Shown here one piece after another: positions 1 through 64,000 of a stretch of 64,000 nt of DNA. Below the pieces are notes generated by a model that saw nothing but the letters and a program-made list of their open reading frames with translations, had not been told where the DNA came from and ran no database searches. Where the stretch lies: positions 434,001 to 498,000 of the forward strand of contig MPMM01000002.1 of assembly GCA_002238505.1 (NCBI GenBank). The letters run 5' to 3'. Each line of letters starts with the position of its first letter. The first letter of the stretch is position 1. The translations under genes and the position numbers were made by a program. Source of the stretch: SAR202 cluster bacterium bin22. GTDB taxonomy: Bacteria > Chloroflexota > Dehalococcoidia > Lucifugimonadales > UBA3495.

Positions 1-75
1 TACTTGGGTTTTACGGGCCGTGAAGAAGGCATCGCCGCTGTGGCGGTGGCCACCATCTTCCGACCACTCGAATAA
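1..75 (+). CDS. ispF: IspF (2-C-methyl-D-erythritol 2,4-cyclodiphosphate synthase), C-terminal end only
   Basis: The reading frame is open from base 1 to a TAA at 73-75 and gives 24 residues. They contain GFTGREEGIA, which matches the conserved C-terminal signature of IspF (usually GFTGRGEGIA). IspF makes the cyclic diphosphate intermediate of the non-mevalonate isoprenoid pathway. The gene begins outside the window. Its position just before cysS fits the common ispD/ispF-cysS gene order. Only the tail is visible, so the call rests on this motif and the synteny. Confidence 0.82.
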   Translation, partial: YLGFTGREEGIAAVAVATIFRPLE

Positions 76-162
76 TTTTCCTTTACCCCCTTCGGAATGA
101 CGCGCTTATGGGCTTCTTCCCAGGGGGATTTGCAAGGGTGAGAAGGGACTCACGGCAAGGCT

Positions 163-1557
163 ATGCGGCTGTATAACACCCTGACGGGCGAAGAGAAGGA
201 GTTTGTCCCGGCCGACGGTAACACCGTAAGAATGTATGTCTGCGGTGTGACACCCTATTCTTCCACCCACGTTGGACACGCCCTCAGCTACGTGGTCTTC
301 GACACCCTCCGCCGCTACCTGGAATACCAGGGCTACCAGGTCAGGCACATTCAAAACTTCACCGACGTGGACGACAAGATCATCCAGCGTGCCCAGGAAG
401 CAGGCATCAGCGAGGAAGATCTTACCGCCCAGTACATCGACGACTTCTTCCGCACGATGGATGCCCTGAACATCCGCCGCGCCGACGTGTATCCCCGGGC
501 CACCCAGGAAATCGAACCTATCCTGGACACCATCCAGAGCCTGGTAGATAAGGGATTTGCCTATCCCGCCAATGGCGACGTCTATTTCCGCGTCAACCGC
601 AAGGAAGACTACGGCAAACTCAGCCACCGCACCCTTGATGGCATGATCGCCGGCGCACGGATCCAGGTGGACGAGGACAAGGAACATCCCATGGACTTCG
701 TCCTGTGGAAGGGCGCCAAGCCAGGCGAACCCTCCTGGGAAAGCCCCTGGGGCCCGGGACGCCCGGGCTGGCATATTGAATGTACCGCCATGTCCCTGCG
801 CTACCTGGACTATCCGCTGGACATACACGGGGGCGGTCAGGACCTCATCTTTCCCCACCATGAGAATGAAATCGCCCAAAGCGAGGCTCATACCGGCATA
901 GCCCCATTTGCCAATCATTGGGTTCACAATGGCCTGCTGCAACTGGGCGAAGACAAGATGAGCAAGTCCCTGGGGAACCTGGTTTCGGTGGAGGAAGCGC
1001 TGGAGCGTAACAGCGCCGACGCCCTTCGCCTCTATTTCCTCAGCTCTCACTACCGCAGCCCCCTGCAGTACAGTGACGACGGCTCGGCGGCCATGGAACG
1101 CAGCATGGACCGATTCCATCACGCGTTGCGCCCCTCCGAAGCTGATGTGAATGTTTCGGGCGACGCCGGTTCAATGGACCCAGCGCCCTACCGTGAACGA
1201 TTCATCGGCGCCATGGAGGATGACCTGAACACCCCGCAGGCCATTGCGGCCCTCTTTGACCTGGCTCGCGAGATTAACCGTGAGCGGGACAGCGGGCGTT
1301 CCACAACGGCGGCCCAGGCGACCCTGCGGGAACTGGGCGGCGTGCTGGGGCTTACCTTCGAGGAATCGTCTGCGGGAAGCGACGAGCTGGCGGCAAAGCC
1401 ATTCATCGACTTGCTGGTAAACACCCGCACCGAGCTTCGCCAGGCTCGCCAGTTTGCCTTGGCCGACCGGATCCGTGATGAACTGGCGGCACAGGGGGTG
1501 GTTCTGGAGGACTCAGCCCAGGGTACGGTGTGGCGGTATCAAAGGGGCGCCTGGTAG
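163..1557 (+). CDS. cysS: Cysteinyl-tRNA synthetase
   Basis: This class I aminoacyl-tRNA synthetase charges tRNA-Cys in the cytoplasm. It has 464 residues, normal for the family. Visible marks are the HIGH-type motif HVGH at residues 36-39, the zinc/cysteine-site residues C27, C207 (HIEC), H232 and E236 (HHENE), and the KMSKS loop at 265-269. The C-terminal third carries the anticodon-binding DALR-type helices. The ATG at 163 is chosen because conserved sequence starts almost immediately (MRLYNTLTG). The Shine-Dalgarno (ggcaagg) is weak. It lies 87 bases after ispF and is probably cotranscribed with it. A hairpin follows the stop. Confidence 0.97.
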
Positions 1558-1585
1558 AGGCGCTTAAACCGGCAGGAAATGAATC

Positions 1586-1609
1586 GGGGCAGGCTGCATG
1601 GCCTGCCCC
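1586..1609 (+). terminator. Hairpin terminator after cysS
   Basis: A perfect 9-bp stem (GGGGCAGGC / GCCTGCCCC) with a 6-base loop lies 28 bases after the cysS stop, followed by a short T-rich stretch. It sits between the convergent cysS and DoxX genes and could serve both. Confidence 0.65.
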
Positions 1610-1645
1610 AAGCTTGTTTCAGGAGGATTCGGTCGGGGCGTAATC

Positions 1646-2116
1646 CTAGAAAATCTCCTTCTTGAAGAACCACCGCTCAATACCGTACTTTCGACTGCCC
1701 AGAACTCCGATAAGTCCGGCAATGATAAACCACAAGATGGCGACTTCCCCGCCATTCTCCCCGTAACCACCCGGCGGGAAGATGTGAGGCCACACCCCGT
1801 TTCCAGCGTGGACCCGGAAATACGCCACTACCATGGTGACGCACAGGGCGCCTGCCCCTAATCGGGTAAAAATGCCCAGCCCAATCAGGAAAGCGGCAAT
1901 GAACTCCACCCATCCGGCGATATCAACCAGGGCTCCCAGGGGATGTTCTGCCGGAAATCCCCACAGCAGAAATGCTTTCTGTGCCCCATGTAACGCGACG
2001 AGAAAAGCAAATACCAGCCGGAATAGCAGGTATAGCTCGTCGACGTACCTGACCAGGATTCCGCCAAACGCTCCTCCACTCGAGCCTGCTTCCATTTCTT
2101 CTGTATTGGCAGCCAT
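1646..2116 (-). CDS. DoxX family membrane protein
   Basis: A 156-residue protein with about four hydrophobic helices (roughly residues 28-48, 66-82, 86-102 and 126-142). The arrangement, with a LHGAQKAF segment after the first helix, a GWVEFIAAFLIGLG helix and a C-terminal FPPGGYGENGGE loop, is typical of DoxX/SURF4-like proteins. These are often linked to quinone or thiosulfate oxidation or redox stress, but the role here is unknown. The ATG is preceded by GGAGGAATAAG, a strong Shine-Dalgarno. It is transcribed alone, convergent with cysS. Confidence 0.85.
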   Translation of the reverse strand: MAANTEEMEAGSSGGAFGGILVRYVDELYLLFRLVFAFLVALHGAQKAFLLWGFPAEHPLGALVDIAGWVEFIAAFLIGLGIFTRLGAGALCVTMVVAYFRVHAGNGVWPHIFPPGGYGENGGEVAILWFIIAGLIGVLGSRKYGIERWFFKKEIF

Positions 2117-2543
2117 CTTATTCCTCCTGGTGAGCTGGATACCCTGAGTGTGTGAGCTTGAGATCGCTCCAGATAAGGCTAATTGTCGTTTCGCCTCGAG
2201 TCAATGAAGTTTGTGTAAAGAAGTATCAGACTCAGATAATGAATTTGGAATTTATATCGTGGTAAGTAAATATTTGATTCCTGACCCAATTCGCGCGTTC
2301 AATTTTGTTACCGGCGTTCGGTCGTGTGATACCCAATGCGAGGCAGAACAGTCCTGAACTGTGATACCTTTCGGTCCGAGGTAACCGGTCTGGTGCGGCG
2401 GGAACCCCGGGGCCGATACACCACATCCTCACATTTTGGTTGCCCTTTGAATGCCCCTTTGACATAATGTACGAGCGTCGCTTGGCGCCGTGGTTTCCGT
2501 ACTGGCAAGTTCCCAATTCTTCCTTGCAATAGTCGGTCCATTT
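2117..2543. other. Gene-free stretch between divergent DoxX and FAD-oxidase genes
   Basis: These 427 bases must hold the divergent promoters. The part next to DoxX (about 2150-2290) is AT-rich. I see no convincing paired -35/-10, no repeat and no small ORF with a ribosome-binding site. Confidence 0.4.
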
Positions 2544-3938
2544 ATGATTGCTACTTCCATTGTTGAGTCCCTTTCCCGTATCGTTGGCGACGACAACCTT
2601 CTGTCGGCTCCCTACGATCTTGACCGTTATTCGGCCGATGCTCTGACCCCCTTTCGCGCCTACCGTGCTGGCTACGCCTTTGAGCAACTGGCTGACTTGG
2701 TGGTCCGTCCCGGCTCCGTCGAAGAAGTCTCCCAAATCGCGGCCCTGGCCACGCGGGAGAGAATCTCCCTGGTGCCCTATGGCGGCGGTACCGGAGTTAT
2801 GGGCGGAGTGCTGCCGGTTAAGGGCGGCATAGTTGTCGATGTAAAGCGTCTTAACCAGATTATCGAAATCAGCCCCCAGGATATGACCGCCACCGTGGGG
2901 CCTGGCGTGGTCCTGCAGGATTTGGCCGATGCCCTGGCCGAGCACAATCTGATGATTGGCCACGACCCTTACAGCGTTCCCATCGCTACCGTGGCCGGTA
3001 CCATTTCCACCAATGGAGTCGGATACCGGGCCAGCGCCTTCGGGCCCATGGGCCAACAGGTGGTGTCCTTGCAGGTGGTGCTGCCCGATGGCCGTATCCT
3101 GGACACCCGCTCAGTCCCCAAGTATTCATCTGCGCCCAACTTCAACCATCTGTTTATTGGCGGAGAGGGCGTATTCGGCATTATCACCAGGGCCACCATC
3201 AAGGTTTTTCGCATTCCCGAGGCCCAGGCATTTGCCACAGCCGCCTTCGACAGTTTTGATCAGGGCTTCTCCGCTGCCGCTGAAATGAAGGCCCTGGACC
3301 TCCATCCAACTCTGCTTGACCTGACGGAAGAGGACGGGTTGATTCGCATGTTTCTCCTGTTCGAAGGGTACCGTGAGGGAGTGGAGGCTCGTCACAAGAG
3401 GGCCATGGAGATCTGCGCCCAGTTTGGCGGGAGGGACACCGGTCCGGAAGATACGCTGGACTACTGGGAAGGCCGCCACGATTCGGGTTATCGCTACAAG
3501 CGCAATGCCCTGGACCGGCCTCGGGAAGAGCGGTGGAATCGCCAGTGGGGTCGCAGTTTCGACTACCTGCACATGGCCCTTCCCATCTCCAGGGTGCTGG
3601 ACTACCGGAGAAGGTGCGAGGAGATTTTGTCGGCCCGAGGCATCCGGATAGTGGAGTACGCCATCTGGAGCCGACCCGAACTGTTTTCCATGATGGTAGT
3701 TCCTGAAGACCCTTCGGGCGAGGGCGAGCTGTTTCGTGCCAACCTGGCTGAAGCCGTGGAGGATGTCTTGATACTGGCCCAGGACATGGGCGGCATCATG
3801 GAGTACTGCCACGGGGTGGGAATGAAGTTAAATCACCTGCTCTCCCGGGAAATGGGCGTGGGCCATGACGTGATGCGGCAGTTCAAGGACGTCCTGGACC
3901 CTTCGGGCATCATGAACCCCGGCAAACTGGGACTGTAG
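2544..3938 (+). CDS. FAD-binding oxidoreductase, GlcD/D-lactate dehydrogenase type (VAO fold)
   Basis: The PCMH-type FAD domain is clear near the N-terminus (VVRPGSVEEV, then PYGGGTGVMGG, then VAGTISTNGVGY). The C-terminal FAD-oxidase domain ends in a typical MNPGKLGL tail preceded by the CHGVGM histidine segment. Family members oxidise 2-hydroxyacids or act like alkyl-DHAP synthase; the substrate is not readable here. The frame opens earlier with a GTG at 2490. I prefer the ATG at 2544 because conserved sequence begins there, although neither start has a clear Shine-Dalgarno. From 2544 the protein is 464 residues. An isochorismatase-like gene follows 51 bases downstream. Confidence 0.85.
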   Translation: MIATSIVESLSRIVGDDNLLSAPYDLDRYSADALTPFRAYRAGYAFEQLADLVVRPGSVEEVSQIAALATRERISLVPYGGGTGVMGGVLPVKGGIVVDVKRLNQIIEISPQDMTATVGPGVVLQDLADALAEHNLMIGHDPYSVPIATVAGTISTNGVGYRASAFGPMGQQVVSLQVVLPDGRILDTRSVPKYSSAPNFNHLFIGGEGVFGIITRATIKVFRIPEAQAFATAAFDSFDQGFSAAAEMKALDLHPTLLDLTEEDGLIRMFLLFEGYREGVEARHKRAMEICAQFGGRDTGPEDTLDYWEGRHDSGYRYKRNALDRPREERWNRQWGRSFDYLHMALPISRVLDYRRRCEEILSARGIRIVEYAIWSRPELFSMMVVPEDPSGEGELFRANLAEAVEDVLILAQDMGGIMEYCHGVGMKLNHLLSREMGVGHDVMRQFKDVLDPSGIMNPGKLGL

Positions 3939-3989
3939 GCATCAGCAAATTCCTCGGCCACATCGCTGCCTTCGCTGGAGGTGAACAAC

Positions 3990-4724
3990 ATGCCGGAACG
4001 GGTTTGGGAACCTTACCTGACGGAACAGGACCGGGCGCACCTGGCAATGACATCTCCCAAGGAGGTTGGCTTCGGCCAGCGGCCGGCTCTGTTGCTCGTT
4101 GACCTGTACCGCTGGGTCTTTGGGGACGAACCCCAGCCCCTGCTGGATACCGTCGAAGACTGGCCGGGTAGCTGTGGGCTCGCCGCCTGGGACGCCATCC
4201 CCCACATCCAGACCTTGCTGGACGCTTGCCGCCGCGCGGGAATACCGGTAGTGCACGTTACCGGCCTCAGTGGTTCCGGCGTTGAATCATGGAGTTCACT
4301 AAAGCAGCCGGCGGGAAATTCCGACCGAAAACCGGGCGTGGTGGATGAAGCTGCCCTTGACCGGCAACGGCGTCGGTTTGACATAATCGACGAGTGCGCC
4401 CCCGAAGAAGGGGAGGCAGTTCTTTACAAGACTTCCCCCAGCGCCTTTTGGGGGACTCCCCTGACCGGCCACCTCACCCGACTGGGCATTGACACCCTGA
4501 TCACCTGCGGTGAAAGCACCAGCGGCTGCGTAAGGGCCAGCGTTGTGGACGGCTGCACCAACCGCTACCGCATGATCGTGGTGGAAGAGTGCGTATTTGA
4601 CCGCCACCAGGCGACCCACGCCATAAACCTCTTCGACATGCATCAGAAGTATGCCGACGTTCTACCGCTGGCCGACGTGCTGGAGTGGCTGGCCGAAGGC
4701 AGGTTCGAAAAGGGCCGGATCTAA
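3990..4724 (+). CDS. Isochorismatase-family cysteine hydrolase (N-carbamoylsarcosine amidase-like)
   Basis: A 244-residue hydrolase of the isochorismatase/N-carbamoylsarcosine amidase superfamily. The Asp-Lys-Cys triad can be placed: D38 in LLLVDLY, K147 in VLYKTSPSAF and C180 in ESTSGCVRASV. The ESTSGCVR context resembles N-carbamoylsarcosine amidases more than isochorismatases. The ATG at 3990 is chosen over an in-frame GTG at 3981 because GGAGG at 3977-3981 is then 8 bases away. It is probably cotranscribed with the FAD oxidase, suggesting a shared catabolic route whose substrate is unknown. Confidence 0.87.
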   Translation: MPERVWEPYLTEQDRAHLAMTSPKEVGFGQRPALLLVDLYRWVFGDEPQPLLDTVEDWPGSCGLAAWDAIPHIQTLLDACRRAGIPVVHVTGLSGSGVESWSSLKQPAGNSDRKPGVVDEAALDRQRRRFDIIDECAPEEGEAVLYKTSPSAFWGTPLTGHLTRLGIDTLITCGESTSGCVRASVVDGCTNRYRMIVVEECVFDRHQATHAINLFDMHQKYADVLPLADVLEWLAEGRFEKGRI

Positions 4725-4766
4725 ACCGGGAAATCAGGGAATGTTAGTTAATGAGTCCGGCGTTTA

Positions 4767-4793
4767 TTGGGGCAGCTACAAGAGCTGCCCCAA
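4767..4793. terminator. Strong hairpin between convergent genes
   Basis: A perfect 11-bp inverted repeat (TTGGGGCAGCT / AGCTGCCCCAA) with a 5-base loop lies 42 bases after the isochorismatase stop and before the end of the convergent DM13 gene. The T-tract is weak, so it may only partly terminate. Confidence 0.6.
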
Positions 4794-4880
4794 TCTCAAT
4801 CCACCTGTTTGTGCCCGTTCGTGGCTATTCGTGGAAGGATACGCTCTCAATGTTCCCTTGCGTTACCCCGTAGCAGATTG

Positions 4881-5477
4881 CTACCCGGCCCTTTCCAGCG
4901 GCGCCACGCTGAAAATTACATGGAAGGGCATGCAGTAAATGATTACGCTGTTCTGCTCTGACAGATCGATGTCCGCCGGTATTTCGTAGTTCTGGTTCCC
5001 AATGTTGCCCTTCAGCTTAGCCAGGTGGGTATAGCCACCAGACTGCAAAGCATCCCTGCTCATGGGATCCCCTGGTTCTGCCAGCAGGACCCGCAGGTCC
5101 GGACCGTTGGTAACCATGAAGTCTTCGAATCTGAGAACGTGGCCACCGTCGGGCGTTTGATAGATAGTAGCCATGCCGCTGCCCCGGTGGAAGGAATCGG
5201 CGTCCCTGAAGCTGCCCGAAGCCACGGCCACGGGCTGGGCAGTCATCTCCGGCATGGGCTCGACCATTGGCTCCTGGTCCATTTGGGCCATGGTCTCCAT
5301 GACCATTTCCACCTCGGCCATGGTCATCTCAGCGGGAATCTCAGCATTTGCGGCGAAGGGGAACTCCTCGTCAACCGTGTTGCTGATGAAGAGCGGCGAC
5401 AGCAACCACCAGGCAAAGGCCACAACCGGTACCAAAACCACCACTGCCGCTATTATTATGATGTTTCGTTTTCGCAT
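4881..5477 (-). CDS. Membrane-anchored DM13-domain protein
   Basis: A 198-residue protein with one N-terminal membrane helix (about residues 5-28), a Met/Glu-rich linker (about 40-85) and a DM13 domain to the C-terminus. DM13 signatures are SGSFRDADSFHRGSG, a following LRFEDF, and NGPDLRVLL, with the conserved cysteine in IYCMPFHV near the end. DM13 domains are thought to take part in electron transfer or redox modification outside the membrane; the partner is unknown. Its stop faces the isochorismatase gene across a hairpin. Confidence 0.82.
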   Translation of the reverse strand: MRKRNIIIIAAVVVLVPVVAFAWWLLSPLFISNTVDEEFPFAANAEIPAEMTMAEVEMVMETMAQMDQEPMVEPMPEMTAQPVAVASGSFRDADSFHRGSGMATIYQTPDGGHVLRFEDFMVTNGPDLRVLLAEPGDPMSRDALQSGGYTHLAKLKGNIGNQNYEIPADIDLSEQNSVIIYCMPFHVIFSVAPLERAG

Positions 5478-5519
5478 TCTCGGGCCCCCCGTTCTGAACT
5501 CTCCTAAGAATTTTCGCCC

Positions 5520-6524
5520 TCAGTTTGCCCTGGTTTCATACACTTCCGGATTGGCGCACCGGTCCAGTGGACGTCCTGCAAGCCCGGCAACCAGATTGCG
5601 GGCCGCCAGCATGCACATGGCGCCCCGGGAAACCAGTGAAGCACTGCCCACGTGGGGAGAAATCACCACGTTTGGCAGAGTCAAAAGCGGATCGTCTGCC
5701 GGAATGGGCTCTGGGTCGGTAACGTCCAGGCCTGCGGCGTAAATCCACCCTTCCTTGAGTGCGGTGGACAGCGCCGCCGAATCTACCACCGGCCCCCTGG
5801 CCACGTTGATCAATACTGCGGTGGACTTCATCTGGCGTAGTTCGGGAGTTCCGATGTAGTGATGAGTCTCCGGAGTAAGGGGAACGTGCAGGGAAACAAA
5901 ATCTGCTTCGGCCAGCAGGGTTGGCAGGTCCACGTACTCCAGCCCGTACTCAGCTTCCAGTTCCGGTCGCCGTGTGCGGGAGTGGTAGATGATCCTCATG
6001 TCGAAGCCGCGACCCCGACGCGCCATTTCCAGGCCTATCTGACCCAGTCCAATGATGCCCAGGGTCTTTTCGTGGATGTCCACACCCAGCCAGCGCATGG
6101 GATGGAATGCCAGGGTCCACTGGCCGTCACGCACCCACCTGTCACTCTCTCCGATGCGTCGGGCGGCGGACATCAGCAAGGCAAATCCCACGTCCGCGGT
6201 GGCCTTGGCCAGCACCCCCGGCGTGTACCCCACCGGAATGCCACGTCGGGTGGCCCCGGCTACGTCCACATTGTCCAGCCCCACCGCCAGTTGGCTGACA
6301 ACCTTCAGCCTGGGAGCAGATTCCAGTAGCTGGGCGTCAACCCGGTCCATGATATTGGTCAGCAGCCCTTCGGCATTGGCGACCTTCTCACGCAATATCT
6401 GTGGAGACGGTGGCTCTTCATCGGGCCACACCTCCATATCAGCATGCTGGTCAATCAGGTCCAGGGCTTCCTGCATGATTTCGCGGGTAACGAAAACGCG
6501 GGGTCTTACATTCACTTCGTGCAC
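5520..6524 (-). CDS. D-isomer 2-hydroxyacid dehydrogenase (glyoxylate/hydroxypyruvate reductase type)
   Basis: An NAD(P)-dependent dehydrogenase of 334 residues. The dinucleotide fold shows GLGQIG. The catalytic set is present: Arg in NVARGPVVD, Glu in DVTDPEPIP, and His in ISPHVGSAS. The best fit is glyoxylate or hydroxypyruvate reductase (GyaR-like). The serine-glyoxylate-type aminotransferase at 39 kb could feed such an enzyme. The start is a GTG at 6524, with another GTG three codons on; neither has a strong Shine-Dalgarno. Confidence 0.9.
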   Translation of the reverse strand: MHEVNVRPRVFVTREIMQEALDLIDQHADMEVWPDEEPPSPQILREKVANAEGLLTNIMDRVDAQLLESAPRLKVVSQLAVGLDNVDVAGATRRGIPVGYTPGVLAKATADVGFALLMSAARRIGESDRWVRDGQWTLAFHPMRWLGVDIHEKTLGIIGLGQIGLEMARRGRGFDMRIIYHSRTRRPELEAEYGLEYVDLPTLLAEADFVSLHVPLTPETHHYIGTPELRQMKSTAVLINVARGPVVDSAALSTALKEGWIYAAGLDVTDPEPIPADDPLLTLPNVVISPHVGSASLVSRGAMCMLAARNLVAGLAGRPLDRCANPEVYETRAN

Positions 6525-6669
6525 CTGGGAGTTTTCAGATTGGCCGGGCTGGGCAGAACAAATTAACTCCCTTAAATAAATCTTAACAAAGGCATATGTG
6601 GTTTGTCACAGATTCGGTTGGCTTGTGAAGCCATTACAACGCGATTGCCCCCAACCTCACCGTTCCTGG

Positions 6670-6678
6670 TGCTATACT
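6670..6678 (+). promoter_or_regulatory. Extended -10 promoter for the ornithine-cyclodeaminase-like gene
   Basis: TGC-TATACT forms an extended -10 element 52 bases before the start codon. No good -35 lies at 16-18 bases upstream. The assignment is inferred from position and consensus only. Confidence 0.4.
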
Positions 6679-6730
6679 TTCCACCGATTGCGGCGGCCAA
6701 CGCCCAAAACCCGAATCTCCTGGAGGAAAT

Positions 6731-7684
6731 ATGTCCCTGTTTTTGAACGAGCAAGAAGTGGCGCAATTGCTGCCGATGTCCGAGTGCGTGGATGTGCTGG
6801 ACGAGGCCTTTGCCCACGCCGGAGCGGGCAAGGTGGATATCAAACCCCGCTCTCGTATCCGGATGCCTGGCGGCTTCTTCCATTTTATGGCCGCCGCCGA
6901 TGCCGACCACCAGGTCTTCGGCTACAAGGCCTATCCCTCTTTTGCCGGCGGGGCGAAAATGATAGTAATGCTCTACGACTACAACTCCGGGGAACTGCTG
7001 TCCTGCATGGAAGGAGGTCGCCTGGGGCAGATACGGACCGGCGCCGCCTCGGGTCTGGCCAGCCGTTACATGGCTCGGGCCGACGCCGACAGCGTGGGGG
7101 TTATTGGCTCCGGCTTCCAGGCCCGAACCCAGCTGGAAGCGGTGTGCGCTGTACGGGACATCAAGCGGGCCAAGGTTTACAGCCGCCGCCAGGAACGTCG
7201 GGAATCATTCGCCCAGCGCATGAGTGAACAGTTGAATATCGAAGTGGTACCCGTGGACAGCGCCCAGGAGTGTGTATCCGATGTGGCTGTAGCCATAGCC
7301 ATTACCTCCGCCCGCGACCCGGTCATTGAAGGGGAATGGCTGGCTCCTGGAACCCACGTCAACGCGGCTGGCGGCAACCACTGGATGCGTCGCGAGGTGG
7401 ATGAGGCTACCATCCTCCGGTCCGCCGTTATCGCGGTGGACGACCTGGACCAGGCCAAGATCGAATGCGGGGACCTGATGTGGCCCGAGGCCCGGGGCGA
7501 GTTCCGCTGGGACATGGTCTGCGAGCTGCAGGACGTAGTAGCCGGCCGAGTAGCCGGACGTCCGGACGACCAGGCTGTTACCCTCTTTGAATCCATGGGT
7601 GTGGCCCTGGAAGATATCGCCGCTGCCCAGCTTGTTTACAACAAGGCCCGGGAGCAGGGCATTGGGCAGGAACTGCCCTTCTAG
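6731..7684 (+). CDS. Ornithine cyclodeaminase / mu-crystallin family protein
   Basis: A 317-residue NAD(P)-binding protein. The family core is clear: MEGGRLGQIRTGAASGLA (substrate/cofactor loop), the Rossmann motif GVIGSGFQA around residue 117, and THVNAAGGNH. Family members include ornithine cyclodeaminase, alanine dehydrogenase and ketimine reductases. The sequence does not decide among them, and the absence of arginine-catabolism neighbours argues against a firm ornithine call. The ATG follows TGGAGGAAAT, an excellent Shine-Dalgarno. The promoter is probably the extended -10 at 6670. Confidence 0.88.
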   Translation: MSLFLNEQEVAQLLPMSECVDVLDEAFAHAGAGKVDIKPRSRIRMPGGFFHFMAAADADHQVFGYKAYPSFAGGAKMIVMLYDYNSGELLSCMEGGRLGQIRTGAASGLASRYMARADADSVGVIGSGFQARTQLEAVCAVRDIKRAKVYSRRQERRESFAQRMSEQLNIEVVPVDSAQECVSDVAVAIAITSARDPVIEGEWLAPGTHVNAAGGNHWMRREVDEATILRSAVIAVDDLDQAKIECGDLMWPEARGEFRWDMVCELQDVVAGRVAGRPDDQAVTLFESMGVALEDIAAAQLVYNKAREQGIGQELPF

Positions 7685-7788
7685 CGGCCCGTCAGATTGC
7701 CACCGAGTTCATCAGGAATTGACACGTATCGTATATTCGATGAAAATTATAGGCAGATGCAATACCTCGAATGATCAGGAGGTCGATT

Positions 7789-8361
7789 ATGACTATGGCT
7801 CCCGCTTACACGATGGATGCCTTTCTGGATGACGTCCGCGACACCTTTGCTACCACCGACGACCCGATGGCCCAGGCCCAGGCCGTGGCGAATAACCTGA
7901 AGACCCTCATCAACACCCCGGGCTGGCTCGAGGAAATGCTGGACCTGCCGGAAGAGGGCGGCTACGGCCCCAAGAGCCTGCACCTGGAAGAGGAAGCCGG
8001 ACATCCCAAGCCCGGTTTCTGGCTGATGGCTTCTGTCCAGGAAGACGGCCGGGACAACCTGCCCCATGACCACGGCAATGCCTGGGTAGTATATGGGGTG
8101 TATGACGGTTCCATTGAGCAGACCAAGTGGCGCTGGTTCTACCCCGGCGAAGGCGTTGATCGCCTGCAGCTCAAGGAGACTGGCCAGTTTGTGCAGGATG
8201 CCGGTGCCGTGGCCTTCTTCCTGCCCGGCGAAATTCACAACACCCGCAACGTCACCGGCGGCCGCGCCCTGGTGGTGCGCCTGGAATCCCAGAAGCTGGA
8301 CCGACTGGTCCGCTACCAGTACAACCCGGATGAAAACACCATGAAGGTAATGGACCGGTAA
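7789..8361 (+). CDS. 3-His cupin, cysteine dioxygenase-like
   Basis: A 190-residue cupin. A histidine triad of thiol-dioxygenase type can be assigned: H93 and H95 (PHDHGNAW) and H150 (GEIHNTRN). The family oxidises cysteine, mercaptopropionate or related thiols to sulfinates with non-haem iron. The substrate is unassigned, and other 3-His cupins remain possible. The ATG at 7789 is chosen because AGGAGG lies at 7777-7782. A second, distinct homologue lies at 36.0 kb in a sulfur operon. A strong terminator follows. Confidence 0.72.
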   Translation: MTMAPAYTMDAFLDDVRDTFATTDDPMAQAQAVANNLKTLINTPGWLEEMLDLPEEGGYGPKSLHLEEEAGHPKPGFWLMASVQEDGRDNLPHDHGNAWVVYGVYDGSIEQTKWRWFYPGEGVDRLQLKETGQFVQDAGAVAFFLPGEIHNTRNVTGGRALVVRLESQKLDRLVRYQYNPDENTMKVMDR

Positions 8362-8411
8362 CCGACTCTCCCCCAATCCGGTTCGGCTTTCTCTCGGGCT
8401 GAAATAAGTTT

Positions 8412-8462
8412 GGCCCACCTGCGATTAGAACTGTCGCAGGTGGGCCGTTTCTTTTGGTTTTT
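8412..8462 (+). terminator. Rho-independent terminator
   Basis: A perfect 13-bp stem (8412-8424 with 8434-8446) and a 9-base loop are followed by a T-rich tract (gtttcttttggttttt). It closes the cupin transcript and insulates the SOS-type cassette downstream. Confidence 0.9.
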
Positions 8463-8478
8463 CCACGAATGATCACTT

Positions 8479-8625
8479 AGAGACTATTTCAAAATCCCTT
8501 CCCCCTTGACGTGTGAAGGTTAGAGCCTGTCCTGAGCCTGCCGAAGGAATGGGGGTGAAAGGCAATCTCTTTTGCTGTCGTATATTGCCCAATGCTCTGC
8601 CTTGAATAATTTTGAGGTAGTTTCT
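8479..8625. repeat. MITE-like dispersed repeat, family 1, copy 1
   Basis: A 147-bp non-coding element with imperfect 17-bp terminal inverted repeats, AGAGACTATTTCAAAAT on the left and the complement of AGAAACTACCTCAAAAT on the right. Copies 2 (40464-40609) and 3 (58902-59024) share the body, including ATGGGGGTGAAA and CAATGCTCTGCCTT. It carries a 24-base segment absent from copy 3. It lies between a terminator and the imuB promoter. No transposase is encoded. Confidence 0.85.
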
Positions 8626-8714
8626 AATGAAGTGTTCTAAAATTCGTGACCATTAGCGGAAAATTTCTCTTTGTGTTCCTTTGTTCCCCTGCGTGGATGC
8701 CCCACTCCCGGACA

Positions 8715-8743
8715 TTGACTTTTAGAACATAAGTTCGTAAAAT
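8715..8743 (+). promoter_or_regulatory. Promoter with LexA-type box for the imuB-dnaE2 genes
   Basis: TTGACT (8715-8720) and TAAAAT (8738-8743) are separated by exactly 17 bases. Inside the spacer lies GAAC-ATAA-GTTC (8725-8736), the Gram-positive-type LexA operator core (GAAC-N4-GTTC), with partly symmetric flanks. LexA bound here would block polymerase, so the cassette is probably SOS-inducible. The lexA gene is not in the window, and operator types vary within Chloroflexota. Confidence 0.75.
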
Positions 8744-8746
8744 TAT

Positions 8747-8782
8747 CCCGGCAACGCGGCCCCTAAAATGGGCGTTGCCGGG
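8747..8782 (+). promoter_or_regulatory. 5'-leader hairpin overlapping the imuB ribosome-binding site
   Basis: A perfect 11-bp inverted repeat, CCCGGCAACGC and GCGTTGCCGGG, with a 14-base loop. The right arm ends in the GGG of the GGGAAG Shine-Dalgarno used by the ATG at 8788. The left arm coincides with the predicted transcript 5' end (about 8750). It could mask the ribosome-binding site. No T-tract follows, so it does not look like a terminator. Confidence 0.5.
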
Positions 8783-8787
8783 AAGAA

Positions 8788-10233
8788 ATGAAGGTCGCCT
8801 GTGCGCTGATTACCCACCTGAGGGTCAAGGCTGAGGTCAAGCGGGAACCCCACCTGGAAAGACTCCCGGTTATTATAGTTGACCGAAATCACCCCCGTCC
8901 CCTGGTGATTGACAGTTCCCCGGGAGATGCGGCGGTGACGCCGGGAGCCACCCTGGAACAGGCTTTGTCGCTGTGCCCCGGGGCCGTAGTGCTGGAAGCG
9001 GATGACTCCCACTACCGCCGGGTATTTCGGCAGGTCCTCACTGCCCTGATGGGAGTCAGCGACCGGGTGGAGGCAGCCGACCTGGGCACGGCCTGCGTGG
9101 GGATAGACGGACTGGAATCCATGTACGGCGGTGAAGCCCGGCTGGTCACCACCCTGCTGAACGCTGTTCCCCGGTGGCTGAACCCCCGTATCGGTGTTGG
9201 CGAGGGCAAGTTCCCGGCCCTGGTGGCCGCCCGAGACAGCCAGCCCATGGGCGTGTCCCGGGTCCCTCCCGATCCGGTAGCCTTTCTTGCCCCTCATTCC
9301 ATTGATCTGCTGCCCATGTCGGCAGGCACCCGGGATGCGTTGCACCGTTTTGGCCTCCATACCCTGGGCCAGATTGCCGCCATGCCATCCGACCTGCTGG
9401 TGGACCGCTTCGGTCACGAGGGGTGGCTGGCCTGGAGCCTGGCCAACGGCAACGACGACAGTCCCCTGGTCCCCATCAAGCATGAAGAGATGGTGGTAGA
9501 ACGCACCTCGCTGCCCTTTTCTTCCACTTCCCTGGAACTGCTGCTGGTGGCGGTGGACACCCTGCTGCGCCGGGCCTACGCTCGTCCGGAGATACGCGGA
9601 CGGTACGTCGGCAAAGTCCTGCTGGAATGCGCTGTTTTTCGCGCCGCCCCCTGGCAGAAGTCCATTGCCTTCCAGGAAGGAGTAAACCGGTGGGAGCGGG
9701 CCTCCTTCATCGTCCGCAGCCGCCTGGAAGCCGAACCTCCCCAGTCTCCCATTGACGACCTGACCCTGACTCTGGCCGACTTTACCGGCGAGTCCGGTTC
9801 ACAGCTGGGGCTGATGCCGGAAGTGCGGGAGACCCGGCAGCAGCAACTGGTAGAGGTGGAACGCCGGTTGCAGACGCGCGCTCCCGGTGTCTCGGCCCTG
9901 TACCGGGTGGTTAACGTGGCGCCCTGGCATCCGGCGCCGGAAATGCGGGCGGTGCAGGCCCCCCTGGACCAGGCGGGGACCGGCGGCATTCGTCCCCTAC
10001 TGGCCCCGGTACCGGTTCTGGTTCAGGAACACCCCGACCACCGCCCGGCGGCCGTCCGGCAGGGCAGCCACTGGTGTCGGGTGGACCGCATTGCCGAGCG
10101 GTGGAGCTTCGACCTCTGGTGGCTGCCCAAGCCCCTTACCAGGACCTACTACCGGGTGGATCGCGAGGACGGGAGACAGGTTGTCCTGTTTCGGGACCAG
10201 CGGGAAGACCGCTGGTATCAACAGGGCCATTAG
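8788..10233 (+). CDS. imuB: ImuB-like, catalytically dead Y-family polymerase
   Basis: A 481-residue protein with Y-family polymerase organisation (palm, then a helix-hairpin-helix-like GLHTLGQIAAMP segment, then a little-finger region and C-terminal extension). Carboxylates needed for catalysis are missing: the first motif reads ALITHLR without Asp, and the SxDE motif is GIDG at 105-108. That is the mark of ImuB, which acts as a clamp-binding adaptor for DnaE2 in damage-induced translesion synthesis. It lies 29 bases upstream of dnaE2. No imuA gene is seen nearby. The start follows GGGAAG; expression is probably under the LexA-type promoter at 8715. Confidence 0.85.
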   Translation: MKVACALITHLRVKAEVKREPHLERLPVIIVDRNHPRPLVIDSSPGDAAVTPGATLEQALSLCPGAVVLEADDSHYRRVFRQVLTALMGVSDRVEAADLGTACVGIDGLESMYGGEARLVTTLLNAVPRWLNPRIGVGEGKFPALVAARDSQPMGVSRVPPDPVAFLAPHSIDLLPMSAGTRDALHRFGLHTLGQIAAMPSDLLVDRFGHEGWLAWSLANGNDDSPLVPIKHEEMVVERTSLPFSSTSLELLLVAVDTLLRRAYARPEIRGRYVGKVLLECAVFRAAPWQKSIAFQEGVNRWERASFIVRSRLEAEPPQSPIDDLTLTLADFTGESGSQLGLMPEVRETRQQQLVEVERRLQTRAPGVSALYRVVNVAPWHPAPEMRAVQAPLDQAGTGGIRPLLAPVPVLVQEHPDHRPAAVRQGSHWCRVDRIAERWSFDLWWLPKPLTRTYYRVDREDGRQVVLFRDQREDRWYQQGH

Positions 10234-10262
10234 AGTACGCCGGGCCAGGGTGGTAAGAGACA

Positions 10263-13200
10263 ATGTCCGGCGATTACGTGGAACTCCACGCCAAGAGCTT
10301 CTTTTCCTTCGGATTGGGAGCATCGCACGTCCATGAACTGCTGACCCAGGCCCGGGAGTATGGCTACGATACCCTGGCCCTGACCGATACCAACCTCTGC
10401 GGCGCTCTGGAGTTTGCCCGCCTGGCTGTCAGCCTGGGCATTCGGCCCATCACCGGCGGCGAACTGACCCTTGCCGACGGCGCTCGCCTGGTCCTGCTGG
10501 CCCGAACTCGGGAGGGCTACGCCAGCATCTCCCGGCTCTTCACCCTGGCCAACTCCGCGGACCGCCGAGAGCCTAGGCTGGACCCACAGTACTTGTCCCA
10601 ACACACCGCCGGAGTAGTCCTGCTCACCGGCGGCCGGGGCGGGTCGCTGGACCGCTTGCTGGCTGAAGGTCGCCGCCCCGAAGCGCTGGCGCTGCTGCGG
10701 GACTACCTGGACTGGTTTGGAATCGGCTCGGTATTCGTGGAATTGCAGCAGAACTTTCTGCAGGGCGACGCCGCCCGCAACCGGGAACTGGCCAGCCTGG
10801 CAGCCCAGGCGGGGGTCAGCCTGGTGGCCACCAACGACGTCCATTACCATTCTCCGGAACGATACCGTCTGCAGCACGCCCTGGTGGCCGCTAAACATAA
10901 CACCACGATAGACCAGGCGCTGCCCTTCATCCACCCCAACCGGCACCTGTCGCTGAAGTCGCCCCGGGGGATGGAGCAGCTCTTCGAGGAATACCCGGAG
11001 GCGGTGGTCAATTCCCGGCGCATTGCTGAGGAATGCCAATTCGATCTCAGCGTTGACCTGGGCTACACCCTGCCCGAACCTGAAGTCCCGCCAGGCTACA
11101 CCCCGGACAGCTACCTTGAACAACTGTGCAGGGAGGGCGCGCAACGCCGCTACGGTTCGGTGACCAGGGAGGTGGAGGCAAGGCTGCAGGAGGAGTTCAA
11201 GCTGATTGGACTGCACGGCCTGGCCGGGTTCCTGCTCCTGTACCGCGAGATTGTCCTGCTGGCCCAGAACATCATGGAGGAGCGGGGGTTGTCTCACCCG
11301 GAAACGCCCCTGGAAGAGCGACCGCCGGGCCGGGGTCGCGGCTCCTCGGTGGCCCTGCTGGTGGGCTACCTTATCGGCATCAGCCACGTGGACCCGCTGA
11401 AGTGGGGCCTCACCCTGGAGCGGTTTATTTCCGAGGACACCAGCCTGCTCCCGGACATTGACCTGGACTTTCCCCGCAACCTGCGGGACGAACTCATTAC
11501 CAGGGTGCACCAGCGTTTTGGCAAGGAGTACGCCATCCTCACCGGAGCCATCTCCACCTACACCGTCCGGGGTATTCTCCAGGATGTGGGCAAGGCCCTG
11601 GGCTTGCCCCGGGAGGAACTGGCCTTGCTGTCGAAGCAGCTCTACTCCTACAAGGCTGAAGACCTGGACCAGGAGATGAGGGAACTGCCGGCCTTCCGGG
11701 ACAAGGCTGATGCTCCCGGCTGGCGGGATATGGTCCGGCTGGCCCCCCAGTTGATGGGCGCGCCCAAGCTGCTGAGCCAGCACGTGGGCGGCATGATCCT
11801 CAGCAGTTCTCCCATCCCGGAAATGGTGCCTATCCGGGCCGGGGCCATGGAGGGCCGCTACATCATGGACTGGAACAAGGACAGCGTAGCCGACGCCGGT
11901 TTCGCCAAGATAGACCTGCTGTCCCTGCCGGTGCTGGATCAGCTGGAGGAGGCCCTGGACCTGATTGAGGCGCGAGATGGCCAGCGCCCCGACATTAGTC
12001 GCATCGACCCGGAGGATCCGCAAGTGTACGACTTGATCAACCAGGGAAAGGCCAAGGGTATTTTCCTGCTGCAGTCACCGGCCCAGCTCAACATGGGCCA
12101 GCGGCTCAAGTCTCGCTGCCTGCTGGACCTGGCCTACCAGGTAGCCCTCATCCGGCCGGGCGTGGGGGTCCAGGGCAGCGCAGTCTCACAGTTCGTGGAG
12201 CGGTACCGGCACGGCGCCTCCTGGGACTTTGACCATCCCCTGGAGAAGCGAGCCCTGGAGCGGGGTTGCGGCATCATTGTCTGGCAGGAGCAGGTGGTGC
12301 AACTGGTGATGGACGTGGCCGGGCTTACTGCCGCCCAGGCCGACGAGATGCGGCGGGCCTTTGCCCGTCCCAACAACAAGCACCTCATCGAGGAACACTG
12401 GCAGCGGTTCCTGCAGGGAGCGCGGGAGCGGGGCGTACCGGATGAGACCGCCGCCAAAATTTTCGCCAAGCTTAACGGTCAGTACATGTTCCCGGAGTCC
12501 CACTCCCATGCCTTCGCCGTCACCGCCTACCAGGCCGCGTGGTTGAAACGGTACTATCCGGTGGAGTTCTTCGTGTCCTTGATGAACAACCAGCCCATGG
12601 GATTCTATCCCAGGGAAACTCTCAAACAAGACGCCCGACGCTTTGGGGTGCCCTTCCTGAACCCCTGCGTCAACCGCAGCCTGGAACGCTGCCGCCCCGA
12701 GGATGGTTCGGTGCGTATGGGGCTGGAGTTCATCAAGGATGTAGGTGTCCGGGGAGCGGAAACGATCGTGACGGAACGGGAACGCGGGGGCTCTTACCTG
12801 AGTCCGTCCGATCTGGTGCGGCGCACCGGCCTGAAGCCCCAGGCCATCCAGTCACTGGTGCAGGCCGGGGCTTTTGACGGCCTGGTGTCCAACCGCCGAC
12901 AGGCCCTGTGGAACTCCGGCCTGGACGTCCGGCCGGGTCGCAACGGTCAACCGGCTCTGCCCATGACCACCTCGGACCATGCGCCCCAACTGCCCGACTT
13001 CACCGACTTTGAGCGCATGGCTGGCGAGTACCGGGTGATGGGCATCTACCCCAGTGGCCACCTGATGCAGTTTGTCCGACCCGGGCTGGACCAGCGGGTG
13101 CTGCCCACCACGGCCATCGAGTTCCTGGAAGACGGCACGGAGGTGCTGGTGGCCGGCTGGCCCGTGGCCCGGCAGCATCCCCGGGGCCGGCACGGCACCG

Positions 13201-13409
13201 TCTTCGTGACCATCGAGGACGAGGAAGGGGACACCCAGCTAATCGTCTGGCCGCCGGTCTTTGAGCGGTGCAAGCGGCAACTCAGCAGCCAGGTAATCCT
13301 GGCCCGGGGTACCGTGTCCCGGTGGGACGGCACCGCCAACGTAATAGTCTCCGACGTTAAGGCCATAGACCCTCGCGTCTCCATGCCCGACGGCCACGAC
13401 TGGCATTAG
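10263..13409 (+). CDS. dnaE2: Error-prone DNA polymerase III alpha subunit DnaE2
   Basis: A C-family polymerase of 1048 residues, close to the usual DnaE2 length. The PHP domain is degenerate at its start (ELHAKSFFSFG, with LHAK where metal-binding PHP domains have HxH). The palm shows GRGSSVALLVGYL and the catalytic PDIDLDFP with D398 and D400. A C-terminal OB domain lies around 960-1045. DnaE2 performs mutagenic translesion synthesis with ImuB. Start choice: ATG at 10263, weak Shine-Dalgarno, conserved sequence from residue 6. It is coupled to imuB upstream and followed by an SRAP gene. Confidence 0.93.
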   Translation: MSGDYVELHAKSFFSFGLGASHVHELLTQAREYGYDTLALTDTNLCGALEFARLAVSLGIRPITGGELTLADGARLVLLARTREGYASISRLFTLANSADRREPRLDPQYLSQHTAGVVLLTGGRGGSLDRLLAEGRRPEALALLRDYLDWFGIGSVFVELQQNFLQGDAARNRELASLAAQAGVSLVATNDVHYHSPERYRLQHALVAAKHNTTIDQALPFIHPNRHLSLKSPRGMEQLFEEYPEAVVNSRRIAEECQFDLSVDLGYTLPEPEVPPGYTPDSYLEQLCREGAQRRYGSVTREVEARLQEEFKLIGLHGLAGFLLLYREIVLLAQNIMEERGLSHPETPLEERPPGRGRGSSVALLVGYLIGISHVDPLKWGLTLERFISEDTSLLPDIDLDFPRNLRDELITRVHQRFGKEYAILTGAISTYTVRGILQDVGKALGLPREELALLSKQLYSYKAEDLDQEMRELPAFRDKADAPGWRDMVRLAPQLMGAPKLLSQHVGGMILSSSPIPEMVPIRAGAMEGRYIMDWNKDSVADAGFAKIDLLSLPVLDQLEEALDLIEARDGQRPDISRIDPEDPQVYDLINQGKAKGIFLLQSPAQLNMGQRLKSRCLLDLAYQVALIRPGVGVQGSAVSQFVERYRHGASWDFDHPLEKRALERGCGIIVWQEQVVQLVMDVAGLTAAQADEMRRAFARPNNKHLIEEHWQRFLQGARERGVPDETAAKIFAKLNGQYMFPESHSHAFAVTAYQAAWLKRYYPVEFFVSLMNNQPMGFYPRETLKQDARRFGVPFLNPCVNRSLERCRPEDGSVRMGLEFIKDVGVRGAETIVTERERGGSYLSPSDLVRRTGLKPQAIQSLVQAGAFDGLVSNRRQALWNSGLDVRPGRNGQPALPMTTSDHAPQLPDFTDFERMAGEYRVMGIYPSGHLMQFVRPGLDQRVLPTTAIEFLEDGTEVLVAGWPVARQHPRGRHGTVFVTIEDEEGDTQLIVWPPVFERCKRQLSSQVILARGTVSRWDGTANVIVSDVKAIDPRVSMPDGHDWH

Positions 13410-13515
13410 GGGCGATGCTTACTCGTCCACCATATCCGCAGGGTCGGCGTTTGCGGCCCCCTCGACTCGCCACCAGTGTAAATGCCGATTACCATCGTCC
13501 CACGCCTGGCCCGGA

Positions 13516-13524
13516 TGCTAAAAT
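13516..13524 (+). promoter_or_regulatory. Extended -10 promoter for the SRAP gene
   Basis: TGC-TAAAAT lies 43 bases before the SRAP start. The 14-base sequence ATGCTAAAATACCC here is identical to one upstream of the metallo-beta-lactamase gene at 24902, supporting a real promoter element. No -35 is evident. Confidence 0.45.
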
Positions 13525-13567
13525 ACCCTTGAAACTCACAGGAAATCCGAAGTCAGGAATCATCAGC

Positions 13568-14248
13568 ATGTGCGGAAGATACAGCCTCATCGCCGATATC
13601 CAGGAACTGGCCCGGCAGTTTGAATTTGACGGGACCGGATTCGTCAACGAACCCAGGTACAACGTCGCGCCAACCCAGTCGGTGCTTACCGTCACCAATC
13701 GGGAGGGTCGGCGGGGTGAATTCATGCGCTGGGGCCTCATACCCTCCTGGGCCAGGGATGCCTCCATCGGAAACCGCATGATCAACGCTCGTGGCGAAAC
13801 GGTGGCCGAAAAACCCAGTTTCCGAAACGCCCTCCAGCGGCGGCGGTGCCTGGTTCTGGCCGACGGTTTCTACGAATGGCAAAAGGTCGGCAAAGCGAAG
13901 CGGCCCATGCGCATCTTGCTGAAATCTCGTGAGCCATTTGCCTTCGCCGGACTATGGGAGTCCTGGCGCAATCCGGAAGGCGAGACCGTCCGTTCCTGCA
14001 CCATTGTTACCACCCAGGCCAACGAAGTACTGCGCCCCATTCACGAGCGTATGCCGGTCATACTCCCACGGGAAATGGAAGAATTCTGGCTGGACGGCGA
14101 TGTAACCGATTCGGCTGCCCTCACTGACGTGCTGCTCTCCTATCCTGATGAGTCGATGGAGGCTTACGAAGTATCTTCCCTGGTCAACAAGGCCACCAAC
14201 AACGGGCCGGACCTGATAGTCCCCGCCGTTCAGGGGCTGTTTGGCTAG
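13568..14248 (+). CDS. SRAP (HMCES/YedK) abasic-site-processing protein
   Basis: A 226-residue SRAP protein. The essential Cys2 follows Met (MCGRYSL), so start choice is fixed at 13568 although the frame is open upstream. Other active-site residues are N73 (INARGE), E103 (DGFYEW) and H159 (IHERMP). RYNVAPTQ and MRWGLIPSWA are also family signatures. SRAP proteins form a thiazolidine crosslink to abasic sites in single-stranded DNA, protecting them. Placement 158 bases after dnaE2 fits the known genomic association of SRAP with SOS and translesion genes. It may also have its own promoter at 13516. Confidence 0.94.
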   Translation: MCGRYSLIADIQELARQFEFDGTGFVNEPRYNVAPTQSVLTVTNREGRRGEFMRWGLIPSWARDASIGNRMINARGETVAEKPSFRNALQRRRCLVLADGFYEWQKVGKAKRPMRILLKSREPFAFAGLWESWRNPEGETVRSCTIVTTQANEVLRPIHERMPVILPREMEEFWLDGDVTDSAALTDVLLSYPDESMEAYEVSSLVNKATNNGPDLIVPAVQGLFG

Positions 14249-14303
14249 CCAATGGGTAATCGGGCTGATTCGAGGCTGGGTCAGGGAAAGGGAGTGTAGC
14301 TGA

Positions 14304-14399
14304 GTGGCCAGGTACGGTTGCCTAGTTCTGGGGATCTTGCTGGGGATGCTGTTCCTGGTCTATTTTTTCCTGTTCCGACTCAGTGGAGGCGGGCTTTAG
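14304..14399 (+). CDS. 31-residue single-pass membrane microprotein
   Basis: GTG at 14304 is preceded by GGGAG at 14290-14294, 9 bases away. The frame runs 31 codons to TAG at 14397. The product starts VARYGC, has a hydrophobic stretch of about 20 residues rich in Leu, Phe and Gly, and ends FRLSGGGL. It could be a small membrane regulator expressed after the SRAP gene (55 bases upstream). Function is unknown. Support is the ribosome-binding site, the coherent membrane segment and the terminator shortly downstream. Confidence 0.5.
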   Translation: MARYGCLVLGILLGMLFLVYFFLFRLSGGGL

Positions 14400-14503
14400 C
14401 GCTATATACGGACTGTGCGGGTTTGTTGTTGGTAGTGGACCGAGCGTCTAACAACTCGATTGAATTAGAAGCAGAAGAGGAACCTGGAACCAGGAGAATG
14501 CCA

Positions 14504-14532
14504 GAAGGGCGGGTCCGGCAGACCCGCCCTTC
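14504..14532. terminator. Bidirectional hairpin terminator
   Basis: A perfect 12-bp stem (GAAGGGCGGGTC / GACCCGCCCTTC) with a 5-base loop sits between the plus-strand SRAP/microprotein genes and the minus-strand MaoC pair. Confidence 0.75.
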
Positions 14533-14539
14533 AGTTTGC

Positions 14540-14959
14540 CTAGGATACGACGGCGAAGCCCTGGCCTACCGCCGTGGTGTCGCCGTTCTGGTTGTGGCAC
14601 TGGACCTGCACGGTGACCTGGGTTCCGCTTTCCACCGGGTCCTGCTGAATCACCGAACCGGAAACGGTAATGGTGTCGCCCTTCTTCACCGGCCGCAGGA
14701 ACTTCAGGTTGACGCTGCCGGTGTGATTAAACACCTCGGGGCCGAAGAACCGGCGCAGGGCCTCGGAGGCGAAGGTAATTGACATCCTGCCGGAAGCCAG
14801 CGTGTACGTGGTGCCCAGTCGTTGCGCGGCCAGTTCGTAGTTGTTATGGATGTTCTGCCGGTCCAGGATACCGCAGGACTCGAACTGGAGGATGCTCTCC
14901 TCGGTGATGGACTTGGTCAGCGTGGGGATAGCTGCGTTTTCTACGATTGAGGATGCCAT
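14540..14959 (-). CDS. MaoC-like hot-dog dehydratase subunit
   Basis: A 139-residue hot-dog-fold protein of the MaoC/R-hydratase type. The C-terminal half (VNLKFLRPVKKGDTITV) is typical of MaoC domains. It probably pairs with the product of the upstream gene as a two-subunit enoyl-CoA or 3-hydroxyacyl-CoA hydratase. The two genes overlap by 19 bases, which implies translational coupling. The usual catalytic D-x4-H of hydratases is not clear in the sequence, so its catalytic status is open. Confidence 0.72.
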   Translation of the reverse strand: MASSIVENAAIPTLTKSITEESILQFESCGILDRQNIHNNYELAAQRLGTTYTLASGRMSITFASEALRRFFGPEVFNHTGSVNLKFLRPVKKGDTITVSGSVIQQDPVESGTQVTVQVQCHNQNGDTTAVGQGFAVVS

Positions 14960-15366
14960 TTCTTTCCCACCTCATCAGGTTTTTTCATCTGGTATGTGCG
15001 CAGCCGCTCCAGCATGCGCCCGTCCTCGTCTACGGCGGTGGCTTCAATCACCATGTATGGCTTGTCTCGCCGCAGGTACTTGTCGTGGATCTTGCCCTTC
15101 ACGAAAATCTTCTTCCCAACGATGGGAGGGTTGAAGAACTCAACCTCGTTTCCTGCGTTGACGCCACCCGTCTGGTCATCGTAAACCATGTTCAGGGCGG
15201 TGGCATCGTGCTTCACCGCCAGGGTGGGAAAACAAGCATCTGGATCCTGCACTGAAGCCCTGAAGTTGTCCAGCATTTCCTGGGTCAGGACGTACTCGTA
15301 GGACCCTAGCTCTTCCCCTATTTCGATGTTGTCATAATTAAAGAGCTTTAGCTCCTCGTCGGCCAT
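14941..15366 (-). CDS. MaoC-like hot-dog protein, N-terminal-type partner subunit
   Basis: A 141-residue protein resembling the MaoC_dehydrat_N (FAS1-type) half: IEIGEELGSYEYVLTQEML near the start, then FFNPPIVGKKIFVKGKI. Such halves form a heterodimer with a second hot-dog protein, here the gene overlapping its 3' end. The frame starts at a TTG (15369), but the adjacent ATG at 15366, with AAGGAG 9 bases upstream, is preferred. The substrate is probably an acyl-CoA. Confidence 0.7.
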   Translation of the reverse strand: MADEELKLFNYDNIEIGEELGSYEYVLTQEMLDNFRASVQDPDACFPTLAVKHDATALNMVYDDQTGGVNAGNEVEFFNPPIVGKKIFVKGKIHDKYLRRDKPYMVIEATAVDEDGRMLERLRTYQMKKPDEVGKKWHPQS

Positions 15367-15433
15367 CAAACGAACTCCTTATTTCATAGCTTGAAAGCAA
15401 TTATAGCGACTGCGCCGAAAGGGTCAATGCCTA

Positions 15434-15462
15434 TAGACAACGGCCCCGAGCCTAAATATAAT
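15434..15462 (+). promoter_or_regulatory. Promoter of tRNA-Gly
   Basis: TAGACA (15434-15439), a 17-base spacer and a perfect TATAAT (15457-15462) end 15 bases before the mature tRNA 5' end. Confidence 0.75.
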
Positions 15463-15477
15463 TAGAAAACTGTTCGG

Positions 15478-15552
15478 GCGGCAGTGGCTCAGTGGTAGAG
15501 CATCTCCTTGCCAAGGAGAGGGTCGTGGGTTCGAATCCCATCTGCCGCTCCA
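15478..15552 (+). tRNA. tRNA-Gly (anticodon GCC)
   Basis: A full cloverleaf can be folded. The acceptor GCGGCAG pairs with CTGCCGC, the D stem is GCTC/GAGC, and the anticodon stem TCTCC/GGAGA holds loop TTGCCAA (anticodon GCC). The T arm is GTGGG-TTCGAAT-CCCAT. The 3' CCA is encoded. It reads GGC/GGT glycine codons. It has its own consensus promoter and faces the convergent sulfurtransferase gene 17 bases downstream. Confidence 0.97.
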
Positions 15553-15569
15553 GGTCTTACCTTCCTCTT

Positions 15570-16379
15570 TCAGCCTTGCTTTTCCGTTTCCTCTACCGGC
15601 ATTCCCTGGTTCATCCACTCCAGGTAGGAACCGTCGTAGAGTTTCACGTCATACCCCAGTTGCTTCAGCGCCAGGTATCCCACTGAAGCCCGTATGCCGC
15701 TGCGGCAGTATGCGATTACCGGTTTGTTCTCTCCGATTCCCCTTTCGGCCAGCATCTCCTTCAGATTGCCCTCGGAATTCAGGTAACTGTCGTTACCATC
15801 CACCAGATACTGCCAGACCAGGTTTACCGCGCCTGGAATGTGACCAGGACGTTCGTCGATCTCCGGTAGCCCGTCAAACTCGTCTTGGCTGCGCAGATCC
15901 AGCAGTGCGGCTGTCTCACCGCCCGATGTCGATTCCGATGCCTGGGCTGCATCCTCCAGCGTTGCCCGCAATTCCGGGTTGACGCTGGGTTCAAGCTGGT
16001 TGGCTACAGGTTTCACTGGCCGGTACAGCTTTTCCCGCCCCTGGGCCGACCAGGTCTCGAAGAAAGTATCCATGATGCGGATTTGAGAATGGCCCAGGTA
16101 TTCCAGGGTCCAGGTAGCCATCGCGGCGTTGCGGCCGTCCCCGCCATCGTAAAAGGTGACCGGAGTATCGTTCCCCACTCCCACCGAACCGAAATACTCC
16201 GCCATTTCATAGACCGACAGCAGTTTATTTTCCCTGCCAAACAGGCGGACGGCGGGCAGGTTAACGGCCCCGCGCAAGTGCCCCTGCATGTAACGCATGG
16301 GGCCGCGGGGATCAATCAGCAAGAAATCGGGGGATCCCAGCTGGGACTCAACCCAATCGGCGGAAACGAACTCGACCAT
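15570..16379 (-). CDS. sseA: Two-domain thiosulfate/3-mercaptopyruvate sulfurtransferase
   Basis: A 269-residue protein with tandem rhodanese domains. The N-terminal domain is a non-catalytic scaffold (LIDPRGPMRYMQGHLRGAVN). The C-terminal domain has the catalytic loop CRSGIRA with C225. Such enzymes move sulfane sulfur from thiosulfate or mercaptopyruvate to an acceptor such as cyanide or a thiol. The start is ATG with CCAGGAG 9 bases upstream. It may connect to the sulfur operon near 32-36 kb, but is not adjacent to it. Confidence 0.92.
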   Translation of the reverse strand: MVEFVSADWVESQLGSPDFLLIDPRGPMRYMQGHLRGAVNLPAVRLFGRENKLLSVYEMAEYFGSVGVGNDTPVTFYDGGDGRNAAMATWTLEYLGHSQIRIMDTFFETWSAQGREKLYRPVKPVANQLEPSVNPELRATLEDAAQASESTSGGETAALLDLRSQDEFDGLPEIDERPGHIPGAVNLVWQYLVDGNDSYLNSEGNLKEMLAERGIGENKPVIAYCRSGIRASVGYLALKQLGYDVKLYDGSYLEWMNQGMPVEETEKQG

Positions 16380-16421
16380 TGTCTATTGCTCCTGGAGTTG
16401 CCGTTCTAGACGGCACAAAAT

Positions 16422-16441
16422 AAGCACGAAGAATCGTGCTT
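16422..16441 (-). terminator. Hairpin terminator after the OsmC-like gene
   Basis: Perfect 8-bp stem AAGCACGA/TCGTGCTT with a 4-base loop, followed on the minus strand by a T-rich ATTTTGTG. It separates the OsmC-like gene from the sulfurtransferase downstream. Confidence 0.55.
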
Positions 16442-16485
16442 CGACCCTTCGTGCTCTTGCCTGTCCTTCGTGGGGGAAGTGGCCG

Positions 16486-17022
16486 CTAACCGACCATTTC
16501 GAAGTCGGTTTCGACCGAGGTGGGGTTGGCGACTGACTGGGTTACGGGAGACCCTTCCACCGCCAGTCTCCAGATTTCCCGCAAGGTGGCTTCGTCTGCG
16601 TCGGCGCGAACAAAACACTTGGCGGAAATGCGGCCGTACCCGGGGTTGCCTTGGTCTTCCACGCCCGCCCACTTGCGGATGTTGTCGAAGTAGCCCTCCA
16701 CGGCCACTTCCAGGTCGTGTATTCGCACACCCTGCTTGGTGGCGTTGACCACGAACCCCACGGTCATGCAGCTGCCAATAGCGGAAAGCAACTGTTCGTG
16801 GGCGCTGGCAGCCACGTCGGTAGCGGTAAGGTCTCCCGGCTCGTCCATGTCCACCTGGTGGTTGCGCATGTACGCCCGCGCCCGCATTCCGCCCTGCCAG
16901 GCAATCCTGGACTTCCAGGGGCCGGTAACGGCATTGAACACATCCGGATCCTTAAAGGATTCCAGGACCTGGGTCAGCTTCTCTCGGGGAAGGCCATTCA
17001 AATCGCGTACTTCTTCCGCCAT
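16486..17022 (-). CDS. OsmC/Ohr-family protein lacking the second cysteine
   Basis: A 178-residue OsmC-fold protein. The first active-site cysteine is C85 in AIGSCMTVGF. Where peroxide-reducing Ohr/OsmC proteins have the second (resolving or peroxidatic) cysteine in a CPV motif, this one reads EGSPVTQSV with S158. It is therefore unlikely to be a classical two-cysteine hydroperoxide reductase. It may be a binding protein or use a different chemistry. A good family fold match remains (LTATDVAASAHEQLLSAIGS). It sits next to the tandem repeat upstream. Confidence 0.8.
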   Translation of the reverse strand: MAEEVRDLNGLPREKLTQVLESFKDPDVFNAVTGPWKSRIAWQGGMRARAYMRNHQVDMDEPGDLTATDVAASAHEQLLSAIGSCMTVGFVVNATKQGVRIHDLEVAVEGYFDNIRKWAGVEDQGNPGYGRISAKCFVRADADEATLREIWRLAVEGSPVTQSVANPTSVETDFEMVG

Positions 17023-17036
17023 TTTCTTCTCCTTTA

Positions 17037-17324
17037 TTACTTACAGGGATGCACAGGATATACAGAATATGGAGTTGATTGCCAGGCAAAATGCGCTTTA
17101 TCAGCGAAACTATCGGAGACGTTCAATCAATAAATCCTGTCCATCCCGTTCATCCATGTTTGAATAGTTAAATCCTAGTCTTACTTCCAGGGATGCACAG
17201 GATAAACAGAATATGGAGTTGATTGCCACGCAACATGCGCTTTATCAGCGAAACTATCGGAGACGCTCAATCAAGAAATCCTGTCCATCCTGTTCATCCA
17301 TGTTTGAATAGTTAAATCCTAGCC
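17037..17324. repeat. Tandem duplication of a 144-bp intergenic unit
   Basis: Two copies, 17037-17180 and 17181-17324, are almost identical with a 144-bp period (for example TTATCAGCGAAACTATCGGAGACG in both). Each copy has imperfect inverted ends: AGGGATGCACAGGAT near the left and the complement of ATGAACAGGATGGACAGGATT on the right. The right copy overlaps the stop codon of the MetE-like gene (17319-17321). It fills the whole gap between the OsmC-like gene and the MetE-like gene. Confidence 0.9.
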
Positions 17325-18482
17325 GAATTCGGAGCGAAGTTTCTGCGCCGCCTCGCCGATTATCCGCATCTTGTTGAGGGCTCCTTCGGAGGTGTTGATG
17401 TTTCTCTCGGCAAAGGTTCCAAATCCGCAGTCCGGGTTCAGGTAGATCTTGTCAGCATCAAAATACTGCAGCATCTCCTTGACCCGGTCCACTACCTGGT
17501 CCGGCGACTCCAGATCATCGGTGCGCGGGTTGACCACGCCCAAGCCGATTTCCTTCTCGTTGGCGTATTCCTTGAAGACTTCCATCTCACCGGCGCGGGG
17601 CGTCGCGCATTCCAGCACCAGTTGGTCAATGTTCATCTGCACCAGGTAGGGGAGCAGCGGCCCGTAGTTTCCGGTCAGCAGCACCTCTTCCTTGCGGCTC
17701 CAGTTGCCGCGACAAACGTGCACGCCCAGCTTGATGCCCTCGATCCCTTCGGCCACCTCGTTCATCAGCCTGAGGGCAAACTCAAGCTCAGTGGTGGGGT
17801 CCCGGCGCTGGGGCAGCGAGGCGCACATAAAGGTCTCGCTGGACTCTTCGCCCAATACCACCTGAGTCAGGATGGGCTCGTCATACTGGATGAAATCGCA
17901 ACCCTGGTCCCTGAGCTTGATGGTTTCTTCTCGAAGAATTTCCACCACGTCTTTGGCCAGGTCTTCCGGCGTTGGGTAAATCTTGTCCGACAGCCCCTCG
18001 AACCAGCTGGAACGGGTCAGCATATAGGGCCCGGGCAGGGGAATCTTGATGGGCTTGTCCGTGTGCTGCTTCAGAAAGGCCAGTTCGTCCAGGGACAGGC
18101 CCTCAGCGCAGGAAATCCTCTCCGTGACTATGGGGCTCTTGATTGCGAAGGCCGGGACGTCCAGGGCGCGAAGCTGTTCTTCCAGCCTTGCGCGGTCCTT
18201 GGCGTAGTCCAGCAGGTCCGACACCTTCATCAGCTGCATGCCGGCAATCTTCCCAACCACGTAGGAGTAGAAATTGTCGCGGCGCTGCTCGCCGTCGCTG
18301 ATTATGTCGGTACCCGCCTCATCCTGCTCTTTGAGGGCCTGCAACACCGCCTTGTCAGCTACGGAATTGAACTCGTCCTCGGATATTTCGTCGGCCTGCC
18401 GCCGCCGCAGCGCCTGGATCAGTTCGGGTGGCCTGGGCCAGCTTCCGACAACGGTCACCGGAAACAGGGGAACGTCTGCCAT
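17319..18482 (-). CDS. Cobalamin-independent methionine synthase (MetE C-terminal)-like protein
   Basis: A 387-residue protein equivalent to the catalytic barrel of MetE without its N-terminal half. Zinc-site residues are visible: His and Cys in GVHVCRGNW, Glu in LVLECATPR, and Cys in LNPDCGFGTF. Such 'core' enzymes transfer methyl groups to thiols such as homocysteine or coenzyme M, from various donors; the donor here is unknown. ATG at 18482 is preferred over an in-frame TTG at 18494 because TTGGAGG lies just upstream. The stop codon lies inside the 144-bp repeat. Confidence 0.87.
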   Translation of the reverse strand: MADVPLFPVTVVGSWPRPPELIQALRRRQADEISEDEFNSVADKAVLQALKEQDEAGTDIISDGEQRRDNFYSYVVGKIAGMQLMKVSDLLDYAKDRARLEEQLRALDVPAFAIKSPIVTERISCAEGLSLDELAFLKQHTDKPIKIPLPGPYMLTRSSWFEGLSDKIYPTPEDLAKDVVEILREETIKLRDQGCDFIQYDEPILTQVVLGEESSETFMCASLPQRRDPTTELEFALRLMNEVAEGIEGIKLGVHVCRGNWSRKEEVLLTGNYGPLLPYLVQMNIDQLVLECATPRAGEMEVFKEYANEKEIGLGVVNPRTDDLESPDQVVDRVKEMLQYFDADKIYLNPDCGFGTFAERNINTSEGALNKMRIIGEAAQKLRSEFG

Positions 18483-18557
18483 TGTTTCCTCCAAGTCAGT
18501 TTGGTTTAGTTAATCAGTGAGCAAAAGGAGTAAAGGCTACTGCTCGCCTGGGCCGCC

Positions 18558-19331
18558 CTAGTTGGCCCAGTGGGGCTCTCGCTTTTCCAGAAAGGCCGAA
18601 ATGCCTTCTTGCGCATCGTGGGCGAGTAGATTCACTACCATCGTACGCTGTGCCATGTCGTAGGCTTCGGGGCGGTCCACCTGCAATTGCCGGTAGAAGG
18701 CCTGCTTGCCAATGGCCAGGGTGTAAGAACTGGCCCGGGCAATGTGTTGAGCCAGCTGCATTGCCGTGTCCGACAGTTGGTCTGCCGGAACCACTCGATT
18801 GACCAGACCCCAGTCCAGCGCGGTCCTTGCGGAAATCGGGGTACCGGTCAACAGCATTTCCATGGCATGCTTGGTACTGACCGCGCGGGACAGCGCTACC
18901 GCCGGCGTGGAACAGAACAGGCCAATCTGGACGCCCGGTGTGCAAAAACCCGAGTCTTCCGACGCCACCGCCAGGTCGCAGGTGGCAACCAGTTGGCAGC
19001 CCGCCGCCGTAGCCAGTCCCTGCACCTGCGCAATCACGGGCTGGGGAAGCAAGCGTATTGCTTCCATAACCTCCGTGCATTCAGCAAAAATGCAGGTGTA
19101 AGACTCTTCGTCAGACCCTACCATTTCCCGCAGGTCGTGGCCGGAACTGAATACCGGCCCATCCGACTTCAAAACCACCGCCTTGATGGTGGAGTCATCC
19201 CTTATCTGACCCAACCGGTCCTTCAGCGCAGCCAGCACTTCGCTGGACAGCGCATGACGGCGGGACGGGTTGTTCAGGGACAGTACTGCGACGTTGTCAA
19301 CCTGTTCGTAAATGAGCACCGGTTCAGACAT
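18558..19331 (-). CDS. Enoyl-CoA hydratase/isomerase family protein (ECHDC3-like)
   Basis: A 257-residue crotonase-fold protein. The oxyanion-hole segment SSGHDLREM and the AGCQLVATCDLAVAS segment are present. At the usual catalytic glutamates the sequence reads GVQIGLFCSTPAVALSRAV, lacking the Glu of true hydratases. That pattern is known from the ECHDC3 subfamily, whose reaction is uncertain. The frame is open upstream, but the ATG at 19331 with AGGAG 9 bases before is chosen. It follows the flavin monooxygenase gene on the minus strand. Confidence 0.83.
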   Translation of the reverse strand: MSEPVLIYEQVDNVAVLSLNNPSRRHALSSEVLAALKDRLGQIRDDSTIKAVVLKSDGPVFSSGHDLREMVGSDEESYTCIFAECTEVMEAIRLLPQPVIAQVQGLATAAGCQLVATCDLAVASEDSGFCTPGVQIGLFCSTPAVALSRAVSTKHAMEMLLTGTPISARTALDWGLVNRVVPADQLSDTAMQLAQHIARASSYTLAIGKQAFYRQLQVDRPEAYDMAQRTMVVNLLAHDAQEGISAFLEKREPHWAN

Positions 19332-19460
19332 CGCTGAAACTCCTGCCGCTATTGTTCGGCGCCTTACGCCGCTGGCCAAAGGCACGAGCAGTTTAACATC
19401 CCCCCGTTACCCCGGTCTAGTTTAGAGGAAGGCATCAACGAACGGCTGAAAAGAAGAGGC

Positions 19461-20612
19461 TTACCGGTTCAGCGCATTGCCGATAACCCACGCCGCTGGG
19501 GGGCAACCTATACCGAATCCGAAGAAGGGTCCGAAGTCGCGGGTGGCAGTCTGGCCTGTAAAGTAAAGCCCGGAAATACTGGACTGGAACTGGTCATCCA
19601 GGACTGGGCAGCCTCCTTCCACGTTGAGGCTCTCCACGATAGTAGGGTCGCGCAGGTAGGGCTCCCGCTCCAGTTCGACCCGGTATCCGGTGGCGAGAAT
19701 AACCTGGTCCACCTCCGCCAATTCGCCATTGCTCAGGGAGAGTGCAACCGTTCCGTCCCCGATCATGCGTGAATCCGAAATGACGGTGTTGGGCCGCAGA
19801 TGGACATTGCCTCCCTGGATTCGGGGATGCAGCCAGGGTTCCAGCTTTAGCCTTCCCTCGCCCCAGAGACGCTGGTAAATGTTGTCTCGTTCCTCAATAG
19901 GCAATCGCTTGAACCAGCCCGGGCTTTCCCTCGTCCGGTCCATCAATTCGTCAATCCAGTCCCAATCGGATTCTGTAAAGGCAGGTGTGTCATGGCGATA
20001 GATGACGTGGACTTCGGCGCCCGCCGCCTCGCTGACCAGGGCTGCCCACTCAAAGGCGCTCTGCCGCCCGCCCACTATGGCGCACCGCTTGCCCTTCAAC
20101 CCCGCAAAGTCCACGTAGTCGCAGGTGTGGGCAAACTTGTCACCGGGCAGCAGGGAAGCCACGTCCTCCGGAATGTTCTGATAATGGGTCAGTCCTGTGG
20201 CCGAAAGCACTCGCCGCGCCCGAATCTCGGAACCGTCATCCAGAATTGCCGTGAATGGCGCAGGAATGCCTTCCGTCCACCGCAGGTTCTGCACGAAGTT
20301 TCGCTGCACCGCAATGCCGCTCCGCTCCTGGAACCACCGGCAGTACTCCAGGTAGAGCGACAGCGTAATGGGAGAAACACCCTCCGGAGTAAGTCCCTGC
20401 TCTCCAACAAACTTCTCAAAGGTTAACTCCCCCACGGCGTCCAGGTGCCATGAGGTTGGAGACCGCAGCAGCATCCCCGAGGGCATGTGATCTCGCCAGA
20501 AGCTCATGGGGTCGCCAACTACCAGGCAATCCAGGCCAAGGCGTTTAACATAAGAAGCCGTCGCCAGCCCGTAGGGGCCGGCGCCGATAATGAGCAAATC
20601 TGTTTCCGTCAT
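19461..20612 (-). CDS. FAD/NAD(P)-binding monooxygenase-like oxidoreductase
   Basis: A 383-residue two-dinucleotide-binding flavoprotein. The FAD motif is GAGPYGLA (residues 10-17), and the NADPH motif is VGGRQSAFE in the middle, with a late ATGYRVE motif. This layout fits flavin-containing or N-hydroxylating monooxygenases and related thioredoxin-reductase-like proteins. The substrate is not apparent. The sequence ends in a conserved-looking GFGIGCPPAAWVIG segment. It is the first gene of the minus-strand run ahead of the enoyl-CoA-hydratase-like gene. Confidence 0.83.
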   Translation of the reverse strand: MTETDLLIIGAGPYGLATASYVKRLGLDCLVVGDPMSFWRDHMPSGMLLRSPTSWHLDAVGELTFEKFVGEQGLTPEGVSPITLSLYLEYCRWFQERSGIAVQRNFVQNLRWTEGIPAPFTAILDDGSEIRARRVLSATGLTHYQNIPEDVASLLPGDKFAHTCDYVDFAGLKGKRCAIVGGRQSAFEWAALVSEAAGAEVHVIYRHDTPAFTESDWDWIDELMDRTRESPGWFKRLPIEERDNIYQRLWGEGRLKLEPWLHPRIQGGNVHLRPNTVISDSRMIGDGTVALSLSNGELAEVDQVILATGYRVELEREPYLRDPTIVESLNVEGGCPVLDDQFQSSISGLYFTGQTATRDFGPFFGFGIGCPPAAWVIGNALNR

Positions 20613-20767
20613 GGCCTGTTAATAGCAGTGGCGGGTTTACCTGTCAAGAGAGCTTACAGCCCAAATCGAATACTGTTCATTTCGAGAAGCGTTTTGCCGT
20701 ATTGCCTGTATTGTCTTGAGCAGTTTCGCAGTTGGTCGTCCGGATTCGGCCTCCATAATAGAAATTA

Positions 20768-20796
20768 TTGACAGGGCGGGGTTAATGTAATATAAA
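20768..20796 (+). promoter_or_regulatory. Consensus promoter of the orphan solute-binding protein
   Basis: Perfect TTGACA (20768-20773), 17-base spacer, TATAAA (20791-20796). It is one of the best sigma-70-type promoters in the window. Confidence 0.8.
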
Positions 20797-20799
20797 GCT

Positions 20800-20826
20800 G
20801 ATTACTACGTTAACAAAGTAGTAATC
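20800..20826 (+). promoter_or_regulatory. Perfect 9-9-9 inverted repeat at the transcription start
   Basis: GATTACTAC, nine bases, then GTAGTAATC. It begins four bases after the -10 box, covering the predicted start site. This is a likely repressor operator or leader hairpin. No T-tract follows. A second smaller inverted repeat TTTACG-N5-CGTAAA lies at 20872-20888 near the ribosome-binding site. Confidence 0.6.
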
Positions 20827-20903
20827 GATATGCAGGAGGATTAAACCGAAGCACTAAAATAGTAATACAAATTTACGCAATTCGTAAAAATAGGAGGGAA
20901 TTT

Positions 20904-22781
20904 GTGGGAAAGCTAGTCAAACGATATAGCAGATCTTTCAAGCCCCGCCTGTGGGTGATACTGCCCTTAGTCGCGGTGCTGGCAGTGGCTTGCGGTTCGG
21001 CTGATGAACCCGCCGCCGCTCCCGCTTCACAAGCGCAGGAAGCAGCTCCCACGGCTACATTTGCTCCCCAGCTGATTCCGGCAGCCACGTCGGCCCCGGC
21101 TGAAAGCATGGCCAAGGCCGATACACCCGCAGAAAGCACGGGTGGTAGTGGTTCCTCGGGAGGTGATACCTCCAGCCAGCCGGCGCCTGCGCCCACCGCA
21201 GCGCCTGCGCCCACCGCTGCTCCCCCGTCGGCCGACCCCGCCAAGAACCACGCTGTAGTGGTTACTGAAGCGGAACCCGCCAGCGTCGGAGCCTGGAGCG
21301 AAGGCTGTTCAGCCGAAATCCATAGCATGGGCTGCCAGGACTTCGTTACCGACTTCCTTACCTGGCTGGATGACCGCACCGCTGAGATCGTTCCTATGTC
21401 CGGTGTAGTGGACTGGGAGCAGATTGGCTTGGACCGCTGGCGGTTCAACCTGCGGGATGGTGTCAAGTTCCACAACGGCGCTCCCTGGAATGCCGCCGCT
21501 GCCAAGTACGGCATCGAATATAACGGCTTCCCTGACAACCCCAGCGCATCGGTTACCTGGACTGGCCCGGACATGACCGCTGACGTAATTGACGATTTGA
21601 CGGTTGAAGCGGTTTGCCCGAACCCCTGTCCCATCTATCCTCGCACCGCCCTGTTTGCCGATTTCCAGGATCCAGTGTGGTTTGAATCTATAAAGGATGA
21701 TGAAGAAGCCCGTTCCACGAACACCATCGGTTTTGGTCCTTACAAGATTCTCGAACATACTGGGGGAGTCAAGACTGAGTTCGAGGCTTACGAAGACTAC
21801 TTGCCAACTGACAACCACTTCTCGCAAGCTCCCTCTATCCAGTACCTGACTCACACCTGGCGGGCTGAAGCAACGGTGCGCGCCGCTATGATACGGACCG
21901 GTGAGGCTCACTGGGCCGCTGACATCGGTTTCGAAGAAGCCCAGACCGTGAGCAAGACCGTTAGCGGAAAAACCGCAGAGGTTTACACGCTGGTCTTTGA
22001 CACCGTATTCCATGAAGAATTGGCCAAGCAGAAGGTCAGGCTTGCCCTGTCTCACGCCGTGGACTGCCAGACCATGCTGGACTCCTTCTTCAATGGCCAG
22101 ATCCCATGCCACCAGGCGATTTCCATGAAGGGCACAGTAGGCATTACCGATGCCAACTCTGCTCCCAGGGAATACAACCCTGAACTGGCAATGCAATTGC
22201 TCGCGGAAGCCGGTTACGACCCGGAAAACGAGATCAACATTAATACCCGCCCCGGCTCCAACATCCGTGGCGAGGAAATCCTGGAGTCCGTGGTCCAGTC
22301 CTGGCGCGAGATTGGAGTCAACGCTAACTTGAACTCCTTTGGTGACCTCGGCGCCGCCAGGGAATTGCAGATCTCCGGCTGTGGCCGCTTCTCTGCCGAA
22401 CCCGAATACAAGGCTGCCATGGACTGCGCCGACCGGGACCCTCCGGGACCGGCCTTCGTAAGCTCCCACGCCTACGAAGTCGCTACGTCCAACGAGATTC
22501 TGGACATGCAGCGGTTCAACAACTCTCGTCTGAGCTGCTTCAGCCGCAGCAGTCGCCACTGTACCGCCGAATTTGAAGCATGGAAGACCGAGGCCAACTC
22601 CATTCCGGAAGGACCGGACCGGACCGCGGCCATGGAAGCGATCGCCGACTTCGCCTATGAAGAGGCCATCTTCCTGCCCTTCTTCGAGGTTGTGTACGTG
22701 TACGGTCTGGCTGACGACATCGAATGGCAGCCCTACTACGCGCCGCGCCTCCGGGGCAACACCCTTCGGTTCATCGAGTGA
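20904..22781 (+). CDS. Lipoprotein solute-binding protein, peptide/nickel ABC type (family 5)
   Basis: A 625-residue extracytoplasmic binding protein (SBP_bac_5). The N-terminus is basic, then hydrophobic, with lipobox LAVAC placing the lipidated cysteine at 30. A Pro/Ala/Thr-rich tether (about 30-112) follows. The body shows typical dipeptide-binding segments (WRFNLRDGVKFHNGAPW, then VRLALSHAVD). The GTG start follows TAGGAGGGAAT. It is an orphan: no permease or ATPase is adjacent, so it may deliver ligand to a transporter encoded elsewhere, possibly the one at 54-58 kb. A strong promoter and operator-like repeat precede it. Confidence 0.9.
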   Translation: MGKLVKRYSRSFKPRLWVILPLVAVLAVACGSADEPAAAPASQAQEAAPTATFAPQLIPAATSAPAESMAKADTPAESTGGSGSSGGDTSSQPAPAPTAAPAPTAAPPSADPAKNHAVVVTEAEPASVGAWSEGCSAEIHSMGCQDFVTDFLTWLDDRTAEIVPMSGVVDWEQIGLDRWRFNLRDGVKFHNGAPWNAAAAKYGIEYNGFPDNPSASVTWTGPDMTADVIDDLTVEAVCPNPCPIYPRTALFADFQDPVWFESIKDDEEARSTNTIGFGPYKILEHTGGVKTEFEAYEDYLPTDNHFSQAPSIQYLTHTWRAEATVRAAMIRTGEAHWAADIGFEEAQTVSKTVSGKTAEVYTLVFDTVFHEELAKQKVRLALSHAVDCQTMLDSFFNGQIPCHQAISMKGTVGITDANSAPREYNPELAMQLLAEAGYDPENEININTRPGSNIRGEEILESVVQSWREIGVNANLNSFGDLGAARELQISGCGRFSAEPEYKAAMDCADRDPPGPAFVSSHAYEVATSNEILDMQRFNNSRLSCFSRSSRHCTAEFEAWKTEANSIPEGPDRTAAMEAIADFAYEEAIFLPFFEVVYVYGLADDIEWQPYYAPRLRGNTLRFIE

Positions 22782-22812
22782 TCTGAACCGAAATCAACGG
22801 TTTCCCTGAATG

Positions 22813-22836
22813 GGGGCGGGTCTCAGGACCCGCCCC
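22813..22836. terminator. Hairpin terminator between convergent genes
   Basis: Perfect 10-bp stem GGGGCGGGTC/GACCCGCCCC with a 4-base loop, followed by TCTTGATTT, between the solute-binding protein and the alcohol dehydrogenase. Confidence 0.75.
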
Positions 22837-22866
22837 TCTTGATTTGGCAAACCGTGGCAGATTGGT

Positions 22867-23952
22867 CTATTCAAACAGAATCACGCTCCGGGCCACGTTG
22901 CCGCCCTTCATGTCGGCGAAGGCCTCGTTAATCTGTTCCAGCTTCATCTGTTGACTGACCAGTTCGTCCAGCTTCAACCGCCCCTGCAGGTAGAACTCAA
23001 TGTAACGGGGCATGTCCGTCCGGAAGCGGTTGGACCCCATGCTGCTGCCCTGCAGCTTGCGTTCCCGGCGCAGGAACCCCCCGGCATCTATCTCGATCAT
23101 AGTCCCTTCGGGAATCATGCCAATGACCGTGGCTGTGCCGCCCGGGCGCAGCATCTGGTAGCACTGTTCCGCCGTCTGCTTCAGACCAATAGCCTCAAAG
23201 GAGTAATCAACCCCGTCGTCGGTCAGGTCTCGAATGCGCTCCACCACGTCGCCGCTGGAGGCGTCAATCACATCGGTGGCGCCAAACTCCCGGGCCATAG
23301 TCAGCTTGGTCTCCATGGTGTCCACTGCGATGATGCGCAAAGCCCCGGCCAGGGCCGCGCCCTGGATGCAGTTCAGGCCCACGCCTCCGCATCCCACCAC
23401 GCATACGGTGCTGCCCGGCTCCACCGCGGCTGTGTTGAGTACCGCGCCCAGGCCCGTGGTGGCCCCGCAGCCTATGAGGGCCAGGCGGTCGAAGGGCACA
23501 TCCTCCCGAACCTTGACGCAGGCGTTCTCATGGACCAGCATCATTTCAGCGTAGGAACCCAGTTGCGCCATCTGGGTAATTCCCTCGCCGTCCTTACGCA
23601 GTCTGGGGGGCTGGTCAGGGCTGCGGACTACGTCGGTGCGCGTGCACAGTACTGGCTGGCCCCTCAGGCAGAATTCGCAGTGCCCGCAAAAGACCGACAG
23701 GCACATGATTACGGTGTCTCCCGGCTTCAGGTAATAGACCTGTTCCCCCACCGCCTCAACTATTCCGGCAGCCTCGTGGCCCAGGATGGCCGGCTTGGCG
23801 ATGCTGTAGCTGCCCTCAACATAATGCAGGTCGCTGTGGCAAACGCCGCTGGCCCCGGTGCGGATCAGCACCTCCCGGGGGCCCGGGGCGTCAACCTGCA
23901 CCTCTTCCACTTCCAGGGGTACGTTAACCTCTCTCAAAACGGCAGCCTTCAT
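22867..23952 (-). CDS. Zinc-dependent alcohol dehydrogenase (class III/NDMA-dependent-like)
   Basis: A 361-residue MDR enzyme. The catalytic zinc site is visible in GVCHSDLHY and GHEAAG, and the four-Cys structural zinc site in CGHCEFCLRGQPVLC. The nucleotide-binding motif is VGCGGVGLN. The combination CGATTGLGAVLNTA matches glutathione-independent or NDMA/mycothiol-type class III alcohol/formaldehyde dehydrogenases. Substrate is inferred as a primary alcohol or aldehyde only from family. ATG at 23952 follows AAGGAGG, so the longer open frame is not the start. Confidence 0.9.
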   Translation of the reverse strand: MKAAVLREVNVPLEVEEVQVDAPGPREVLIRTGASGVCHSDLHYVEGSYSIAKPAILGHEAAGIVEAVGEQVYYLKPGDTVIMCLSVFCGHCEFCLRGQPVLCTRTDVVRSPDQPPRLRKDGEGITQMAQLGSYAEMMLVHENACVKVREDVPFDRLALIGCGATTGLGAVLNTAAVEPGSTVCVVGCGGVGLNCIQGAALAGALRIIAVDTMETKLTMAREFGATDVIDASSGDVVERIRDLTDDGVDYSFEAIGLKQTAEQCYQMLRPGGTATVIGMIPEGTMIEIDAGGFLRRERKLQGSSMGSNRFRTDMPRYIEFYLQGRLKLDELVSQQMKLEQINEAFADMKGGNVARSVILFE

Positions 23953-24047
23953 AGCCGCACCTCCTTGATGTTGGTACACCTGTGTTGTCCTGGGGCTACT
24001 GGGGAGAGTCTAACATCCTGCCAGCCTGATGGCACGGACGAAAAATT

Positions 24048-24734
24048 TCAGGAGGTGGCCGGTCGGCGGGGATTCTTGCGGCCGGTGTTCAGCTTGTTTC
24101 TTACTTCCCGTTTTACCCGTGACGCCAGGCAATGGTCGAATTCCATCAAGAACGACTCAACCGCCTCGCGGTCGTGTTGCTCAACCACCCGCAGCGCCCA
24201 GGACAGGGCTTTCACCACCATGTCATCCTGGTCAGCGGCCAGCATCAGACAAACTGGCAAGGTACGGGCCACATCACCAGTCCCGCCCCGCGCCTTCAGG
24301 TTGAGCGCCACGGTGCTGACCAGCGCAACCCGCCGCCACCAGCGGTTTTCGGAACGGGCCCAGTCGCGGACTTCGTCATCACCTATCTGGCCGTTTCGCC
24401 ACACCGGCCCCGACAGATAAAGGGAAAAAACATCCACCGAGTCCCAGGTGTCCAGGCTCTCGCCCAGCCGCTCCAGGCTTTTTCGGTCCAGCGATGCCAG
24501 CGTAGGTCGGTGGTAATGAGCGATCTCGTAACCCACCCACCGCAGGTCCCGTTCTCCGTCCAGCAAAGATCGGTCAACGACACCCTGCGCCAGGGCAAGG
24601 ACATCTCCGCCGCTGCATTTGGAAACAGTCCGGCTTATTTTCCGCCGGATGGGCCGGATGGCGGGAATTGAAGGGATGGGCAAGGCCTTTACCCGCTCAA
24701 AAAGTTCGTCAACCAGGTTAACTGAGTTGGTCAT
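24048..24734 (-). CDS. AlkD-like DNA alkylation repair protein (HEAT-like)
   Basis: A 228-residue helical protein of the AlkD/AlkC HEAT-repeat DNA glycosylase family. Diagnostic segments are DTWDSVDVFSLYLSG, followed by WARSENRWWRRVALVSTVAL, and a late DMVVKALSWALR. AlkD-type enzymes excise N3/N7-alkylated purines without base flipping. ATG at 24734 is preferred to the longer frame because family sequence begins near there. The Shine-Dalgarno is weak. It is apparently monocistronic. Confidence 0.8.
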   Translation of the reverse strand: MTNSVNLVDELFERVKALPIPSIPAIRPIRRKISRTVSKCSGGDVLALAQGVVDRSLLDGERDLRWVGYEIAHYHRPTLASLDRKSLERLGESLDTWDSVDVFSLYLSGPVWRNGQIGDDEVRDWARSENRWWRRVALVSTVALNLKARGGTGDVARTLPVCLMLAADQDDMVVKALSWALRVVEQHDREAVESFLMEFDHCLASRVKREVRNKLNTGRKNPRRPATS

Positions 24735-24902
24735 TGGCAGTCCAGGCCGTACGGGTCTAGATGGGCGGCATTTTAACAGATAACCCGTCAACTAAAGCGA
24801 ACAGAACGGGAAACCCTACCGAAGTAAGAGATTGGTATAGCTTTACACTCAGTGGACGCTCGTAACCCTTCGTGGAAGCTGAAAAGAGTCAAGGCGATTT
24901 TA

Positions 24903-24911
24903 TGCTAAAAT
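24903..24911 (+). promoter_or_regulatory. Extended -10 promoter for the metallo-beta-lactamase gene
   Basis: TGC-TAAAAT within ATGCTAAAATACCC, the same 14 bases as upstream of the SRAP gene, 42 bases before the start codon. Confidence 0.45.
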
Positions 24912-24953
24912 ACCCCCCGGATTTCCCCATTCCACCAGTACGGGAGGCGCGCC

Positions 24954-25805
24954 ATGGCCGGTAACCGGGTAACCGTAGGCAACGTGGAAATCACTTCCCT
25001 CTCCGACGGCATTCTTGAGTTCGACCTGTGCAACTTTTTCCCCAACCACAAGTCCGACGACGAATGGCAGGGCTATCGCCAGCACCTGGTCGATGGCCAT
25101 AAGGTCCGCTTCAACCTGGCGTCTTACCTCATCCGCTCTGAGGGCCGTACCATCGTCGTGGACACCGGGATGGGCGCCCGTCCCGCCGACGCTCCCGACA
25201 CTCCCTGGGGGGAGTTGATGAACGACTTCCAGGCCCACGGCGTGCGCACCGACGAGATTGACATGGTGGTTATGACTCACCTTCACCGCGACCACGTGGG
25301 CTGGAACCTGGCCCCCCCGGCCGAGGAAGGGGGCAGGTACGTTCCAACCTTCCCCAACGCTCGCTACTGGTTCAGCACGAAGGACTGGGAAGCTTGTCAT
25401 GACCCCGACATCATGCCTGCCAGGTTCCCCAACGCTCCCGCTTCCGTCTGGCCGCTGGAAGACCTGGGGCTGATTGAGTTCATGGACGGCGAGCATGTCC
25501 TGACTTCCGAGTTGACCGCCTTCCCTTCGCCGGGCCATACCCCCGGCCACATGAGCATTATGATCAACTCCCAGGGCGAGCGGGCCATCATCCTGGGGGA
25601 CGCCATCCACAACCAGGCCCAGGTTAACGAAACCGACTGGGAGTCCCGGGCCGATATGGACCCCGAACAGACCCGCATAACCCGTGGCAAGCTGATAAAC
25701 CAGTTGGAAACTGAGAACATCCTGGGGATCATCGGCCACTTCCCCTACCCCGGCTTTGGCAAGGTGGTACGGGCCGCCGGCCGCCGCTACTGGCAAGCGC
25801 TATAA
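24954..25805 (+). CDS. MBL-fold metallohydrolase (quorum-quenching lactonase-like)
   Basis: A 283-residue metallo-beta-lactamase-fold protein. The dinuclear site HxHxDH is T-H109-L-H111-R-D113-H114, followed by PGHTPGH, GDAIHN and a C-terminal GHFPYPGFG. The last motif and the overall layout resemble AHL-lactonase-like hydrolases. Substrate specificity cannot be read. Start ATG at 24954, with no strong Shine-Dalgarno directly upstream. It precedes an LLM flavin oxidoreductase with an inverted repeat between. Confidence 0.88.
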   Translation: MAGNRVTVGNVEITSLSDGILEFDLCNFFPNHKSDDEWQGYRQHLVDGHKVRFNLASYLIRSEGRTIVVDTGMGARPADAPDTPWGELMNDFQAHGVRTDEIDMVVMTHLHRDHVGWNLAPPAEEGGRYVPTFPNARYWFSTKDWEACHDPDIMPARFPNAPASVWPLEDLGLIEFMDGEHVLTSELTAFPSPGHTPGHMSIMINSQGERAIILGDAIHNQAQVNETDWESRADMDPEQTRITRGKLINQLETENILGIIGHFPYPGFGKVVRAAGRRYWQAL

Positions 25806-25819
25806 GTTGGCAGGTTTAA

Positions 25820-25878
25820 GTTAGAAGTCATAAGTGTAAGTAATTTATCCTGGCGAGGACCTTATACTGACTTCTAAC
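25820..25878. repeat. Inverted repeat between MBL and LLM genes
   Basis: Perfect 11-bp arms GTTAGAAGTCA (25820-25830) and TGACTTCTAAC (25868-25878) with a 37-base loop. It may be a hairpin terminator or processing site between the two genes; no T-tract follows. Confidence 0.5.
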
Positions 25879-25919
25879 TCTTCATTTTGGATTTGTAATT
25901 TACTCAAGGTTGGTAATCT

Positions 25920-26972
25920 ATGAAATTCGGTCTCTTCCATTCGGTGCAGTTGCCCGACCCCGCCAAGCAGAACCAGTACTATCGCGATGCCCTGGAGCAG
26001 GTGCTCTGGGCCGAGCAACTGGGTTACGATTCGGTCTGGATGACCGAGCACCACTTCTCCCGTCATGGAATCGTCTCGGCATCCCTGACTGTGCTGGGCT
26101 ACCTGGCCGGTTTGACCAGTACCATCCGCCTCGCCACCGCCGTTACCGTCCTGCCCTTCCACAACCCCATTCAGATTGCCGAGGAGGCCGCCACGGTTGA
26201 CCTGCTGAGCAACGGGCGCCTGGACCTGGGGGTGGGCCGGGGTTACCAGTGGGGCGAATTCCATAAGCTGAACATACCCATGGACGAGGCCGACCGGCGT
26301 TTCCAGGAATCCATCGACGTTATGACCCGCGCCTGGACCACCGATGAACCCTTCGACCACCGGGGAGATTTCTGGACTTTCAACGACATGACGGTGCTGC
26401 CCAAACCGGTTCAGGAACCTCATCCGCCTCTTTGGGTGGCTGCCGCCAGCCCCGGCAGCATGGACCGCATCGCCCAGAACGGCTGGAACCTGCTGGTGGG
26501 CCAGGGTCTGACTTTCGACCAGGTGGGCGAGCAGGTTGCCTACTTCAAGGGCGCCGTCGGCGAAGCCGGCCAGGACTTTGACCCCTACAGCGTGAAAGTA
26601 GCCCGCGCCATGTACACCGCCCCTACCCACAAGCAGGCGCGCGAGGATGCTGAGGAGCCCTTCATGTGGTTCAAGACCACGGGCGACGAGGTTGGCGCGC
26701 CGCCCGAACGCCGTGGCGAGTTGCTGCCCGAGAACTACCAGGCCTACCGCCGCCGGTTTGCCGCCGAGACCACCTTCGACTTCGAGGATATGTCGGACAA
26801 GGTAATTCTATTTGGCACTCCCGACGAGGTTGCCGAGCGCGTGGAACGCATGCACAAGGCGGGCGTCAAGAGCATCATCTTCTTTACCAACTACGGCGGG
26901 ATAGAAAGCCAGAAGGTCAAGGACTCCCTTGAGCTATTCGCCACCGAGGTGATGCCCCACTTTCAGGACTAA
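25920..26972 (+). CDS. LLM-class flavin-dependent oxidoreductase
   Basis: A 350-residue luciferase-like (alpha/beta barrel) protein. Family marks are DSVWMTEHHF in the first strand-helix unit, GRLDLGVGRGYQWGEF and the LPKPVQEPHPPLWVA segment. It uses FMN or F420; the EHHF pattern fits the bacterial luciferase/alkanal monooxygenase branch. The substrate is unknown. The ATG lies 115 bases after the MBL gene. A terminator follows. Confidence 0.9.
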   Translation: MKFGLFHSVQLPDPAKQNQYYRDALEQVLWAEQLGYDSVWMTEHHFSRHGIVSASLTVLGYLAGLTSTIRLATAVTVLPFHNPIQIAEEAATVDLLSNGRLDLGVGRGYQWGEFHKLNIPMDEADRRFQESIDVMTRAWTTDEPFDHRGDFWTFNDMTVLPKPVQEPHPPLWVAAASPGSMDRIAQNGWNLLVGQGLTFDQVGEQVAYFKGAVGEAGQDFDPYSVKVARAMYTAPTHKQAREDAEEPFMWFKTTGDEVGAPPERRGELLPENYQAYRRRFAAETTFDFEDMSDKVILFGTPDEVAERVERMHKAGVKSIIFFTNYGGIESQKVKDSLELFATEVMPHFQD

Positions 26973-26991
26973 TTCCGAACAGCACTTTGCG

Positions 26992-27022
26992 ATCGAGGAC
27001 GCCTGCCTGCGGGTGTCCTCGA
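26992..27022 (+). terminator. Hairpin terminator after the LLM gene
   Basis: ATCGAGGAC and GTCCTCGAT form a 9-bp stem around a GC-rich 13-base loop, followed by TCTATTTC. Confidence 0.6.
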
Positions 27023-27104
27023 TTCTATTTCAACCAGCAGTTAAACAAGGACAGTCGAATTCAATCATCCGCACGGGTTAGTCTGCCTTCATGGAAGGGC
27101 GTCT

Positions 27105-27905
27105 ATGGCTTCGATTGTATTTCGCATCGCAAGAGTATTTCCCTCTCCGGGCCGGAGCCACTGGCACAGTCACGCCCGTGAGCTTGCCCTCTACCTCGGC
27201 CTTTACTTCCTGTACCTGCTCCTTCGGGGCCTGGTGTTTGACGGCAGCGAAACTGCCCTGTCCAACGCCGGGACAATAATCGCGCTGGAATCCTCCCTCG
27301 GCATCTTCGTTGAGCCGGACCTGCAAGAGTTGGCCCTGGCCCATGCCCAGCCACTGGTAGTTATCCTCAACTGGACTTATATCGTTACCTATTGGCCGGT
27401 AATCCTGGGTGTGGCGCTGGCGCTCTACCTCACTCGCCGCACCACCTACCTGCGGTACCGTAACCTCATAGTCCTGCAACTTGTCCTGTCCCTGGTGGTC
27501 TTTACCCTGTTCCCGCTGGCCCCTCCCTTCAAGACCGTCTATATGTTAGACACCATCCAGCTTCTCGGCCCCGCCCTGTATGGCAGTGACGCCATGTCTG
27601 TCCTCTACAACACCAACGCCGCCATGCCCAGCCTGCATTTCAGCTGGACTTGCATTCTTGCCTGGCTCTTCGTGAAGGAATTGAGGGGGTGGTACCGGTA
27701 CCTGGGCATCGCCTATCCCGGGTTGACGCTGGTGGCCATTGTGGTTACCGGCAACCACTTCTTGCTGGATGCCGTGGTGGGATTGGCGCTGGTAGCGGCG
27801 GCTTATTGGACGCTGTTGGCGGTCCGCCATCCTTGGTGTCGCCGACTCATATCCAATCTCCTGGCACAGGTCCGACCCAGGGAAAAGACCGGAACCGAAA
27901 GCTAG
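27105..27905 (+). CDS. PAP2-superfamily membrane phosphatase/phosphotransferase (Aur1-like)
   Basis: A 266-residue protein with about six hydrophobic helices. The PAP2 active-site pieces are MPSLHFSW and GNHFLLDAVVG, as in PAP2_3 / inositolphosphotransferase-type proteins. It probably acts on lipid phosphates or transfers phospho-head groups at the membrane. The TAG stop overlaps the stop of the convergent VWA gene within a CTAG, leaving no intergenic terminator. Confidence 0.85.
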   Translation: MASIVFRIARVFPSPGRSHWHSHARELALYLGLYFLYLLLRGLVFDGSETALSNAGTIIALESSLGIFVEPDLQELALAHAQPLVVILNWTYIVTYWPVILGVALALYLTRRTTYLRYRNLIVLQLVLSLVVFTLFPLAPPFKTVYMLDTIQLLGPALYGSDAMSVLYNTNAAMPSLHFSWTCILAWLFVKELRGWYRYLGIAYPGLTLVAIVVTGNHFLLDAVVGLALVAAAYWTLLAVRHPWCRRLISNLLAQVRPREKTGTES

Positions 27906-29245
27906 CCGGGCGGTATCTGCCCCCACAGGGGATGGCGGAAGGTGGGGGCCAGCGCGGGGTTCATGTCCTCCCGCCGGCGGGCCGGCGTGGCCGATTGCGC
28001 CTCTTCCGGCTCATTTGCCAGGCGGGACCGTCGGTAGGCAGCAGCAGGTTGTTTTCGCGCCGGCAGGTTGTTCAAGTGCCGGGCCAGCGCTTCAAGGCTG
28101 TTGAGGTTGTGCACTGGCAGGAAGTCGTCCACGTAAGGCAGGGCCGCCTTGATGCCCTGGGTCAGGGGCTGATAGTTCGGCGATCCCAGCAATGGATTCA
28201 GCCAGATGAGGCGGTGGCAACTTCGCTGCAGTCGGGACATTTCCCGGGACAGCAATTCCGGTTCACCCCGGTCCCAGCCGTCGGAGATGACCAGGACTAC
28301 CGGACCGTTCCCCAGGGTACGCCGCCCCCACGTATAGTTGAAATCCTTTACGGCATCCCCGATTCGCGTGCCTCCGGCCCAGTCAGGCACGGCTCGAGAC
28401 ACTTCATTGACCGCCTGGTCAACGCCCCTGTAGCTGAGGTAGCGGGTTATTCGCGTAAGCCGCGTAGCGAAAAGGAAGGCTTCAACCCTGCCCAGATCTC
28501 CTGCAATGGTGTGAATGAAGTGAAGCAACAGGCGGGTGTAGCGTTCCATCGACCCGCTGACATCGCAGATCAGGACAAGAGGGCGGGTTTTATCTTTACG
28601 TTCGCGGTGGGATAGTTCCAGGAGCTCTCCGCCGTACTTCAGGTTTTGGCGGAAGGTCCGTCGCCAGTCCAGCGCTTCCCCTTCACCCACCTGCGTGCGA
28701 CGTGTCCGGCGTTTCCCCAGGTCCCACGACAACTCCGACATCATGGTGCGAGCCTGGGAGATTTCGCTGGGCGTGTATTCGGCAAAGTCCTTCTGCCGCA
28801 GAACCTCTCGTGCGCTGTAGGTCTGGCTTATGTCGATGGCGGGCATGCCTTCGGGAGCCTCCCCAACTAGGTCCGCATTGTCTTCCTCACCCGAGGCGGG
28901 AGGGCCAACTCGTGGATTGCGGTAGCGTCGTTCCTCGCCCATGCTGTGGAGGTCCCGTGTGCTTATTCCGTGGGAAGGGCGCCGCCAGAAAACCTGGAAG
29001 GCATCATCGAACAGGGGAAAATCCTGCTTTCGGTGTACCAGCAAACACCGGGCTGCGTGTCGGAAGTCTTGCCGTCGCCCGATGGGTATGGTCTCGGTGG
29101 CCTTCACCAGGTCCAGCATATTACCGGAACCGAAGTCCAGCCCCAGCCGACGCAGAGTCTCCCCGAAGAGCATCAGGTTGTGGAGGATGTGGCCGTCAAT
29201 TTCGGAGTGGCCTGAACCGTTATCTGTTGAGTCCTCTAAGGGCAT
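27902..29245 (-). CDS. VWA-domain protein, CoxE-like
   Basis: A 447-residue protein (from the ATG at 29245). It has an N-terminal helical region and a C-terminal von Willebrand A domain. The MIDAS is intact: DVSGS (D228), Thr in GGTRIGDA and Asp in ISDGWD. CoxE-like VWA proteins pair with MoxR AAA ATPases to mature metalloenzymes or other complexes. The partner MoxR gene is 74 bases upstream in the same direction. An in-frame TTG at 29254 is an alternative start. The target complex is not in the window. Confidence 0.87.
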   Translation of the reverse strand: MPLEDSTDNGSGHSEIDGHILHNLMLFGETLRRLGLDFGSGNMLDLVKATETIPIGRRQDFRHAARCLLVHRKQDFPLFDDAFQVFWRRPSHGISTRDLHSMGEERRYRNPRVGPPASGEEDNADLVGEAPEGMPAIDISQTYSAREVLRQKDFAEYTPSEISQARTMMSELSWDLGKRRTRRTQVGEGEALDWRRTFRQNLKYGGELLELSHRERKDKTRPLVLICDVSGSMERYTRLLLHFIHTIAGDLGRVEAFLFATRLTRITRYLSYRGVDQAVNEVSRAVPDWAGGTRIGDAVKDFNYTWGRRTLGNGPVVLVISDGWDRGEPELLSREMSRLQRSCHRLIWLNPLLGSPNYQPLTQGIKAALPYVDDFLPVHNLNSLEALARHLNNLPARKQPAAAYRRSRLANEPEEAQSATPARRREDMNPALAPTFRHPLWGQIPPG

Positions 29246-29319
29246 GCTTTGCAAAATGTCCTTCTACAGGCTGCGGAATAACAAGAGTCTGAACCGGGGC
29301 TCTTCGCCGCCCCGGCGCG

Positions 29320-30255
29320 CTATCCCCGTCGCCCGCCCCGGCGGGGCCCACGATTCAAGGAACGTTCCAGGATGTTCCTGACCGGTTCTCCCCGCACCAG
29401 TTCAATGTCGTCCTGGTACTTCAGCATTATGCCCAGCGTGTCGTCTATCATCTGCGCGTCCAGTTCCGTCTGGTTCAGGGCCAGCAGCGCAGAAGTCCAG
29501 TCGATGGTTTCGGAAACGCCGGGTATCTTGTACAGTTCCGTTTCCCGCAATTCCTGAATGAACCCAGTAACCTGCTGGGCCAACCGTCGCGGTGCGTCCG
29601 GCAGCCTCGTGCTTACTATCTGCAATTCCTTCTGGTAGTCCGGGTAGTCAATCCAGTAGTAAAGGCAGCGGCGTTTCAGAGCGTCGTGGATTTCCCGGGT
29701 GCGATTGGATGTAATGATAACCACCGGCGGGTGCGCCGCCTGGTAAGTGCCCAATTCTGGAATGGTAATCTGGAAATCTGCCAGCATCTCCAGCAGGAAT
29801 CCCTCAAACTCCTCGTCGGCCCGGTCAAGTTCGTCAATGAGCAAAACCGGCGCTTTCTCCCTGCTGTCGTCAATCGCCTGGAGCAGGGGGCGTTTTACCA
29901 GGAATCGCTCGCTGAACAGGTCGTCCGTGGCTGCTTGACGGTCAACGTCTCCCGTTGCCTCCAGCAGCCGAATTTCCAGCATCTGGCGGGTATGATTCCA
30001 CTCGTAAACGGCATGATTGACATCCAGCCCCTCGTAGCACTGGAGGCGGATTAGCTCCGTATCCAAAGCCCGTGCCAGGGAACGGGCGATTTCCGTCTTG
30101 CCCACACCGGCCTCTCCCTCAAGGAACAGGGGACGCTGGAGAGTAAGGGCCAGGTAGATGGCTACGGCCAGCCCCCGGTCGGCAACGTACTGCTGGTCCC
30201 GCAGCAAGTTCTGGACCTGGTCTATGGTAGTGGGCGGTGTTTCGACGGTGGTCAA
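29320..30255 (-). CDS. MoxR-family AAA+ ATPase
   Basis: A 311-residue AAA+ chaperone. Walker A is GEAGVGKT (47-54), Walker B is LLIDELDRAD with D141-E142, and sensor 1 is ITSNRTREI. The start is a TTG at 30255 with GGGAG upstream. It forms a two-gene unit with the CoxE-like VWA protein downstream. Such pairs insert metal cofactors (as in CO dehydrogenase maturation) or remodel protein complexes. Confidence 0.9.
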   Translation of the reverse strand: MTTVETPPTTIDQVQNLLRDQQYVADRGLAVAIYLALTLQRPLFLEGEAGVGKTEIARSLARALDTELIRLQCYEGLDVNHAVYEWNHTRQMLEIRLLEATGDVDRQAATDDLFSERFLVKRPLLQAIDDSREKAPVLLIDELDRADEEFEGFLLEMLADFQITIPELGTYQAAHPPVVIITSNRTREIHDALKRRCLYYWIDYPDYQKELQIVSTRLPDAPRRLAQQVTGFIQELRETELYKIPGVSETIDWTSALLALNQTELDAQMIDDTLGIMLKYQDDIELVRGEPVRNILERSLNRGPRRGGRRG

Positions 30256-30381
30256 AGTGGGCTCTCCCTCTGTAAGGCAAACAAAGTTGCCGGTGCATTT
30301 ATCTGGGGATGGGTGGAATGTGCCAGCCTATTCTATCCCATTGGGGGCGCCAATTCACCAGCCAGGCCCCTAAGCGGGGAA

Positions 30382-31011
30382 TTAACGCTCGTTGGTGAAA
30401 TAGTCCCGCACCAGCGCCTTCAGGGTTGTCCAGTGATCGCCCATTGCTTCCTTCTCAGAGTCGGTGAGCTGATTGTAAAACTTGCCCAATGCAGGAAAGT
30501 ACCAAAGGGGAAACACCCAAAAACCCGGAGAATGGGGCCCGGGTTCCGGCGCATCCGCGATGATGCCCTCGCCTCCCTTCAGTTCCCACGACTTCAGGGG
30601 TGTCCCCGAGTCGGCAACAGCCAGGGCCTCCACCCAGGAAGCCGCACGCTGGCCTCGGTCGCTGTCCTCAAGAATCTGCAGCAGGCGTCGCCTCCGATCA
30701 TCATCGTCGGCGGCGGGGCCGGCAAAGCGGTGAGTGTATCGGCTTTCCCAGTTTGGCCCCAGGGAGGGAATCACCAGTCCCCCGTCAGACGCGATAGCCA
30801 GCATTCCCGCCAAGCGCGACCACTCCACCGCCTTCTCGACCGCGATAGCTTCGTGCGTCTCGGCAGTCTCTTCCGGGTCTGCCTTAAGCCCCAGGTCTTC
30901 CGGGCTGACTGGACGTAATGGCAGGCCTTCCAGCAGGTCTCTAAGGGCCCGCTGCTTGGCTGGATTGCCCGTCGCCAACAGGATGGGAGTGAAATCAGGG
31001 GGAATTGCCAC
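30382..31011 (-). CDS. Divergent Ham1/RdgB-type NTP pyrophosphatase-like protein
   Basis: About 209 residues. The N-terminus ILLATGNPAKQRALRDLL and the segment AIASDGGLVIPSLG match the Ham1/RdgB (non-canonical purine NTP pyrophosphatase) fold, though the middle (ADDDDRRRRLLQILE) and C-terminus are divergent. A role in nucleotide-pool cleaning is possible but not certain. The start is taken as the GTG at 31011, 17 bases after the cyclase stop; there is no Shine-Dalgarno. The frame extends upstream, overlapping the cyclase gene. Confidence 0.65.
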   Translation of the reverse strand: MAIPPDFTPILLATGNPAKQRALRDLLEGLPLRPVSPEDLGLKADPEETAETHEAIAVEKAVEWSRLAGMLAIASDGGLVIPSLGPNWESRYTHRFAGPAADDDDRRRRLLQILEDSDRGQRAASWVEALAVADSGTPLKSWELKGGEGIIADAPEPGPHSPGFWVFPLWYFPALGKFYNQLTDSEKEAMGDHWTTLKALVRDYFTNER

Positions 31012-31028
31012 GTGGGTGAGGGTGCTGC

Positions 31029-31703
31029 CTAAAGGATACGGGCCACAGCCCGGGCAGCGGCTCCGTCGCCGTCCTTCAGCTTGATGGGCAGCGCCCACAG
31101 TTCAAACTCCCTGCCCACCAGTTGGTCCAGGTTAATCAGATTCTCGATCAGGGGGATGCCCTGGCCCAGCAGCAGGCGATGGACGGGGAAGTCGTTTATG
31201 GTTGACTGGGGACTCGGTGGGTGCTTGTCGATGGGAAAGTCCACCGACACTGCATTAACCCCATTTTCGGCCAGGTATGCGGCGCCTTCGTTGCTCAGGT
31301 ATGGACCCTGGGAATAGAAGCGGACACCGCCCGACTCTGCCGCTGCCCATCCGGTAAAGAGGACTACTATCTTGCCCTTCACCGCTTCGTGTGTTCCCCC
31401 GGCTTGCTGAATGTCGGCAACTGACAGGGGCGTAAGACCCTTAGCCACCTCCCGAAAGTCCAGCAACAGCGCGGGCCCCATGTAGCGGTCCAGGGGCATG
31501 TTCTCCACGGTAGTGCCGTCGGCATGAAAGTGATAAGGCGCGTCCACATGGGTGCCAATGTGGGTCGCCAATGTCAGCTTGGTGTTGGAACGGGCATGGG
31601 ATTCGTGGGTGTGCAGTGGTTCGGTGCAAACTCCAATCAGGCCCGGCACCGGAACTACCCGGTCACTGCCCAGGGTCAGGGTCAAATCAATCAGTTCGGT
31701 CAA
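31029..31703 (-). CDS. Cyclase-family (kynurenine formamidase-like) metal hydrolase
   Basis: A 224-residue protein of the cyclase/KynB family. The metal motif HxGTHxDxPxH is complete (H48, H52, D54, H58). A later segment TINDFPVHRLLLGQGI is also typical. Family members hydrolyse N-formylkynurenine, creatinine-like or isatin-type substrates; the real substrate is unknown. The start is TTG at 31703 with AAGGGAG upstream. Confidence 0.87.
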   Translation of the reverse strand: MTELIDLTLTLGSDRVVPVPGLIGVCTEPLHTHESHARSNTKLTLATHIGTHVDAPYHFHADGTTVENMPLDRYMGPALLLDFREVAKGLTPLSVADIQQAGGTHEAVKGKIVVLFTGWAAAESGGVRFYSQGPYLSNEGAAYLAENGVNAVSVDFPIDKHPPSPQSTINDFPVHRLLLGQGIPLIENLINLDQLVGREFELWALPIKLKDGDGAAARAVARIL

Positions 31704-31852
31704 CTTCGTGCTCCCTTGGGTAATCTGGCTTGCCGGGATTCATAATCGAGGGGCTGGGGTCGTCAAGGCAGGGGCGGATATCCAACCTGTCCTGCGCCGC
31801 CAGTGGCATCAAACCGTGCCCGTTTACTGCATGCAAGGTCTCAATGTGTTAA

Positions 31853-32608
31853 CTATACCTTCCCCTGCTTTCCCACGCATTCTGAGATGGCAGCTTCCCA
31901 CTCGTCCAGGTCAAAGAAATGAGGCCCTGCGCCCCCGTGGTATGCCACCCGGCCGTCGGGGCCAATGAGGTAAAGGCGTTCCGGAGCGGCGCCGTAGGCT
32001 TCATCAATGGCGTTGTCCATTTCCTCAATCAAAACAGGCAGCCCAATATTCAGGTCTATGCTGCAGGCCAGGGCCACTTCCTCGCGCTCATCGTAGCTCT
32101 GGTGCTGACGATACAGGACGCCCTGCCGGACGTTGCTGTCGGTCTGCCAGCCATCCGTGGGGTGGGCCTCCTGGACGTAAACCACGAAAAACTCTACCTG
32201 GTCGCTGTACTGTTGGTAAATGCCGGTCATGCGCTCAGCCTGGGCGCGGAAGGGTGGTCAAGTATAGCTGCCAAAGGCCAGCGCCACCGGCCGCTTATCC
32301 CGAAAGTCCGAAAGGCGCACCCGCTCTTCCGACCCCAATCGCTTCAGGTGGAAGTCGTCCGGAAACTCCCCGACCTTTGGCCCGGTCTCGTCTCTGGCAA
32401 GAATAGCTTCCAGCGCGGCCTCTACTTCCGCAGGCAACTCACCCTGCCATTCTTGCAGCAACTCCCTGGCGTTCACCCGGCTGCTTCCCTTGTCCGGTTC
32501 GGGGCTGTTGCCCCGGGCGTCCTTGATGGCCGCAACTACCCGCTGGACGCTCTTCCGGTCGTCCCCGTTTAGGCCGCTGATTATGCTATCGCGTTGTGAC
32601 TTGAGCAT
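31853..32608 (-). CDS. Iodothyronine-deiodinase-like selenoprotein (in-frame TGA read as selenocysteine)
   Basis: The frame from an ATG at 32608 runs through one TGA (32258-32260) to a stop at 31853, giving 251 residues with Sec at 117. Around the TGA it reads FGSYT-U-PPFRAQ, which matches the deiodinase active site FGSCT-U-PPF. The C-terminal part is thioredoxin-like (EFFVVYVQEAHPTDGW, YLIGPDGRV). A possible bacterial SECIS stem, GCGC/GCGC with a G-containing 9-base loop, begins 10 bases after the TGA. Deiodinase-like selenoproteins are known in bacteria and probably catalyse redox or dehalogenation chemistry. It lies just downstream of the sulfur operon terminator. Confidence 0.82.
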
Positions 32609-32645
32609 CATGCCCTCGCAGGTTTCCCGTCTTGCCAAGAAAATG

Positions 32646-32670
32646 GCCCTCGCTGCCTGCCAGCGAGGGC
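32646..32670 (-). terminator. Terminator closing the sulfur operon
   Basis: 10-bp perfect stem GCCCTCGCTG/CAGCGAGGGC with a 5-base loop. On the minus strand it is followed by CATTTTCTT. It lies between the molybdoenzyme gene and the selenoprotein gene. Confidence 0.7.
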
Positions 32671-32678
32671 CCTTAATC

Positions 32679-33785
32679 CTAGCTTACCTGTACTTCTACC
32701 GGGAAGACCATATTGTTGCCGTAGCCCCGGCCGTCCCACTTGTTGGGGAACTCCATGGGCTGGGTCTCGCCCAGGTTGTTGGTGGCCCGCGACATCAGGG
32801 TGTAGCGGCCCGGGCCCTTTGGCTGCCACCGGTACTGCCAGCGGAACCAGGCATAGGAACTGGCTCGGGGCGCCAGGTCTGCCAGGTCCCAGGTTTCGCC
32901 ACCGTCGCAGCTTATTTCTACCTTGACCACCTCTTCCTCGCCGGACCAGGCGGCGCCGGCCAGCGTATAACCCGCGGCCGGAATGACCTCACCGGGCGAC
33001 GGGTTGGTGATGATGGACTTTACCCTCATCTTGGTGTAGTAGGTGTAGTATTCCGGGCTGTCCGGACCGTTTTGGGTCATATACCGTTCCGTCTGGTAGA
33101 AACCCTTGAATTCATGGTCCAGGACGTGGATGCCAACCAGCCACTTCACCGAATTCATGCCGTACCAGCCGGGCACGAGCAGGCGCAGCGGGAATCCGTG
33201 ATTCAGGGGTAGCGGCTCTCCGTTCATCTCGTAGGCCAGCATAGTGTCTTGATGGAGGGCCTTGGCGATGGGCAGACTGCGTTCATAGGTAACTTCCGGG
33301 GGATCGCCTACGGTCTCGTCCGGGCCGTGGTCCGCCCCTTCAAACATTACCTCAACCGCCGAGGCCTTTACCCCCGCCTTTTCCAGGAGGTCGGCCAGGG
33401 AAATGCCAGCCCACTCCGCATTGCCCATAATGCCGTGACCCTTGATCATTTCCATTACCGAGCCGGTCCGGGTTGACCTGGCCCAATAGTCGGGCACCGG
33501 GCTGTTGCCGCAGCACTCGAACGTAACCTGGAACCTCTGCTGCGCCATGCCTAGAAGGTCGTCGAAGGAGAGGCTCAGCGGAGTCTCCACCTCGCCATCC
33601 ACCACCAGCCGGTAGGTGTTGATATCGATCTCCGGGCAGTCAGTCCAGTGGTTGCGAATGTAGAAAAGGTCGTTGGGGACTACCTCCTGCTGTAAAGCTT
33701 CCGGGGGCGCCGCCCAGGTACGCAGTCCGGCGTTGGTCGGGATCAACTGGGGTTGAACTTCGGTTCGCAGACTCCGGGTTGCCAT
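32679..33785 (-). CDS. Sulfite-oxidase-type molybdopterin oxidoreductase
   Basis: A 368-residue protein with an oxidoreductase molybdopterin-binding domain (residues 30-230) and a C-terminal Mo-co dimerisation domain (about 250-368). The Mo-ligating cysteine is C91 in FECCGNSP, where the family has CAGN. The segment HGFPLRLLVPGWYGMNSVKWL is characteristic. There is no haem b5 domain and no Tat or Sec signal, so a cytoplasmic sulfite dehydrogenase with an unknown electron acceptor is inferred. The ATG follows AGGAGG. Last gene of a four-gene operon with sulfur functions. Confidence 0.9.
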   Translation of the reverse strand: MATRSLRTEVQPQLIPTNAGLRTWAAPPEALQQEVVPNDLFYIRNHWTDCPEIDINTYRLVVDGEVETPLSLSFDDLLGMAQQRFQVTFECCGNSPVPDYWARSTRTGSVMEMIKGHGIMGNAEWAGISLADLLEKAGVKASAVEVMFEGADHGPDETVGDPPEVTYERSLPIAKALHQDTMLAYEMNGEPLPLNHGFPLRLLVPGWYGMNSVKWLVGIHVLDHEFKGFYQTERYMTQNGPDSPEYYTYYTKMRVKSIITNPSPGEVIPAAGYTLAGAAWSGEEEVVKVEISCDGGETWDLADLAPRASSYAWFRWQYRWQPKGPGRYTLMSRATNNLGETQPMEFPNKWDGRGYGNNMVFPVEVQVS

Positions 33786-33892
33786 TGTTGGCCTCCTGTC
33801 GAGTTATTTCTCATGCCACCTGATTCGGTGGCCCGACCTGCTACAGCGAATCTGGGGCTGGACCGCCGCCTGAACATCCAGGCGGCCAGACT

Positions 33893-34243
33893 CTATTCCA
33901 GGTACTCAGTTTCCAGTTCCGTAGTGGGGTACGTTATCAGCAGCCGGGCCGGAATCCACAACTTGTTCACCAGCTTGTGGGGTGTGCCCGGCGGGGCAAA
34001 CAAAGTGCAGCCGGCCCGCACCGTACGAAGTTCGTCGTCGATTATCAATTGTACCGCGCCCGCCGACACCATAATTGCCATGTCGGTGGGATGAGTGTGC
34101 AGCCTGCCTTCCCACCCCGGATGCAGTTCAACTTCCTTGATAGTCAACGACGCGGCGCCGTGTTCTGCGGAAACAAAGGTGCGTTCGGACATATAATCCG
34201 TCGGCGCCGACATACGGATACTACTGTGTTCAATTATGGGCAT
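33893..34243 (-). CDS. Small cupin-domain protein
   Basis: A 116-residue single cupin. The metal motif is GRLHTHPTD (first half), then APPGTPHKLVN (second half). Enzymatic role unknown. It sits between the four-rhodanese protein and the molybdoenzyme, so a part in sulfur chemistry or regulation is inferred only from context. Confidence 0.8.
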   Translation of the reverse strand: MPIIEHSSIRMSAPTDYMSERTFVSAEHGAASLTIKEVELHPGWEGRLHTHPTDMAIMVSAGAVQLIIDDELRTVRAGCTLFAPPGTPHKLVNKLWIPARLLITYPTTELETEYLE

Positions 34244-34326
34244 GCATTACCTCAACGGACATATCTCATTTGCCTGGGCACGGGTCAGTCCCCGCAGGTC
34301 GGTTCAGGACTTGTTCCTCCCAGGTG

Positions 34327-35919
34327 TCAGCCTCCGGCGTACTTCTCCCCGAGGGCCGTCTCCCACCGCAGGTAGTTCATCATGTCGGCGTAGTTCCGGT
34401 CGGGGCCGCTGGCCACCAGGTCAGTTGGGGGACTCATCACCCCGGCAAGACCGGTCTCCACGGCCAGCCCGGCGGCCCTCCACGCGTTCATGCCGCCGGA
34501 CAAGATCGCCACGTCACTATAGCCCATGTCTCGGAGTGTTGCTGCTGCAAACACGGAATTTTGACCGTCCCGGCAGGACACAGTTACCGACGTGCTCTTG
34601 TCCGGCACCAGTCCCTCTATTTGCAGCTCCAGCCACCCCCGGGGCGCCCAGCGGGCTCCCGGAACGTGACCCTGGGCAAAATCGCCGCTGGTATCCACGA
34701 ATATGACTGCCGAACCGGGATTGGAAGCTCTCGCCTGCTCCAACTCTTGCGCTGAAATCTCCCTGGCTCCTGCTTGGGCAGCGTCCAGTCCCATAACAGG
34801 TTCTGCTGGCCCGCCGGTTTCTACGTCCAGGCCGGCTGCGGCCCAGGCGCTGACCCCACCGGAAACGGCATAAACCTCCTGGTGCCCCAGTTGCCGGTAC
34901 CAGGATGCGGTAAGAGTGGAGCGCACCTTGTCATCGCAGGCAAAGATGATGGGAGTGTTCCTGACCACGGCCACCTCATCCGACCGCTGCACTGCCTGTC
35001 CGCCTGGGAACCAGCGGAAGCCCGGAATGTGGCCTTCCCGGTATTCTTCGGTGGTTCGCACGTCCACGAAATAAACGGCCTCGGACTTCGCGCGTTCCAT
35101 CATTTCTTGCAAAGCAGGGATATCCAGGGGCCTTACGCCGTCTTCTGCCGCCAGTTGGTTGGCGTAAGCCTCCGCAGCGGCCAGTCCCTCCGCCGAGGGC
35201 TGGGGCAGGTCAACCCTGTCTGCTCCAGACTCCAGTTCATAGCCGGCCAGAACCCAGCCGGAGGTGCCGTTCTTCAGTCCCAGCACATTCTGGCGGCCCA
35301 TGCGCTGCAGAACCCGCGTGCCTATGATGCTTCGGGTGCGACCGGCGCAGTTGACGATTACCGTCGTGTCCGGGTCCAGGTCTGCGGTAATGTCCGTAAT
35401 GCGCAATGCCAGTTCGCCTCCGGGCACGCTGCGCCCGCCGGGTATGCAAAAGCGCCGGTATTCTTCCGGCGTCCTGGTATCCAGTATGACCAGCTTGTCG
35501 CCCCGCTGAATGCGCTCGTTAAGTTCTGTGGCGTCAATTTCGGGAACGTGGTGGACCACCTCCATCCTTTCGCCGAAGTCCTTGCTGGGCACGTTTACGC
35601 CCCATTCGGTGGGATAGTCCAGGCTGGCCCATCCGTTAATCCCGCGGGCCAGAACGGAAACATTGGAATAGCCCAGTCTTTCCAGAGTCATAGCTGCCAG
35701 GCCTGCCCTCCGCCCGTCGTCATCGCAGACAACCACCTGCGCCTCTCTGTGAGGTACGGAAGCGGCAATACGAAACTCCAGCTCCCGGCGGGGTATAAGG
35801 CTCGCCTCGGGGATATGGGTACTGTTGTATTCGCCCGCCTCGCGCACATCAATAAGCGCAAAGGAAGCATTGCTTTCCAGCAGTGCGGCCAGGTCTTCAG
35901 GGGAAATTTCCCGGGCCAT
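34327..35919 (-). CDS. Quadruple rhodanese-domain sulfurtransferase
   Basis: A 530-residue protein made of four consecutive rhodanese domains. All four active-loop cysteines are kept: C65 (VVVCDDDGR), C191 (VNCAGRTRS), C328 (FACDDKVRS) and C449 (VSCRDGQNS). Most multi-rhodanese proteins keep only one or two. It probably relays sulfane sulfur between carriers. The ATG at 35919 is chosen since GAGGAG is 8 bases away; the frame opens 23 codons earlier. No signal peptide is seen. It follows the thiol-dioxygenase-like gene in the operon. Confidence 0.9.
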   Translation of the reverse strand: MAREISPEDLAALLESNASFALIDVREAGEYNSTHIPEASLIPRRELEFRIAASVPHREAQVVVCDDDGRRAGLAAMTLERLGYSNVSVLARGINGWASLDYPTEWGVNVPSKDFGERMEVVHHVPEIDATELNERIQRGDKLVILDTRTPEEYRRFCIPGGRSVPGGELALRITDITADLDPDTTVIVNCAGRTRSIIGTRVLQRMGRQNVLGLKNGTSGWVLAGYELESGADRVDLPQPSAEGLAAAEAYANQLAAEDGVRPLDIPALQEMMERAKSEAVYFVDVRTTEEYREGHIPGFRWFPGGQAVQRSDEVAVVRNTPIIFACDDKVRSTLTASWYRQLGHQEVYAVSGGVSAWAAAGLDVETGGPAEPVMGLDAAQAGAREISAQELEQARASNPGSAVIFVDTSGDFAQGHVPGARWAPRGWLELQIEGLVPDKSTSVTVSCRDGQNSVFAAATLRDMGYSDVAILSGGMNAWRAAGLAVETGLAGVMSPPTDLVASGPDRNYADMMNYLRWETALGEKYAGG

Positions 35920-36036
35920 ATTCATTTCTCCTCTAGTCTGACGAATCTCTTCCCCTGCTGGTCCAACCTGGAATGACAATGTGGACAACAGGAGGCATGC
36001 TTTGCCGGCGCCCAGGATCCGGTTGCTGGGCCGGCC

Positions 36037-36621
36037 CTAGCAGTTGTCGTATTTCTCGGTAACGAAGGGAATAATCTTGCCGGATTCCAGGTCGTACCGG
36101 CTCCGGTTCAGGCCTCGCAAGTCGTTCCCGTAAACGTGGATTTCCACGGTGGGCCTGTCGGTAAAGTTGTCCATCTGGTGTATCTCGTCCACTTCGGGAA
36201 TCAGCAGAGTGATCTCGCCCGAGCTAAACTCCACACTGCGGTCCTGTTCCAGTTTGGCGTAGCCTTCCACCTCCCTGTCGTCCACTCGTCGAAAGCGAGT
36301 CTCGGTCAGGTGATTGCCCATTACGCCAATCATCCCCCAGGTACAGTGGTCATGGGGAGATGCATGGTCGCCCGGGCCCCAGACCACCGAGGTGATCAGC
36401 AAACCGCTCTCGCCCTGGTACAGAGCGTAGGAACCATGATTGCTCCGGCTTCCTTTGCCCATCGGAACCAGGTATTCCTCGGGAATGGCCGCAGGATTTG
36501 CGATGAGCTTCTCCAGGTAGGAAGAACCCGTATCGAATATCCGGTGTTGATCGGGCTGTTCCTTGAGCAGCACTTCCATGTCATGGATAAATTCGTCCAG
36601 GGAATACTTAACAGTGGCCAT
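36037..36621 (-). CDS. Thiol dioxygenase (cysteine dioxygenase-like)
   Basis: A 194-residue cupin of the cysteine dioxygenase family. The iron ligands are H90 and H92 (SPHDHCTWG) and H148 (DEIHQM). A cysteine follows directly at 93, the same place as the crosslinking Cys of eukaryotic CDO in a different spacing; whether it crosslinks is unknown. Such enzymes oxidise cysteine or 3-mercaptopropionate to sulfinates. First gene of a minus-strand operon with rhodaneses and sulfite oxidase, driven by a consensus promoter at 36701-36729. Confidence 0.85.
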   Translation of the reverse strand: MATVKYSLDEFIHDMEVLLKEQPDQHRIFDTGSSYLEKLIANPAAIPEEYLVPMGKGSRSNHGSYALYQGESGLLITSVVWGPGDHASPHDHCTWGMIGVMGNHLTETRFRRVDDREVEGYAKLEQDRSVEFSSGEITLLIPEVDEIHQMDNFTDRPTVEIHVYGNDLRGLNRSRYDLESGKIIPFVTEKYDNC

Positions 36622-36700
36622 GGGAAGCCTCCAGTTGGTCTTGAAATGGAGAAGACTGGAACAGCTATTGTTACAGGATGACAGCTACAAAGTTAGTGGA

Positions 36701-36729
36701 ATTATGGTATTGGCGTATGGGGATGTCAA
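36701..36729 (-). promoter_or_regulatory. Promoter of the sulfur operon
   Basis: On the minus strand, TTGACA (36724-36729), a 17-base spacer and CATAAT (36701-36706), about 80 bases before the thiol dioxygenase start. Confidence 0.7.
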
Positions 36730-36929
36730 GGTAAATGGCTCCGTCGGTACCGTTCATTGGCTCATAGTTGTGGAATCTGGGAAGACAGTTCGAAATCCGC
36801 CCCTGCCATCAGCATTGGTGGCTGTCTTGCCACCAGACCACCCTAACTGGAACGCTGGATATACGCGTCCATGCTCTAAAATACTTGGCTGGCGCACCCT
36901 CGCTGGCAAGAGTTGGTTGGACCCCAATC

Positions 36930-36959
36930 TGGACGCTCACCTTTTCCCTATCCTATAAT
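36930..36959 (+). promoter_or_regulatory. Putative promoter for the DUF1015 gene
   Basis: A perfect TATAAT at 36954-36959 lies 29 bases before the start codon. The -35 region (TGGACG at 36930, 18-base spacer) is weak. The rest of the 366-base gap between the divergent genes shows no further gene. Confidence 0.45.
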
Positions 36960-36987
36960 TCCTGTACTTTTCCCAGGAGTTTCAACT

Positions 36988-38289
36988 ATGGCCGTATTCC
37001 GACCCTTTCGGGGCTGCCGTTATGTGCCGCAAAGCGCCGGCGATCTGGCAGACCTGCTTTGCCCACCCTACGATATGATTGGCTCTGCCCTCAAGGAATC
37101 TCTGCAGGAACTTAGTCCCTACAACGCGGTTCACCTTGAAGGCGGAGAACAGCCCGATCCGGTCCATCCGGAAGCCGGCTACCGGCGCGCTGCCGCCCTG
37201 TTTCGTCAATGGCTGGAGGATGGCGTGCTTCAGCAGGAAGCGTCCCCATCCTTCTACCTGATGCGCCACAGCTACCAGGACCAGGGCGAACTAAAGCATC
37301 AACTCGGCCTGTTTGGCGATGTGCTGGTGGAGGACTACGGTGGTGGTTCGGTGCTGCCTCACGAGTTCACCCGTGAACCTGCGGTGATGGACCGGGTATC
37401 TCTCCTTGAAGCTTCCATGACCCAGTTCAGTCCCCTTATGACCCTGTATCGTGATGCAGGCAACGAGTTGAGGCCATTGCTGGACCAGGTCATGGCGGGC
37501 GCCCCGGACGTTCAGTCTCCTGGCAATACCAATTGCAACATAGGCGCACTGGCCCTCTGGCGTATCTCCGATGCGGACCTGCAGGACCGCATAACCCGGT
37601 TCTTTGAGGGACGTCCCGTTTTCCTGGCCGACGGACACCATCGCTACGAAGCTGCCTTGCGGTACAGAAAGCTGCGGGAATCAGCTGCTGGCCACGCGAC
37701 CGATGCCGCCAGCAACTATGTCATGATGTCCCTCACCGAGTTTGACGATGCGGGCCTCCAGTTGTTGCCCTACCACAAGGTTATTGGTGGGCTGTCCCCG
37801 CAGCAGTTGCAGCATTTGGAAGAGGGCATTCTGGAACTGTTCGATGCCGAGCCTGTGGACCTGTCGCAGTGTGGCGGCGGGGCCGGCTTCGGACAAATGG
37901 TCATTGAACGAGGGCAAGGAAAACATGCAGTGGGGCTGGTGGGGCCTGGCGCCGACGAGGCGAGGCTGCTCACCTTGCGCCCGGGGATCGACTGGAGGAA
38001 CTGGGGAGAACTGGCCGTTTCAGAGGCCTGGGTGCTGGACGAGCAGGTTATGAAGCCCCTGTTGGGCGATTCCTTCTCCCGCCATGTTGATTACAGCCAC
38101 GACGCGGCGCGAACGGCAGGCATGGTCAGCGATGGGTCCCAGCAACTCGCCTTCCTGCTTAAACCCTTTCCCATGGACGCTTTTGAGAGCATTGTTGGAG
38201 GTGGACAGCGACTGCCGTCCAAGTCCACCTTCTTCTACCCCAAGCTGCCCACGGGCCTGGTAATCAACCGGCTGGACGGTACCATTTAG
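36988..38289 (+). CDS. DUF1015 family protein
   Basis: A 433-residue protein with the DUF1015 layout: N-terminal FRPFRG and LLCPPYDMI, and the central VFLADGHHRYEAAL motif. Function of this widely distributed family is not established in what I can see; it may be a small-molecule enzyme or regulator. Start ATG at 36988 follows CCAGGAG by 9 bases; the open frame begins earlier. A MITE-like element follows the stop within about 50 bases. Confidence 0.88.
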   Translation: MAVFRPFRGCRYVPQSAGDLADLLCPPYDMIGSALKESLQELSPYNAVHLEGGEQPDPVHPEAGYRRAAALFRQWLEDGVLQQEASPSFYLMRHSYQDQGELKHQLGLFGDVLVEDYGGGSVLPHEFTREPAVMDRVSLLEASMTQFSPLMTLYRDAGNELRPLLDQVMAGAPDVQSPGNTNCNIGALALWRISDADLQDRITRFFEGRPVFLADGHHRYEAALRYRKLRESAAGHATDAASNYVMMSLTEFDDAGLQLLPYHKVIGGLSPQQLQHLEEGILELFDAEPVDLSQCGGGAGFGQMVIERGQGKHAVGLVGPGADEARLLTLRPGIDWRNWGELAVSEAWVLDEQVMKPLLGDSFSRHVDYSHDAARTAGMVSDGSQQLAFLLKPFPMDAFESIVGGGQRLPSKSTFFYPKLPTGLVINRLDGTI

Positions 38290-38334
38290 CGCCGCATTCC
38301 AGACTGCGCCAGGATTGGGAGGGGCTTGACCTGG

Positions 38335-38498
38335 GGGGCGCTGTCAAAAGCCGAGTTTCGTCTTTCCGGCGAAAGCCGGAATCCAGAGCCGTCATGTAAA
38401 TGGGTGATATGCTCCGCGATATACCAGGACTCTGGTATTTCGCCTGTTTATACCCGATACCTGACCGGCAGTAATGGCTAATTTGACGAAACCCATTA
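38335..38498. repeat. MITE-like dispersed repeat, family 2, copy A
   Basis: About 164 bp between DUF1015 and a convergent gene, homologous to 47293-47459. Shared blocks are CGGCGAAAGCCGGAATCCAG (one mismatch with copy B), GGGTGAT.. and CCTCCGCGAT-like and ATTTGACGA near the right end. The ends are imperfect inverted repeats (TGTCAAAAG / complement of ATTTGACGA). The right-end TA is part of the stop codon of the coiled-coil gene. Confidence 0.75.
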
Positions 38499-38954
38499 GA
38501 GCCCCTCGTGCCGTTCCTGGTAGCGGGACGTGATGACCTGCTCGGCCAGCCTGCTGTGCTCGGCGATGAAGTACTCCAGTCGCCGGACCTCAGCCAGTCC
38601 CTCCAGGGTTTCCCCTTCCTGCCTCATCTGAATCTTGAGGTTGGACAGGGACCGCTTGGCCTCGTCAACCTGCTTTACTGACTCCAGGGCAGCCAGCTCT
38701 TCAGTGGCGGTTTTCTTTATTGCCAGCAACCTCCGCTTGGTTGCCTCTGTGTCTGCCAGCCTCTCTTCGATTTCTCCCATCGAAGAAAGGGAAACTTCAA
38801 GGGGAGTGCGACCATAAATTACCTGTCGCGGCAGTCTCTGCAACTGGGTCCGAAACTGGGAAATGAGCGTGTCCAGTTGCTGTTCCTTGTTCTGCAATTC
38901 CGCCAGGGTCATGCGCAGGGTGGCCATGGTCTGTTGCAACTGGGACATTGACAT
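38496..38954 (-). CDS. Coiled-coil protein of unknown function
   Basis: A 152-residue, almost entirely helical protein with heptad-like Leu/Gln/Glu-rich stretches (about 1-45 and 58-140) broken by a short RQVIYGRTPLEVS segment. It recalls prefoldin-like or SMC-arm coiled coils, but no family is recognised. No signal peptide. Its TAA stop lies at the edge of the repeat at 38335-38498, so the insertion may have set the C-terminus. Confidence 0.65.
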   Translation of the reverse strand: MSMSQLQQTMATLRMTLAELQNKEQQLDTLISQFRTQLQRLPRQVIYGRTPLEVSLSSMGEIEERLADTEATKRRLLAIKKTATEELAALESVKQVDEAKRSLSNLKIQMRQEGETLEGLAEVRRLEYFIAEHSRLAEQVITSRYQERHEGL

Positions 38955-39065
38955 AGGTAAAGCCTTGTAATCGGTCTCGGGGCAATACGCTTGCCCGGTC
39001 AGTCGGGTGTACCTCTTTTCGAATCCGCTTCTGCCATCGAGGGAGAAGGGACGTTCAAACGTCTT

Positions 39066-40166
39066 CTAGAAACCCACGCGCGGCAGCACCCTGCCCAGGG
39101 CGTCGAGAACTTCCTGAATATGGTCCTCTGTGAAGTAGCCCAGGTGGCCGATGCGGAAGATGTGCCCGGTCAGCTTGCCCTGCCCGCCGGCCAGCACCAC
39201 GTTTTCCTCTACTCGCATTATTTCCATCAACTGCTCGCCATCAATGTGAGCGGGCATCTTGACGGCAGTGACGGTGTTGGAGGCTCGCTCCTCGTCAGTG
39301 CAGAGTAGTTCCAGGCCCAAAGCCCGAACCCCGTCACGGGTGAACTGGCCGATGCTGGCGTGGCGACCGAAGACGCCTTCCATGCCCTCCGCGGTTAGGC
39401 TTTCCAGCGCGGCCCTCAATCCGTACATTGCGGAAAGGTTAGGCGTCCAGGGAGTCTGGTTTCTTTCCAGGTATTTCCGGGCTTCGTCCAGGTCGAAATA
39501 GAACCTGGGCAAGGTCGCCGTCTTCTGGGCTTCCCACGCATCCTTGCTGAAGCTCACGAAGGCCAGGCCGGGGGGAATCATGAAACCCTTCTGTGAACCG
39601 GTGGCGACCACATCGCAGTCCCAGCCATCCACAGGAAGGGGCACGCAACCCAGGCTGCTGACCGCGTCCACAATAAGCAGCTTGCCAAATTCTCCCTTCA
39701 CCACGCTGGCGATGGATTGCAGGTCGTGGGTTACACCCGTCGATGTTTCATTATGGGTTACGATTACCGCCTTTATTTCCGGGTCATCCCGCAAGGCCTG
39801 CCGAAGGGCCTCGGGGTCAATGGCCTCGCCCCACTCAAAGGTAATCCGCTGGGTGTCGGCGCCGTAGGCATCCAGCATGTCAGCAAATCGGTCTCCGAAG
39901 GAACCGGCGCTGGCTGCCAGTACCTTGTCCCCGGCTGAAAGCGTATTAACCACGGAAGCTTCCAGGCCGCCGGTGCCGGAGGAAGTCAGAATGAACAGAT
40001 CGTTATCCGTCATAAAGACCTGCTTCAGCATGTCCGTGCACTCGGTTATCAGTTCAAAGAATTCCGGCCCCCGGTGGTTGATCATGGGGTCCGACATCGC
40101 CTCGTAAATTTCGGCCGGGATGGGAGTTGGGCCGGGTGTCCGCAGGTTATGGGGTTGGATCCTCAC
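39066..40166 (-). CDS. Class V aminotransferase (alanine/serine-glyoxylate type)
   Basis: A 366-residue PLP enzyme of the serine-pyruvate/alanine-glyoxylate aminotransferase family. The cofactor lysine is K193 in ATGSQKGFM, with Asp167 in LIVDAVSS. It moves an amino group from alanine or serine to glyoxylate, feeding glycine and one-carbon metabolism. It may work with the hydroxyacid dehydrogenase at 5.5 kb. The start is a GTG behind AGGAGGAAAA. Confidence 0.92.
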   Translation of the reverse strand: MRIQPHNLRTPGPTPIPAEIYEAMSDPMINHRGPEFFELITECTDMLKQVFMTDNDLFILTSSGTGGLEASVVNTLSAGDKVLAASAGSFGDRFADMLDAYGADTQRITFEWGEAIDPEALRQALRDDPEIKAVIVTHNETSTGVTHDLQSIASVVKGEFGKLLIVDAVSSLGCVPLPVDGWDCDVVATGSQKGFMIPPGLAFVSFSKDAWEAQKTATLPRFYFDLDEARKYLERNQTPWTPNLSAMYGLRAALESLTAEGMEGVFGRHASIGQFTRDGVRALGLELLCTDEERASNTVTAVKMPAHIDGEQLMEIMRVEENVVLAGGQGKLTGHIFRIGHLGYFTEDHIQEVLDALGRVLPRVGF

Positions 40167-40463
40167 TTTTCCTCCTGGTCTGTTCCCTGGTGCTGGCGCT
40201 GCTGCCAGCAGATTTCGTTAATTTGATTGCGGTTTACAGACATCTTGAACGCCCAGCAGGGGGCGTACAGCATGGGATTATAGCACTTGGGTAAAAATGC
40301 CGCACCGCAAGGACGGGAATCAGGGCGGCTCATTTGGAGACTAATTCCTGGCCGCCTGTGCGGGAATGAAGTTGGCGGCGCCATGAACCTGCATCCCGAG
40401 GAAAGGCACGGTATTTCAAGCCACCCCCATCCTGCGGGATAAGTCGTGACGACAGCGCCCTTA

Positions 40464-40609
40464 AGAGAGTATCTCAAAATCCTTTCCCCTTGACGAGGGA
40501 AGGTTAGAGCCTGTCCTGAGCCTGCCGAAGGAATGGGGGTGAAAAGCAATCTCCTTTGCTGTCGCATTTTGCCCAATGCTCTGCCTTCGATAATTTTGAG
40601 ACAGTTTCT
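40464..40609. repeat. MITE-like dispersed repeat, family 1, copy 2
   Basis: 146 bp with ends AGAGAGTATCTCAAAAT and the complement of AGAAACTGTCTCAAAAT. Close to copy 1 throughout, including the 24-base insert not found in copy 3. It lies in the 620-base gap between the divergent aminotransferase and NYN genes. I see no gene in the rest of this gap. Confidence 0.85.
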
Positions 40610-40714
40610 AAGTGGGACTCCGGCGAAGGCGCGAATTATTGAGGTTGCTCCGCCATAGTCAACGAGTGTAATGGACGTTTCACCAAAATTTGCAATACCC
40701 GTCGACTGTCGTTG

Positions 40715-40743
40715 TTGACGCAATTGACGCCGGGGACTAAACT
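40715..40743 (+). promoter_or_regulatory. Promoter of the NYN-LOTUS gene
   Basis: TTGACG (40715-40720), 17-base spacer, TAAACT (40738-40743), about 43 bases before the inferred start. Confidence 0.5.
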
Positions 40744-40785
40744 TTCGAATTAGCATCGCAAAGGCTTCACAGGAGATGTGAGCTT

Positions 40786-42579
40786 ATTATCACTACAAAC
40801 GGTCACCCCATATCGGGCGATGACGTAGCCCTATTTATAGACTGGGAAAACTTCAAGATCAGCCTGGCCGGAGGAAACCGGGCGCCTAACGTTAGCGCCC
40901 TCAAGGAAGAGGTCGCCAACCACGGGCGGGTGGTGGTGGCCAAGGCCTACGCTGACTGGGTTACCAGGTCTCCCGAACTCAAAGGGGCCAGCCAATTTAT
41001 CATCGACCCTCCCGCCCTCTACGCCTCCGGCATTGAGCCGGTTTATGTTCCCACCCGCCTCCCCCTGGGCAGTCCCTCTGCCATGAACACCCGGACCACC
41101 CGGGTCAAGAACAGCGTGGACGTAAAGATGACGGCGGACTGTATTGAGTGCGCCCATACCTACCCTAACATAGGTACCTATGTGCTGGTTTCGGGCGACT
41201 CCGATTTCATCCACGTCATCAATTCGCTAAGGGCCATTGGCAAACGCGTCATTATCATCGGCGTGTCCTGGAGCACCTCCCGCCGGCTGGCGGACCAGGT
41301 GGACGGGCTGATTCTTTACGACATTGACGTGGATCCGGAAATTCAGCAGGTCCCCGAACCCGCTCCCGTCACCGGCCGTTCTTCCAGGGCTGGCAGCGCC
41401 AACCGGCAGCAACTTGCCGACGTGATGCGGGTTATTGAGGAAGTCGTCCGGTCCGAGCGACAGGCCGGCCGTACCCCGCTTCTGACCTCGCTGAAGCAGC
41501 GGATTATGCGGCGCGTCCCCGGTTTCGACGAAAAGAAGCTGGGCTTTTCCGGTTTCAAAAAGCTGATGCTCCGTACTGCAGAAGAAGGGAACATCAAGCT
41601 GGTAACCGTGGGCCTCGTGGACTGGGTTATCCGGGCCGACGAGACTATTCCGGAAGAAGCCATGCCCGAGTCCCAGCCGGCGGAAGGCGCCATTGAGTCG
41701 GTCGCCGCCGGTGAGGAAGTCCTTCCCGATACAGTCACAGAGGAAGCCACCGAAGCTGCGCCCGAAACCACAGAGAATGGCCGCCGGACCTCCAGGTCAA
41801 GGGCAAAGGCCGAACCTGAAACTGTGGACGAAGTCCAGCCTGAGGCTCCCGAAGCAGAAGCTGAGCCCGAAACTGTGGCTGTAGCCCAGGCTGAAGCGCC
41901 CGAAGCAGAGGCCGATGCATCAACCGATACCATTTCCGTAACCAGTGAAGACCAAACCGAAACGGAAGCCGCCAGCGATGCCACGGAAGCGGTTGTGGAA
42001 GATGCGCCAGTCCCGGCCCTTAGTCCGGAACTGGAAAAGGTTCTCGAGGAAACGTTGGCCCAGCTTGAGTTGCCCCGTGGCCCCGGCGACGGCCAGGACG
42101 GCCGCCGCATCGCGGACCTGGTAATAATGGCTGACATGCTGGAGCACCAGGAAGGCATTACCCACGTGGCCTTCAACTTCCTGCTTAGCGAAATTTGCGG
42201 CGCCCTGCAGCAGGGTCTTGAGGCGGAACACCCGGAGATAACCAGCCGCTGGGGTGGACGAACCTATTCCCGCACCTACGTAACCCGCCTGCTGCGGGAA
42301 CTCGGGGACAAGGAAGTCTTCCTTCGAGACTGGCACCAGGAAAAGAGCGAAGAGACGGGACGCACCCGCCGATTCCGCACTTTCAACCTTAACCGTACCA
42401 ACCCTCTGGTTAAGGAAGCTGTGGTAAGCCAGTGGGGCCCGGACACAGACTCGGTGCCCCCTGAAGCTGAGACAGCAGCGCAAGTCCCCGGAGACGACAC
42501 CGCAGTAGCTTCGTCCAACGGGCACAGCGATGCAGTGCCTGAGCCCGAAGGGGAACCCGCGGTTGCCGCCGTGGACTAA
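40786..42579 (+). CDS. NYN-domain putative RNase with LOTUS/OST-HTH domain (LabA/Limkain-like), non-standard start
   Basis: The NYN core begins ALFIDWENFKIS with the acidic residue D19, then VSGDSDF. A LOTUS/OST-HTH-like domain follows (LADVMRVIEE to VDWVIRADE). Then a long acidic, Ala/Pro/Glu-rich linker with an internal duplication (AEPETV..APEAE twice) and a C-terminal domain rich in charged helices. NYN-LOTUS proteins bind and cleave RNA. No ATG, GTG or TTG lies in frame before the NYN core; the best start is ATT at 40786, with AGGAG at 40771-40775. The first GTG at 40930 would remove the catalytic N-terminus. About 597 residues. A terminator follows. Confidence 0.82.
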   Translation: MITTNGHPISGDDVALFIDWENFKISLAGGNRAPNVSALKEEVANHGRVVVAKAYADWVTRSPELKGASQFIIDPPALYASGIEPVYVPTRLPLGSPSAMNTRTTRVKNSVDVKMTADCIECAHTYPNIGTYVLVSGDSDFIHVINSLRAIGKRVIIIGVSWSTSRRLADQVDGLILYDIDVDPEIQQVPEPAPVTGRSSRAGSANRQQLADVMRVIEEVVRSERQAGRTPLLTSLKQRIMRRVPGFDEKKLGFSGFKKLMLRTAEEGNIKLVTVGLVDWVIRADETIPEEAMPESQPAEGAIESVAAGEEVLPDTVTEEATEAAPETTENGRRTSRSRAKAEPETVDEVQPEAPEAEAEPETVAVAQAEAPEAEADASTDTISVTSEDQTETEAASDATEAVVEDAPVPALSPELEKVLEETLAQLELPRGPGDGQDGRRIADLVIMADMLEHQEGITHVAFNFLLSEICGALQQGLEAEHPEITSRWGGRTYSRTYVTRLLRELGDKEVFLRDWHQEKSEETGRTRRFRTFNLNRTNPLVKEAVVSQWGPDTDSVPPEAETAAQVPGDDTAVASSNGHSDAVPEPEGEPAVAAVD

Positions 42580-42606
42580 CCATATTGAGTAACTGGCGAA
42601 TAGTCT

Positions 42607-42640
42607 GGGGCGGGAATCTTCCCGCCCCTTTCCTTTTCTG
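42607..42640 (+). terminator. Rho-independent terminator after NYN gene
   Basis: GGGGCGGGAA/TTCCCGCCCC stem (42607-42628, tight loop), followed by TTTCCTTTTCTG. Confidence 0.85.
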
Positions 42641-42732
42641 TTCTGGGCACATGAGGCAATCGGCCTGGCCTTTCCCTGGCGAAGCTCCCTGGAATGTCCC
42701 CGGTGCTGGTGAGGTCCCGGCGCCGATTTTCC

Positions 42733-43962
42733 CTACATGTCCAGGATAAGGGTAGTCCACCCGAAATCCCGCGCGCCCAGACCCTCAGCGGTGTAGGGAT
42801 GGTAGTACTCCCGAAAGCCCGACTTCTCCACCGCCTCGTGGGTCTTGGTCACGATGGTCTCAGCCAGTTCGGGGTAGCCATGACCCTTCAGGGAGTGGGA
42901 CAGGAACCAGTTGGTGTTTACCCAGGTCGGCCCCCTCCAGATGAAGCCCCGTGGGTTGCCGGGCATGAACCTGGGGTTGGAGGCGGGCACCGAGGGCAGC
43001 GGATACGGCAACCAGAAGTGCTCCGGCTTCTTGACCCAGTCCTCCACCAGCCTTTCGACGATGTGCCGTGGAAGGTCGTGCAGGATCAGGGGCATCAGCG
43101 AACTTATGGTCACCATTTCCACCGGCTTTTCTGCCTTCCCCTGCAGGTCAAAGAAAGCCCCTGCCTTTTCGTTCCAGCATTTTTCGATTAGCGCGTCCCG
43201 GGTTCTATCCGCCTCCCTGCCAAACTCATCCGCCTCCGGGGCATCCCCCAGCAGTCGGGCCAGCGACCTCATCCCAAAAGCGTAGATGGAATTTACCAGT
43301 ACGTCTTCGAAGTGGAAGATGTCGGCGTCGAGGATTCGGCGGTCATCTCCCCGCAAGGGCTCGTAGGCGGCGTAAACCTGGCGCAGGGCAGCAATGAAAC
43401 CCTGGTTACTGAGGTCTTCCAGCCCCAGGGCTTCGTCGTACTTGGGTGAGCAGTCCGTTCCGGCTTCCTCTGGCTGGATGATAGCGATCAGTCCATCCTC
43501 GTCGGGGTCCCGGTTGCGCCGCAGCCAGCGGTAATAGGCAACCAGTACGGGCAGGGCGGCGTCCTTGAACTGTTCGTCCCCGGTGGCCCGGTACACTCTT
43601 TCCACCGCATAGGCAACTATGGGAGGCTGAATGGTGGCACTGAAATAGGGAGACGTCATCCCCACAATGTTGCGGCTCAGAAAGTCCGGCTGTTTCTCCA
43701 TTTCCCAGAAGATAATGTGGGGGATGAATCCATCAGGCTGGGCGCCGCTGAGCAGCGTGGTGAGTTCTGCCTTTGCCTGCTCCGGGTCCAGGTGTGTCAG
43801 GGCAATAGCGTGGAAGCACGAGTCCCAGAACCATTGGAAGGGATACCCGGTCAGTGACGGCACCACAAAGCTGAATTCCTTTCCGTTCCAGTCGGCAACC
43901 CCCCGGCGGAGGTTGGTCAGCAGAATCTGCCTTGCCCTGCTTTCCAGTTCTGCGCGGTCCAT
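42733..43962 (-). CDS. GH63-like glycoside hydrolase (mannosylglycerate/glucosylglycerate hydrolase type)
   Basis: A 409-residue (alpha/alpha)6-barrel enzyme. The N-terminal PFQWFWDSCFHAIAL, the middle GPTWVNTNWFL and C-terminal EYYHPYTAEGLGARDFGWT fit GH63-type hydrolases, which include mannosyl- and glucosylglycerate hydrolases. The likely role is turnover of a compatible solute or glycoside. The ATG abuts the stop of the glycosyltransferase gene upstream, so they are one operon. Confidence 0.83.
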   Translation of the reverse strand: MDRAELESRARQILLTNLRRGVADWNGKEFSFVVPSLTGYPFQWFWDSCFHAIALTHLDPEQAKAELTTLLSGAQPDGFIPHIIFWEMEKQPDFLSRNIVGMTSPYFSATIQPPIVAYAVERVYRATGDEQFKDAALPVLVAYYRWLRRNRDPDEDGLIAIIQPEEAGTDCSPKYDEALGLEDLSNQGFIAALRQVYAAYEPLRGDDRRILDADIFHFEDVLVNSIYAFGMRSLARLLGDAPEADEFGREADRTRDALIEKCWNEKAGAFFDLQGKAEKPVEMVTISSLMPLILHDLPRHIVERLVEDWVKKPEHFWLPYPLPSVPASNPRFMPGNPRGFIWRGPTWVNTNWFLSHSLKGHGYPELAETIVTKTHEAVEKSGFREYYHPYTAEGLGARDFGWTTLILDM

Positions 43963-45147
43963 CTAGAAAACCTCCGAACCATTGCCCTGGTACAGGGAAA
44001 TGTATTTGTCGGCCACAGCCTCCCAGGTAAATTCACTTTTGGCGTATTCCTTGCCTTCCTGCCCCAGCCCCTGCCGGTAGTCTTCGTCGTTTACCAGCCT
44101 TACCAGTTCTTCAACCGCCCTGTGCTGGTCAAACCGGGGCACTACCACAGAGCCGCTGGTCAATAGCTCCCGGTTGGCCCCCACCTCGTGGGTCAGTACC
44201 GGCAAGCCGCACAGCATCGCCTCAAAGTACACCAGCCCAAAGGCTTCATAGCGGGAAAACAGGGCAAAGATGTCGGCCTCGGCGTACCAGTGGCCCAGGT
44301 CCTCATCGCCCAGCTCGCCGGTAAAGATTACCTGGTCTTCCAGCCCAAACCTTTTAACCTGGATACGCAGGTTTGCCTCGGAGTCCTCATCCTGCCCGAC
44401 CAGAACCAGCCGGCTGGCGTGCCGGAACTGGGGCAAAGCTTGTTGGTAAACGTCCAGCAGCCAGGCCTGGCCCTTGTGGTGGCTGAGCCGTCCCACACAG
44501 AGGATATCCACCGTCCGACTGTTGCAGGTTTCCCTGGCAGTGGTTGTTTGTCCTTCGCCCAGAACCGAGGCTCCCCAGCCGACAATCTCCAGCCTCTCCT
44601 GTTTTGCCCCATAGTCCCTGGCCACCTGTTCCGCCTCTTGCCTGGTGAGTGTGACGACCCGGTCCATCCGCCGGCACAGGAACCGGTTGATGTGCTTAAG
44701 CCAGGTGCGAGACGTTGGCAGGGTGTGATAAGAGGGTGTAAAGATGAAACGCGCCCGTCGTCTGCGCCACAAATACGCCCAGAGGTGGCCCCAGAACCAG
44801 CCATCGCCGACAAAGTGAATGACGTCGGGATCAAACTCGTCCAGGAAACGGCGCATCTTGCCGGGAGACAGCCAGACCAGGGGAACCGAGTAAAAGGGTG
44901 GGGGCTTGGCCGGAAATCCGGCGACCCGATAAATAGAGATGCCTTCGGGTGTTCGCTCCCGGTCAGGCCACTCCGGGTGAGGCGCGGGGGGAAAGGAGTA
45001 CTTGGTAGTGAGGACGCCCACCGCCTCCACCGAGGGTGATTCCAGCAGTTGATGCGAAAGTCGCTCGATGGCCCGCTCGATACCACCCAGGTAAGGCCGG
45101 AAATAGGGGCTTAGAAACATTACCCGCAGGGCGCCACCTTCCATCAC
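43963..45147 (-). CDS. GT4-family glycosyltransferase
   Basis: A 394-residue GT-B retaining glycosyltransferase. Marks are PYFRPYLGGIERAIERL (acceptor domain), VGRLSHHKGQ, and EAFGLVYFEAMLCGLPV with the E-x7-E motif. It probably transfers a sugar from a nucleotide donor to a small or lipid acceptor. It directly precedes the GH63-like hydrolase, suggesting synthesis and breakdown of the same glycoside. Start uncertain between GTG 45147 and ATG 45144; no strong Shine-Dalgarno. Confidence 0.88.
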   Translation of the reverse strand: MMEGGALRVMFLSPYFRPYLGGIERAIERLSHQLLESPSVEAVGVLTTKYSFPPAPHPEWPDRERTPEGISIYRVAGFPAKPPPFYSVPLVWLSPGKMRRFLDEFDPDVIHFVGDGWFWGHLWAYLWRRRRARFIFTPSYHTLPTSRTWLKHINRFLCRRMDRVVTLTRQEAEQVARDYGAKQERLEIVGWGASVLGEGQTTTARETCNSRTVDILCVGRLSHHKGQAWLLDVYQQALPQFRHASRLVLVGQDEDSEANLRIQVKRFGLEDQVIFTGELGDEDLGHWYAEADIFALFSRYEAFGLVYFEAMLCGLPVLTHEVGANRELLTSGSVVVPRFDQHRAVEELVRLVNDEDYRQGLGQEGKEYAKSEFTWEAVADKYISLYQGNGSEVF

Positions 45148-45335
45148 AGTAACCTGACGCTTGACTACTTTATCAACAAGAGGATTAACGGTCCGGCAAT
45201 GGTATGCCGGAATTCTAGGCTGGCATAACGGGCAGCGTCAATCAGAGGAAGGTAAACGGCAGACGTAATTCCTTTCTGCCGAAGGGGACATTACCTTGTG
45301 TTATATTAGGGACAACTCATAGGGGGATAGACAAT

Positions 45336-45995
45336 ATGCTGGCATTCCTGGGGGGCACCGGACCGGAGGGCAGGGGCCTGGCCTTGCGGCTGGCCGTATC
45401 TGGTGAGGACGTGATAATCGGGTCCCGTGATGCCCAGCGGGCAGCGGATGCCGCCGAAGAACTGGCTGCCCTGGTTGAGGACGTGGCCGGTCGCGGCCGC
45501 ATTGAGGGCGCAGACAACCTGGAGGCTGCCAGCCGGGCCGACGCGGCTTTCCTGACTGTGCCCTACGAGGCCCAGGCTCCCATGCTGACCCAGTTGGCCG
45601 AATCCCTGGCTGGCAAGGTTGTGGTCAATGTAATTGCCCCCATGCGATTTGAACGGGGCAAGGGTGCCATTGCCGTTCCGGTTGAGGCCGGTTCCGCCGC
45701 CGAGGAAGCCCAGGGTATGCTGCCCGCTTCCCGGGTTGTTGCCGCCTTTCAGAACGTCAGCGCCGAGGAGCTTCAGGAACTGGGCCATCAGATGGAAGGC
45801 GACGTAGTTATCTGCTCCGACCACGCGGAGGCCAGGGGCCTGGTAATGTCATTCACCAGCAAAATTTCCAATCTGCGCCCGGTGGATGGCGGGGGACTTC
45901 GAAACTCCAAGTACGTTGAGCAGATTACCCCCCTGCTGGTCAACATAAACCGCATCTACAAGGTGCACTCGGGCATTAAAATCGTGGGTGTGTAG
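45336..45995 (+). CDS. npdG: F420:NADPH oxidoreductase (NpdG-like)
   Basis: A 219-residue protein whose start FLGGTGPEGRGLALRLA and IIGSRDAQRA match F420-dependent NADP reductases. It exchanges hydride between reduced F420 and NADP. It implies the organism makes coenzyme F420, in line with LLM enzymes at 25.9 and 62.8 kb. The ATG follows AGGGGGATAGAC. Confidence 0.9.
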   Translation: MLAFLGGTGPEGRGLALRLAVSGEDVIIGSRDAQRAADAAEELAALVEDVAGRGRIEGADNLEAASRADAAFLTVPYEAQAPMLTQLAESLAGKVVVNVIAPMRFERGKGAIAVPVEAGSAAEEAQGMLPASRVVAAFQNVSAEELQELGHQMEGDVVICSDHAEARGLVMSFTSKISNLRPVDGGGLRNSKYVEQITPLLVNINRIYKVHSGIKIVGV

Positions 45996-46048
45996 GCATA
46001 AAGCAATCACACTTTTAAGAGTCATTTGAAACACAGGAGGCGTTGGCT

Positions 46049-46573
46049 ATGCCGAGAGGAACTCTGAATTTGCAAAACCCCGCTGACCTTCAAGCCGTAA
46101 ACGGCGTCTGGCGTTGGGCCCAGGGCCTGGTGCCGGGAGAACCCAACGAGGGACTGGTATCCCAGTTGGAGGGCAGCCCTGCCCGATTGCCCGACTATGA
46201 CGACTCCGGCTGGGAAGTCTGCAACGACCTGGCCGAATGGCGATCCCGGGGCGTAACCTTTGCCTGGTATCGCATCAAAGTAACCCTCCCCGAGCAGGTA
46301 GAGGGCAGGGACATAGCCGGCGCCCGCTGCATATTCGAAACCTGCATCGACGACTATGGCGAACTCTGGATTGACGGAGACTGCAACCGAGACCGTGGCG
46401 CCGTCCAGGGCTTCAATGTCCCCCAGCGCGTGGTCGTGGATATCGAGCCCAAGCCTGGCGACGAACACACTATCGCCCTGCTGGCAATGAACGGCCCCAT
46501 TGCCGCTCCCGGCGGCGCCGTTTTCGTTCGTTACGCCACGCTGGCCTTCGAATGGCGCACCCCGGGTTATTAA
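46049..46573 (+). CDS. Beta-sandwich (galactose-binding-like) protein of unknown function
   Basis: A 174-residue protein. The pattern DYDDSGWEVCND, AWYRIKVTLPE, FETCIDDYGELWIDG resembles the jelly-roll sugar-binding domain of GH2-type proteins. No catalytic domain and no signal peptide. The ATG at 46049 follows AGGAGG; a TTG two codons earlier is less likely. Lies 53 bases after npdG and 37 bases before a thioredoxin-like gene, so the three may be cotranscribed. Confidence 0.62.
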   Translation: MPRGTLNLQNPADLQAVNGVWRWAQGLVPGEPNEGLVSQLEGSPARLPDYDDSGWEVCNDLAEWRSRGVTFAWYRIKVTLPEQVEGRDIAGARCIFETCIDDYGELWIDGDCNRDRGAVQGFNVPQRVVVDIEPKPGDEHTIALLAMNGPIAAPGGAVFVRYATLAFEWRTPGY

Positions 46574-46610
46574 ACCGCAACTCCCCGAGTCTTCTAAACG
46601 AGGTTTTGAT

Positions 46611-47246
46611 ATGGCCATCTCAAGGGAAAAATTTGAACAGGGAATGACCACCCAGGAATACATCGAGTACATCAAGGTCAACAAGCAGCCCTTCATTGAT
46701 ATCTACAATGGCGTCGAAGTCCCCGAGGACACCAGGGCCTTCTTTGATGGGCTGGAGGAACCGCTGAACCTCGCGGTCTTCACTTCTGACTGGTGCGGTG
46801 ACGCCATGAGCACCACCCCGGCAGTCCTGAAACTGGCCGACGCCACTGACAAGCTGAATCTCCAGGTCTTCAGCCGCGACGACGAGTTGGAGACGACCAA
46901 CAGTTTCCTGCCCGAGAACCGGGCCGGAACGGTTCCCGTCTTCGTGACCTTCGACGCGGAAATGGGCGAGATCTCCAGATTCGTAGAAACGGCCCGTTCC
47001 CTCGTGCCCCAGATCGACGCCATGGACGACGCTATTGCCCAGGAAGTGGCCAGCGAAGGCGCCAGTGGCGACGAGGTGCGCGCCGCAACCCGTGGCAAGC
47101 GGACCTCCTTCCGCGTAGGAAAGGCAAAGGATTGGGGTGACGTCATTCTGCGAGAGTTCCAACAGGTGGTAGCCGAAGGTCTGCAAATGGCCCCGGGGCA
47201 GCGACCGTCCGAGGGCGGCACCCAGTGGCCCCCGCCTGAAGAATAG
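46611..47246 (+). CDS. Thioredoxin-fold protein with single active-site cysteine
   Basis: A 211-residue protein with thioredoxin-like core. The active-site region reads FTSDWCGDAM, a WCGD with one cysteine instead of WCxxC, followed by VPVFVTFD with the cis-Pro. It probably acts as a monothiol or structural protein. Start ATG at 46611 behind GAGG. The C-terminus is Pro/Gly-rich. A MITE-like repeat lies 47 bases downstream. Confidence 0.75.
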   Translation: MAISREKFEQGMTTQEYIEYIKVNKQPFIDIYNGVEVPEDTRAFFDGLEEPLNLAVFTSDWCGDAMSTTPAVLKLADATDKLNLQVFSRDDELETTNSFLPENRAGTVPVFVTFDAEMGEISRFVETARSLVPQIDAMDDAIAQEVASEGASGDEVRAATRGKRTSFRVGKAKDWGDVILREFQQVVAEGLQMAPGQRPSEGGTQWPPPEE

Positions 47247-47292
47247 AATGCCCTTTCAGCCCTTCCTCTATAAAGAGAAAGAGGGGGCGCAT

Positions 47293-47459
47293 TAGGGAGT
47301 GTCGTCAAAAGTCGATTCTCGTCATTCTGGCGAAAGCCGGAATCCAGAAACGTCTTAATTATGGGTGATTACCTCCGCGATGTAACAAGGCTTTATGTTG
47401 CAGCATATTTGCACCCGATCACCAAACGGCAGGAAGGACTGATTTGACGACACCCTCTA
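47293..47459. repeat. MITE-like dispersed repeat, family 2, copy B
   Basis: About 167 bp with ends TAGGGAGTGTCGTCAAAA and the complement of TAGAGGGTGTCGTCAAAT, both ending in TA. It shares CGAAAGCCGGAATCCAG, a GGGTGAT block and CACCCGATC-like block with copy A. It ends at the ribosome-binding site of the next gene. Confidence 0.8.
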
Positions 47460-47467
47460 GGGGGAAA

Positions 47468-47734
47468 GTGGCAACTATCCATTTAAAGGTGCAACCCAGG
47501 GGTTCCCGGAACCGGGTTGAGGAGTTCCGGGAAGGTGTGTTGCGGGTAAGAGTGGTTGCCCCGCCCGAAGATGGCAAGGCCAACGCCGCAGTCATTGCCC
47601 TCCTGTCCGAGCGCTTGGGAGTATCCCGACAAAAGTTAAGGATAGTCCGTGGTGCAGCGTCCAGGGACAAAGTGGTGGAAGTGGAGGGTCTGGAACCGGA
47701 GGAACTGCTGGCCAGGCTGGTGGAGACGGTGTAG
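47468..47734 (+). CDS. DUF167 (YggU) family protein
   Basis: An 88-residue small alpha/beta protein with the DUF167 pattern: TIHLKVQPRGSRNRV, VVAPPEDGKANAAVI, and KLRIVRGAASRDKVVEV. Function of the family is unknown. The GTG at 47468 (short spacing from AGGGGG) fits the family's N-terminus better than an in-frame TTG at 47444, which lies inside the MITE-like element. Confidence 0.85.
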   Translation: MATIHLKVQPRGSRNRVEEFREGVLRVRVVAPPEDGKANAAVIALLSERLGVSRQKLRIVRGAASRDKVVEVEGLEPEELLARLVETV

Positions 47735-47751
47735 GTGGAAATGGTGTAATG

Positions 47752-47774
47752 GGGGCGGGGTCAGTAACCGCCCC
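47752..47774 (+). terminator. Hairpin terminator after DUF167
   Basis: GGGGCGG and CCGCCCC pair across 9 bases, followed by TTCCCTTAAT. Confidence 0.5.
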
Positions 47775-47895
47775 TTCCCTTAATACAGGGCTCGCTCCGC
47801 GACGCCGGGCTTGCCCCGAACCTGCGCCATAATCTGTTCAACGTGTTCATACTTGTTATGGTACGGCTCGAGGGAGCGCCAACTTGTACCGTATA

Positions 47896-47924
47896 TTGGC
47901 CTACCCCCGGCAAGGCCTTATAAT
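47896..47924 (+). promoter_or_regulatory. Promoter of the phosphatase gene
   Basis: TTGGCC (47896-47901), 17-base spacer, perfect TATAAT (47919-47924), 43 bases before the start codon. Confidence 0.6.
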
Positions 47925-47966
47925 TGGCCTCTCGTAAACGGCCGGGGTATTTGACGGAGAAGAGTC

Positions 47967-48434
47967 TTGGCACAACACCTGAATTTCAGCTGGGTCCTGG
48001 AAGGTTACCTGGCGGGCGCTATGGGCCCCTCCAGCCGTCGGGACCTGATCTTTTTCCAGCAGCAGGACATCCGCGCAGTCCTTCGTATGGAGGAGAATAC
48101 CATCTCCGCCGAGATGTGGCACATGCACGATATGTTCGAGCCGGTGCCCGACTTTTCAGCCCCGACTCTCGAGCAGATCGACCGGATGTGCCGCTGGATT
48201 GAGGACCAGATTGAGAATTATGAGAGGCCCGTTGCCGTCACCTGCTACGCGGGAATTGGCCGAACCGGAACGGTCCTGGCCTCCTATCTGGTCTATACGG
48301 GATACGAACCTCAGGTAGCCATCGATTTTGTCCGCCAGCTGCGCCCAGGCTCAATCCAGACTCCCGAGCAGGAGCAGGCAGTAATCGAATATGCCGAGCA
48401 TAGGAAGAATACGGGAGGCGCCCGCGTGAGGTGA
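47967..48434 (+). CDS. Dual-specificity protein phosphatase family protein
   Basis: A 155-residue cysteine phosphatase. The CX5R signature is C93-YAGIG-R99 in TCYAGIGRTG. The conserved acidic region and helical C-terminus are as in DUSP23-like enzymes. Substrate unknown (protein or phospho-carbohydrate or lipid). Start is TTG behind GGAGA. Confidence 0.87.
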   Translation: MAQHLNFSWVLEGYLAGAMGPSSRRDLIFFQQQDIRAVLRMEENTISAEMWHMHDMFEPVPDFSAPTLEQIDRMCRWIEDQIENYERPVAVTCYAGIGRTGTVLASYLVYTGYEPQVAIDFVRQLRPGSIQTPEQEQAVIEYAEHRKNTGGARVR

Positions 48435-48659
48435 GGCTGGAGCCTTTTGGATGCATCCCCCAGCGAAGAGTACGGAGTTCGGGGTGATACCGAAATTGGT
48501 TTCTTGTTTGGCTGGATTTGATTTGAGAATGGGTTGAGGGCCGTTTCCGGAGGTTCACTGGCAAAAGCAACGGACCCCGATTCTCGGCAGGGTTGGAGAA
48601 TCCAACCCTCGCTGCCAGCAATACCGGGGCCCGTAACGCCGGGTCTTCTTTCTGAGGTG

Positions 48660-48836
48660 TCAGGCGGCCAGTCTCTTGTCCGGGTTTTCCACCACCGGTT
48701 CGAGGGTAGCCCCAAGGTCAACGATGCGGCCGCACTGCAAACACTTGCGGAAGTACCCATCAAAGTCCCGGTCCTGGACCATGTCACCACCACACTTTGT
48801 GCAAGACTTGAAGAAGAACCTGGTATTGTTTTCCAT
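48660..48836 (-). CDS. Small zinc-ribbon protein
   Basis: A 58-residue protein with four cysteines, C12-x2-C15 and C32-x2-C35 (CTKCGGD, CLQCGRI), a classic zinc ribbon. The ATG at 48836 follows AAGGACAG. The upstream in-frame region has no support. It is probably a nucleic-acid- or protein-binding zinc ribbon. Confidence 0.7.
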   Translation of the reverse strand: MENNTRFFFKSCTKCGGDMVQDRDFDGYFRKCLQCGRIVDLGATLEPVVENPDKRLAA

Positions 48837-49083
48837 AACCGCATCTGTCCTTTCCCTGTTGGGGTTTGCGTGATTCTCGTCTCCGGTTGTTACGTCCATA
48901 CTCTTGGTTAAGATTCATTAAGACCGGCTATTTGGATTCACGCTATGATTATGATTTCTTATTATATTGCAATACTTATTTCGACTCCATAATTTATAAA
49001 CAAACTTTCACAATTTTCGGTTCTCTATCCTATCTGGCTTAAACCTGAAACCCTTCCCAGTTAACAGAATGGAGTGAAGCGCA
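48837..49083. other. AT-rich divergent intergenic region
   Basis: It is markedly AT-rich compared with the coding regions around it (48900-49030). A plausible plus-strand promoter is TTGCAA (48966-48971), 17 bases, TAATTT (48989-48994). The minus-strand zinc-ribbon gene's promoter must also be here. No ORF seen. Confidence 0.45.
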
Positions 49084-49590
49084 ATGACCGGCCCCACCCA
49101 AAGCTACCCGGACATCCAACCAGTTGCCATTTCCCGCAACCTGCTGGTGGCAACCTTCCGGGAAGCCCGCGCCAGCTTTCCTGCCGAATGCTGCGGATGG
49201 CTCACGGGGCCCCGCACGGACAACGCCGCCACCGAAATCCATCCCTGTGTTAACGACCAGGATTCTGGCAACCACCCTACGGTGGCCGACCGGACCGCCG
49301 AACGGGCCTACGTTTTCAGCGCCCGCGACCTGCTGGAACTCAACCGCACTCTGGATGATGATTGCCCGCCCCTGATCATTTACCATTCCCATCCCAACGG
49401 TCAGGCTTACTTTTCGTCCACCGACCGGCAGGTCGCGGCCAGCCCCTGGGGAGACGGCCCCGCCTACCCGGTCCAGCAGCTTGTTGTTGGCATAGATGAA
49501 CGCCAGGTAGTAGAAGCGGCCCTGTTCGCGTGGTCGGATGAAGAAGCCGGGTTTGTGGAAATTGCCCGGTTCGAAGGGGCGGACATTTAG
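49084..49590 (+). CDS. JAMM/MPN-domain metalloprotease-like protein
   Basis: A 168-residue Mov34/MPN (JAMM) protein. The zinc motif is complete: E35, H101-x-H103, then S111 and D114 (HSHPNGQAYFSSTD). Bacterial relatives cleave C-terminal tails from ThiS/MoaD-like sulfur carrier proteins. No such carrier is adjacent here, but the sulfur and molybdenum enzymes in the window make a sulfur-carrier role plausible. Confidence 0.87.
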   Translation: MTGPTQSYPDIQPVAISRNLLVATFREARASFPAECCGWLTGPRTDNAATEIHPCVNDQDSGNHPTVADRTAERAYVFSARDLLELNRTLDDDCPPLIIYHSHPNGQAYFSSTDRQVAASPWGDGPAYPVQQLVVGIDERQVVEAALFAWSDEEAGFVEIARFEGADI

Positions 49591-49745
49591 GGATATTAGC
49601 GCATCAGTCTTCAACGCCGGGTCAACGCGGCCCGGCTCGCGGCCTTCAGTAAATGGGGCTGCATCCGCCGGTAATGCCAGCCCGTTGAACCTCAAGATTT
49701 CCAAATCTCATGCAGCAAACTCTTTGGACTGACAGGAGAAAACGT

Positions 49746-50552
49746 ATGAATATAATAGATACCCACGCCCATGCAGGCATTAACTGGTTCGAACCGGTGG
49801 AAATGATCCTGCACCAGATGAACCTGAACGGTGTCCAGCGGACTGCCCTGATCCAGCACGCGGGCAACTACCACAATGATTACCTCCTGGAGTGCGTCAA
49901 GCGGTTTCCAGGCAGGTTTGGCGCCGTAATCTGGGTGGACGTTAACGACCCCAACGCCCCGGACACCCTCGAACGACTGGCCCAGCATGAAGAAGTAATC
50001 GGAATGCGTCTGCACCCCCCGCAGCGGTCCCCCGAACCCGACCCCCTGGCCATCTGGCGCAAGGCCTCCGAACTAGGCCTGCCCGTCAGTTGCTTCGCCC
50101 GCAACGCGGCCCAGGCTGCGGACCCAGGCTTCCAGGCCATCGTAGAGCAGTTCCCCAACCTGACGGTTATCCTGGAGCACCTGGCCGGAGCCTATCGGCC
50201 CCAGAGTCCCGAATCGGTAACTGCCCCCTACGACGATTACCGCGAGGCCCTTACCCTCTCCCGTTTCCCCAACACCTTCATCAAGTTCGGTGGCCTTGGT
50301 GAATTCTGCGTCCGTCCCAATCCCCTGGCCGCTCAGTATGGTTTTGAAGAGATTCCACCCCTGATGGAAATGGCTTATGAAGCCTTCGGCCCGAAAAGGA
50401 TGATGTGGGGCAGCGACTTTCCCCCGGTGGCGGGCCGGGAAGGCTACCGCAACTCCCTGGAGGCCCTCAAGGATTACCCCTGCTTCAAGAACCAGGAGGA
50501 ACGGGAATGGGTCTTCGGCAAAGCGGCGGAGGCGGCCTTCCGCTGGTCGTAG
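49746..50552 (+). CDS. Amidohydrolase-2 family metal-dependent hydrolase
   Basis: A 268-residue TIM-barrel hydrolase. N-terminal metal motif DTHAHAG (H7, H9); C-terminal WGSDFPP aspartate. The family includes decarboxylases of aromatic acids and lactone hydrolases. The ATG at 49746 is behind GACAGGAGA. Confidence 0.85.
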   Translation: MNIIDTHAHAGINWFEPVEMILHQMNLNGVQRTALIQHAGNYHNDYLLECVKRFPGRFGAVIWVDVNDPNAPDTLERLAQHEEVIGMRLHPPQRSPEPDPLAIWRKASELGLPVSCFARNAAQAADPGFQAIVEQFPNLTVILEHLAGAYRPQSPESVTAPYDDYREALTLSRFPNTFIKFGGLGEFCVRPNPLAAQYGFEEIPPLMEMAYEAFGPKRMMWGSDFPPVAGREGYRNSLEALKDYPCFKNQEEREWVFGKAAEAAFRWS

Positions 50553-50746
50553 CCAGTGGATTGCCCATTGCTGTCATTCAGGAAGGGAAATTCGTTGCTG
50601 GCATGTACCTGTAAACGGCAATTCAGGCAGTGTTGACAGTCGGTAAAATCTCCATGTGTTTACCGGGCCAAAGGCGCCAAATCATAATATTTCGGGTTGC
50701 TTGTTAATATTGTAAAAAGGAATACAAAAACTGTTGCCCCATAGTA

Positions 50747-50775
50747 TTGACAAATAAAAAAGCAACCATTATCGT
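50747..50775 (+). promoter_or_regulatory. Promoter of the RdhA-like gene
   Basis: Perfect TTGACA (50747-50752), 17-base spacer, TATCGT (50770-50775). It lies in an AT-rich 5' region of 150 bases. Confidence 0.65.
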
Positions 50776-50791
50776 AACCAACAAGACTTGA

Positions 50792-50833
50792 CCGCAGGTT
50801 CAAGAGAACTATCCGTAGGTTCAAGACAACTAT
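50792..50833 (+). repeat. Two tandem 21-bp direct repeats in the RdhA leader
   Basis: CCGCAGGTTCAAGAGAACTAT (50792-50812) and CCGTAGGTTCAAGACAACTAT (50813-50833) are adjacent, 19 of 21 identical. The second ends immediately before the AGGGAGG ribosome-binding site. The 21-bp period puts both on the same DNA face. Likely paired protein-binding sites or a leader RNA element. Confidence 0.8.
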
Positions 50834-50847
50834 AGGGAGGAGTAGGT

Positions 50848-52119
50848 ATGCTCAAAATCGGACATGAGGTTGTTCGACCCGGCAAGAACGCGGGTGATAC
50901 CCCCGTCACTATCCCGGTACCCGAAGAACTGGAAACCGTACCCGGCATCCCCAAGATTCAGCGCGAAGTCGACTGGTACGCCCGGGAATATCCCGTGGAA
51001 ACCATGAACATCACCGAGCGCGCTTCTCGCGACTGGGCCAATGCCATTCGCGACCAGCATGTTGAGATGCGTGAGATCCGTAAGGAACACGACAAGCTTA
51101 ACCGCTCCCTGATCATGGGCGCCCGCCTCACCGGCGACCTGGAGCCCACCGCTGAGCCCACCGGCGAAGACGTCAGTGAACTCATCAAGGAAAAGGCCCG
51201 CGAACTGGGTTATGTGGAAGTCGGCATCACTGCCTATGACACCCACTACACCTACCAGAGCAAGAAGGACTGGGTAAAGTTCCCCCACGTCGTCTGCTTG
51301 GCTTATGAACAGGACTTCGAACCCACCCAGACCATCCCCAGCGTTGACGCCGAGATCGTGCACTCCAGCACCTATCGGACTGAAGGCGCCGCCGGTCTGG
51401 AACTGGGCAACTTCATCCGCAGCCTCGGCTATCGTGCCCAGGTTCACAGCCCCAACGACAACACCGGCCCTTACATCCCCATGTTTGTGTCCGCCGGTCT
51501 TGGCCAGCTGGGTGCTTGCGGCTACCTGCTGACCCCTCACGTCGGCTCTCGCTGCCGCTTGATGATGGTCACCACCGACGCCAATGTCACTCATGACTCC
51601 CCAGTGGACTATGGCATCCACGCTTTCTGCCAGGTGTGCCAGGTCTGCGTGAACCGCTGCCCCGGCCGCGCCCTCATGCGCGACAAGATCTGGTGGCGGG
51701 GAATTGAGAAGAACAAGCTCTACTTCAAGCGCTGCCGCCCCGTCATGGCCCGCTACCTGGGCTGCGGTATCTGCATGAAGGTTTGCCCCATCCAGAAGTA
51801 TGGTCTGCAGAACACCATGGAGCACTATGCCGAGACCGGTCAGGTACTGGGCAAGGGCACCCATGACCTCGAAGGCTACACCCTGGAAGGCAAGGGCTAC
51901 TTCGGCCCCGGCGAAATGCCCGTATTCGACGCTGGCTTCTTCAGCATGCCCGCGGGCGACACTGAAGAGTGGGCGTTCCAGCAGTTCAAGGACAAGGCCA
52001 ACGCCAACGGCGGAAACATCACCGACGACATGCTCGAGGAGTTCCGCGCAGAGATGGCTCGTGGTCTGTCCCAGAGCCGCGACAACATGGGCATGATGGA
52101 AGAGGAAGACTACATCTAG
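50848..52119 (+). CDS. Reductive-dehalogenase-like corrinoid iron-sulfur protein (RdhA-like), soluble
   Basis: A 423-residue protein. Cluster 1 ligands are C261, C264, C267, C271 (CQVCQVCVNRCP). Cluster 2 is C296, C306, C309, C313 (CGICMKVCP), the RdhA-type spacing. A segment VSAGLGQLGACGYLLTPHVGSR fits the corrinoid-binding core. No Tat signal and no RdhB membrane anchor is near, so it should be cytoplasmic; the electron donor is unknown. The best match is RdhA-like; QueG is a distant alternative. It has a strong promoter, AGGGAGG ribosome-binding site and a clean terminator, suggesting high expression as a single gene. Confidence 0.82.
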   Translation: MLKIGHEVVRPGKNAGDTPVTIPVPEELETVPGIPKIQREVDWYAREYPVETMNITERASRDWANAIRDQHVEMREIRKEHDKLNRSLIMGARLTGDLEPTAEPTGEDVSELIKEKARELGYVEVGITAYDTHYTYQSKKDWVKFPHVVCLAYEQDFEPTQTIPSVDAEIVHSSTYRTEGAAGLELGNFIRSLGYRAQVHSPNDNTGPYIPMFVSAGLGQLGACGYLLTPHVGSRCRLMMVTTDANVTHDSPVDYGIHAFCQVCQVCVNRCPGRALMRDKIWWRGIEKNKLYFKRCRPVMARYLGCGICMKVCPIQKYGLQNTMEHYAETGQVLGKGTHDLEGYTLEGKGYFGPGEMPVFDAGFFSMPAGDTEEWAFQQFKDKANANGGNITDDMLEEFRAEMARGLSQSRDNMGMMEEEDYI

Positions 52120-52149
52120 TCCAAACCTTCCAGCTTACTCAGGCAACCA

Positions 52150-52180
52150 GGGCCGGTGGATCTTCCACCGGCCCGTTTTT
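52150..52180 (+). terminator. Rho-independent terminator after RdhA-like gene
   Basis: Perfect 11-bp stem GGGCCGGTGGA/TCCACCGGCCC, 3-base loop, then GTTTTT. Confidence 0.92.
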
Positions 52181-52293
52181 GTGGACCTGTTCTCTTCCGG
52201 GTAACCCTTGGTGGCTACTCCGTCACTGTCCTTGACCATTCAAGTGCAAATTTTGTGCAGATTCATTTGCATAGCTAGACAACGCACACCCCC

Positions 52294-52312
52294 GTTGATA
52301 AGCTATATCAAC
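52294..52312. promoter_or_regulatory. Inverted repeat upstream of the binding-protein gene
   Basis: GTTGATA-N5-TATCAAC, a perfect 7-bp dyad of operator size, about 175 bases upstream of the ABC solute-binding gene. No clear promoter is fixed with it. The rest of the 368-base gap (52120-52487) holds the terminator of the preceding gene and no ORF. Confidence 0.4.
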
Positions 52313-52487
52313 AGGGTTACATAACTGGCATATTCCCTTCCTTTCCTACTATACCGGTATGCGTTCCCGGAGGCTCGGGTAGCGTCGGTGTTGCCAGGAC
52401 CTGTTTCGTTCGGTTCCAGCCTGTTCTTCAACGTCCTCAGCCGTTAGCTGAGAATCCTTGTGCATCACGCATTACAGGGTGATTAGT

Positions 52488-54494
52488 ATGGTGTTTTCAG
52501 GCCGAATACTGTTGGTCTTTTCTCTGGTACTTGTACTGTCTGCCCTCCTCGCCTGTACCAGGGAGGTGGAGGTAGTCAGGGAAGTGCCGGTGGAGGTGGA
52601 GGTACAAGTTCCAGTAGAAGTGGAGCGAGAGGTCTTGGTCGAGGTGCTGGTTACTCCCACCCCCGCTGCTCCCACACCATCCGCTGATTCCGGATCCAGC
52701 TCAACGGAGAACATTTACCAGATCGGAATTTCCGAGGATCTTACCACCACCAATTACTGGGCCTTCCTGGGTCCTGACGGCACCATCTGGAATCAGTATG
52801 TTCTGGCCGGTGGAAAGGTCGGCCTCTATACCTACTCCGATCAAAGATTTGACTGGGTCCCGGCGTTGGCCTCAGATTTTCCCACCGACCTCAAGGAGGA
52901 AACCGTCAATGGCGAGACCTTCTGGACTACGGAGGTTCCCCTGAGGCAGGGAGTTAAATGGAGCGATGGCAACGACGTTACGGCAGAGGACTTTGCCTTC
53001 ACTGCCGGAACAGTAAACGATCTGGAGCTGAAAGGTAACTGGCCTTCAATAGTTGACCCCGATTACTTTGACCATGCCGAGGCGATCAATCCTCATCTCC
53101 TCAAGATCTATTTCAAGCAAGAACCGGGCCTCGCCCGCTGGCAGTTTGGTCTGGCCTTTATGCCTGTCTTCTCGAAGGCATACTGGGAGCCCGTAGTAGA
53201 AGAGGCCAAAATGGCTGGCGAGATTACGGAGCAGCACAAGGTACTCTATGCCCACGAACCTGACGGTGAACCCACTGCCGGAGGCTTTGACTTTGGCAAA
53301 TGGGAACGGGGCGCTTTTGCCGAAAAAGCCAGGAACGACGACTTCTATTTCACCGACAGCATTACAACCCAGTACGCCAGCGGCGCCTACCAGGAAACCA
53401 AGCCGGGCGCCTACGAATTTACCGCCTTTGGCGACCCCGGCGGGGACAAGACCCTGGAATACACCGTCGGCCCCTTTGCCGACAGTGTGATCTACTCCAT
53501 CTACGGCAGTCAGGATGCTACCGTACTTGCCCTCAAGAAGGGTGACGTTGACTTCATGCTAAACCCTCTTGGCCTCTCCAAGGGCCTCCAGGAGCAGTTG
53601 GAAGACGCCGAGGGCCTGACCACCATTGAAAATGCCTCCGATGGCGTGCGCTACCTGGGCTTTAATTTTCGACGTGAACCCATGAGCAACAAGGCCTTCC
53701 GCCAGTCGGTGGCCACCCTCATTGACAAGGAATTCCTTACCCAGACCGTTCTTCAGGGCGTAGCCGACCCCGTCTATTCCATGGTTCCTGCCGGAAACGT
53801 CGCCTGGTACAACCCCGACGTGCCCCAGACAGGCAAGGGCCTGAGCCGCGCTGAACGCGTAGCGACGGCTGTGGAACTGCTCAAAGAGGCCGGTTTCACC
53901 TGGGAAGTGGAACCCAGGGTCAGCGAGGATGGCCGATTTGTCGAACAGCACGGTGAGGGTCTTAGGCTGCCCAGTGGCGACCCTATGCCTGAGTTGATGA
54001 TAATGTCGCCCAGTCCCGGCTATGATCCCCTCCGCTCCACCTTCGCCATTTGGATCGAACGCTGGCTTAACGAGGTTGGAATTCCGGTACGGGCTGAACT
54101 TACCGGATTTAACCTCATCGTTGAAAAGGTATTCGACCAGCAGGACTTTGACATGTGGATTCTGGGCTGGGGCCTCACCCTGTTCCCCGATTATCTCGAG
54201 AACTTCTTCCACAGCAGGCATTCGGGACTGGAAGGCCACAATGCCGGGGGCTATAACAACCCCGAATTCGACCGCCTGGCCGACGAACTGTTGGCCGAAA
54301 CCGATGTTGAGCGGGCCATGGATCAGGTTTTCAAGATGCAGGAATTCCTGGCCGAAGAGCTTCCCTACGTAACCCTGTTCGATACGCCCATCGTGGAAAC
54401 TTACCGCAGCGACAAGCTGGTCTATCCCTACACCCAAAACCTGGGCGGCCTGCAAAGTGTCGGCGCCCTGATCGGCACGGTGCAGTTCAAGTAA
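52488..54494 (+). CDS. Lipoprotein solute-binding protein of peptide-type ABC importer
   Basis: A 668-residue family 5 binding protein. The lipobox is LSALLAC near residue 25. A charged repeat tether (EVEVV, VPVEVEV, VEVEREV) follows, typical of Chloroflexota lipoproteins, then a Pro/Thr-rich spacer and the binding domain. ATG at 52488 follows AGGGTG. It is the first gene of the dpp-like operon; a partial hairpin separates it from the permease genes. Confidence 0.92.
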   Translation: MVFSGRILLVFSLVLVLSALLACTREVEVVREVPVEVEVQVPVEVEREVLVEVLVTPTPAAPTPSADSGSSSTENIYQIGISEDLTTTNYWAFLGPDGTIWNQYVLAGGKVGLYTYSDQRFDWVPALASDFPTDLKEETVNGETFWTTEVPLRQGVKWSDGNDVTAEDFAFTAGTVNDLELKGNWPSIVDPDYFDHAEAINPHLLKIYFKQEPGLARWQFGLAFMPVFSKAYWEPVVEEAKMAGEITEQHKVLYAHEPDGEPTAGGFDFGKWERGAFAEKARNDDFYFTDSITTQYASGAYQETKPGAYEFTAFGDPGGDKTLEYTVGPFADSVIYSIYGSQDATVLALKKGDVDFMLNPLGLSKGLQEQLEDAEGLTTIENASDGVRYLGFNFRREPMSNKAFRQSVATLIDKEFLTQTVLQGVADPVYSMVPAGNVAWYNPDVPQTGKGLSRAERVATAVELLKEAGFTWEVEPRVSEDGRFVEQHGEGLRLPSGDPMPELMIMSPSPGYDPLRSTFAIWIERWLNEVGIPVRAELTGFNLIVEKVFDQQDFDMWILGWGLTLFPDYLENFFHSRHSGLEGHNAGGYNNPEFDRLADELLAETDVERAMDQVFKMQEFLAEELPYVTLFDTPIVETYRSDKLVYPYTQNLGGLQSVGALIGTVQFK

Positions 54495-54505
54495 AAGTGC
54501 AGATA

Positions 54506-54551
54506 GCAGGAGTCCCTGACCCACTTCTGGGAATCGTTCAGGGTCTCTTGC
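54506..54551 (+). terminator. Imperfect attenuator-like hairpin
   Basis: Arms 54506-54521 and 54536-54551 match at 13 of 16 positions with a 14-base loop. It lies between binding protein and permease genes and could stabilise the upstream message or reduce read-through. Confidence 0.45.
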
Positions 54552-54606
54552 TTTCTAATTCCGGAATAACCTGTTCCTGGTCTCACTCTTATCAGGAGTT
54601 TGCCCC

Positions 54607-55758
54607 ATGACCGGCTACCTGGTTCGCCGCGCGGGTCAAATGGTCCTTACTCTCTTCCTGATAATTACCGTTGCCTTTTTCCTGGTACAGGCCCAGCCAG
54701 GCGACTATGCATCCTTCTACGCCCTCAATCCGGACCTGCCTCCCGACGTCCGTGAGCAGATTCGGGCCTCCTTTGGCCTGGACAAACCCCTTTGGGAGCA
54801 GTACCTGATTCACCTCAAGAACACCGTTACTGGCAACTTCGGCGTGTCCTTCGGCCATTTCCCCAGGCCGGTCATGGATGTCCTGATTGAACGGGTGCCT
54901 CGCACTGCGGTGTTGTTCTTGACGGCGACGGTCTTTTCCTTCTACATCGGCTTCTTCCTGGGCAAGGCCATTGCCTGGCGTCGGGGTGGTGTGCTCGAAT
55001 ACACCGCCACCATTTCCGGGGCCACCCTGTTTACGGTCTTCACTCCTGCCTTCGCCCTGATGATGATCTGGATTTTCTCCTTCCGGCTGGGCTGGCTTCC
55101 TGTGGGCAAGTTCCTGGACCCACTCGTATGGCGGCACGCGGACGTAACCGCCAACCATGTTTTCGGCCAGATGTTGTTGACCGCCTTCCTGTTCACCGTC
55201 TTTGCCTTCCTGGTGCTGTGGGCATTAAGGAAAACAGGCCGTGTGGCTCTGGCACGGTGGGCGGGCCCCCTGATCGCCGTCGGGGCCGTCGTTGTTCTCC
55301 TGTTATGGTCCATTTCCAGCGTCGGCGGCCTGGCCCTCGACATTCTCAAGCACATGGTCTTGCCCATCGTCACCCTTACCCTCATATCCTTCGCTGGCAC
55401 CATGCTGCTCACCCGCAACAGCATGCTGGAAACTGTCCGCGAGGACTATGTCATGGCCGCGAGAGCCAAGGGTCTGCCGGAAAAACAGGTGCGCGACCGC
55501 CACGCCGCCCGGAACGCTCTCCTGCCCGTGGTTACCAGCCTGGTTTACAGCCTCATCTTCGCCATCGACGGCAGCGTCATCATCGAGGTTGTGTTCTCCT
55601 GGCCCGGCACGGGTCTGACGCTGCTCCAGGCTGTCCGTACCGAAGACCTCCCCCTGGTCATGGGGGCCATGGTCTTCATTGGCCTATTCTCCCTGCTGGC
55701 CCACGTTATCGTGGACATTTTGTACGTCTATCTTGACCCCAGGATTCGTTACCAGTGA
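54607..55758 (+). CDS. dppB: ABC permease, DppB/OppB type, with extra membrane segment
   Basis: A 383-residue inner-membrane permease. The EAA loop lies at 279-308 (AARAKGL). It is longer than the usual 305-340 residues. An additional segment (about 175-245) contains two hydrophobic stretches (189-206, 219-236). Forms a heterodimer with the next gene product. Confidence 0.9.
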   Translation: MTGYLVRRAGQMVLTLFLIITVAFFLVQAQPGDYASFYALNPDLPPDVREQIRASFGLDKPLWEQYLIHLKNTVTGNFGVSFGHFPRPVMDVLIERVPRTAVLFLTATVFSFYIGFFLGKAIAWRRGGVLEYTATISGATLFTVFTPAFALMMIWIFSFRLGWLPVGKFLDPLVWRHADVTANHVFGQMLLTAFLFTVFAFLVLWALRKTGRVALARWAGPLIAVGAVVVLLLWSISSVGGLALDILKHMVLPIVTLTLISFAGTMLLTRNSMLETVREDYVMAARAKGLPEKQVRDRHAARNALLPVVTSLVYSLIFAIDGSVIIEVVFSWPGTGLTLLQAVRTEDLPLVMGAMVFIGLFSLLAHVIVDILYVYLDPRIRYQ

Positions 55759-56756
55759 TAACTCCTCCCAACTATACGCCAGTGCCCGGCCCCGGTTCCG
55801 AGCCTCCCGTGATGGAGGTAGGGCACAGCCGGATCCGCCTGCTGTGGGCCAGGACCCGCCTGGCCCTGCATTCCTTCCGTACCGGCTGGTCCATCTTCAT
55901 GGAAAGCCGGATCGGGGTCCTTTCCCTGGTTATCATCGGAATTTTCGCCATCATGGCCGTGGTCCATCCCATCCTCATGCTGACCATCTGGGATGTTGAC
56001 ACTTATGATCCGGTGACGGGCTACGCCTTTGACCAGGTCAATCAGCCGGCTGCCCCTTCCTGGCGGCATCCCCTGGGCACCGATCCCCTGGGACGGGATG
56101 TGCTGAGCCAGTTGCTGTGGAGCACCCGGTCTGAGTTCGTGCTGGGGATTACTGCCGCGCTGGTAACCGTAGCCATAGCCACCACCGTGGGCGCCGTTTC
56201 CGCCTACTACGGAGGCATTGTGGATGTATTCTTCATGCGCCTGGCCGACCTCTTCATCGCCTTGCCGGGCATATCTCTGCTCATCGTCCTGAGCGCCCTG
56301 TTCAAGCTGAACCTCTTTTACCTTGCCCTGGTCATCGGAATTCTGGGCGGGTTCGGCGGAACAGCCATTATCCTCAAGTCCCAGGCCCTGAGCATCAAGG
56401 TCAAGCCCTACATTGAGGCTGCCCGGGTTGCTGGCGGGGGCCACTTTCACATCATCTTTGTTCACATCATTCCCAACCTGCTGCCCCTTTCCCTGCTCTA
56501 CATGATGTTCACCGTGACCAGCGCCATTTTTGCCGAGGCGGTGCTTTCCTTCCTCGGCCTTCTGGACGTGAGAATGAGTTGGGGCATAATGATTCACACC
56601 GCCAACACCGGTGGCTACCTGATGGGCGGCACCCGGTACTGGTGGCTGGTAGTACCCGCTGGCGCATCCATTACTCTTCTGTGCAGCGCATTCTACCTGG
56701 GCGGCCGAGCCCTGGACGAAGTGGTCAACCCAAGGCTGCGGCGGCGTCATGACTAA
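55755..56756 (+). CDS. dppC: ABC permease, DppC/OppC type
   Basis: A 333-residue permease. The segment HPLGTDPLGRDVLSQLLWSTR is typical of DppC. The EAA loop (EAARVAGG) is present. The GTG start overlaps dppB by four bases, implying translational coupling. Confidence 0.92.
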   Translation: MITPPNYTPVPGPGSEPPVMEVGHSRIRLLWARTRLALHSFRTGWSIFMESRIGVLSLVIIGIFAIMAVVHPILMLTIWDVDTYDPVTGYAFDQVNQPAAPSWRHPLGTDPLGRDVLSQLLWSTRSEFVLGITAALVTVAIATTVGAVSAYYGGIVDVFFMRLADLFIALPGISLLIVLSALFKLNLFYLALVIGILGGFGGTAIILKSQALSIKVKPYIEAARVAGGGHFHIIFVHIIPNLLPLSLLYMMFTVTSAIFAEAVLSFLGLLDVRMSWGIMIHTANTGGYLMGGTRYWWLVVPAGASITLLCSAFYLGGRALDEVVNPRLRRRHD

Positions 56757-57762
56757 CCCCCAAAGCGCCCCTGTCCTCAAAGTGGTTGACCTTTCGCTTC
56801 GGTATCTGACCCGGGGCGGCGCAGTCAAGGCAGTCCAGGACGTCAGTTTCGAACTGGCCGAGGGGCAGGCCCTGGGGCTGGTGGGAGAATCCGGGTGCGG
56901 CAAGACCTCTGTAGCCAACTGCCTGATGCGGCTGTTGCCGGACAATGCCCAGCTTGTGGCCGGTCAGGTCTTGATCGATGGGCAGGACATTTTGTCGCTG
57001 ACCGAGGACAAAATTCGCGAGTACCGCTGGCAGCAGATTGCTATGGTATTCCAGGCCGCCATGAATGCCCTGGACCCGGTTTACAAGGTGGGACAACAGG
57101 TGGTGGAGGCTATCGAAGCCCACGGCGTTGAGGCTACCGTCTCCCTTGCCCGCGAGCGGGTTGCCAGGCTGTTTCGCATGGTGGGTCTGGACCCCGCGCT
57201 GATGGACCGCTACCCCCACGAATTTAGCGGCGGCATGCGCCAGCGCGCGGTGATTGCCATGGCCCTGGCCTGCGACCCCAGGGTGATTATCGCCGACGAA
57301 CCAACCACCGCCCTGGACGTAATCGTGCAGGACCGCATACTTCGCGAGCTTAAGGGAATCCAGCAGCAACTGCACATGGCGGTCATCTACATCAGCCACG
57401 ATATTGCGGTGATTGCCGAGGTTACCGACCGCATTGGCGTCATGTATGCCGGTCGCCTGGTGGAATACGGCGCCACCGAGGACGTATTCCGCGCGCCCCT
57501 TCACCCTTACACCGCGGCGCTGATGGGCTCGTTCCCCAGCATCGCCGGGGAAAAGCGTGTCCTGGCTAACCTGTCTGGCGAACCTCCCAACCTGATTGAT
57601 CCTCCCCCGGGCTGTCCCTTTCATCCCAGGTGCATCCACGCCACAGAGGTCTGCCGCCAGGAAATTCCTCCCAGGGTCCAGCGTGGCAGCCAGTGGGCCG
57701 ACTGTTGGCACCCCCTTGAGGAGAGTGCCGTCCCCGAATCCGTCGAGGCTGGAGAAGTTTAG
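56749..57762 (+). CDS. dppD: ABC ATPase, DppD/OppD type
   Basis: A 337-residue ATPase. Walker A GESGCGKT, signature [15 protein letters not shown], Walker [12 protein letters not shown], and C-terminal oligopeptide-type Cys motif ([15 protein letters not shown]). It overlaps dppC by eight bases. Confidence 0.94.
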
Positions 57763-58809
57763 GTGGAAGCATCCCTGGCGCACACCCCGTCCGCCGAAAC
57801 TGAGCGCCTGGTCTCCGTCTCGGGTCTGACCAGGCAGTTCCCCGTGGGGCGAAGCCTGTTCCGCCGGGCAACCAGCTTTATTCACGCCGTTGACGACGTT
57901 TCCTTCCAGTTAAGCCGGGGCGACAGCCTGGGCCTGGTGGGCGAGTCGGGTTGTGGCAAGACCACCGTCGGCAAACTGCTGGTAAAACTCATCGAGCCCA
58001 CCAGCGGTCATATAACCTACCGGTTACCCGGGCTGGATGTCGGTGAGGGTACGGAAAATGTGCCCGTGGAATCCGCCGACATCAGTGGCGGACAGTTGCG
58101 GGCCTTTCGGCGCCAGGTCCAGATGATCTTCCAGGACCCCTACGAGTCAATGAACCCCCGCCGCACCATCTACGACACCATTGCCGAACCCCTGGCCGTC
58201 CAGGGCATGGGCACAGTGCTGGACCGGGTGGACATGGTCTCGGAAATTCTGATGCTGGTGGGGCTGACACCCCCGGCCACCTTCCTCTTCCGCCACCCCC
58301 ACGAGCTTTCCGGCGGTCAGCGCCAGCGCGTGGCTATCGCCAGGGCCCTCGTTGTGGAACCTTCTTTCGTGGTGGCTGATGAGCCCACATCCATGCTGGA
58401 CGTTTCCAGCCGCACCGGCATTATGAACCTGATGCAGCAGTTGGCCCACGGCCTGGGCATAGCCTACCTCTACGTCACCCACGACCTGGCCGTTGCCCGC
58501 TACATGTGCCACCGCATCGCCGTCATGTACCTGGGCAAGATTGTAGAGTTGGGTGAAACCGAAGAACTGCTCCGCAATCCCCTCCATCCCTACACCCGGG
58601 CCCTGCTCTCGGCGGTTCCTGTTCCCGACCCGGGCCACCGGCGGGAACCCCCCAACATCGTGGGCGACCTGACGGCTCCCATTGACCCTCCGGCCCGGTG
58701 CCGATTCTATGACCGCTGTCCCCTCGCCACCCATCATTGCCGCGACAACCCCCACCCTGCCTTCGAGGAAAAAGCGCCCGACCACTGGGTGGCCTGCTAC
58801 GAGGTTTAA
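57763..58809 (+). CDS. dppF: ABC ATPase, DppF/OppF type
   Basis: A 348-residue ATPase. Walker A GESGCGKT, signature [15 protein letters not shown], Walker [12 protein letters not shown], and the C-terminal cysteine motif [17 protein letters not shown] start immediately after the dppD stop. Last gene of the operon. Confidence 0.94.
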
Positions 58810-58867
58810 CCTGCGCCGCTGACCCGAGGGCTCTGGCCTCACGCACTTTCCTCGCCAGGGAAAAACG

Positions 58868-58899
58868 GTGCGGGGTTGCCAAATCGGCAACCCCCGCAC
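58868..58899 (+). terminator. Terminator of dpp operon
   Basis: Stem GTGCGGGGTTGCC against GGCAACCCCCGCAC (one bulged base), 5-base loop. A MITE-like repeat begins three bases after it. Confidence 0.7.
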
Positions 58900-58901
58900 T
58901 C

Positions 58902-59024
58902 AGAGACTATCCCAAAATCCCTTCCCCCTTAACGGGGGAAGGTTAGGATGGGGGTGAAAAGCAACCTCTTTTGCTGTCGCATTTTTCCCAATGCTCTGCC
59001 TTGAATAATTTTGAGAGAGTTTCT
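58902..59024. repeat. MITE-like dispersed repeat, family 1, copy 3 (short form)
   Basis: 123 bp, lacking the 24-base insert of copies 1 and 2. Ends are AGAGACTATCCCAAAAT and the complement of AGAAACTCTCTCAAAAT. Contains a perfect internal hairpin CCTTCCCCC/GGGGGAAGG. Sits between dpp terminator and the 3' end of the zinc-receptor gene. Confidence 0.85.
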
Positions 59025-59075
59025 TAGTCACTTGGACGGTTTCCCGTGGGTTGGCGCGCAACCCAATGTGTGGTC

Positions 59076-61475
59076 CTACTTCAGCACACCCACTATGGTA
59101 TTCACGTTGTACTGCATGTAGTCCAGGTACGTGCCCGCTTCACTTCCGGCCGGTCCCAGCGAACCCGTGTAAAGGCCTCCAACCAACTGGGCGCCCGTCT
59201 CGTCGGCAACTTGCCGGGCCAGCCTGTCTGTCTGGGTCTTCTCGGCAAATACCGCCTTCGCTCCCGATTCCTCAATGGTTTCCACCAGTTCGGCCAGGTC
59301 CCGAGCGCTGGGCTCAATCTCGGTTGTCACCGGCATTATCGCCCCTACTACTTCAAACCCGTAGCGCTGGGCAAAGTACTGGAAGCTGTCATGGGAGGTT
59401 ACCAGCAGCCGCTGGTCCTCGGGCAGCGTGGCTACCTCACCCTGGATCCAGGTATGAAGGTCGTCCAGCTGGCTGTTGTATTCTGCCGCGTTATCCCGGT
59501 AGAAGGTCTGCCCTGCTGGATCTGCGGCGGACAGTCGGGAGGCAATGCTGTTTACCGCCTGCTTCACCCGCAGCGGGTCGAACCAGAAGTGAGGGTCCAG
59601 TTCTCCGTGCCCGTGCTCGTCGCCTTCTTCCTCGTTTCCGTGACCCTCTTCTTCGTGCCCTTCCGTTTCGCCGTGAATTCCCACGAATGCGATTTTGACG
59701 GGTGTGCCGCTCACATCCCAGTGGTTCACCACCTCCAGGTCATGGTCGTCCAGGTGCAGCACCTGCTCACCCACCGAGTCGGTGACAAAGATGGCGCCAG
59801 GAGCCAGGGCAATGTGGGGGCGCCCCCAGAAGTCCGTTACCAGTGGAGTGGTCAGCGCCTCAGCATTGGTTGCGATCACGTCTCCGTCATGAGTGTCGTA
59901 CAGCCGTATTTCGCCATTCTCCAACACAACGACCAGGTTTTCTCCGTCCCGGGACAGGGCTGCCTGGATGGGCTTGGCCCCTTCCGTTGGGGGAATCAGT
60001 TGGTCCATTTCGCCTTCCTCAGGTTCCACCACGAACAGCCCCGCATTGGAGCCCAAGGCAAAGAAGTGGTCGACCCCCGAGGCTCCATAAACCGTAGTCA
60101 GCCGGAAGTCTTCAGGGCTTCCCTCCGGCGCCGCGATGAAGGTGTGGTCGTATTGGCCTTCCTCGGCCGCTAACGCCAGCACCCCGCCGGTGCAGCCAAA
60201 CACTGCCATGTGACCGTTTCCGGCGTCACCTTGCAGGTCAGGGCATCCGTCAGCGGTGTAAAGAACATCGCCCGAGGTATTCCGAATATCTACGGAGGAG
60301 GGCAACCGGTACAGCTGCGGATTCGCAGCATAATTCGGGTGCTGTGCAGTGACCGCAAACAGGTCATCTTCCAGGGGTACTGCTGCCCCTTGTTGCGGAC
60401 CCGCATTAAGGCGTATCGGCTGATAGGCGGCGCCCTCTTCTTCCACTTCGTGCTCGTTAATCAGCAACACGTCCCCGGAGCCGTCGTAGTATATGGTTGA
60501 CCACTCGTCTCCCACATACAGGTGTGACGGATCGTCACCTGCCAGGTCCAGCCCAATCAGCTCAGCTTCCTGGTTTACCAGGTCAAAGTGTCCGTCGTGG
60601 GCTTCCAGGTACAGCCCGCCATCAATTATGTGAGCCGTATTTGCATCGCTGGTAACCGCTATCGCAAAGCGGCCGCTCCTGGTTGCATAAATGCGTCCCG
60701 CACGGCTGCCCAGGTCGTAGGCGTCCTGCTCAACCTCTCCGTGGTCCAGTTCGATTATCGAAAGGGCTCCGGTCTCTCCGTCGCCGATCAGCAGCTTGCC
60801 GAGCAGTGCCGTCATCATTTCTTCTTCGTCATGCTGGTCCTCGAAGATCTCCACGAAGTCTATGGGATCAACTTCGTCGCCAATCTCGATAATGCTTTCC
60901 GGATCCTGGGCGGCGTGCTCCACCAGTTCGGTAAGCCATCCCGCCTCAAGGGACAATCCAACACTCAATACCAGGTCGGCGTCCGCCACCTGGGCTATGT
61001 CCTGTGCCCCCGGCTGGTAGGAGTGTGGGTCGGCCCCTGTCGGCAGTAGCGAGTGTACGTTGACTCTATCCTGACCCACTATTTCAACCCAGTCAGCCAA
61101 AATATTGCTGGTGGTTACGACGTTGACCGCAGGTCCCGCTGCGGGCGGCGCGCTTTCAGTGGCCTGCTGCTGTACGGCAGGTTGTTGTGAAACGGCCTGT
61201 TGCGGGGAAGACTGCTGGTCTGAAACCTGGGGTTGGGAGGTTTGTTGTTCGGCAGGCTGCTCCATTCCAGACTGCCGTACGGCAGGTTGTTCCATTGCAG
61301 CCTGTTGTTCGGCAGGCTGTTCCATTCCAGCCTGCTGTACCGCCGAATCCTGGCTGACGGCAGCTGTTGACCCGTTGGACGGGGCCGGTGCAGGCTCCTC
61401 ACTGCTGCAGGCCACGGCCAGCAGCAGCGCCATCGCCAAAAGGGGAATAAATACTCGCATTGAACCTGATGCCAT
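59076..61475 (-). CDS. Zinc ABC solute-binding protein with inserted AztD-like beta-propeller
   Basis: A 799-residue lipoprotein (lipobox LAVAC, C23) with a Gln/Pro tether containing MEQPAEQQ-type repeats (about 44-110). Residues 117-212 are the first lobe of a ZnuA/TroA metal receptor (PTGADPHSYQP, H151). Residues 218-600 form a beta-propeller resembling the zinc chaperone AztD (SGRFAIAVTSDANTAHIIDG; YVGDEWSTIYYDGSG; LSRDGENLVVVLENG). A His/Glu-rich loop (601-624) leads into the second ZnuA lobe (DPHFWFDP, H629; TSHDSFQYF, H695). The usual fourth-ligand Asp is Gly in YTGSLG. ATG follows AAGGAG. No permease or ATPase is adjacent. Confidence 0.86.
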   Translation of the reverse strand: MASGSMRVFIPLLAMALLLAVACSSEEPAPAPSNGSTAAVSQDSAVQQAGMEQPAEQQAAMEQPAVRQSGMEQPAEQQTSQPQVSDQQSSPQQAVSQQPAVQQQATESAPPAAGPAVNVVTTSNILADWVEIVGQDRVNVHSLLPTGADPHSYQPGAQDIAQVADADLVLSVGLSLEAGWLTELVEHAAQDPESIIEIGDEVDPIDFVEIFEDQHDEEEMMTALLGKLLIGDGETGALSIIELDHGEVEQDAYDLGSRAGRIYATRSGRFAIAVTSDANTAHIIDGGLYLEAHDGHFDLVNQEAELIGLDLAGDDPSHLYVGDEWSTIYYDGSGDVLLINEHEVEEEGAAYQPIRLNAGPQQGAAVPLEDDLFAVTAQHPNYAANPQLYRLPSSVDIRNTSGDVLYTADGCPDLQGDAGNGHMAVFGCTGGVLALAAEEGQYDHTFIAAPEGSPEDFRLTTVYGASGVDHFFALGSNAGLFVVEPEEGEMDQLIPPTEGAKPIQAALSRDGENLVVVLENGEIRLYDTHDGDVIATNAEALTTPLVTDFWGRPHIALAPGAIFVTDSVGEQVLHLDDHDLEVVNHWDVSGTPVKIAFVGIHGETEGHEEEGHGNEEEGDEHGHGELDPHFWFDPLRVKQAVNSIASRLSAADPAGQTFYRDNAAEYNSQLDDLHTWIQGEVATLPEDQRLLVTSHDSFQYFAQRYGFEVVGAIMPVTTEIEPSARDLAELVETIEESGAKAVFAEKTQTDRLARQVADETGAQLVGGLYTGSLGPAGSEAGTYLDYMQYNVNTIVGVLK

Positions 61476-62028
61476 CGATTATCTCCTTGGTGCCAATAGT
61501 TTTAGTTGCCCGGAACCCCTTCAGCAGTTTCTGCTTCCGCCCTCGGAAAGGGGCTCCATAGTGTAATACCATTAATGACCCGGCCTGCCCTGGGCCCGGG
61601 CCAAATGCTTAGCCATAAGGTTTGCAAAGCAACCCTGTATGTTATTAAGACTGAATCTCAATACAGTTGGACACTATAGTTATACCAATTGATACATGGT
61701 TTTGTCAATACATTGTCCCATTATTTCCAGGGCAAGCGCGTCGTTCCCGCCTGCGCGCGAACCTCGAACCTGGAGGCAATAACGGCTGATGCGAAGTGCT
61801 TCATATGCGATAGGCCTCCCATTAATCCCGGGTTCTCCCCTTATGCCCTTCCCGCAAGAAAAACCCCGCCAGGGCTTAATGCGACTGAAAACCAGTTTGC
61901 TTGGGGAAGGCTTCCAGGATTGAGGCTCGTAAAAGGAATATGAAGGCTCAGTAAATTCGAGCGGGAGAGAGGGGCGGGAAGCAGGTCAGGGTGACTGGCC
62001 GGACGCAGGCGTGCCACTAACGGTCCCT
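61476..62028. other. Long non-coding stretch upstream of the zinc receptor
   Basis: Together with 62029-62148 this leaves 673 bases without a supported gene. The part near 61625-61730 is AT-rich and holds the minus-strand promoter (61679-61708). An ACTATAGT palindrome lies at 61673-61680. I do not recognise a riboswitch. No credible ORF. Confidence 0.45.
61679..61708 (-). promoter_or_regulatory. Promoter of the zinc-receptor gene
   Basis: Minus strand: TTGACA (61703-61708), 18-base spacer, TATAAC (61679-61684). The -10 is about 200 bases before the start codon, giving a long leader. A zinc-responsive operator may lie nearby but no known box is recognised. Confidence 0.6.
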
Positions 62029-62058
62029 TTGCCAAGCTTGCGTGAATTCCGCTATAAT
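62029..62058 (+). promoter_or_regulatory. Promoter of the small membrane protein
   Basis: TTGCCA (62029-62034), 18-base spacer, perfect TATAAT (62053-62058), 90 bases before the start codon. Confidence 0.65.
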
Positions 62059-62148
62059 TCGGGCCGCTCTGGATACGTGCCGACGCCATTCCAGCTATCC
62101 CGCCGCTGACCAAACCTCACACTTGAACAGAAAGCAGGATTTGCCAAG

Positions 62149-62649
62149 ATGCGTGATGAACGTTTAGAAAACACGGTATGGCGGTTGCGGGTCGGTCTGC
62201 TGTGGCTGGTTCTGCTCGGAATCGTCGGCGTTGCCGCCCTGCTGGCCTACGAACGCCACTGGGGCAGCTATGTGCAGTGGATTCCCTGGGCAATCCTGGG
62301 GTTGATCCTGGTGTCGCTGGTGCTGGTTGTGCTGGCTCCGGGTATCGGGACCAAAAAGCTGGCCCAGGTGGTTACCCTGATCACCATAGTGGTGTCATTT
62401 GTGGGGATGTGGCAGCACTTTGACGCCAATTACGACGCTGCCGCCGAGAACCCTCAGTACGCAGCCCAGTGGGAGCAAATGTCCATCATCGACAAGGTGT
62501 GGGAGGTTGGTGGGGGAACCGTGGGACAGGTCCCAATCTACGCCGCCGCCGCACTCATTCCCGTCGCCCTGTCCCTGCTCATGGCCACGGCCGGTCTGGG
62601 CGAAGAAGAACAACCGGGCGAATACGTTGACCCTAGACAGCGCCGCTGA
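62149..62649 (+). CDS. Membrane protein of unknown function
   Basis: A 166-residue protein with four hydrophobic segments (about 12-33, 42-64, 70-86 and 128-146) and a loop after the third helix with WQHFDANYDAAAENPQYAAQWEQ. No family recognised. ATG at 62149; a strong promoter stands upstream. Confidence 0.72.
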   Translation: MRDERLENTVWRLRVGLLWLVLLGIVGVAALLAYERHWGSYVQWIPWAILGLILVSLVLVVLAPGIGTKKLAQVVTLITIVVSFVGMWQHFDANYDAAAENPQYAAQWEQMSIIDKVWEVGGGTVGQVPIYAAAALIPVALSLLMATAGLGEEEQPGEYVDPRQRR

Positions 62650-62770
62650 GACCCGTCCAGAATCCCTTCCCTTTCCTTGAGGAAGTCAAAAGGGGCAGTG
62701 ACTCCAGCAGGCTCTCCCAACTGTCCGCTGACCGCCAACTCTTTGACCAAGGGCTCAGCGCCTGCGACTG

Positions 62771-63688
62771 CTAGGCGTCCACCCTCGGCAGCACGTCCCC
62801 CATCAGCGTGTCCATTGAATCCAGTAGTTGTTGCAGGCTCTCGCACCCGTTGAAGTTTACCTGGAACTGCTCCAGTCCTGCTTCCTGCCGGTATCGCGTA
62901 ATGTCCGAGGCAATCTCCTGCGGCGTCCCCTGCCCGGTGGGACGCTCTCCCGCCCCACTGGAACTGCCGGTAATGTGGCTGAAATTCACGCGGAAGCTCA
63001 TGCGGGTCGGCGGGACGTCCCCACGCTCTATTTCCCCGCAGTAGTCCCTCAGGTAGTTCTGGCTGCTGACCAGTGTGTCCAGGACTGTGGGCGTGGGCTG
63101 CCAAACCTGTCCGAAATGGGCCGCCCTCCGCAAGGAAGCCTGGCTCGAGCCGCCAATCCACAGCGGCGGGTGGGGCTGCTGCACGGGTTTGGGCTCCACG
63201 TGCATGTTCTCGAAAGAGAAGAACCGGCCCTGAAACGTTACCGGTCCCGGCTCCCAGCAGGCCTGCCAGATTCGCAGGTACTCGTCCGTCCTGGCTCCCC
63301 GTTGCCGGAAGGGAATTCCCAGCGCATTATATTCGGCCTCGTTCCAGCCCGACCCAACCCCGGCAATGGCCCTGCCACCGGACATCTGGTCCAGGGTGGC
63401 GAACATCTTGGCCGTAACGACCGGGTTGCGGTAGGGCATGATCAGCACCGAGGTGCCCAGCATTACCCTGGTAGTTCGGGCCGCCACGTATGACAGCGCC
63501 ATCAGCGGATCGTAAACGTTGCGCCAGGGTTCGCTGCGGGGAGAGTCGTCAACTATTACGTGGTCGTTGACGAAAAGGGCATCAAAGCCCAGTTCCTCGG
63601 CCTTAACGGCCGCCTGGACTATGGCCTCGGTGGTTGCCTTAAAGCCCAGGTAGTCGGCGTTGGGCAGGCGAAAGGAATACTGGACCAT
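62771..63688 (-). CDS. LLM-class F420/FMN-dependent oxidoreductase
   Basis: A 305-residue luciferase-like barrel. Signatures: EELGFDALFVNDHV, GGRAIAGVGSGWNEAEY, and VEPKPVQQPHPPLWIGG. The GVGSGWNEAEY loop is typical of F420-dependent LLM enzymes. NpdG at 45.3 kb supports F420 use. ATG preceded by GAGGGAAC. Follows the truncated gene by 15 bases, likely one operon. Confidence 0.9.
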   Translation of the reverse strand: MVQYSFRLPNADYLGFKATTEAIVQAAVKAEELGFDALFVNDHVIVDDSPRSEPWRNVYDPLMALSYVAARTTRVMLGTSVLIMPYRNPVVTAKMFATLDQMSGGRAIAGVGSGWNEAEYNALGIPFRQRGARTDEYLRIWQACWEPGPVTFQGRFFSFENMHVEPKPVQQPHPPLWIGGSSQASLRRAAHFGQVWQPTPTVLDTLVSSQNYLRDYCGEIERGDVPPTRMSFRVNFSHITGSSSGAGERPTGQGTPQEIASDITRYRQEAGLEQFQVNFNGCESLQQLLDSMDTLMGDVLPRVDA

Positions 63689-63703
63689 GTTCCCTCACCC
63701 CGC

Positions 63704-64000
63704 CTACAGCTGCATGGAGGAGGACGATGAGCTGCGGGCCGGCTTTGACTCGCTGGCCGGATGGGTCTCCACCAGCACCCCGGCCAGTTCGGCCACGGCC
63801 TGCTGGTACTCATCCGTATTGCCTGCCTGGCCCGGCAGGTCAAAGAACTTGAAGGTCGTGCTCAACTCCCGGGCAAGCCGGTCCCTGGGCGAATTCAGGT
63901 ACCCTTCGCTGGTCACCAGGAACAGTACCCACTGGTCCCGGCTGTCCTGCGCTTCCCGGGCGGCAATAATGTCATTGCGAAGGGTCTCGCTGGCCACCGC
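63704..64000 (-). CDS. Hypothetical protein, truncated by the window end
   Basis: At least 97 residues of a minus-strand frame open to the window edge; a GTG at 63997 could be internal or the start. It contains DQWVLFLVTSEGYLNSPRDRL, then FFDLPGQ, and ends in a Ser-rich tail (SSSSSSMQL). No family recognised. Upstream gene of the LLM operon. Confidence 0.5.
   Translation of the reverse strand, partial: AVASETLRNDIIAAREAQDSRDQWVLFLVTSEGYLNSPRDRLARELSTTFKFFDLPGQAGNTDEYQQAVAELAGVLVETHPASESKPARSSSSSSMQL

Follow-up and report, generated by a model that had tools for sequence, protein, structure and literature searches.

Does an in-frame TGA in a deiodinase-like gene of a SAR202 bacterium separate two genes or encode selenocysteine (Sec), and if it encodes Sec, what might the resulting protein do? 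The gene occupies positions 31853..32608 of a 64,000-nucleotide stretch of SAR202 cluster bacterium bin22 (contig MPMM01000002.1), hereafter called the window. Bacterial deiodinase-like selenoproteins have been known since 2005, when Sec and Cys forms were described from the Sargasso Sea; the portion of that report available to us suggests a redox role and leaves the function of these proteins open (PMC1088965). Our literature search on bacterial deiodinases found that paper, later surveys and reviews, and no paper that combines SAR202 and selenoprotein. The window gene is another member of the group described in 2005. Three details may be new relative to this literature, as far as its accessible portions extend: the SAR202-wide distribution of the family, an Ala/Pro/Ala substrate pocket, and a conserved cysteine, Cys183. 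The family is thereby tied to an identified marine lineage, and a residue map in which the chemistry is kept, the grip is replaced and a candidate resolving Cys is present makes its function testable.

The reading frame and its TGA codon

The gene is read from the minus strand. A sequence-only reading had given its coordinates correctly while leaving the strand unmentioned; translation shows which strand is coding, and no sensible protein was found on translating the plus strand of 31853–32608. Under translation table 11 the minus strand carries two open reading frames, 32638–32258 and 32230–31853, which join via a TGA as FGSYT-U-PPFRAQ, in agreement with the earlier proposal of two half-genes meeting at that codon. 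This single TGA (32260–32258) is the sole break in the frame 32608..31853, which starts at ATG 32608 (relatives begin likewise, with MLKxxRD) or at the preceding ATG 32611 and ends at TAG 31855–31853. With the TGA read as Sec, the product has 252 amino acids, or 251 from the second ATG, the start used by most relatives. On the evidence of the junction translation and of relatives, the TGA codon (32258..32260, minus strand) would specify Sec118 in the 252-residue numbering.

The two halves form one protein, as had been claimed. The Pfam profile PF00837 (T4_deiodinase) crosses the junction, matching residues 86–239 with 108.2 bits against a gathering cut-off of 27 (E 5e-31). The downstream half alone matches PF00837 at E 5e-21, and no significant Pfam match was found for the upstream half alone. 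Residues ~2–76 (32384..32608, minus strand) make up an N-terminal helical region in which a significant family match and a hydrophobic segment are both absent. A membrane anchor was not found at the N terminus, where the highest 19-residue mean hydropathy (segments starting in residues 1–62) is 0.27; the protein is probably cytosolic. The thioredoxin-fold/deiodinase domain (residues ~77–252; 31853..32383, minus strand) contains FGSYTUPPF, Y145, E148, H150 and the DGW of an omega loop, H170, R176, C183, A209-P210-E211-R212 and A228.

Relatives retain the TGA. We scanned contigs from one genome per species with patterns that left out the TGA column, which yielded 28 related loci, all from records titled Chloroflexi/Chloroflexota, Dehalococcoidia or SAR202. 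TGA occupies the Sec column in 27 of the 27 loci that reach it, and FGSYTUPPF is unchanged in these. The family is common in the SAR202/Dehalococcoidia lineage: strong matches (E below 1e-80) occur in 30 of 50 genomes of the source organism's family, with one TGA listed for each, and all 12 of those strong-match loci that were retrieved have TGA at the same column. Every one of the 40 rows scoring above 71 bits to the family profile holds Sec; these rows represent 37 distinct loci when that of the window is entered a single time. Below 71 bits, Sec occurs in Sec-P-P-C and other motifs, Cys occurs in some rows (L105, L109 and ordinary CxxC thioredoxins), and five distant loci have a different residue: Asp in L103, Ser in L104 and L107, Thr in L074 and Gly in L110. 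The scores of these five do not exceed 57 bits, whereas the window's own gene reaches 446; to judge from the substituted residue, their proteins are probably not redox-active at this column.

The sequence-only reading had expected Cys or Sec at this column and had named any other sense codon as grounds for abandoning Sec. Near relatives all have Sec, and most distant ones have Sec or Cys. The adverse codon is absent from near relatives and is seen in the five distant, low-scoring homologues only; it is confined to distant homologues because all rows above 71 bits hold Sec.

The host genome (4.39 Mb in 58 contigs, 97% complete) encodes the machinery for Sec insertion. All four of the predicted genes selA, selB, selC and selD were found: curated profiles score selA at 542 bits (cut-off 268), selB at 348 bits (cut-off 242) and selD at 386 bits (cut-off 125), and the tRNA-Sec (selC) has the anticodon TCA. 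The selD gene (G000:C57:40142–41065, minus strand; locus L019) has an in-frame TGA of its own, within HCAGU, so SelD is itself a selenoprotein.

Could the TGA be a plain stop that splits the locus into separate genes or marks a pseudogene? The two table 11 frames would fit such a reading, as would the unexceptional stability of the stem in the window sequence by itself (see below). However, TGA is kept at 27 of 27 loci ahead of a conserved domain, the Sec machinery is complete, and the family profile runs continuously through the junction. A plain stop is almost certainly the wrong interpretation, and we ruled it out on the kept TGA and the conserved downstream domain. These genomic comparisons strongly support the reading that SelB and tRNA-Sec, directed by a SECIS element, insert Sec at the UGA.

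The SECIS stem-loop

A candidate SECIS stem-loop spans 32231..32247 on the minus strand, which is positions 14–30 when the T of TGA is counted as 1. Its sequence is GCGCCCA-GGC-TGAGCGC: positions 14–20 pair with 24–30 around the loop GGC, with one C.A mismatch and an apical loop that begins with G, and the onset of the stem is 10 bases past the TGA. This geometry agrees with the element proposed earlier, a bacterial SECIS with a GCGC stem and a G-bearing loop 10 bases after the TGA. The folding of this single sequence does not stand out. Among shuffled sequences 191 of 200 were at least as stable, as were 31% of synonymous recodings, and an Rfam search of 32100–32400 found no family match above chance. 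We dropped a SECIS call from the window sequence by itself as not significant against shuffles and recodings; because the stem alone is unexceptional and Rfam gives no match, the evidence for a SECIS is comparative.

That comparison covers 28 sequences. In them 177 of 196 cells are paired, versus 97.9 ± 5.5 after synonymous recoding (maximum 117 in 2000), in a control that counts related sequences as independent and with a stem register picked after inspection of the data. The seven pairs are complete in 10 of the 28 sequences and six are present in 17, the window having six plus its one C.A mismatch; 27 of the 28 have G as the first base of the apical loop. Pair 15–29 changes from C-G to T-A in L038, L043, L044 and L048, with Arg becoming His on the 3' side, and in these four loci a CGT change on the opposite side accompanies the His codon (CAC). 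At pair 16–28, L034 has T-A for G-C, and pairing is kept although Ala and Arg both become Ser. Covariation of this kind backs a bacterial-type stem. Across 24 loci of the wider clade, the fixed seven-pair register gives from one to seven of seven pairs; these loci mostly fold in other registers, with other stems at a similar distance.

Family, fold and active site

The deiodinase name that the gene first received is correct as a family name, with PF00837 as its profile and Dio3 and Dio2 as its nearest solved relatives, and it is not to be taken as meaning a thyroid-hormone deiodinase. A PDB sequence search returns mouse Dio3 (9e-24) and Dio2 (1e-20), then a thioredoxin at 0.03. Pfam AhpC-TSA (PF00578) also matches above its cut-off (31.1 versus 26 bits), far more weakly than PF00837. 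The NCBIfam model NF038285 (deiodinase_rel) gives 186.3 bits, under its curated cut-off of 250; the match is to the C-terminal half of this 347-position model, and the N-terminal half is unmatched.

A tree of 48 rows groups the window protein, other Sec-P-P-F proteins, Dio2 and Dio3 in a single branch (98/99). Outside that branch lie the Sec-P-P-C rows, the peroxiredoxin (Prx)-like rows and three distant Sec-P-P-F rows (L071, L075, L102). The Dio pair joins L099 with 83/71, and keeping the bacterial rows together, with the vertebrate pair as their sister instead of nested among them, gives an AU p of 0.389, which does not reject that arrangement. A position of the vertebrate enzymes within or next to a bacterial Sec clade bears on the origin of thyroid-hormone chemistry.

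For an AlphaFold2 model (mean pLDDT 77, with the omega-loop region 149–164 below 50), Foldseek places Dio2 first by E-value, and VIA-align gives Z scores of 19.4 for the 1-Cys peroxiredoxin AhpE, 19.3 for Dio2 and 19.2 for Dio3. Because these scores are effectively equal, fold alone cannot choose between a deiodinase and a peroxiredoxin. The window protein shares its overall fold with AhpE and with ResA-type thioredoxins, but sequence identity to them is 16–22%, and the PDB sequence search gives none better than E 0.03.

Like the bacterial deiodinase-like selenoproteins of Zhang et al. 2005, to the extent that the accessible part of that paper describes them (PF00837; PMC1088965), the window protein combines a PF00837 domain, a UGA-encoded Sec and a bacterial SECIS, and thyroid hormone is not expected. 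Unlike them, it belongs to a SAR202/Dehalococcoidia-bound group and has Sec-P-P-F, whereas a table in the available portion of a 2026 review gives a UxxC motif for its bacterial deiodinase-like example (PMC13188914); the conserved Cys183 is present instead. The UxxC form is absent from the near relatives, of which 27 of 27 have UPPF, and UPPC occurs in distant rows only.

The protein resembles vertebrate Dio2 and Dio3 (PDB 9h48, 4tr3) in its Sec-P-P-F, the preceding Ser/Thr, a Tyr-Glu-His relay, an AHPxDGW omega loop and the thioredoxin fold. We mapped residues across the window protein and 22 relatives (23 proteins), using Dio3 numbering anchored at Sec170. All 23 keep Ser167, Thr169, Sec170, Pro171, Pro172, Tyr197, Glu200, His202, Gln218, His219, Arg225, Glu259 and Arg260, and 19 keep Trp207; the Sec and proton-relay residues of vertebrate deiodinases are present throughout. 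The omega-loop motif AHxxDGW has His150 in 23 of 23 and Trp155 in 19 of 23 (window numbering) and is missing from distant UxxC rows. According to the available parts of two Dio3 studies, Ser167, Thr169, Tyr197, Glu200, His202, His219 and Arg225 take part in a hydrogen-bond or proton-relay network (PMC7506546, PMC11592359). Since most distant UxxC and Prx-like rows likewise retain Tyr197, Glu200 and His202, these three are no mark of deiodination as such. Across the wider clade, the residue aligned with His219 is mostly Pro or Ala.

The substrate pocket is where the bacterial proteins differ from Dio3. Tyr257, Phe258 and Arg275 become Ala, Pro and Ala in all 23, so that neither Phe258 nor an Arg or Lys at 275 is found in any of them, and Pro at 258 is common to all 44 bacterial clade rows compared. 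Only Pro258 is without counterpart in Dio2 or Dio3, because Dio2 carries Ala257 and Lys275; taken singly, positions 257 and 275 vary among true deiodinases in our alignment. The accessible portions of work on Dio3 report that Tyr257Ala, Phe258Pro and Arg275Ala lower activity (PMC7506546) and propose Arg275 and His202 as a hormone clamp (PMC7506546, PMC11592359). Because the thyronine-gripping residues are Ala, Pro and Ala, we infer that the substrate is not an iodothyronine. Our reading of the aligned residues is that the chemistry was kept and the substrate changed. The bacterial protein also lacks the distal Cys239 of Dio3 and the hydrophobic anchor of Dio2 and Dio3, and its bacterial SECIS adjoins the UGA.

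Conservation and co-occurrence mark Cys183 (codon 32063..32065, minus strand) as a candidate resolving cysteine. It is shared by all 23 proteins, as no other Cys is, and in the model it sits close to where the helix following the omega loop ends; Leu occupies this column in Dio2 and Dio3. The comparison took in 52 rows with Sec118, position 121 and position 183 all covered, the last being a column picked after inspection of the data. All 36 comparable Sec-P-P-F-type rows have Cys183, each with Sec118 and Phe121, and none of the 16 others does; the 36 are not independent events because the Cys183 rows are largely one clade. Five of the 16 have Cys121, five have neither Sec nor Cys at 118, and six are of other kinds, among them L105, which has Cys118 and Phe121. 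This distribution suggests that the resolving thiol is located at +3 or else at 183.

Proposed function and genomic surroundings

Taken as a whole, we favor, with a probability of roughly 0.6, a deiodinase-family selenoprotein that combines Sec118, resolution by Cys183 and a proton relay with a substrate other than an iodothyronine. Its residues point to what is likely a thioredoxin-fold Sec/Cys reductase acting on a non-thyronine electrophile, and it probably performs related selenium chemistry on another substrate than thyroid hormone. In the mechanism that we propose, the SECIS stem 10 nt past the UGA would direct SelB and tRNA-Sec to insert Sec. The Sec118 selenolate, at the start of the thioredoxin-fold helix, would then attack an electrophilic atom, O or halogen, in a small substrate, perhaps a peroxide or one of the halogenated aromatics in seawater. 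The conserved residues suggest that a proton would be relayed by Tyr145-Glu148-His150-His170, as in vertebrate deiodinases. Judging from co-occurrence, the Se-X species might be resolved by Cys183 to give a Se-S bond, which a thioredoxin-type reductant could open.

The identity of the electrophile separates this proposal from two more specific ones. A Sec-dependent peroxiredoxin that reduces hydroperoxides or peroxynitrite, with deiodinase likeness reflecting ancestry only, is a serious contender at somewhat less than even odds. It would account for a fold as near AhpE as Dio, the AhpC-TSA score above cut-off and the candidate resolving Cys, and it accords with the general redox function suggested in the available part of Zhang 2005 (PMC1088965); however, the deiodinase omega loop AHxxDGW is kept here and missing from distant UxxC rows, and among solved structures only deiodinases are close to it in sequence. 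The retained omega loop and deiodinase-type active site, together with the branch shared with vertebrate deiodinases, would sit well with a true reductive dehalogenase of halogenated aromatics (iodo- or bromophenols, halotyrosines) from seawater or sponge hosts. We regard that as unlikely, given pocket residues that differ, adjoining genes among which none related to halogens was recognised, and a context that varies between lineages. Halogenated compounds of seawater or sponges are the background to this habitat idea. Its most specific form is a long shot: a SAR202-wide family that would use the vertebrate deiodinase active site plus a built-in Cys183 to remove I or Br reductively from small seawater or sponge aromatics. 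If true, this would make the protein a reductive dehalogenase that works in the cytosol, tolerates oxygen and resembles the ancestor of thyroid-hormone deiodination.

Gene context, at the loci compared, does not define a function. Upstream on the same strand are genes for a SorA-like sulfite dehydrogenase, a cupin, a four-domain rhodanese and a cysteine-dioxygenase (CDO)-like protein, which together are likely a cysteine/sulfur oxidation cluster; downstream are a cyclase/arylformamidase-like gene and an RdgB/Ham1-like gene. The rhodanese gene (34327–35988, minus strand) encodes a single protein with four rhodanese domains. That the selenoprotein serves these sulfur genes, for example by repairing or reducing a sulfur intermediate, is suggested by the CDO-like, rhodanese and SorA-like genes just upstream on the same strand, but we consider it very improbable. 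A terminator-like hairpin (32645..32671, minus strand; 11 pairs, 9 of them GC, with a T-rich tail) intervenes between the upstream SorA-like gene and the selenoprotein gene. Neighbors are also poorly conserved: among 28 related loci, some on short contigs, SorA-like, rhodanese and cupin genes each adjoin in three, CDO-like in two, cyclase in six and RdgB-like in seven, and other lineages have other neighbors. The hairpin and the unconserved neighbors weakened an operon-based sulfur function. No −35/−10 promoter match was found in 31500–33000.

In another SAR202 lineage (L037–L039, L043, L044, L046, L048 and L049), the neighboring gene is presumably of the dienelactone-hydrolase type, and at most of those loci a gene that we take to encode a thiamine-diphosphate decarboxylase subunit also adjoins. 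Elsewhere on the window's own contig, outside the window, lie three adjacent thioredoxin-like frames (G000:C53:22751–23861, minus strand; L052/L053). Each has an in-frame TGA, in the Sec-x-x-Cys motifs STUGQC, TIUPVC and TTUPVC, which suggests a small cluster of further selenoproteins.

Follow-up and report, generated by a model that had tools for sequence, protein, structure and literature searches.

What is a complete beta-propeller doing in the middle of a zinc receptor? AztC and AztD, the receptor and its zinc chaperone, have been described as separate proteins (PMC6689063, PMC7463823). In the DNA analysed here, a stretch of 64,000 nucleotides from SAR202 cluster bacterium bin22 (contig MPMM01000002.1, positions 434,001 to 498,000; hereafter the window), positions 59076-61475 of the minus strand form a single open frame of 799 amino acids with an ATG start. 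A preliminary description, which gave no strand, had taken this frame for an uninterrupted lipoprotein gene in which two ZnuA/TroA lobes are separated by about 380 AztD-like residues. It had proposed that the insert is an internal zinc chaperone that delivers metal to the receptor site. We asked whether the fusion is real, what the insert is, where exactly it sits and what it may do there.

The open frame, the HMM matches, an AlphaFold2 model and structure alignments all describe the product as a lipoprotein composed of an AztC/ZnuA-type receptor and an inserted AztD-type propeller. Its sequence opens with a signal peptide (residues 1-23, 61407-61475, minus strand as for all features below), the lipobox of which ends at Cys23 in the sequence LLLAVAC and is followed by SS. 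A low-complexity spacer rich in Q, A, S and P lies behind the lipid anchor (residues 24-115, 61131-61406). The N-terminal ZnuA/AztC lobe follows (residues about 116-210, 60846-61130), and after a linker of residues 211-222 (60810-60845) comes the propeller (residues 223-603, 59667-60809). A His/Glu-rich linker, which we read as a remnant of the receptor metal loop (residues 604-623, 59607-59666), leads into the C-terminal lobe (residues 624-799, 59079-59606). A ribosome-binding site, AAGGAG, lies 7 nt ahead of the ATG (61483-61488). Further 5' of the gene, a promoter-like TTGACA-N18-TATAAC (61679-61708) was read by eye, having been excluded by the last-T rule of the scan. Elsewhere in the window, positions 63707-64000 hold part of another minus-strand gene, which runs past the window (L111:7708-8988) and appears by eye to encode pentapeptide repeats and then a TIR-like domain.

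Both halves of the protein were recognised by profile searches. The Pfam ZnuA family (PF01297) matched in two stretches with an E-value of 7.1e-84 and 281.8 bits, above its gathering cut-off of 29 bits, and the best NCBIfam model was the AztC equivalog NF040870, also in two stretches (E = 4.2e-80). The NCBIfam AztD model (NF038015) matched residues 232-598 with E = 1.8e-25, covering profile positions 3-354 of 356. The curated cut-offs of the two NCBIfam models were missed, with 269.2 bits for AztC against 350 and 89.5 bits for AztD against 400; free-standing AztD relatives of Binatia and Acidimicrobiaceae likewise fall under the 400-bit cut-off, at about 100-111 bits. In phmmer comparisons with crystallised AztD chains, the protein matched 6cmk at 5.5e-20 and 6ck1 at 1.2e-18, and the inserted propeller is about 23% identical to Paracoccus denitrificans (Pd) AztD. 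No ZinT family was found in the protein by the Pfam scan. The absence of an AztD match, which would have refuted the proposed architecture, was therefore not encountered.

If the fusion were an artefact of assembly or gene calling, it should not recur, yet the order N-terminal lobe, propeller, C-terminal lobe within one open frame was found in 42 distinct sequences from independent public assemblies, most of them Chloroflexota with Dehalococcoidia or SAR202-type names. The relatives are mostly metagenome bins, which could favour such an artefact, and their isolate names, our only evidence on the point, suggest that these bins come from sponge metagenomes. In four genomes (G016, G034, G044 and G052), however, the fused gene lies on single-contig chromosomes of 3-4 Mb, and in two genomes of the window's genus (L054 and L041) its neighbour is the peptide-transporter operon that also adjoins the window copy. 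A join in the middle of the gene, whether from assembly or from gene calling, can thus be set aside with near certainty. In one locus (L045:8122-11716) the fused gene occurs as two open frames, one for the N-terminal lobe and one for the propeller and C-terminal lobe, about 1 kb apart, as if sequence had inserted between them.

The fold of the insert was examined in an AlphaFold2 model of residues 110-799, built from an alignment of 47 rows (mean pLDDT 89.7, pTM 0.62). Nine AztD chains stood at the top of a Foldseek search with this model. By VIA-align, residues 223-603 aligned with AztD 6ck1 over 363 residues (Z 42.6, rmsd 2.4), and the two lobes together aligned with the loop-deleted AztC 5kzj over 268 residues (Z 34.5, rmsd 2.0). 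As modelled, the insert is an AztD propeller, which has eight blades in the crystals, although the blades of the model were not counted separately; the receptor part has the predicted two-lobe fold of AztC. The low-confidence parts were the linkers 211-222 (disordered in the model, pLDDT below 50) and 604-623, and a short receptor loop at about 716-719, near the Z-loop of AztC. At a pTM of 0.62 the placing of propeller and receptor relative to each other is not established, and the distance between their metal sites was not measured. A propeller between two ZnuA lobes is what had been anticipated, and the possibility that no propeller fold would be found can be dismissed at the level of prediction.

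The insertion was said to lie exactly where ZnuA has its flexible His-rich loop, and comparison with unfused paralogs bears this out: L002 and L032-L036 carry a His/Asp/Glu-rich tract at the insertion point. The His/Glu-rich sequence noted at the junction (601-624) is also present. The window genome itself encodes an unfused receptor, L002, and the relatives of L002 from the same genus (L072, L040, L038 and L039) are fusions, in which the propeller is embedded in the His-rich loop and bordered on either side by His-rich sequence. In two further unfused receptors (L105:9201-11138 and L113:7528-9303) this loop is filled neither by simple repeats nor by a propeller but by long repeats, His-rich and helix-like, which makes three kinds of filler in all. 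In the published docking model, the AztC loop enters the AztD pore and site 2 of AztD is placed in the AztC cleft (PMC6689063), and zinc transfer depends on the loop and on its three His (PMC6689063, PMC7463823). Hence, a propeller inserted in the His-rich loop has been inserted at the proposed contact point between AztC and AztD.

Two metal sites are known in AztD. Site 1 (His124/His167/His218) lies in the pore and does not transfer, while site 2, close to the chain ends and made up of His99/His102/Asp104/His408, is the only site that transfers zinc (PMC6689063). The site 2 hairpin is present in the window copy as His293-x-x-His296-x-Asp298 (60582-60599; Pd His99/His102/Asp104), and it is almost invariant among aligned inserted propellers (His293 in 45/45, His296 in 44/45, Asp298 in 45/45). 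Its fourth ligand, Pd His408, which is 68% conserved in AztD (PMC6689063), has a possible counterpart nearby in the window copy, His601, and the position is unconserved in the relatives. The AztD disulfide Cys214-Cys231 (PMC6689063) corresponds to Cys411 and Cys428 (60192-60245), both present in all 45 aligned inserts. Of the 45 inserts, 41 have a complete site 1; the exceptions, in which it is missing or changed, are the window copy, L063, L069 and L096. In the window copy His318 (60522-60524; Pd His124) is kept, whereas two of the three His are gone, with CAA-encoded Gln at position 362 (60390-60392; Pd His167) and at position 415 (60231-60233; Pd His218).

The receptor ligands are likewise conserved. 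His151 (61023-61025; AztC His61), His629 (59589-59591; AztC His138) and His695 (59391-59393; AztC His204) are invariant in all 43 aligned fused receptors and all 19 unfused ones. At the position of the fourth AztC ligand, Asp279, the window copy has Gly771 (59163-59165). The replacement of this Asp by Gly had been pointed out, and the replacement itself stands; the idea that the metal geometry may differ on account of the insertion does not, since the nearest unfused relatives of the window copy carry the same Gly. The fusion does not explain Gly771, and an Asp-to-Gly change as its outcome is ruled out.

Many fused genes lie in a zinc-uptake context: downstream of them come genes for an ABC ATPase of the metal type and for an ABC-3 permease, as at L038, L040, L042, L043, L050, L051, L057, L069, L072, L074, L075 and L076. 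Eight fused loci have a Fur-family gene upstream, and a CobW/COG0523 gene is found close to the fused gene at five loci; both are typical of AztD neighbourhoods (PMC6689063). At L072 (14376-16858) a CobW-type GTPase gene overlaps a gene for a WD40-repeat protein, and five loci have genes of both families in the vicinity of the fused receptor. Neither the window copy nor the two orthologs from its genus have ATPase or permease genes beside them. The window's own genome does hold a pair of genes for a metal ABC ATPase and a permease with no receptor gene next to it (L108:6613-8357, G000:C4), which we infer to be a possible partner of the window copy, but the proteins of this pair showed no special closeness to those encoded beside fused genes. 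Upstream of fused genes, for example L067 and L050, a palindrome TGATAC-N3-GTATCA was seen. At least 10 of its 12 positions were matched in 18 of 27 upstream regions, compared with 0.23 expected from shuffles. The palindrome was first noticed in two of the upstream regions, and the enrichment test is partly circular, since the palindrome comes from some of the regions tested. It is likely a Fur-family (Zur) operator of these bacteria. The window copy matches at only 9 of 12 positions, and in its genome palindromes with two mismatches stand before the unfused operon and before the receptor-less ATPase-permease pair (G000:C4:78390 and C4:139997).

Taken with the published work on AztC and AztD, these observations can be accommodated in a mechanism, the steps of which are inferred. 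In it, the complete AztD propeller, which interrupts the His-rich D-loop of the AztC/ZnuA-type receptor midway, would capture zinc at its site 2. Zinc would then move to His151, His629 and His695, aided by the His/Glu-rich linkers, and the receptor would deliver it to a permease. Since site 2 lies beside the chain ends in the solved AztD, the two short linkers would hold it near the receptor cleft. The docking geometry must differ from the published one, in which the loop threads the pore, because here the propeller is joined to both loop ends. Transfer from AztD to AztC is association limited, at 575-1330 M^-1 s^-1 (PMC6689063, PMC7463823), and fusion would turn this slow step into an intramolecular one. 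Assuming that linkers 12-20 residues long raise the effective concentration to 1-10 mM, we infer a rate in cis of about 0.6-13 s^-1, far above the rate expected with micromolar free chaperone. A single lipid-anchored chain would also prevent the loss of a soluble chaperone. We consider it reasonably probable that the protein is the lipid-anchored extracellular zinc receptor of an ABC importer and carries its own chaperone, to which zinc is bound before being passed internally. The architecture, the folds, the ligand conservation, the gene context of the relatives and the exchange of propellers rest on the data presented here; that the metal is zinc, that it is transferred internally, that fusion speeds this up and which permease the window copy serves are inferences. 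In the absence of biochemistry, transfer within the chain explains the data best. The suggestion of an internal chaperone is supported by the retention of site 2 and of the three receptor His and by an insertion at the published docking place (PMC6689063, PMC7463823). Counted against it are the lack of conservation of the fourth ligand of site 2 and of AztC Asp279 and, in the window copy, the loss of two site 1 His and the absence of an adjoining ATPase or permease gene.

The main rival holds that the propeller is a tethered zinc sponge, which stores or concentrates zinc near the receptor, while the receptor picks its zinc from solution without any direct handover. The same loop is filled by His/Asp/Glu repeats or long His-rich stretches in the unfused receptors L002, L032-L036, L105 and L113, suggesting that any metal-binding filler may serve there, and 41/45 fused propellers retain site 1, which could serve for storage. 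The best-conserved set of ligands, however, is that of the transfer site, whereas four inserts, that of the window copy included, have lost site 1, and a whole AztD fold would be costly if binding alone were needed. A sponge is thus unlikely in our view, though it deserves to be kept in mind. Propellers often act in protein binding, and some cluster A-I receptors double as adhesins; with many relatives from metagenome-assembled genome sets that look, by name only, sponge-derived, the insert could be mainly a module for adhesion to a host, a matrix or a partner protein, with zinc binding secondary. We hold this to be improbable, given that the metal ligands and the zinc-uptake neighbourhoods are conserved and that the insert lies in the metal loop rather than at a terminus. 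We find it very doubtful, too, that the receptor takes up a different metal, for instance manganese, for which the propeller would have been co-opted. MntC was the second-best NCBIfam model (5.9e-76) and Asp279 is replaced by Gly, but AztC was the best model and the partner AztD is zinc specific. Three His ligands and a His-rich loop form a zinc signature (PMC7463823), and manganese receptors, judging from the titles of structure entries, use Glu and Asp (PsaA Glu205/Asp280), which also counts against manganese. Internal loading with zinc remains the reading that we prefer.

How the propeller came to lie in the receptor was examined with separate trees of the two parts. In the propeller data, the fused L002 relatives L013, L040, L017 and L072 fall together with L008 and the window copy, whereas in the receptor data the same four group with the unfused L002. 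The AU test rejected the receptor grouping for the propeller data (p = 7e-100) and the propeller grouping for the receptor data (p = 1e-6). It also rejected a larger receptor-defined group for the propeller data (p = 6e-29) and a single clade of all main fused propellers (p = 0.0017). The log-likelihood gaps were large, from 130 to 405; the p values are optimistic because the groups were named after the trees had been seen. A single insertion followed by vertical descent is unsupported by these tests, although the tests did not exclude a weaker version confined to L001, L008 and L009 (p = 0.09). The free-standing AztDs from Binatia and Acidimicrobiaceae fall among the fused propellers, and the propeller of L103, on a long branch, groups with free-standing ones of Poribacteria and possibly represents a separate insertion. 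The relatives indicate that propellers have been exchanged between receptors; given the strong conflict between the two trees, the propeller behaves as an exchangeable cassette. On its simplest reading, the conflict would mean that the propeller was swapped between receptors by recombination, perhaps helped, as we infer, by the flanking His-rich repeats, and was also released as separate genes. We lean, if only slightly, towards the broader view that the receptor metal loop is an exchange site for an AztD cassette, which moved between receptor types, was kept beside or replaced by His-rich tracts and became free-standing again in other phyla.

The same propeller type was seen in other settings. 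A Candidatus Binatia protein of 931 aa (L046:9203-11995) has it flanked by about 270 and 290 residues without a Pfam match, possibly another beta-propeller or strand-repeat host, which would make a propeller nested in a propeller and a second cassette host. Poribacteria AztD-like proteins (L082:9818-12178, L083, L084 and L086) have an additional C-terminal part of about 330 residues that ends in a secretion-type tail, and at L082-L084 a separate receptor gene lies upstream.

Among known systems, the closest is AztABCD of P. denitrificans, which shares both folds, the site 2 HxxHxD motif, the disulfide Cys, the three receptor His and the loop as meeting point. On Paracoccus plasmids, adjacent separate AztD and AztC genes match the two parts of the window chain. 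The P. denitrificans AztC and AztD are two proteins, whereas the window protein has AztD inside the D-loop of AztC, Gly in place of Asp279 and an incomplete site 1, and Pd His408 is not kept in its relatives. The free-standing AztDs of Candidatus Binatia (L065, L068) and Acidimicrobiaceae (L071) are 49-55% identical to the inserted propeller, but they are secreted proteins of their own, that of L068 being encoded next to a separate receptor gene. ZnuA is a two-lobe cluster A-I receptor with a charged His-rich loop at the same position; its loop is a disordered tract, while here it is a folded propeller of 380 residues. AdcA, too, couples a ZnuA-type zinc receptor to an accessory domain that binds zinc (a precedent cited in PMC6689063), but that domain has the ZinT fold and is appended at the C-terminus rather than placed in the metal loop. 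In the literature searched, from which most subscription journals were out of scope, no description of an AztD fusion or of an AztD-ZnuA architecture was found. To judge from this literature, the fusion is an undescribed arrangement of the known partners AztC and AztD, with ZinT in AdcA as its nearest precedent.

The handover from AztD to AztC is among the few direct protein-to-protein zinc transfers that have been studied; its complex is transient and its docking has only been modelled. A natural chain in which donor and acceptor are covalently linked where they are proposed to meet would let the docking model be tested, and receptors with and without the propeller inside one genus provide natural pairs. 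Unlike the end-to-end fusion of ZinT in AdcA, insertion is the route by which a metallochaperone has here been built into a receptor. If the cassette reading is true, a receptor gains a built-in metal loader as a module.
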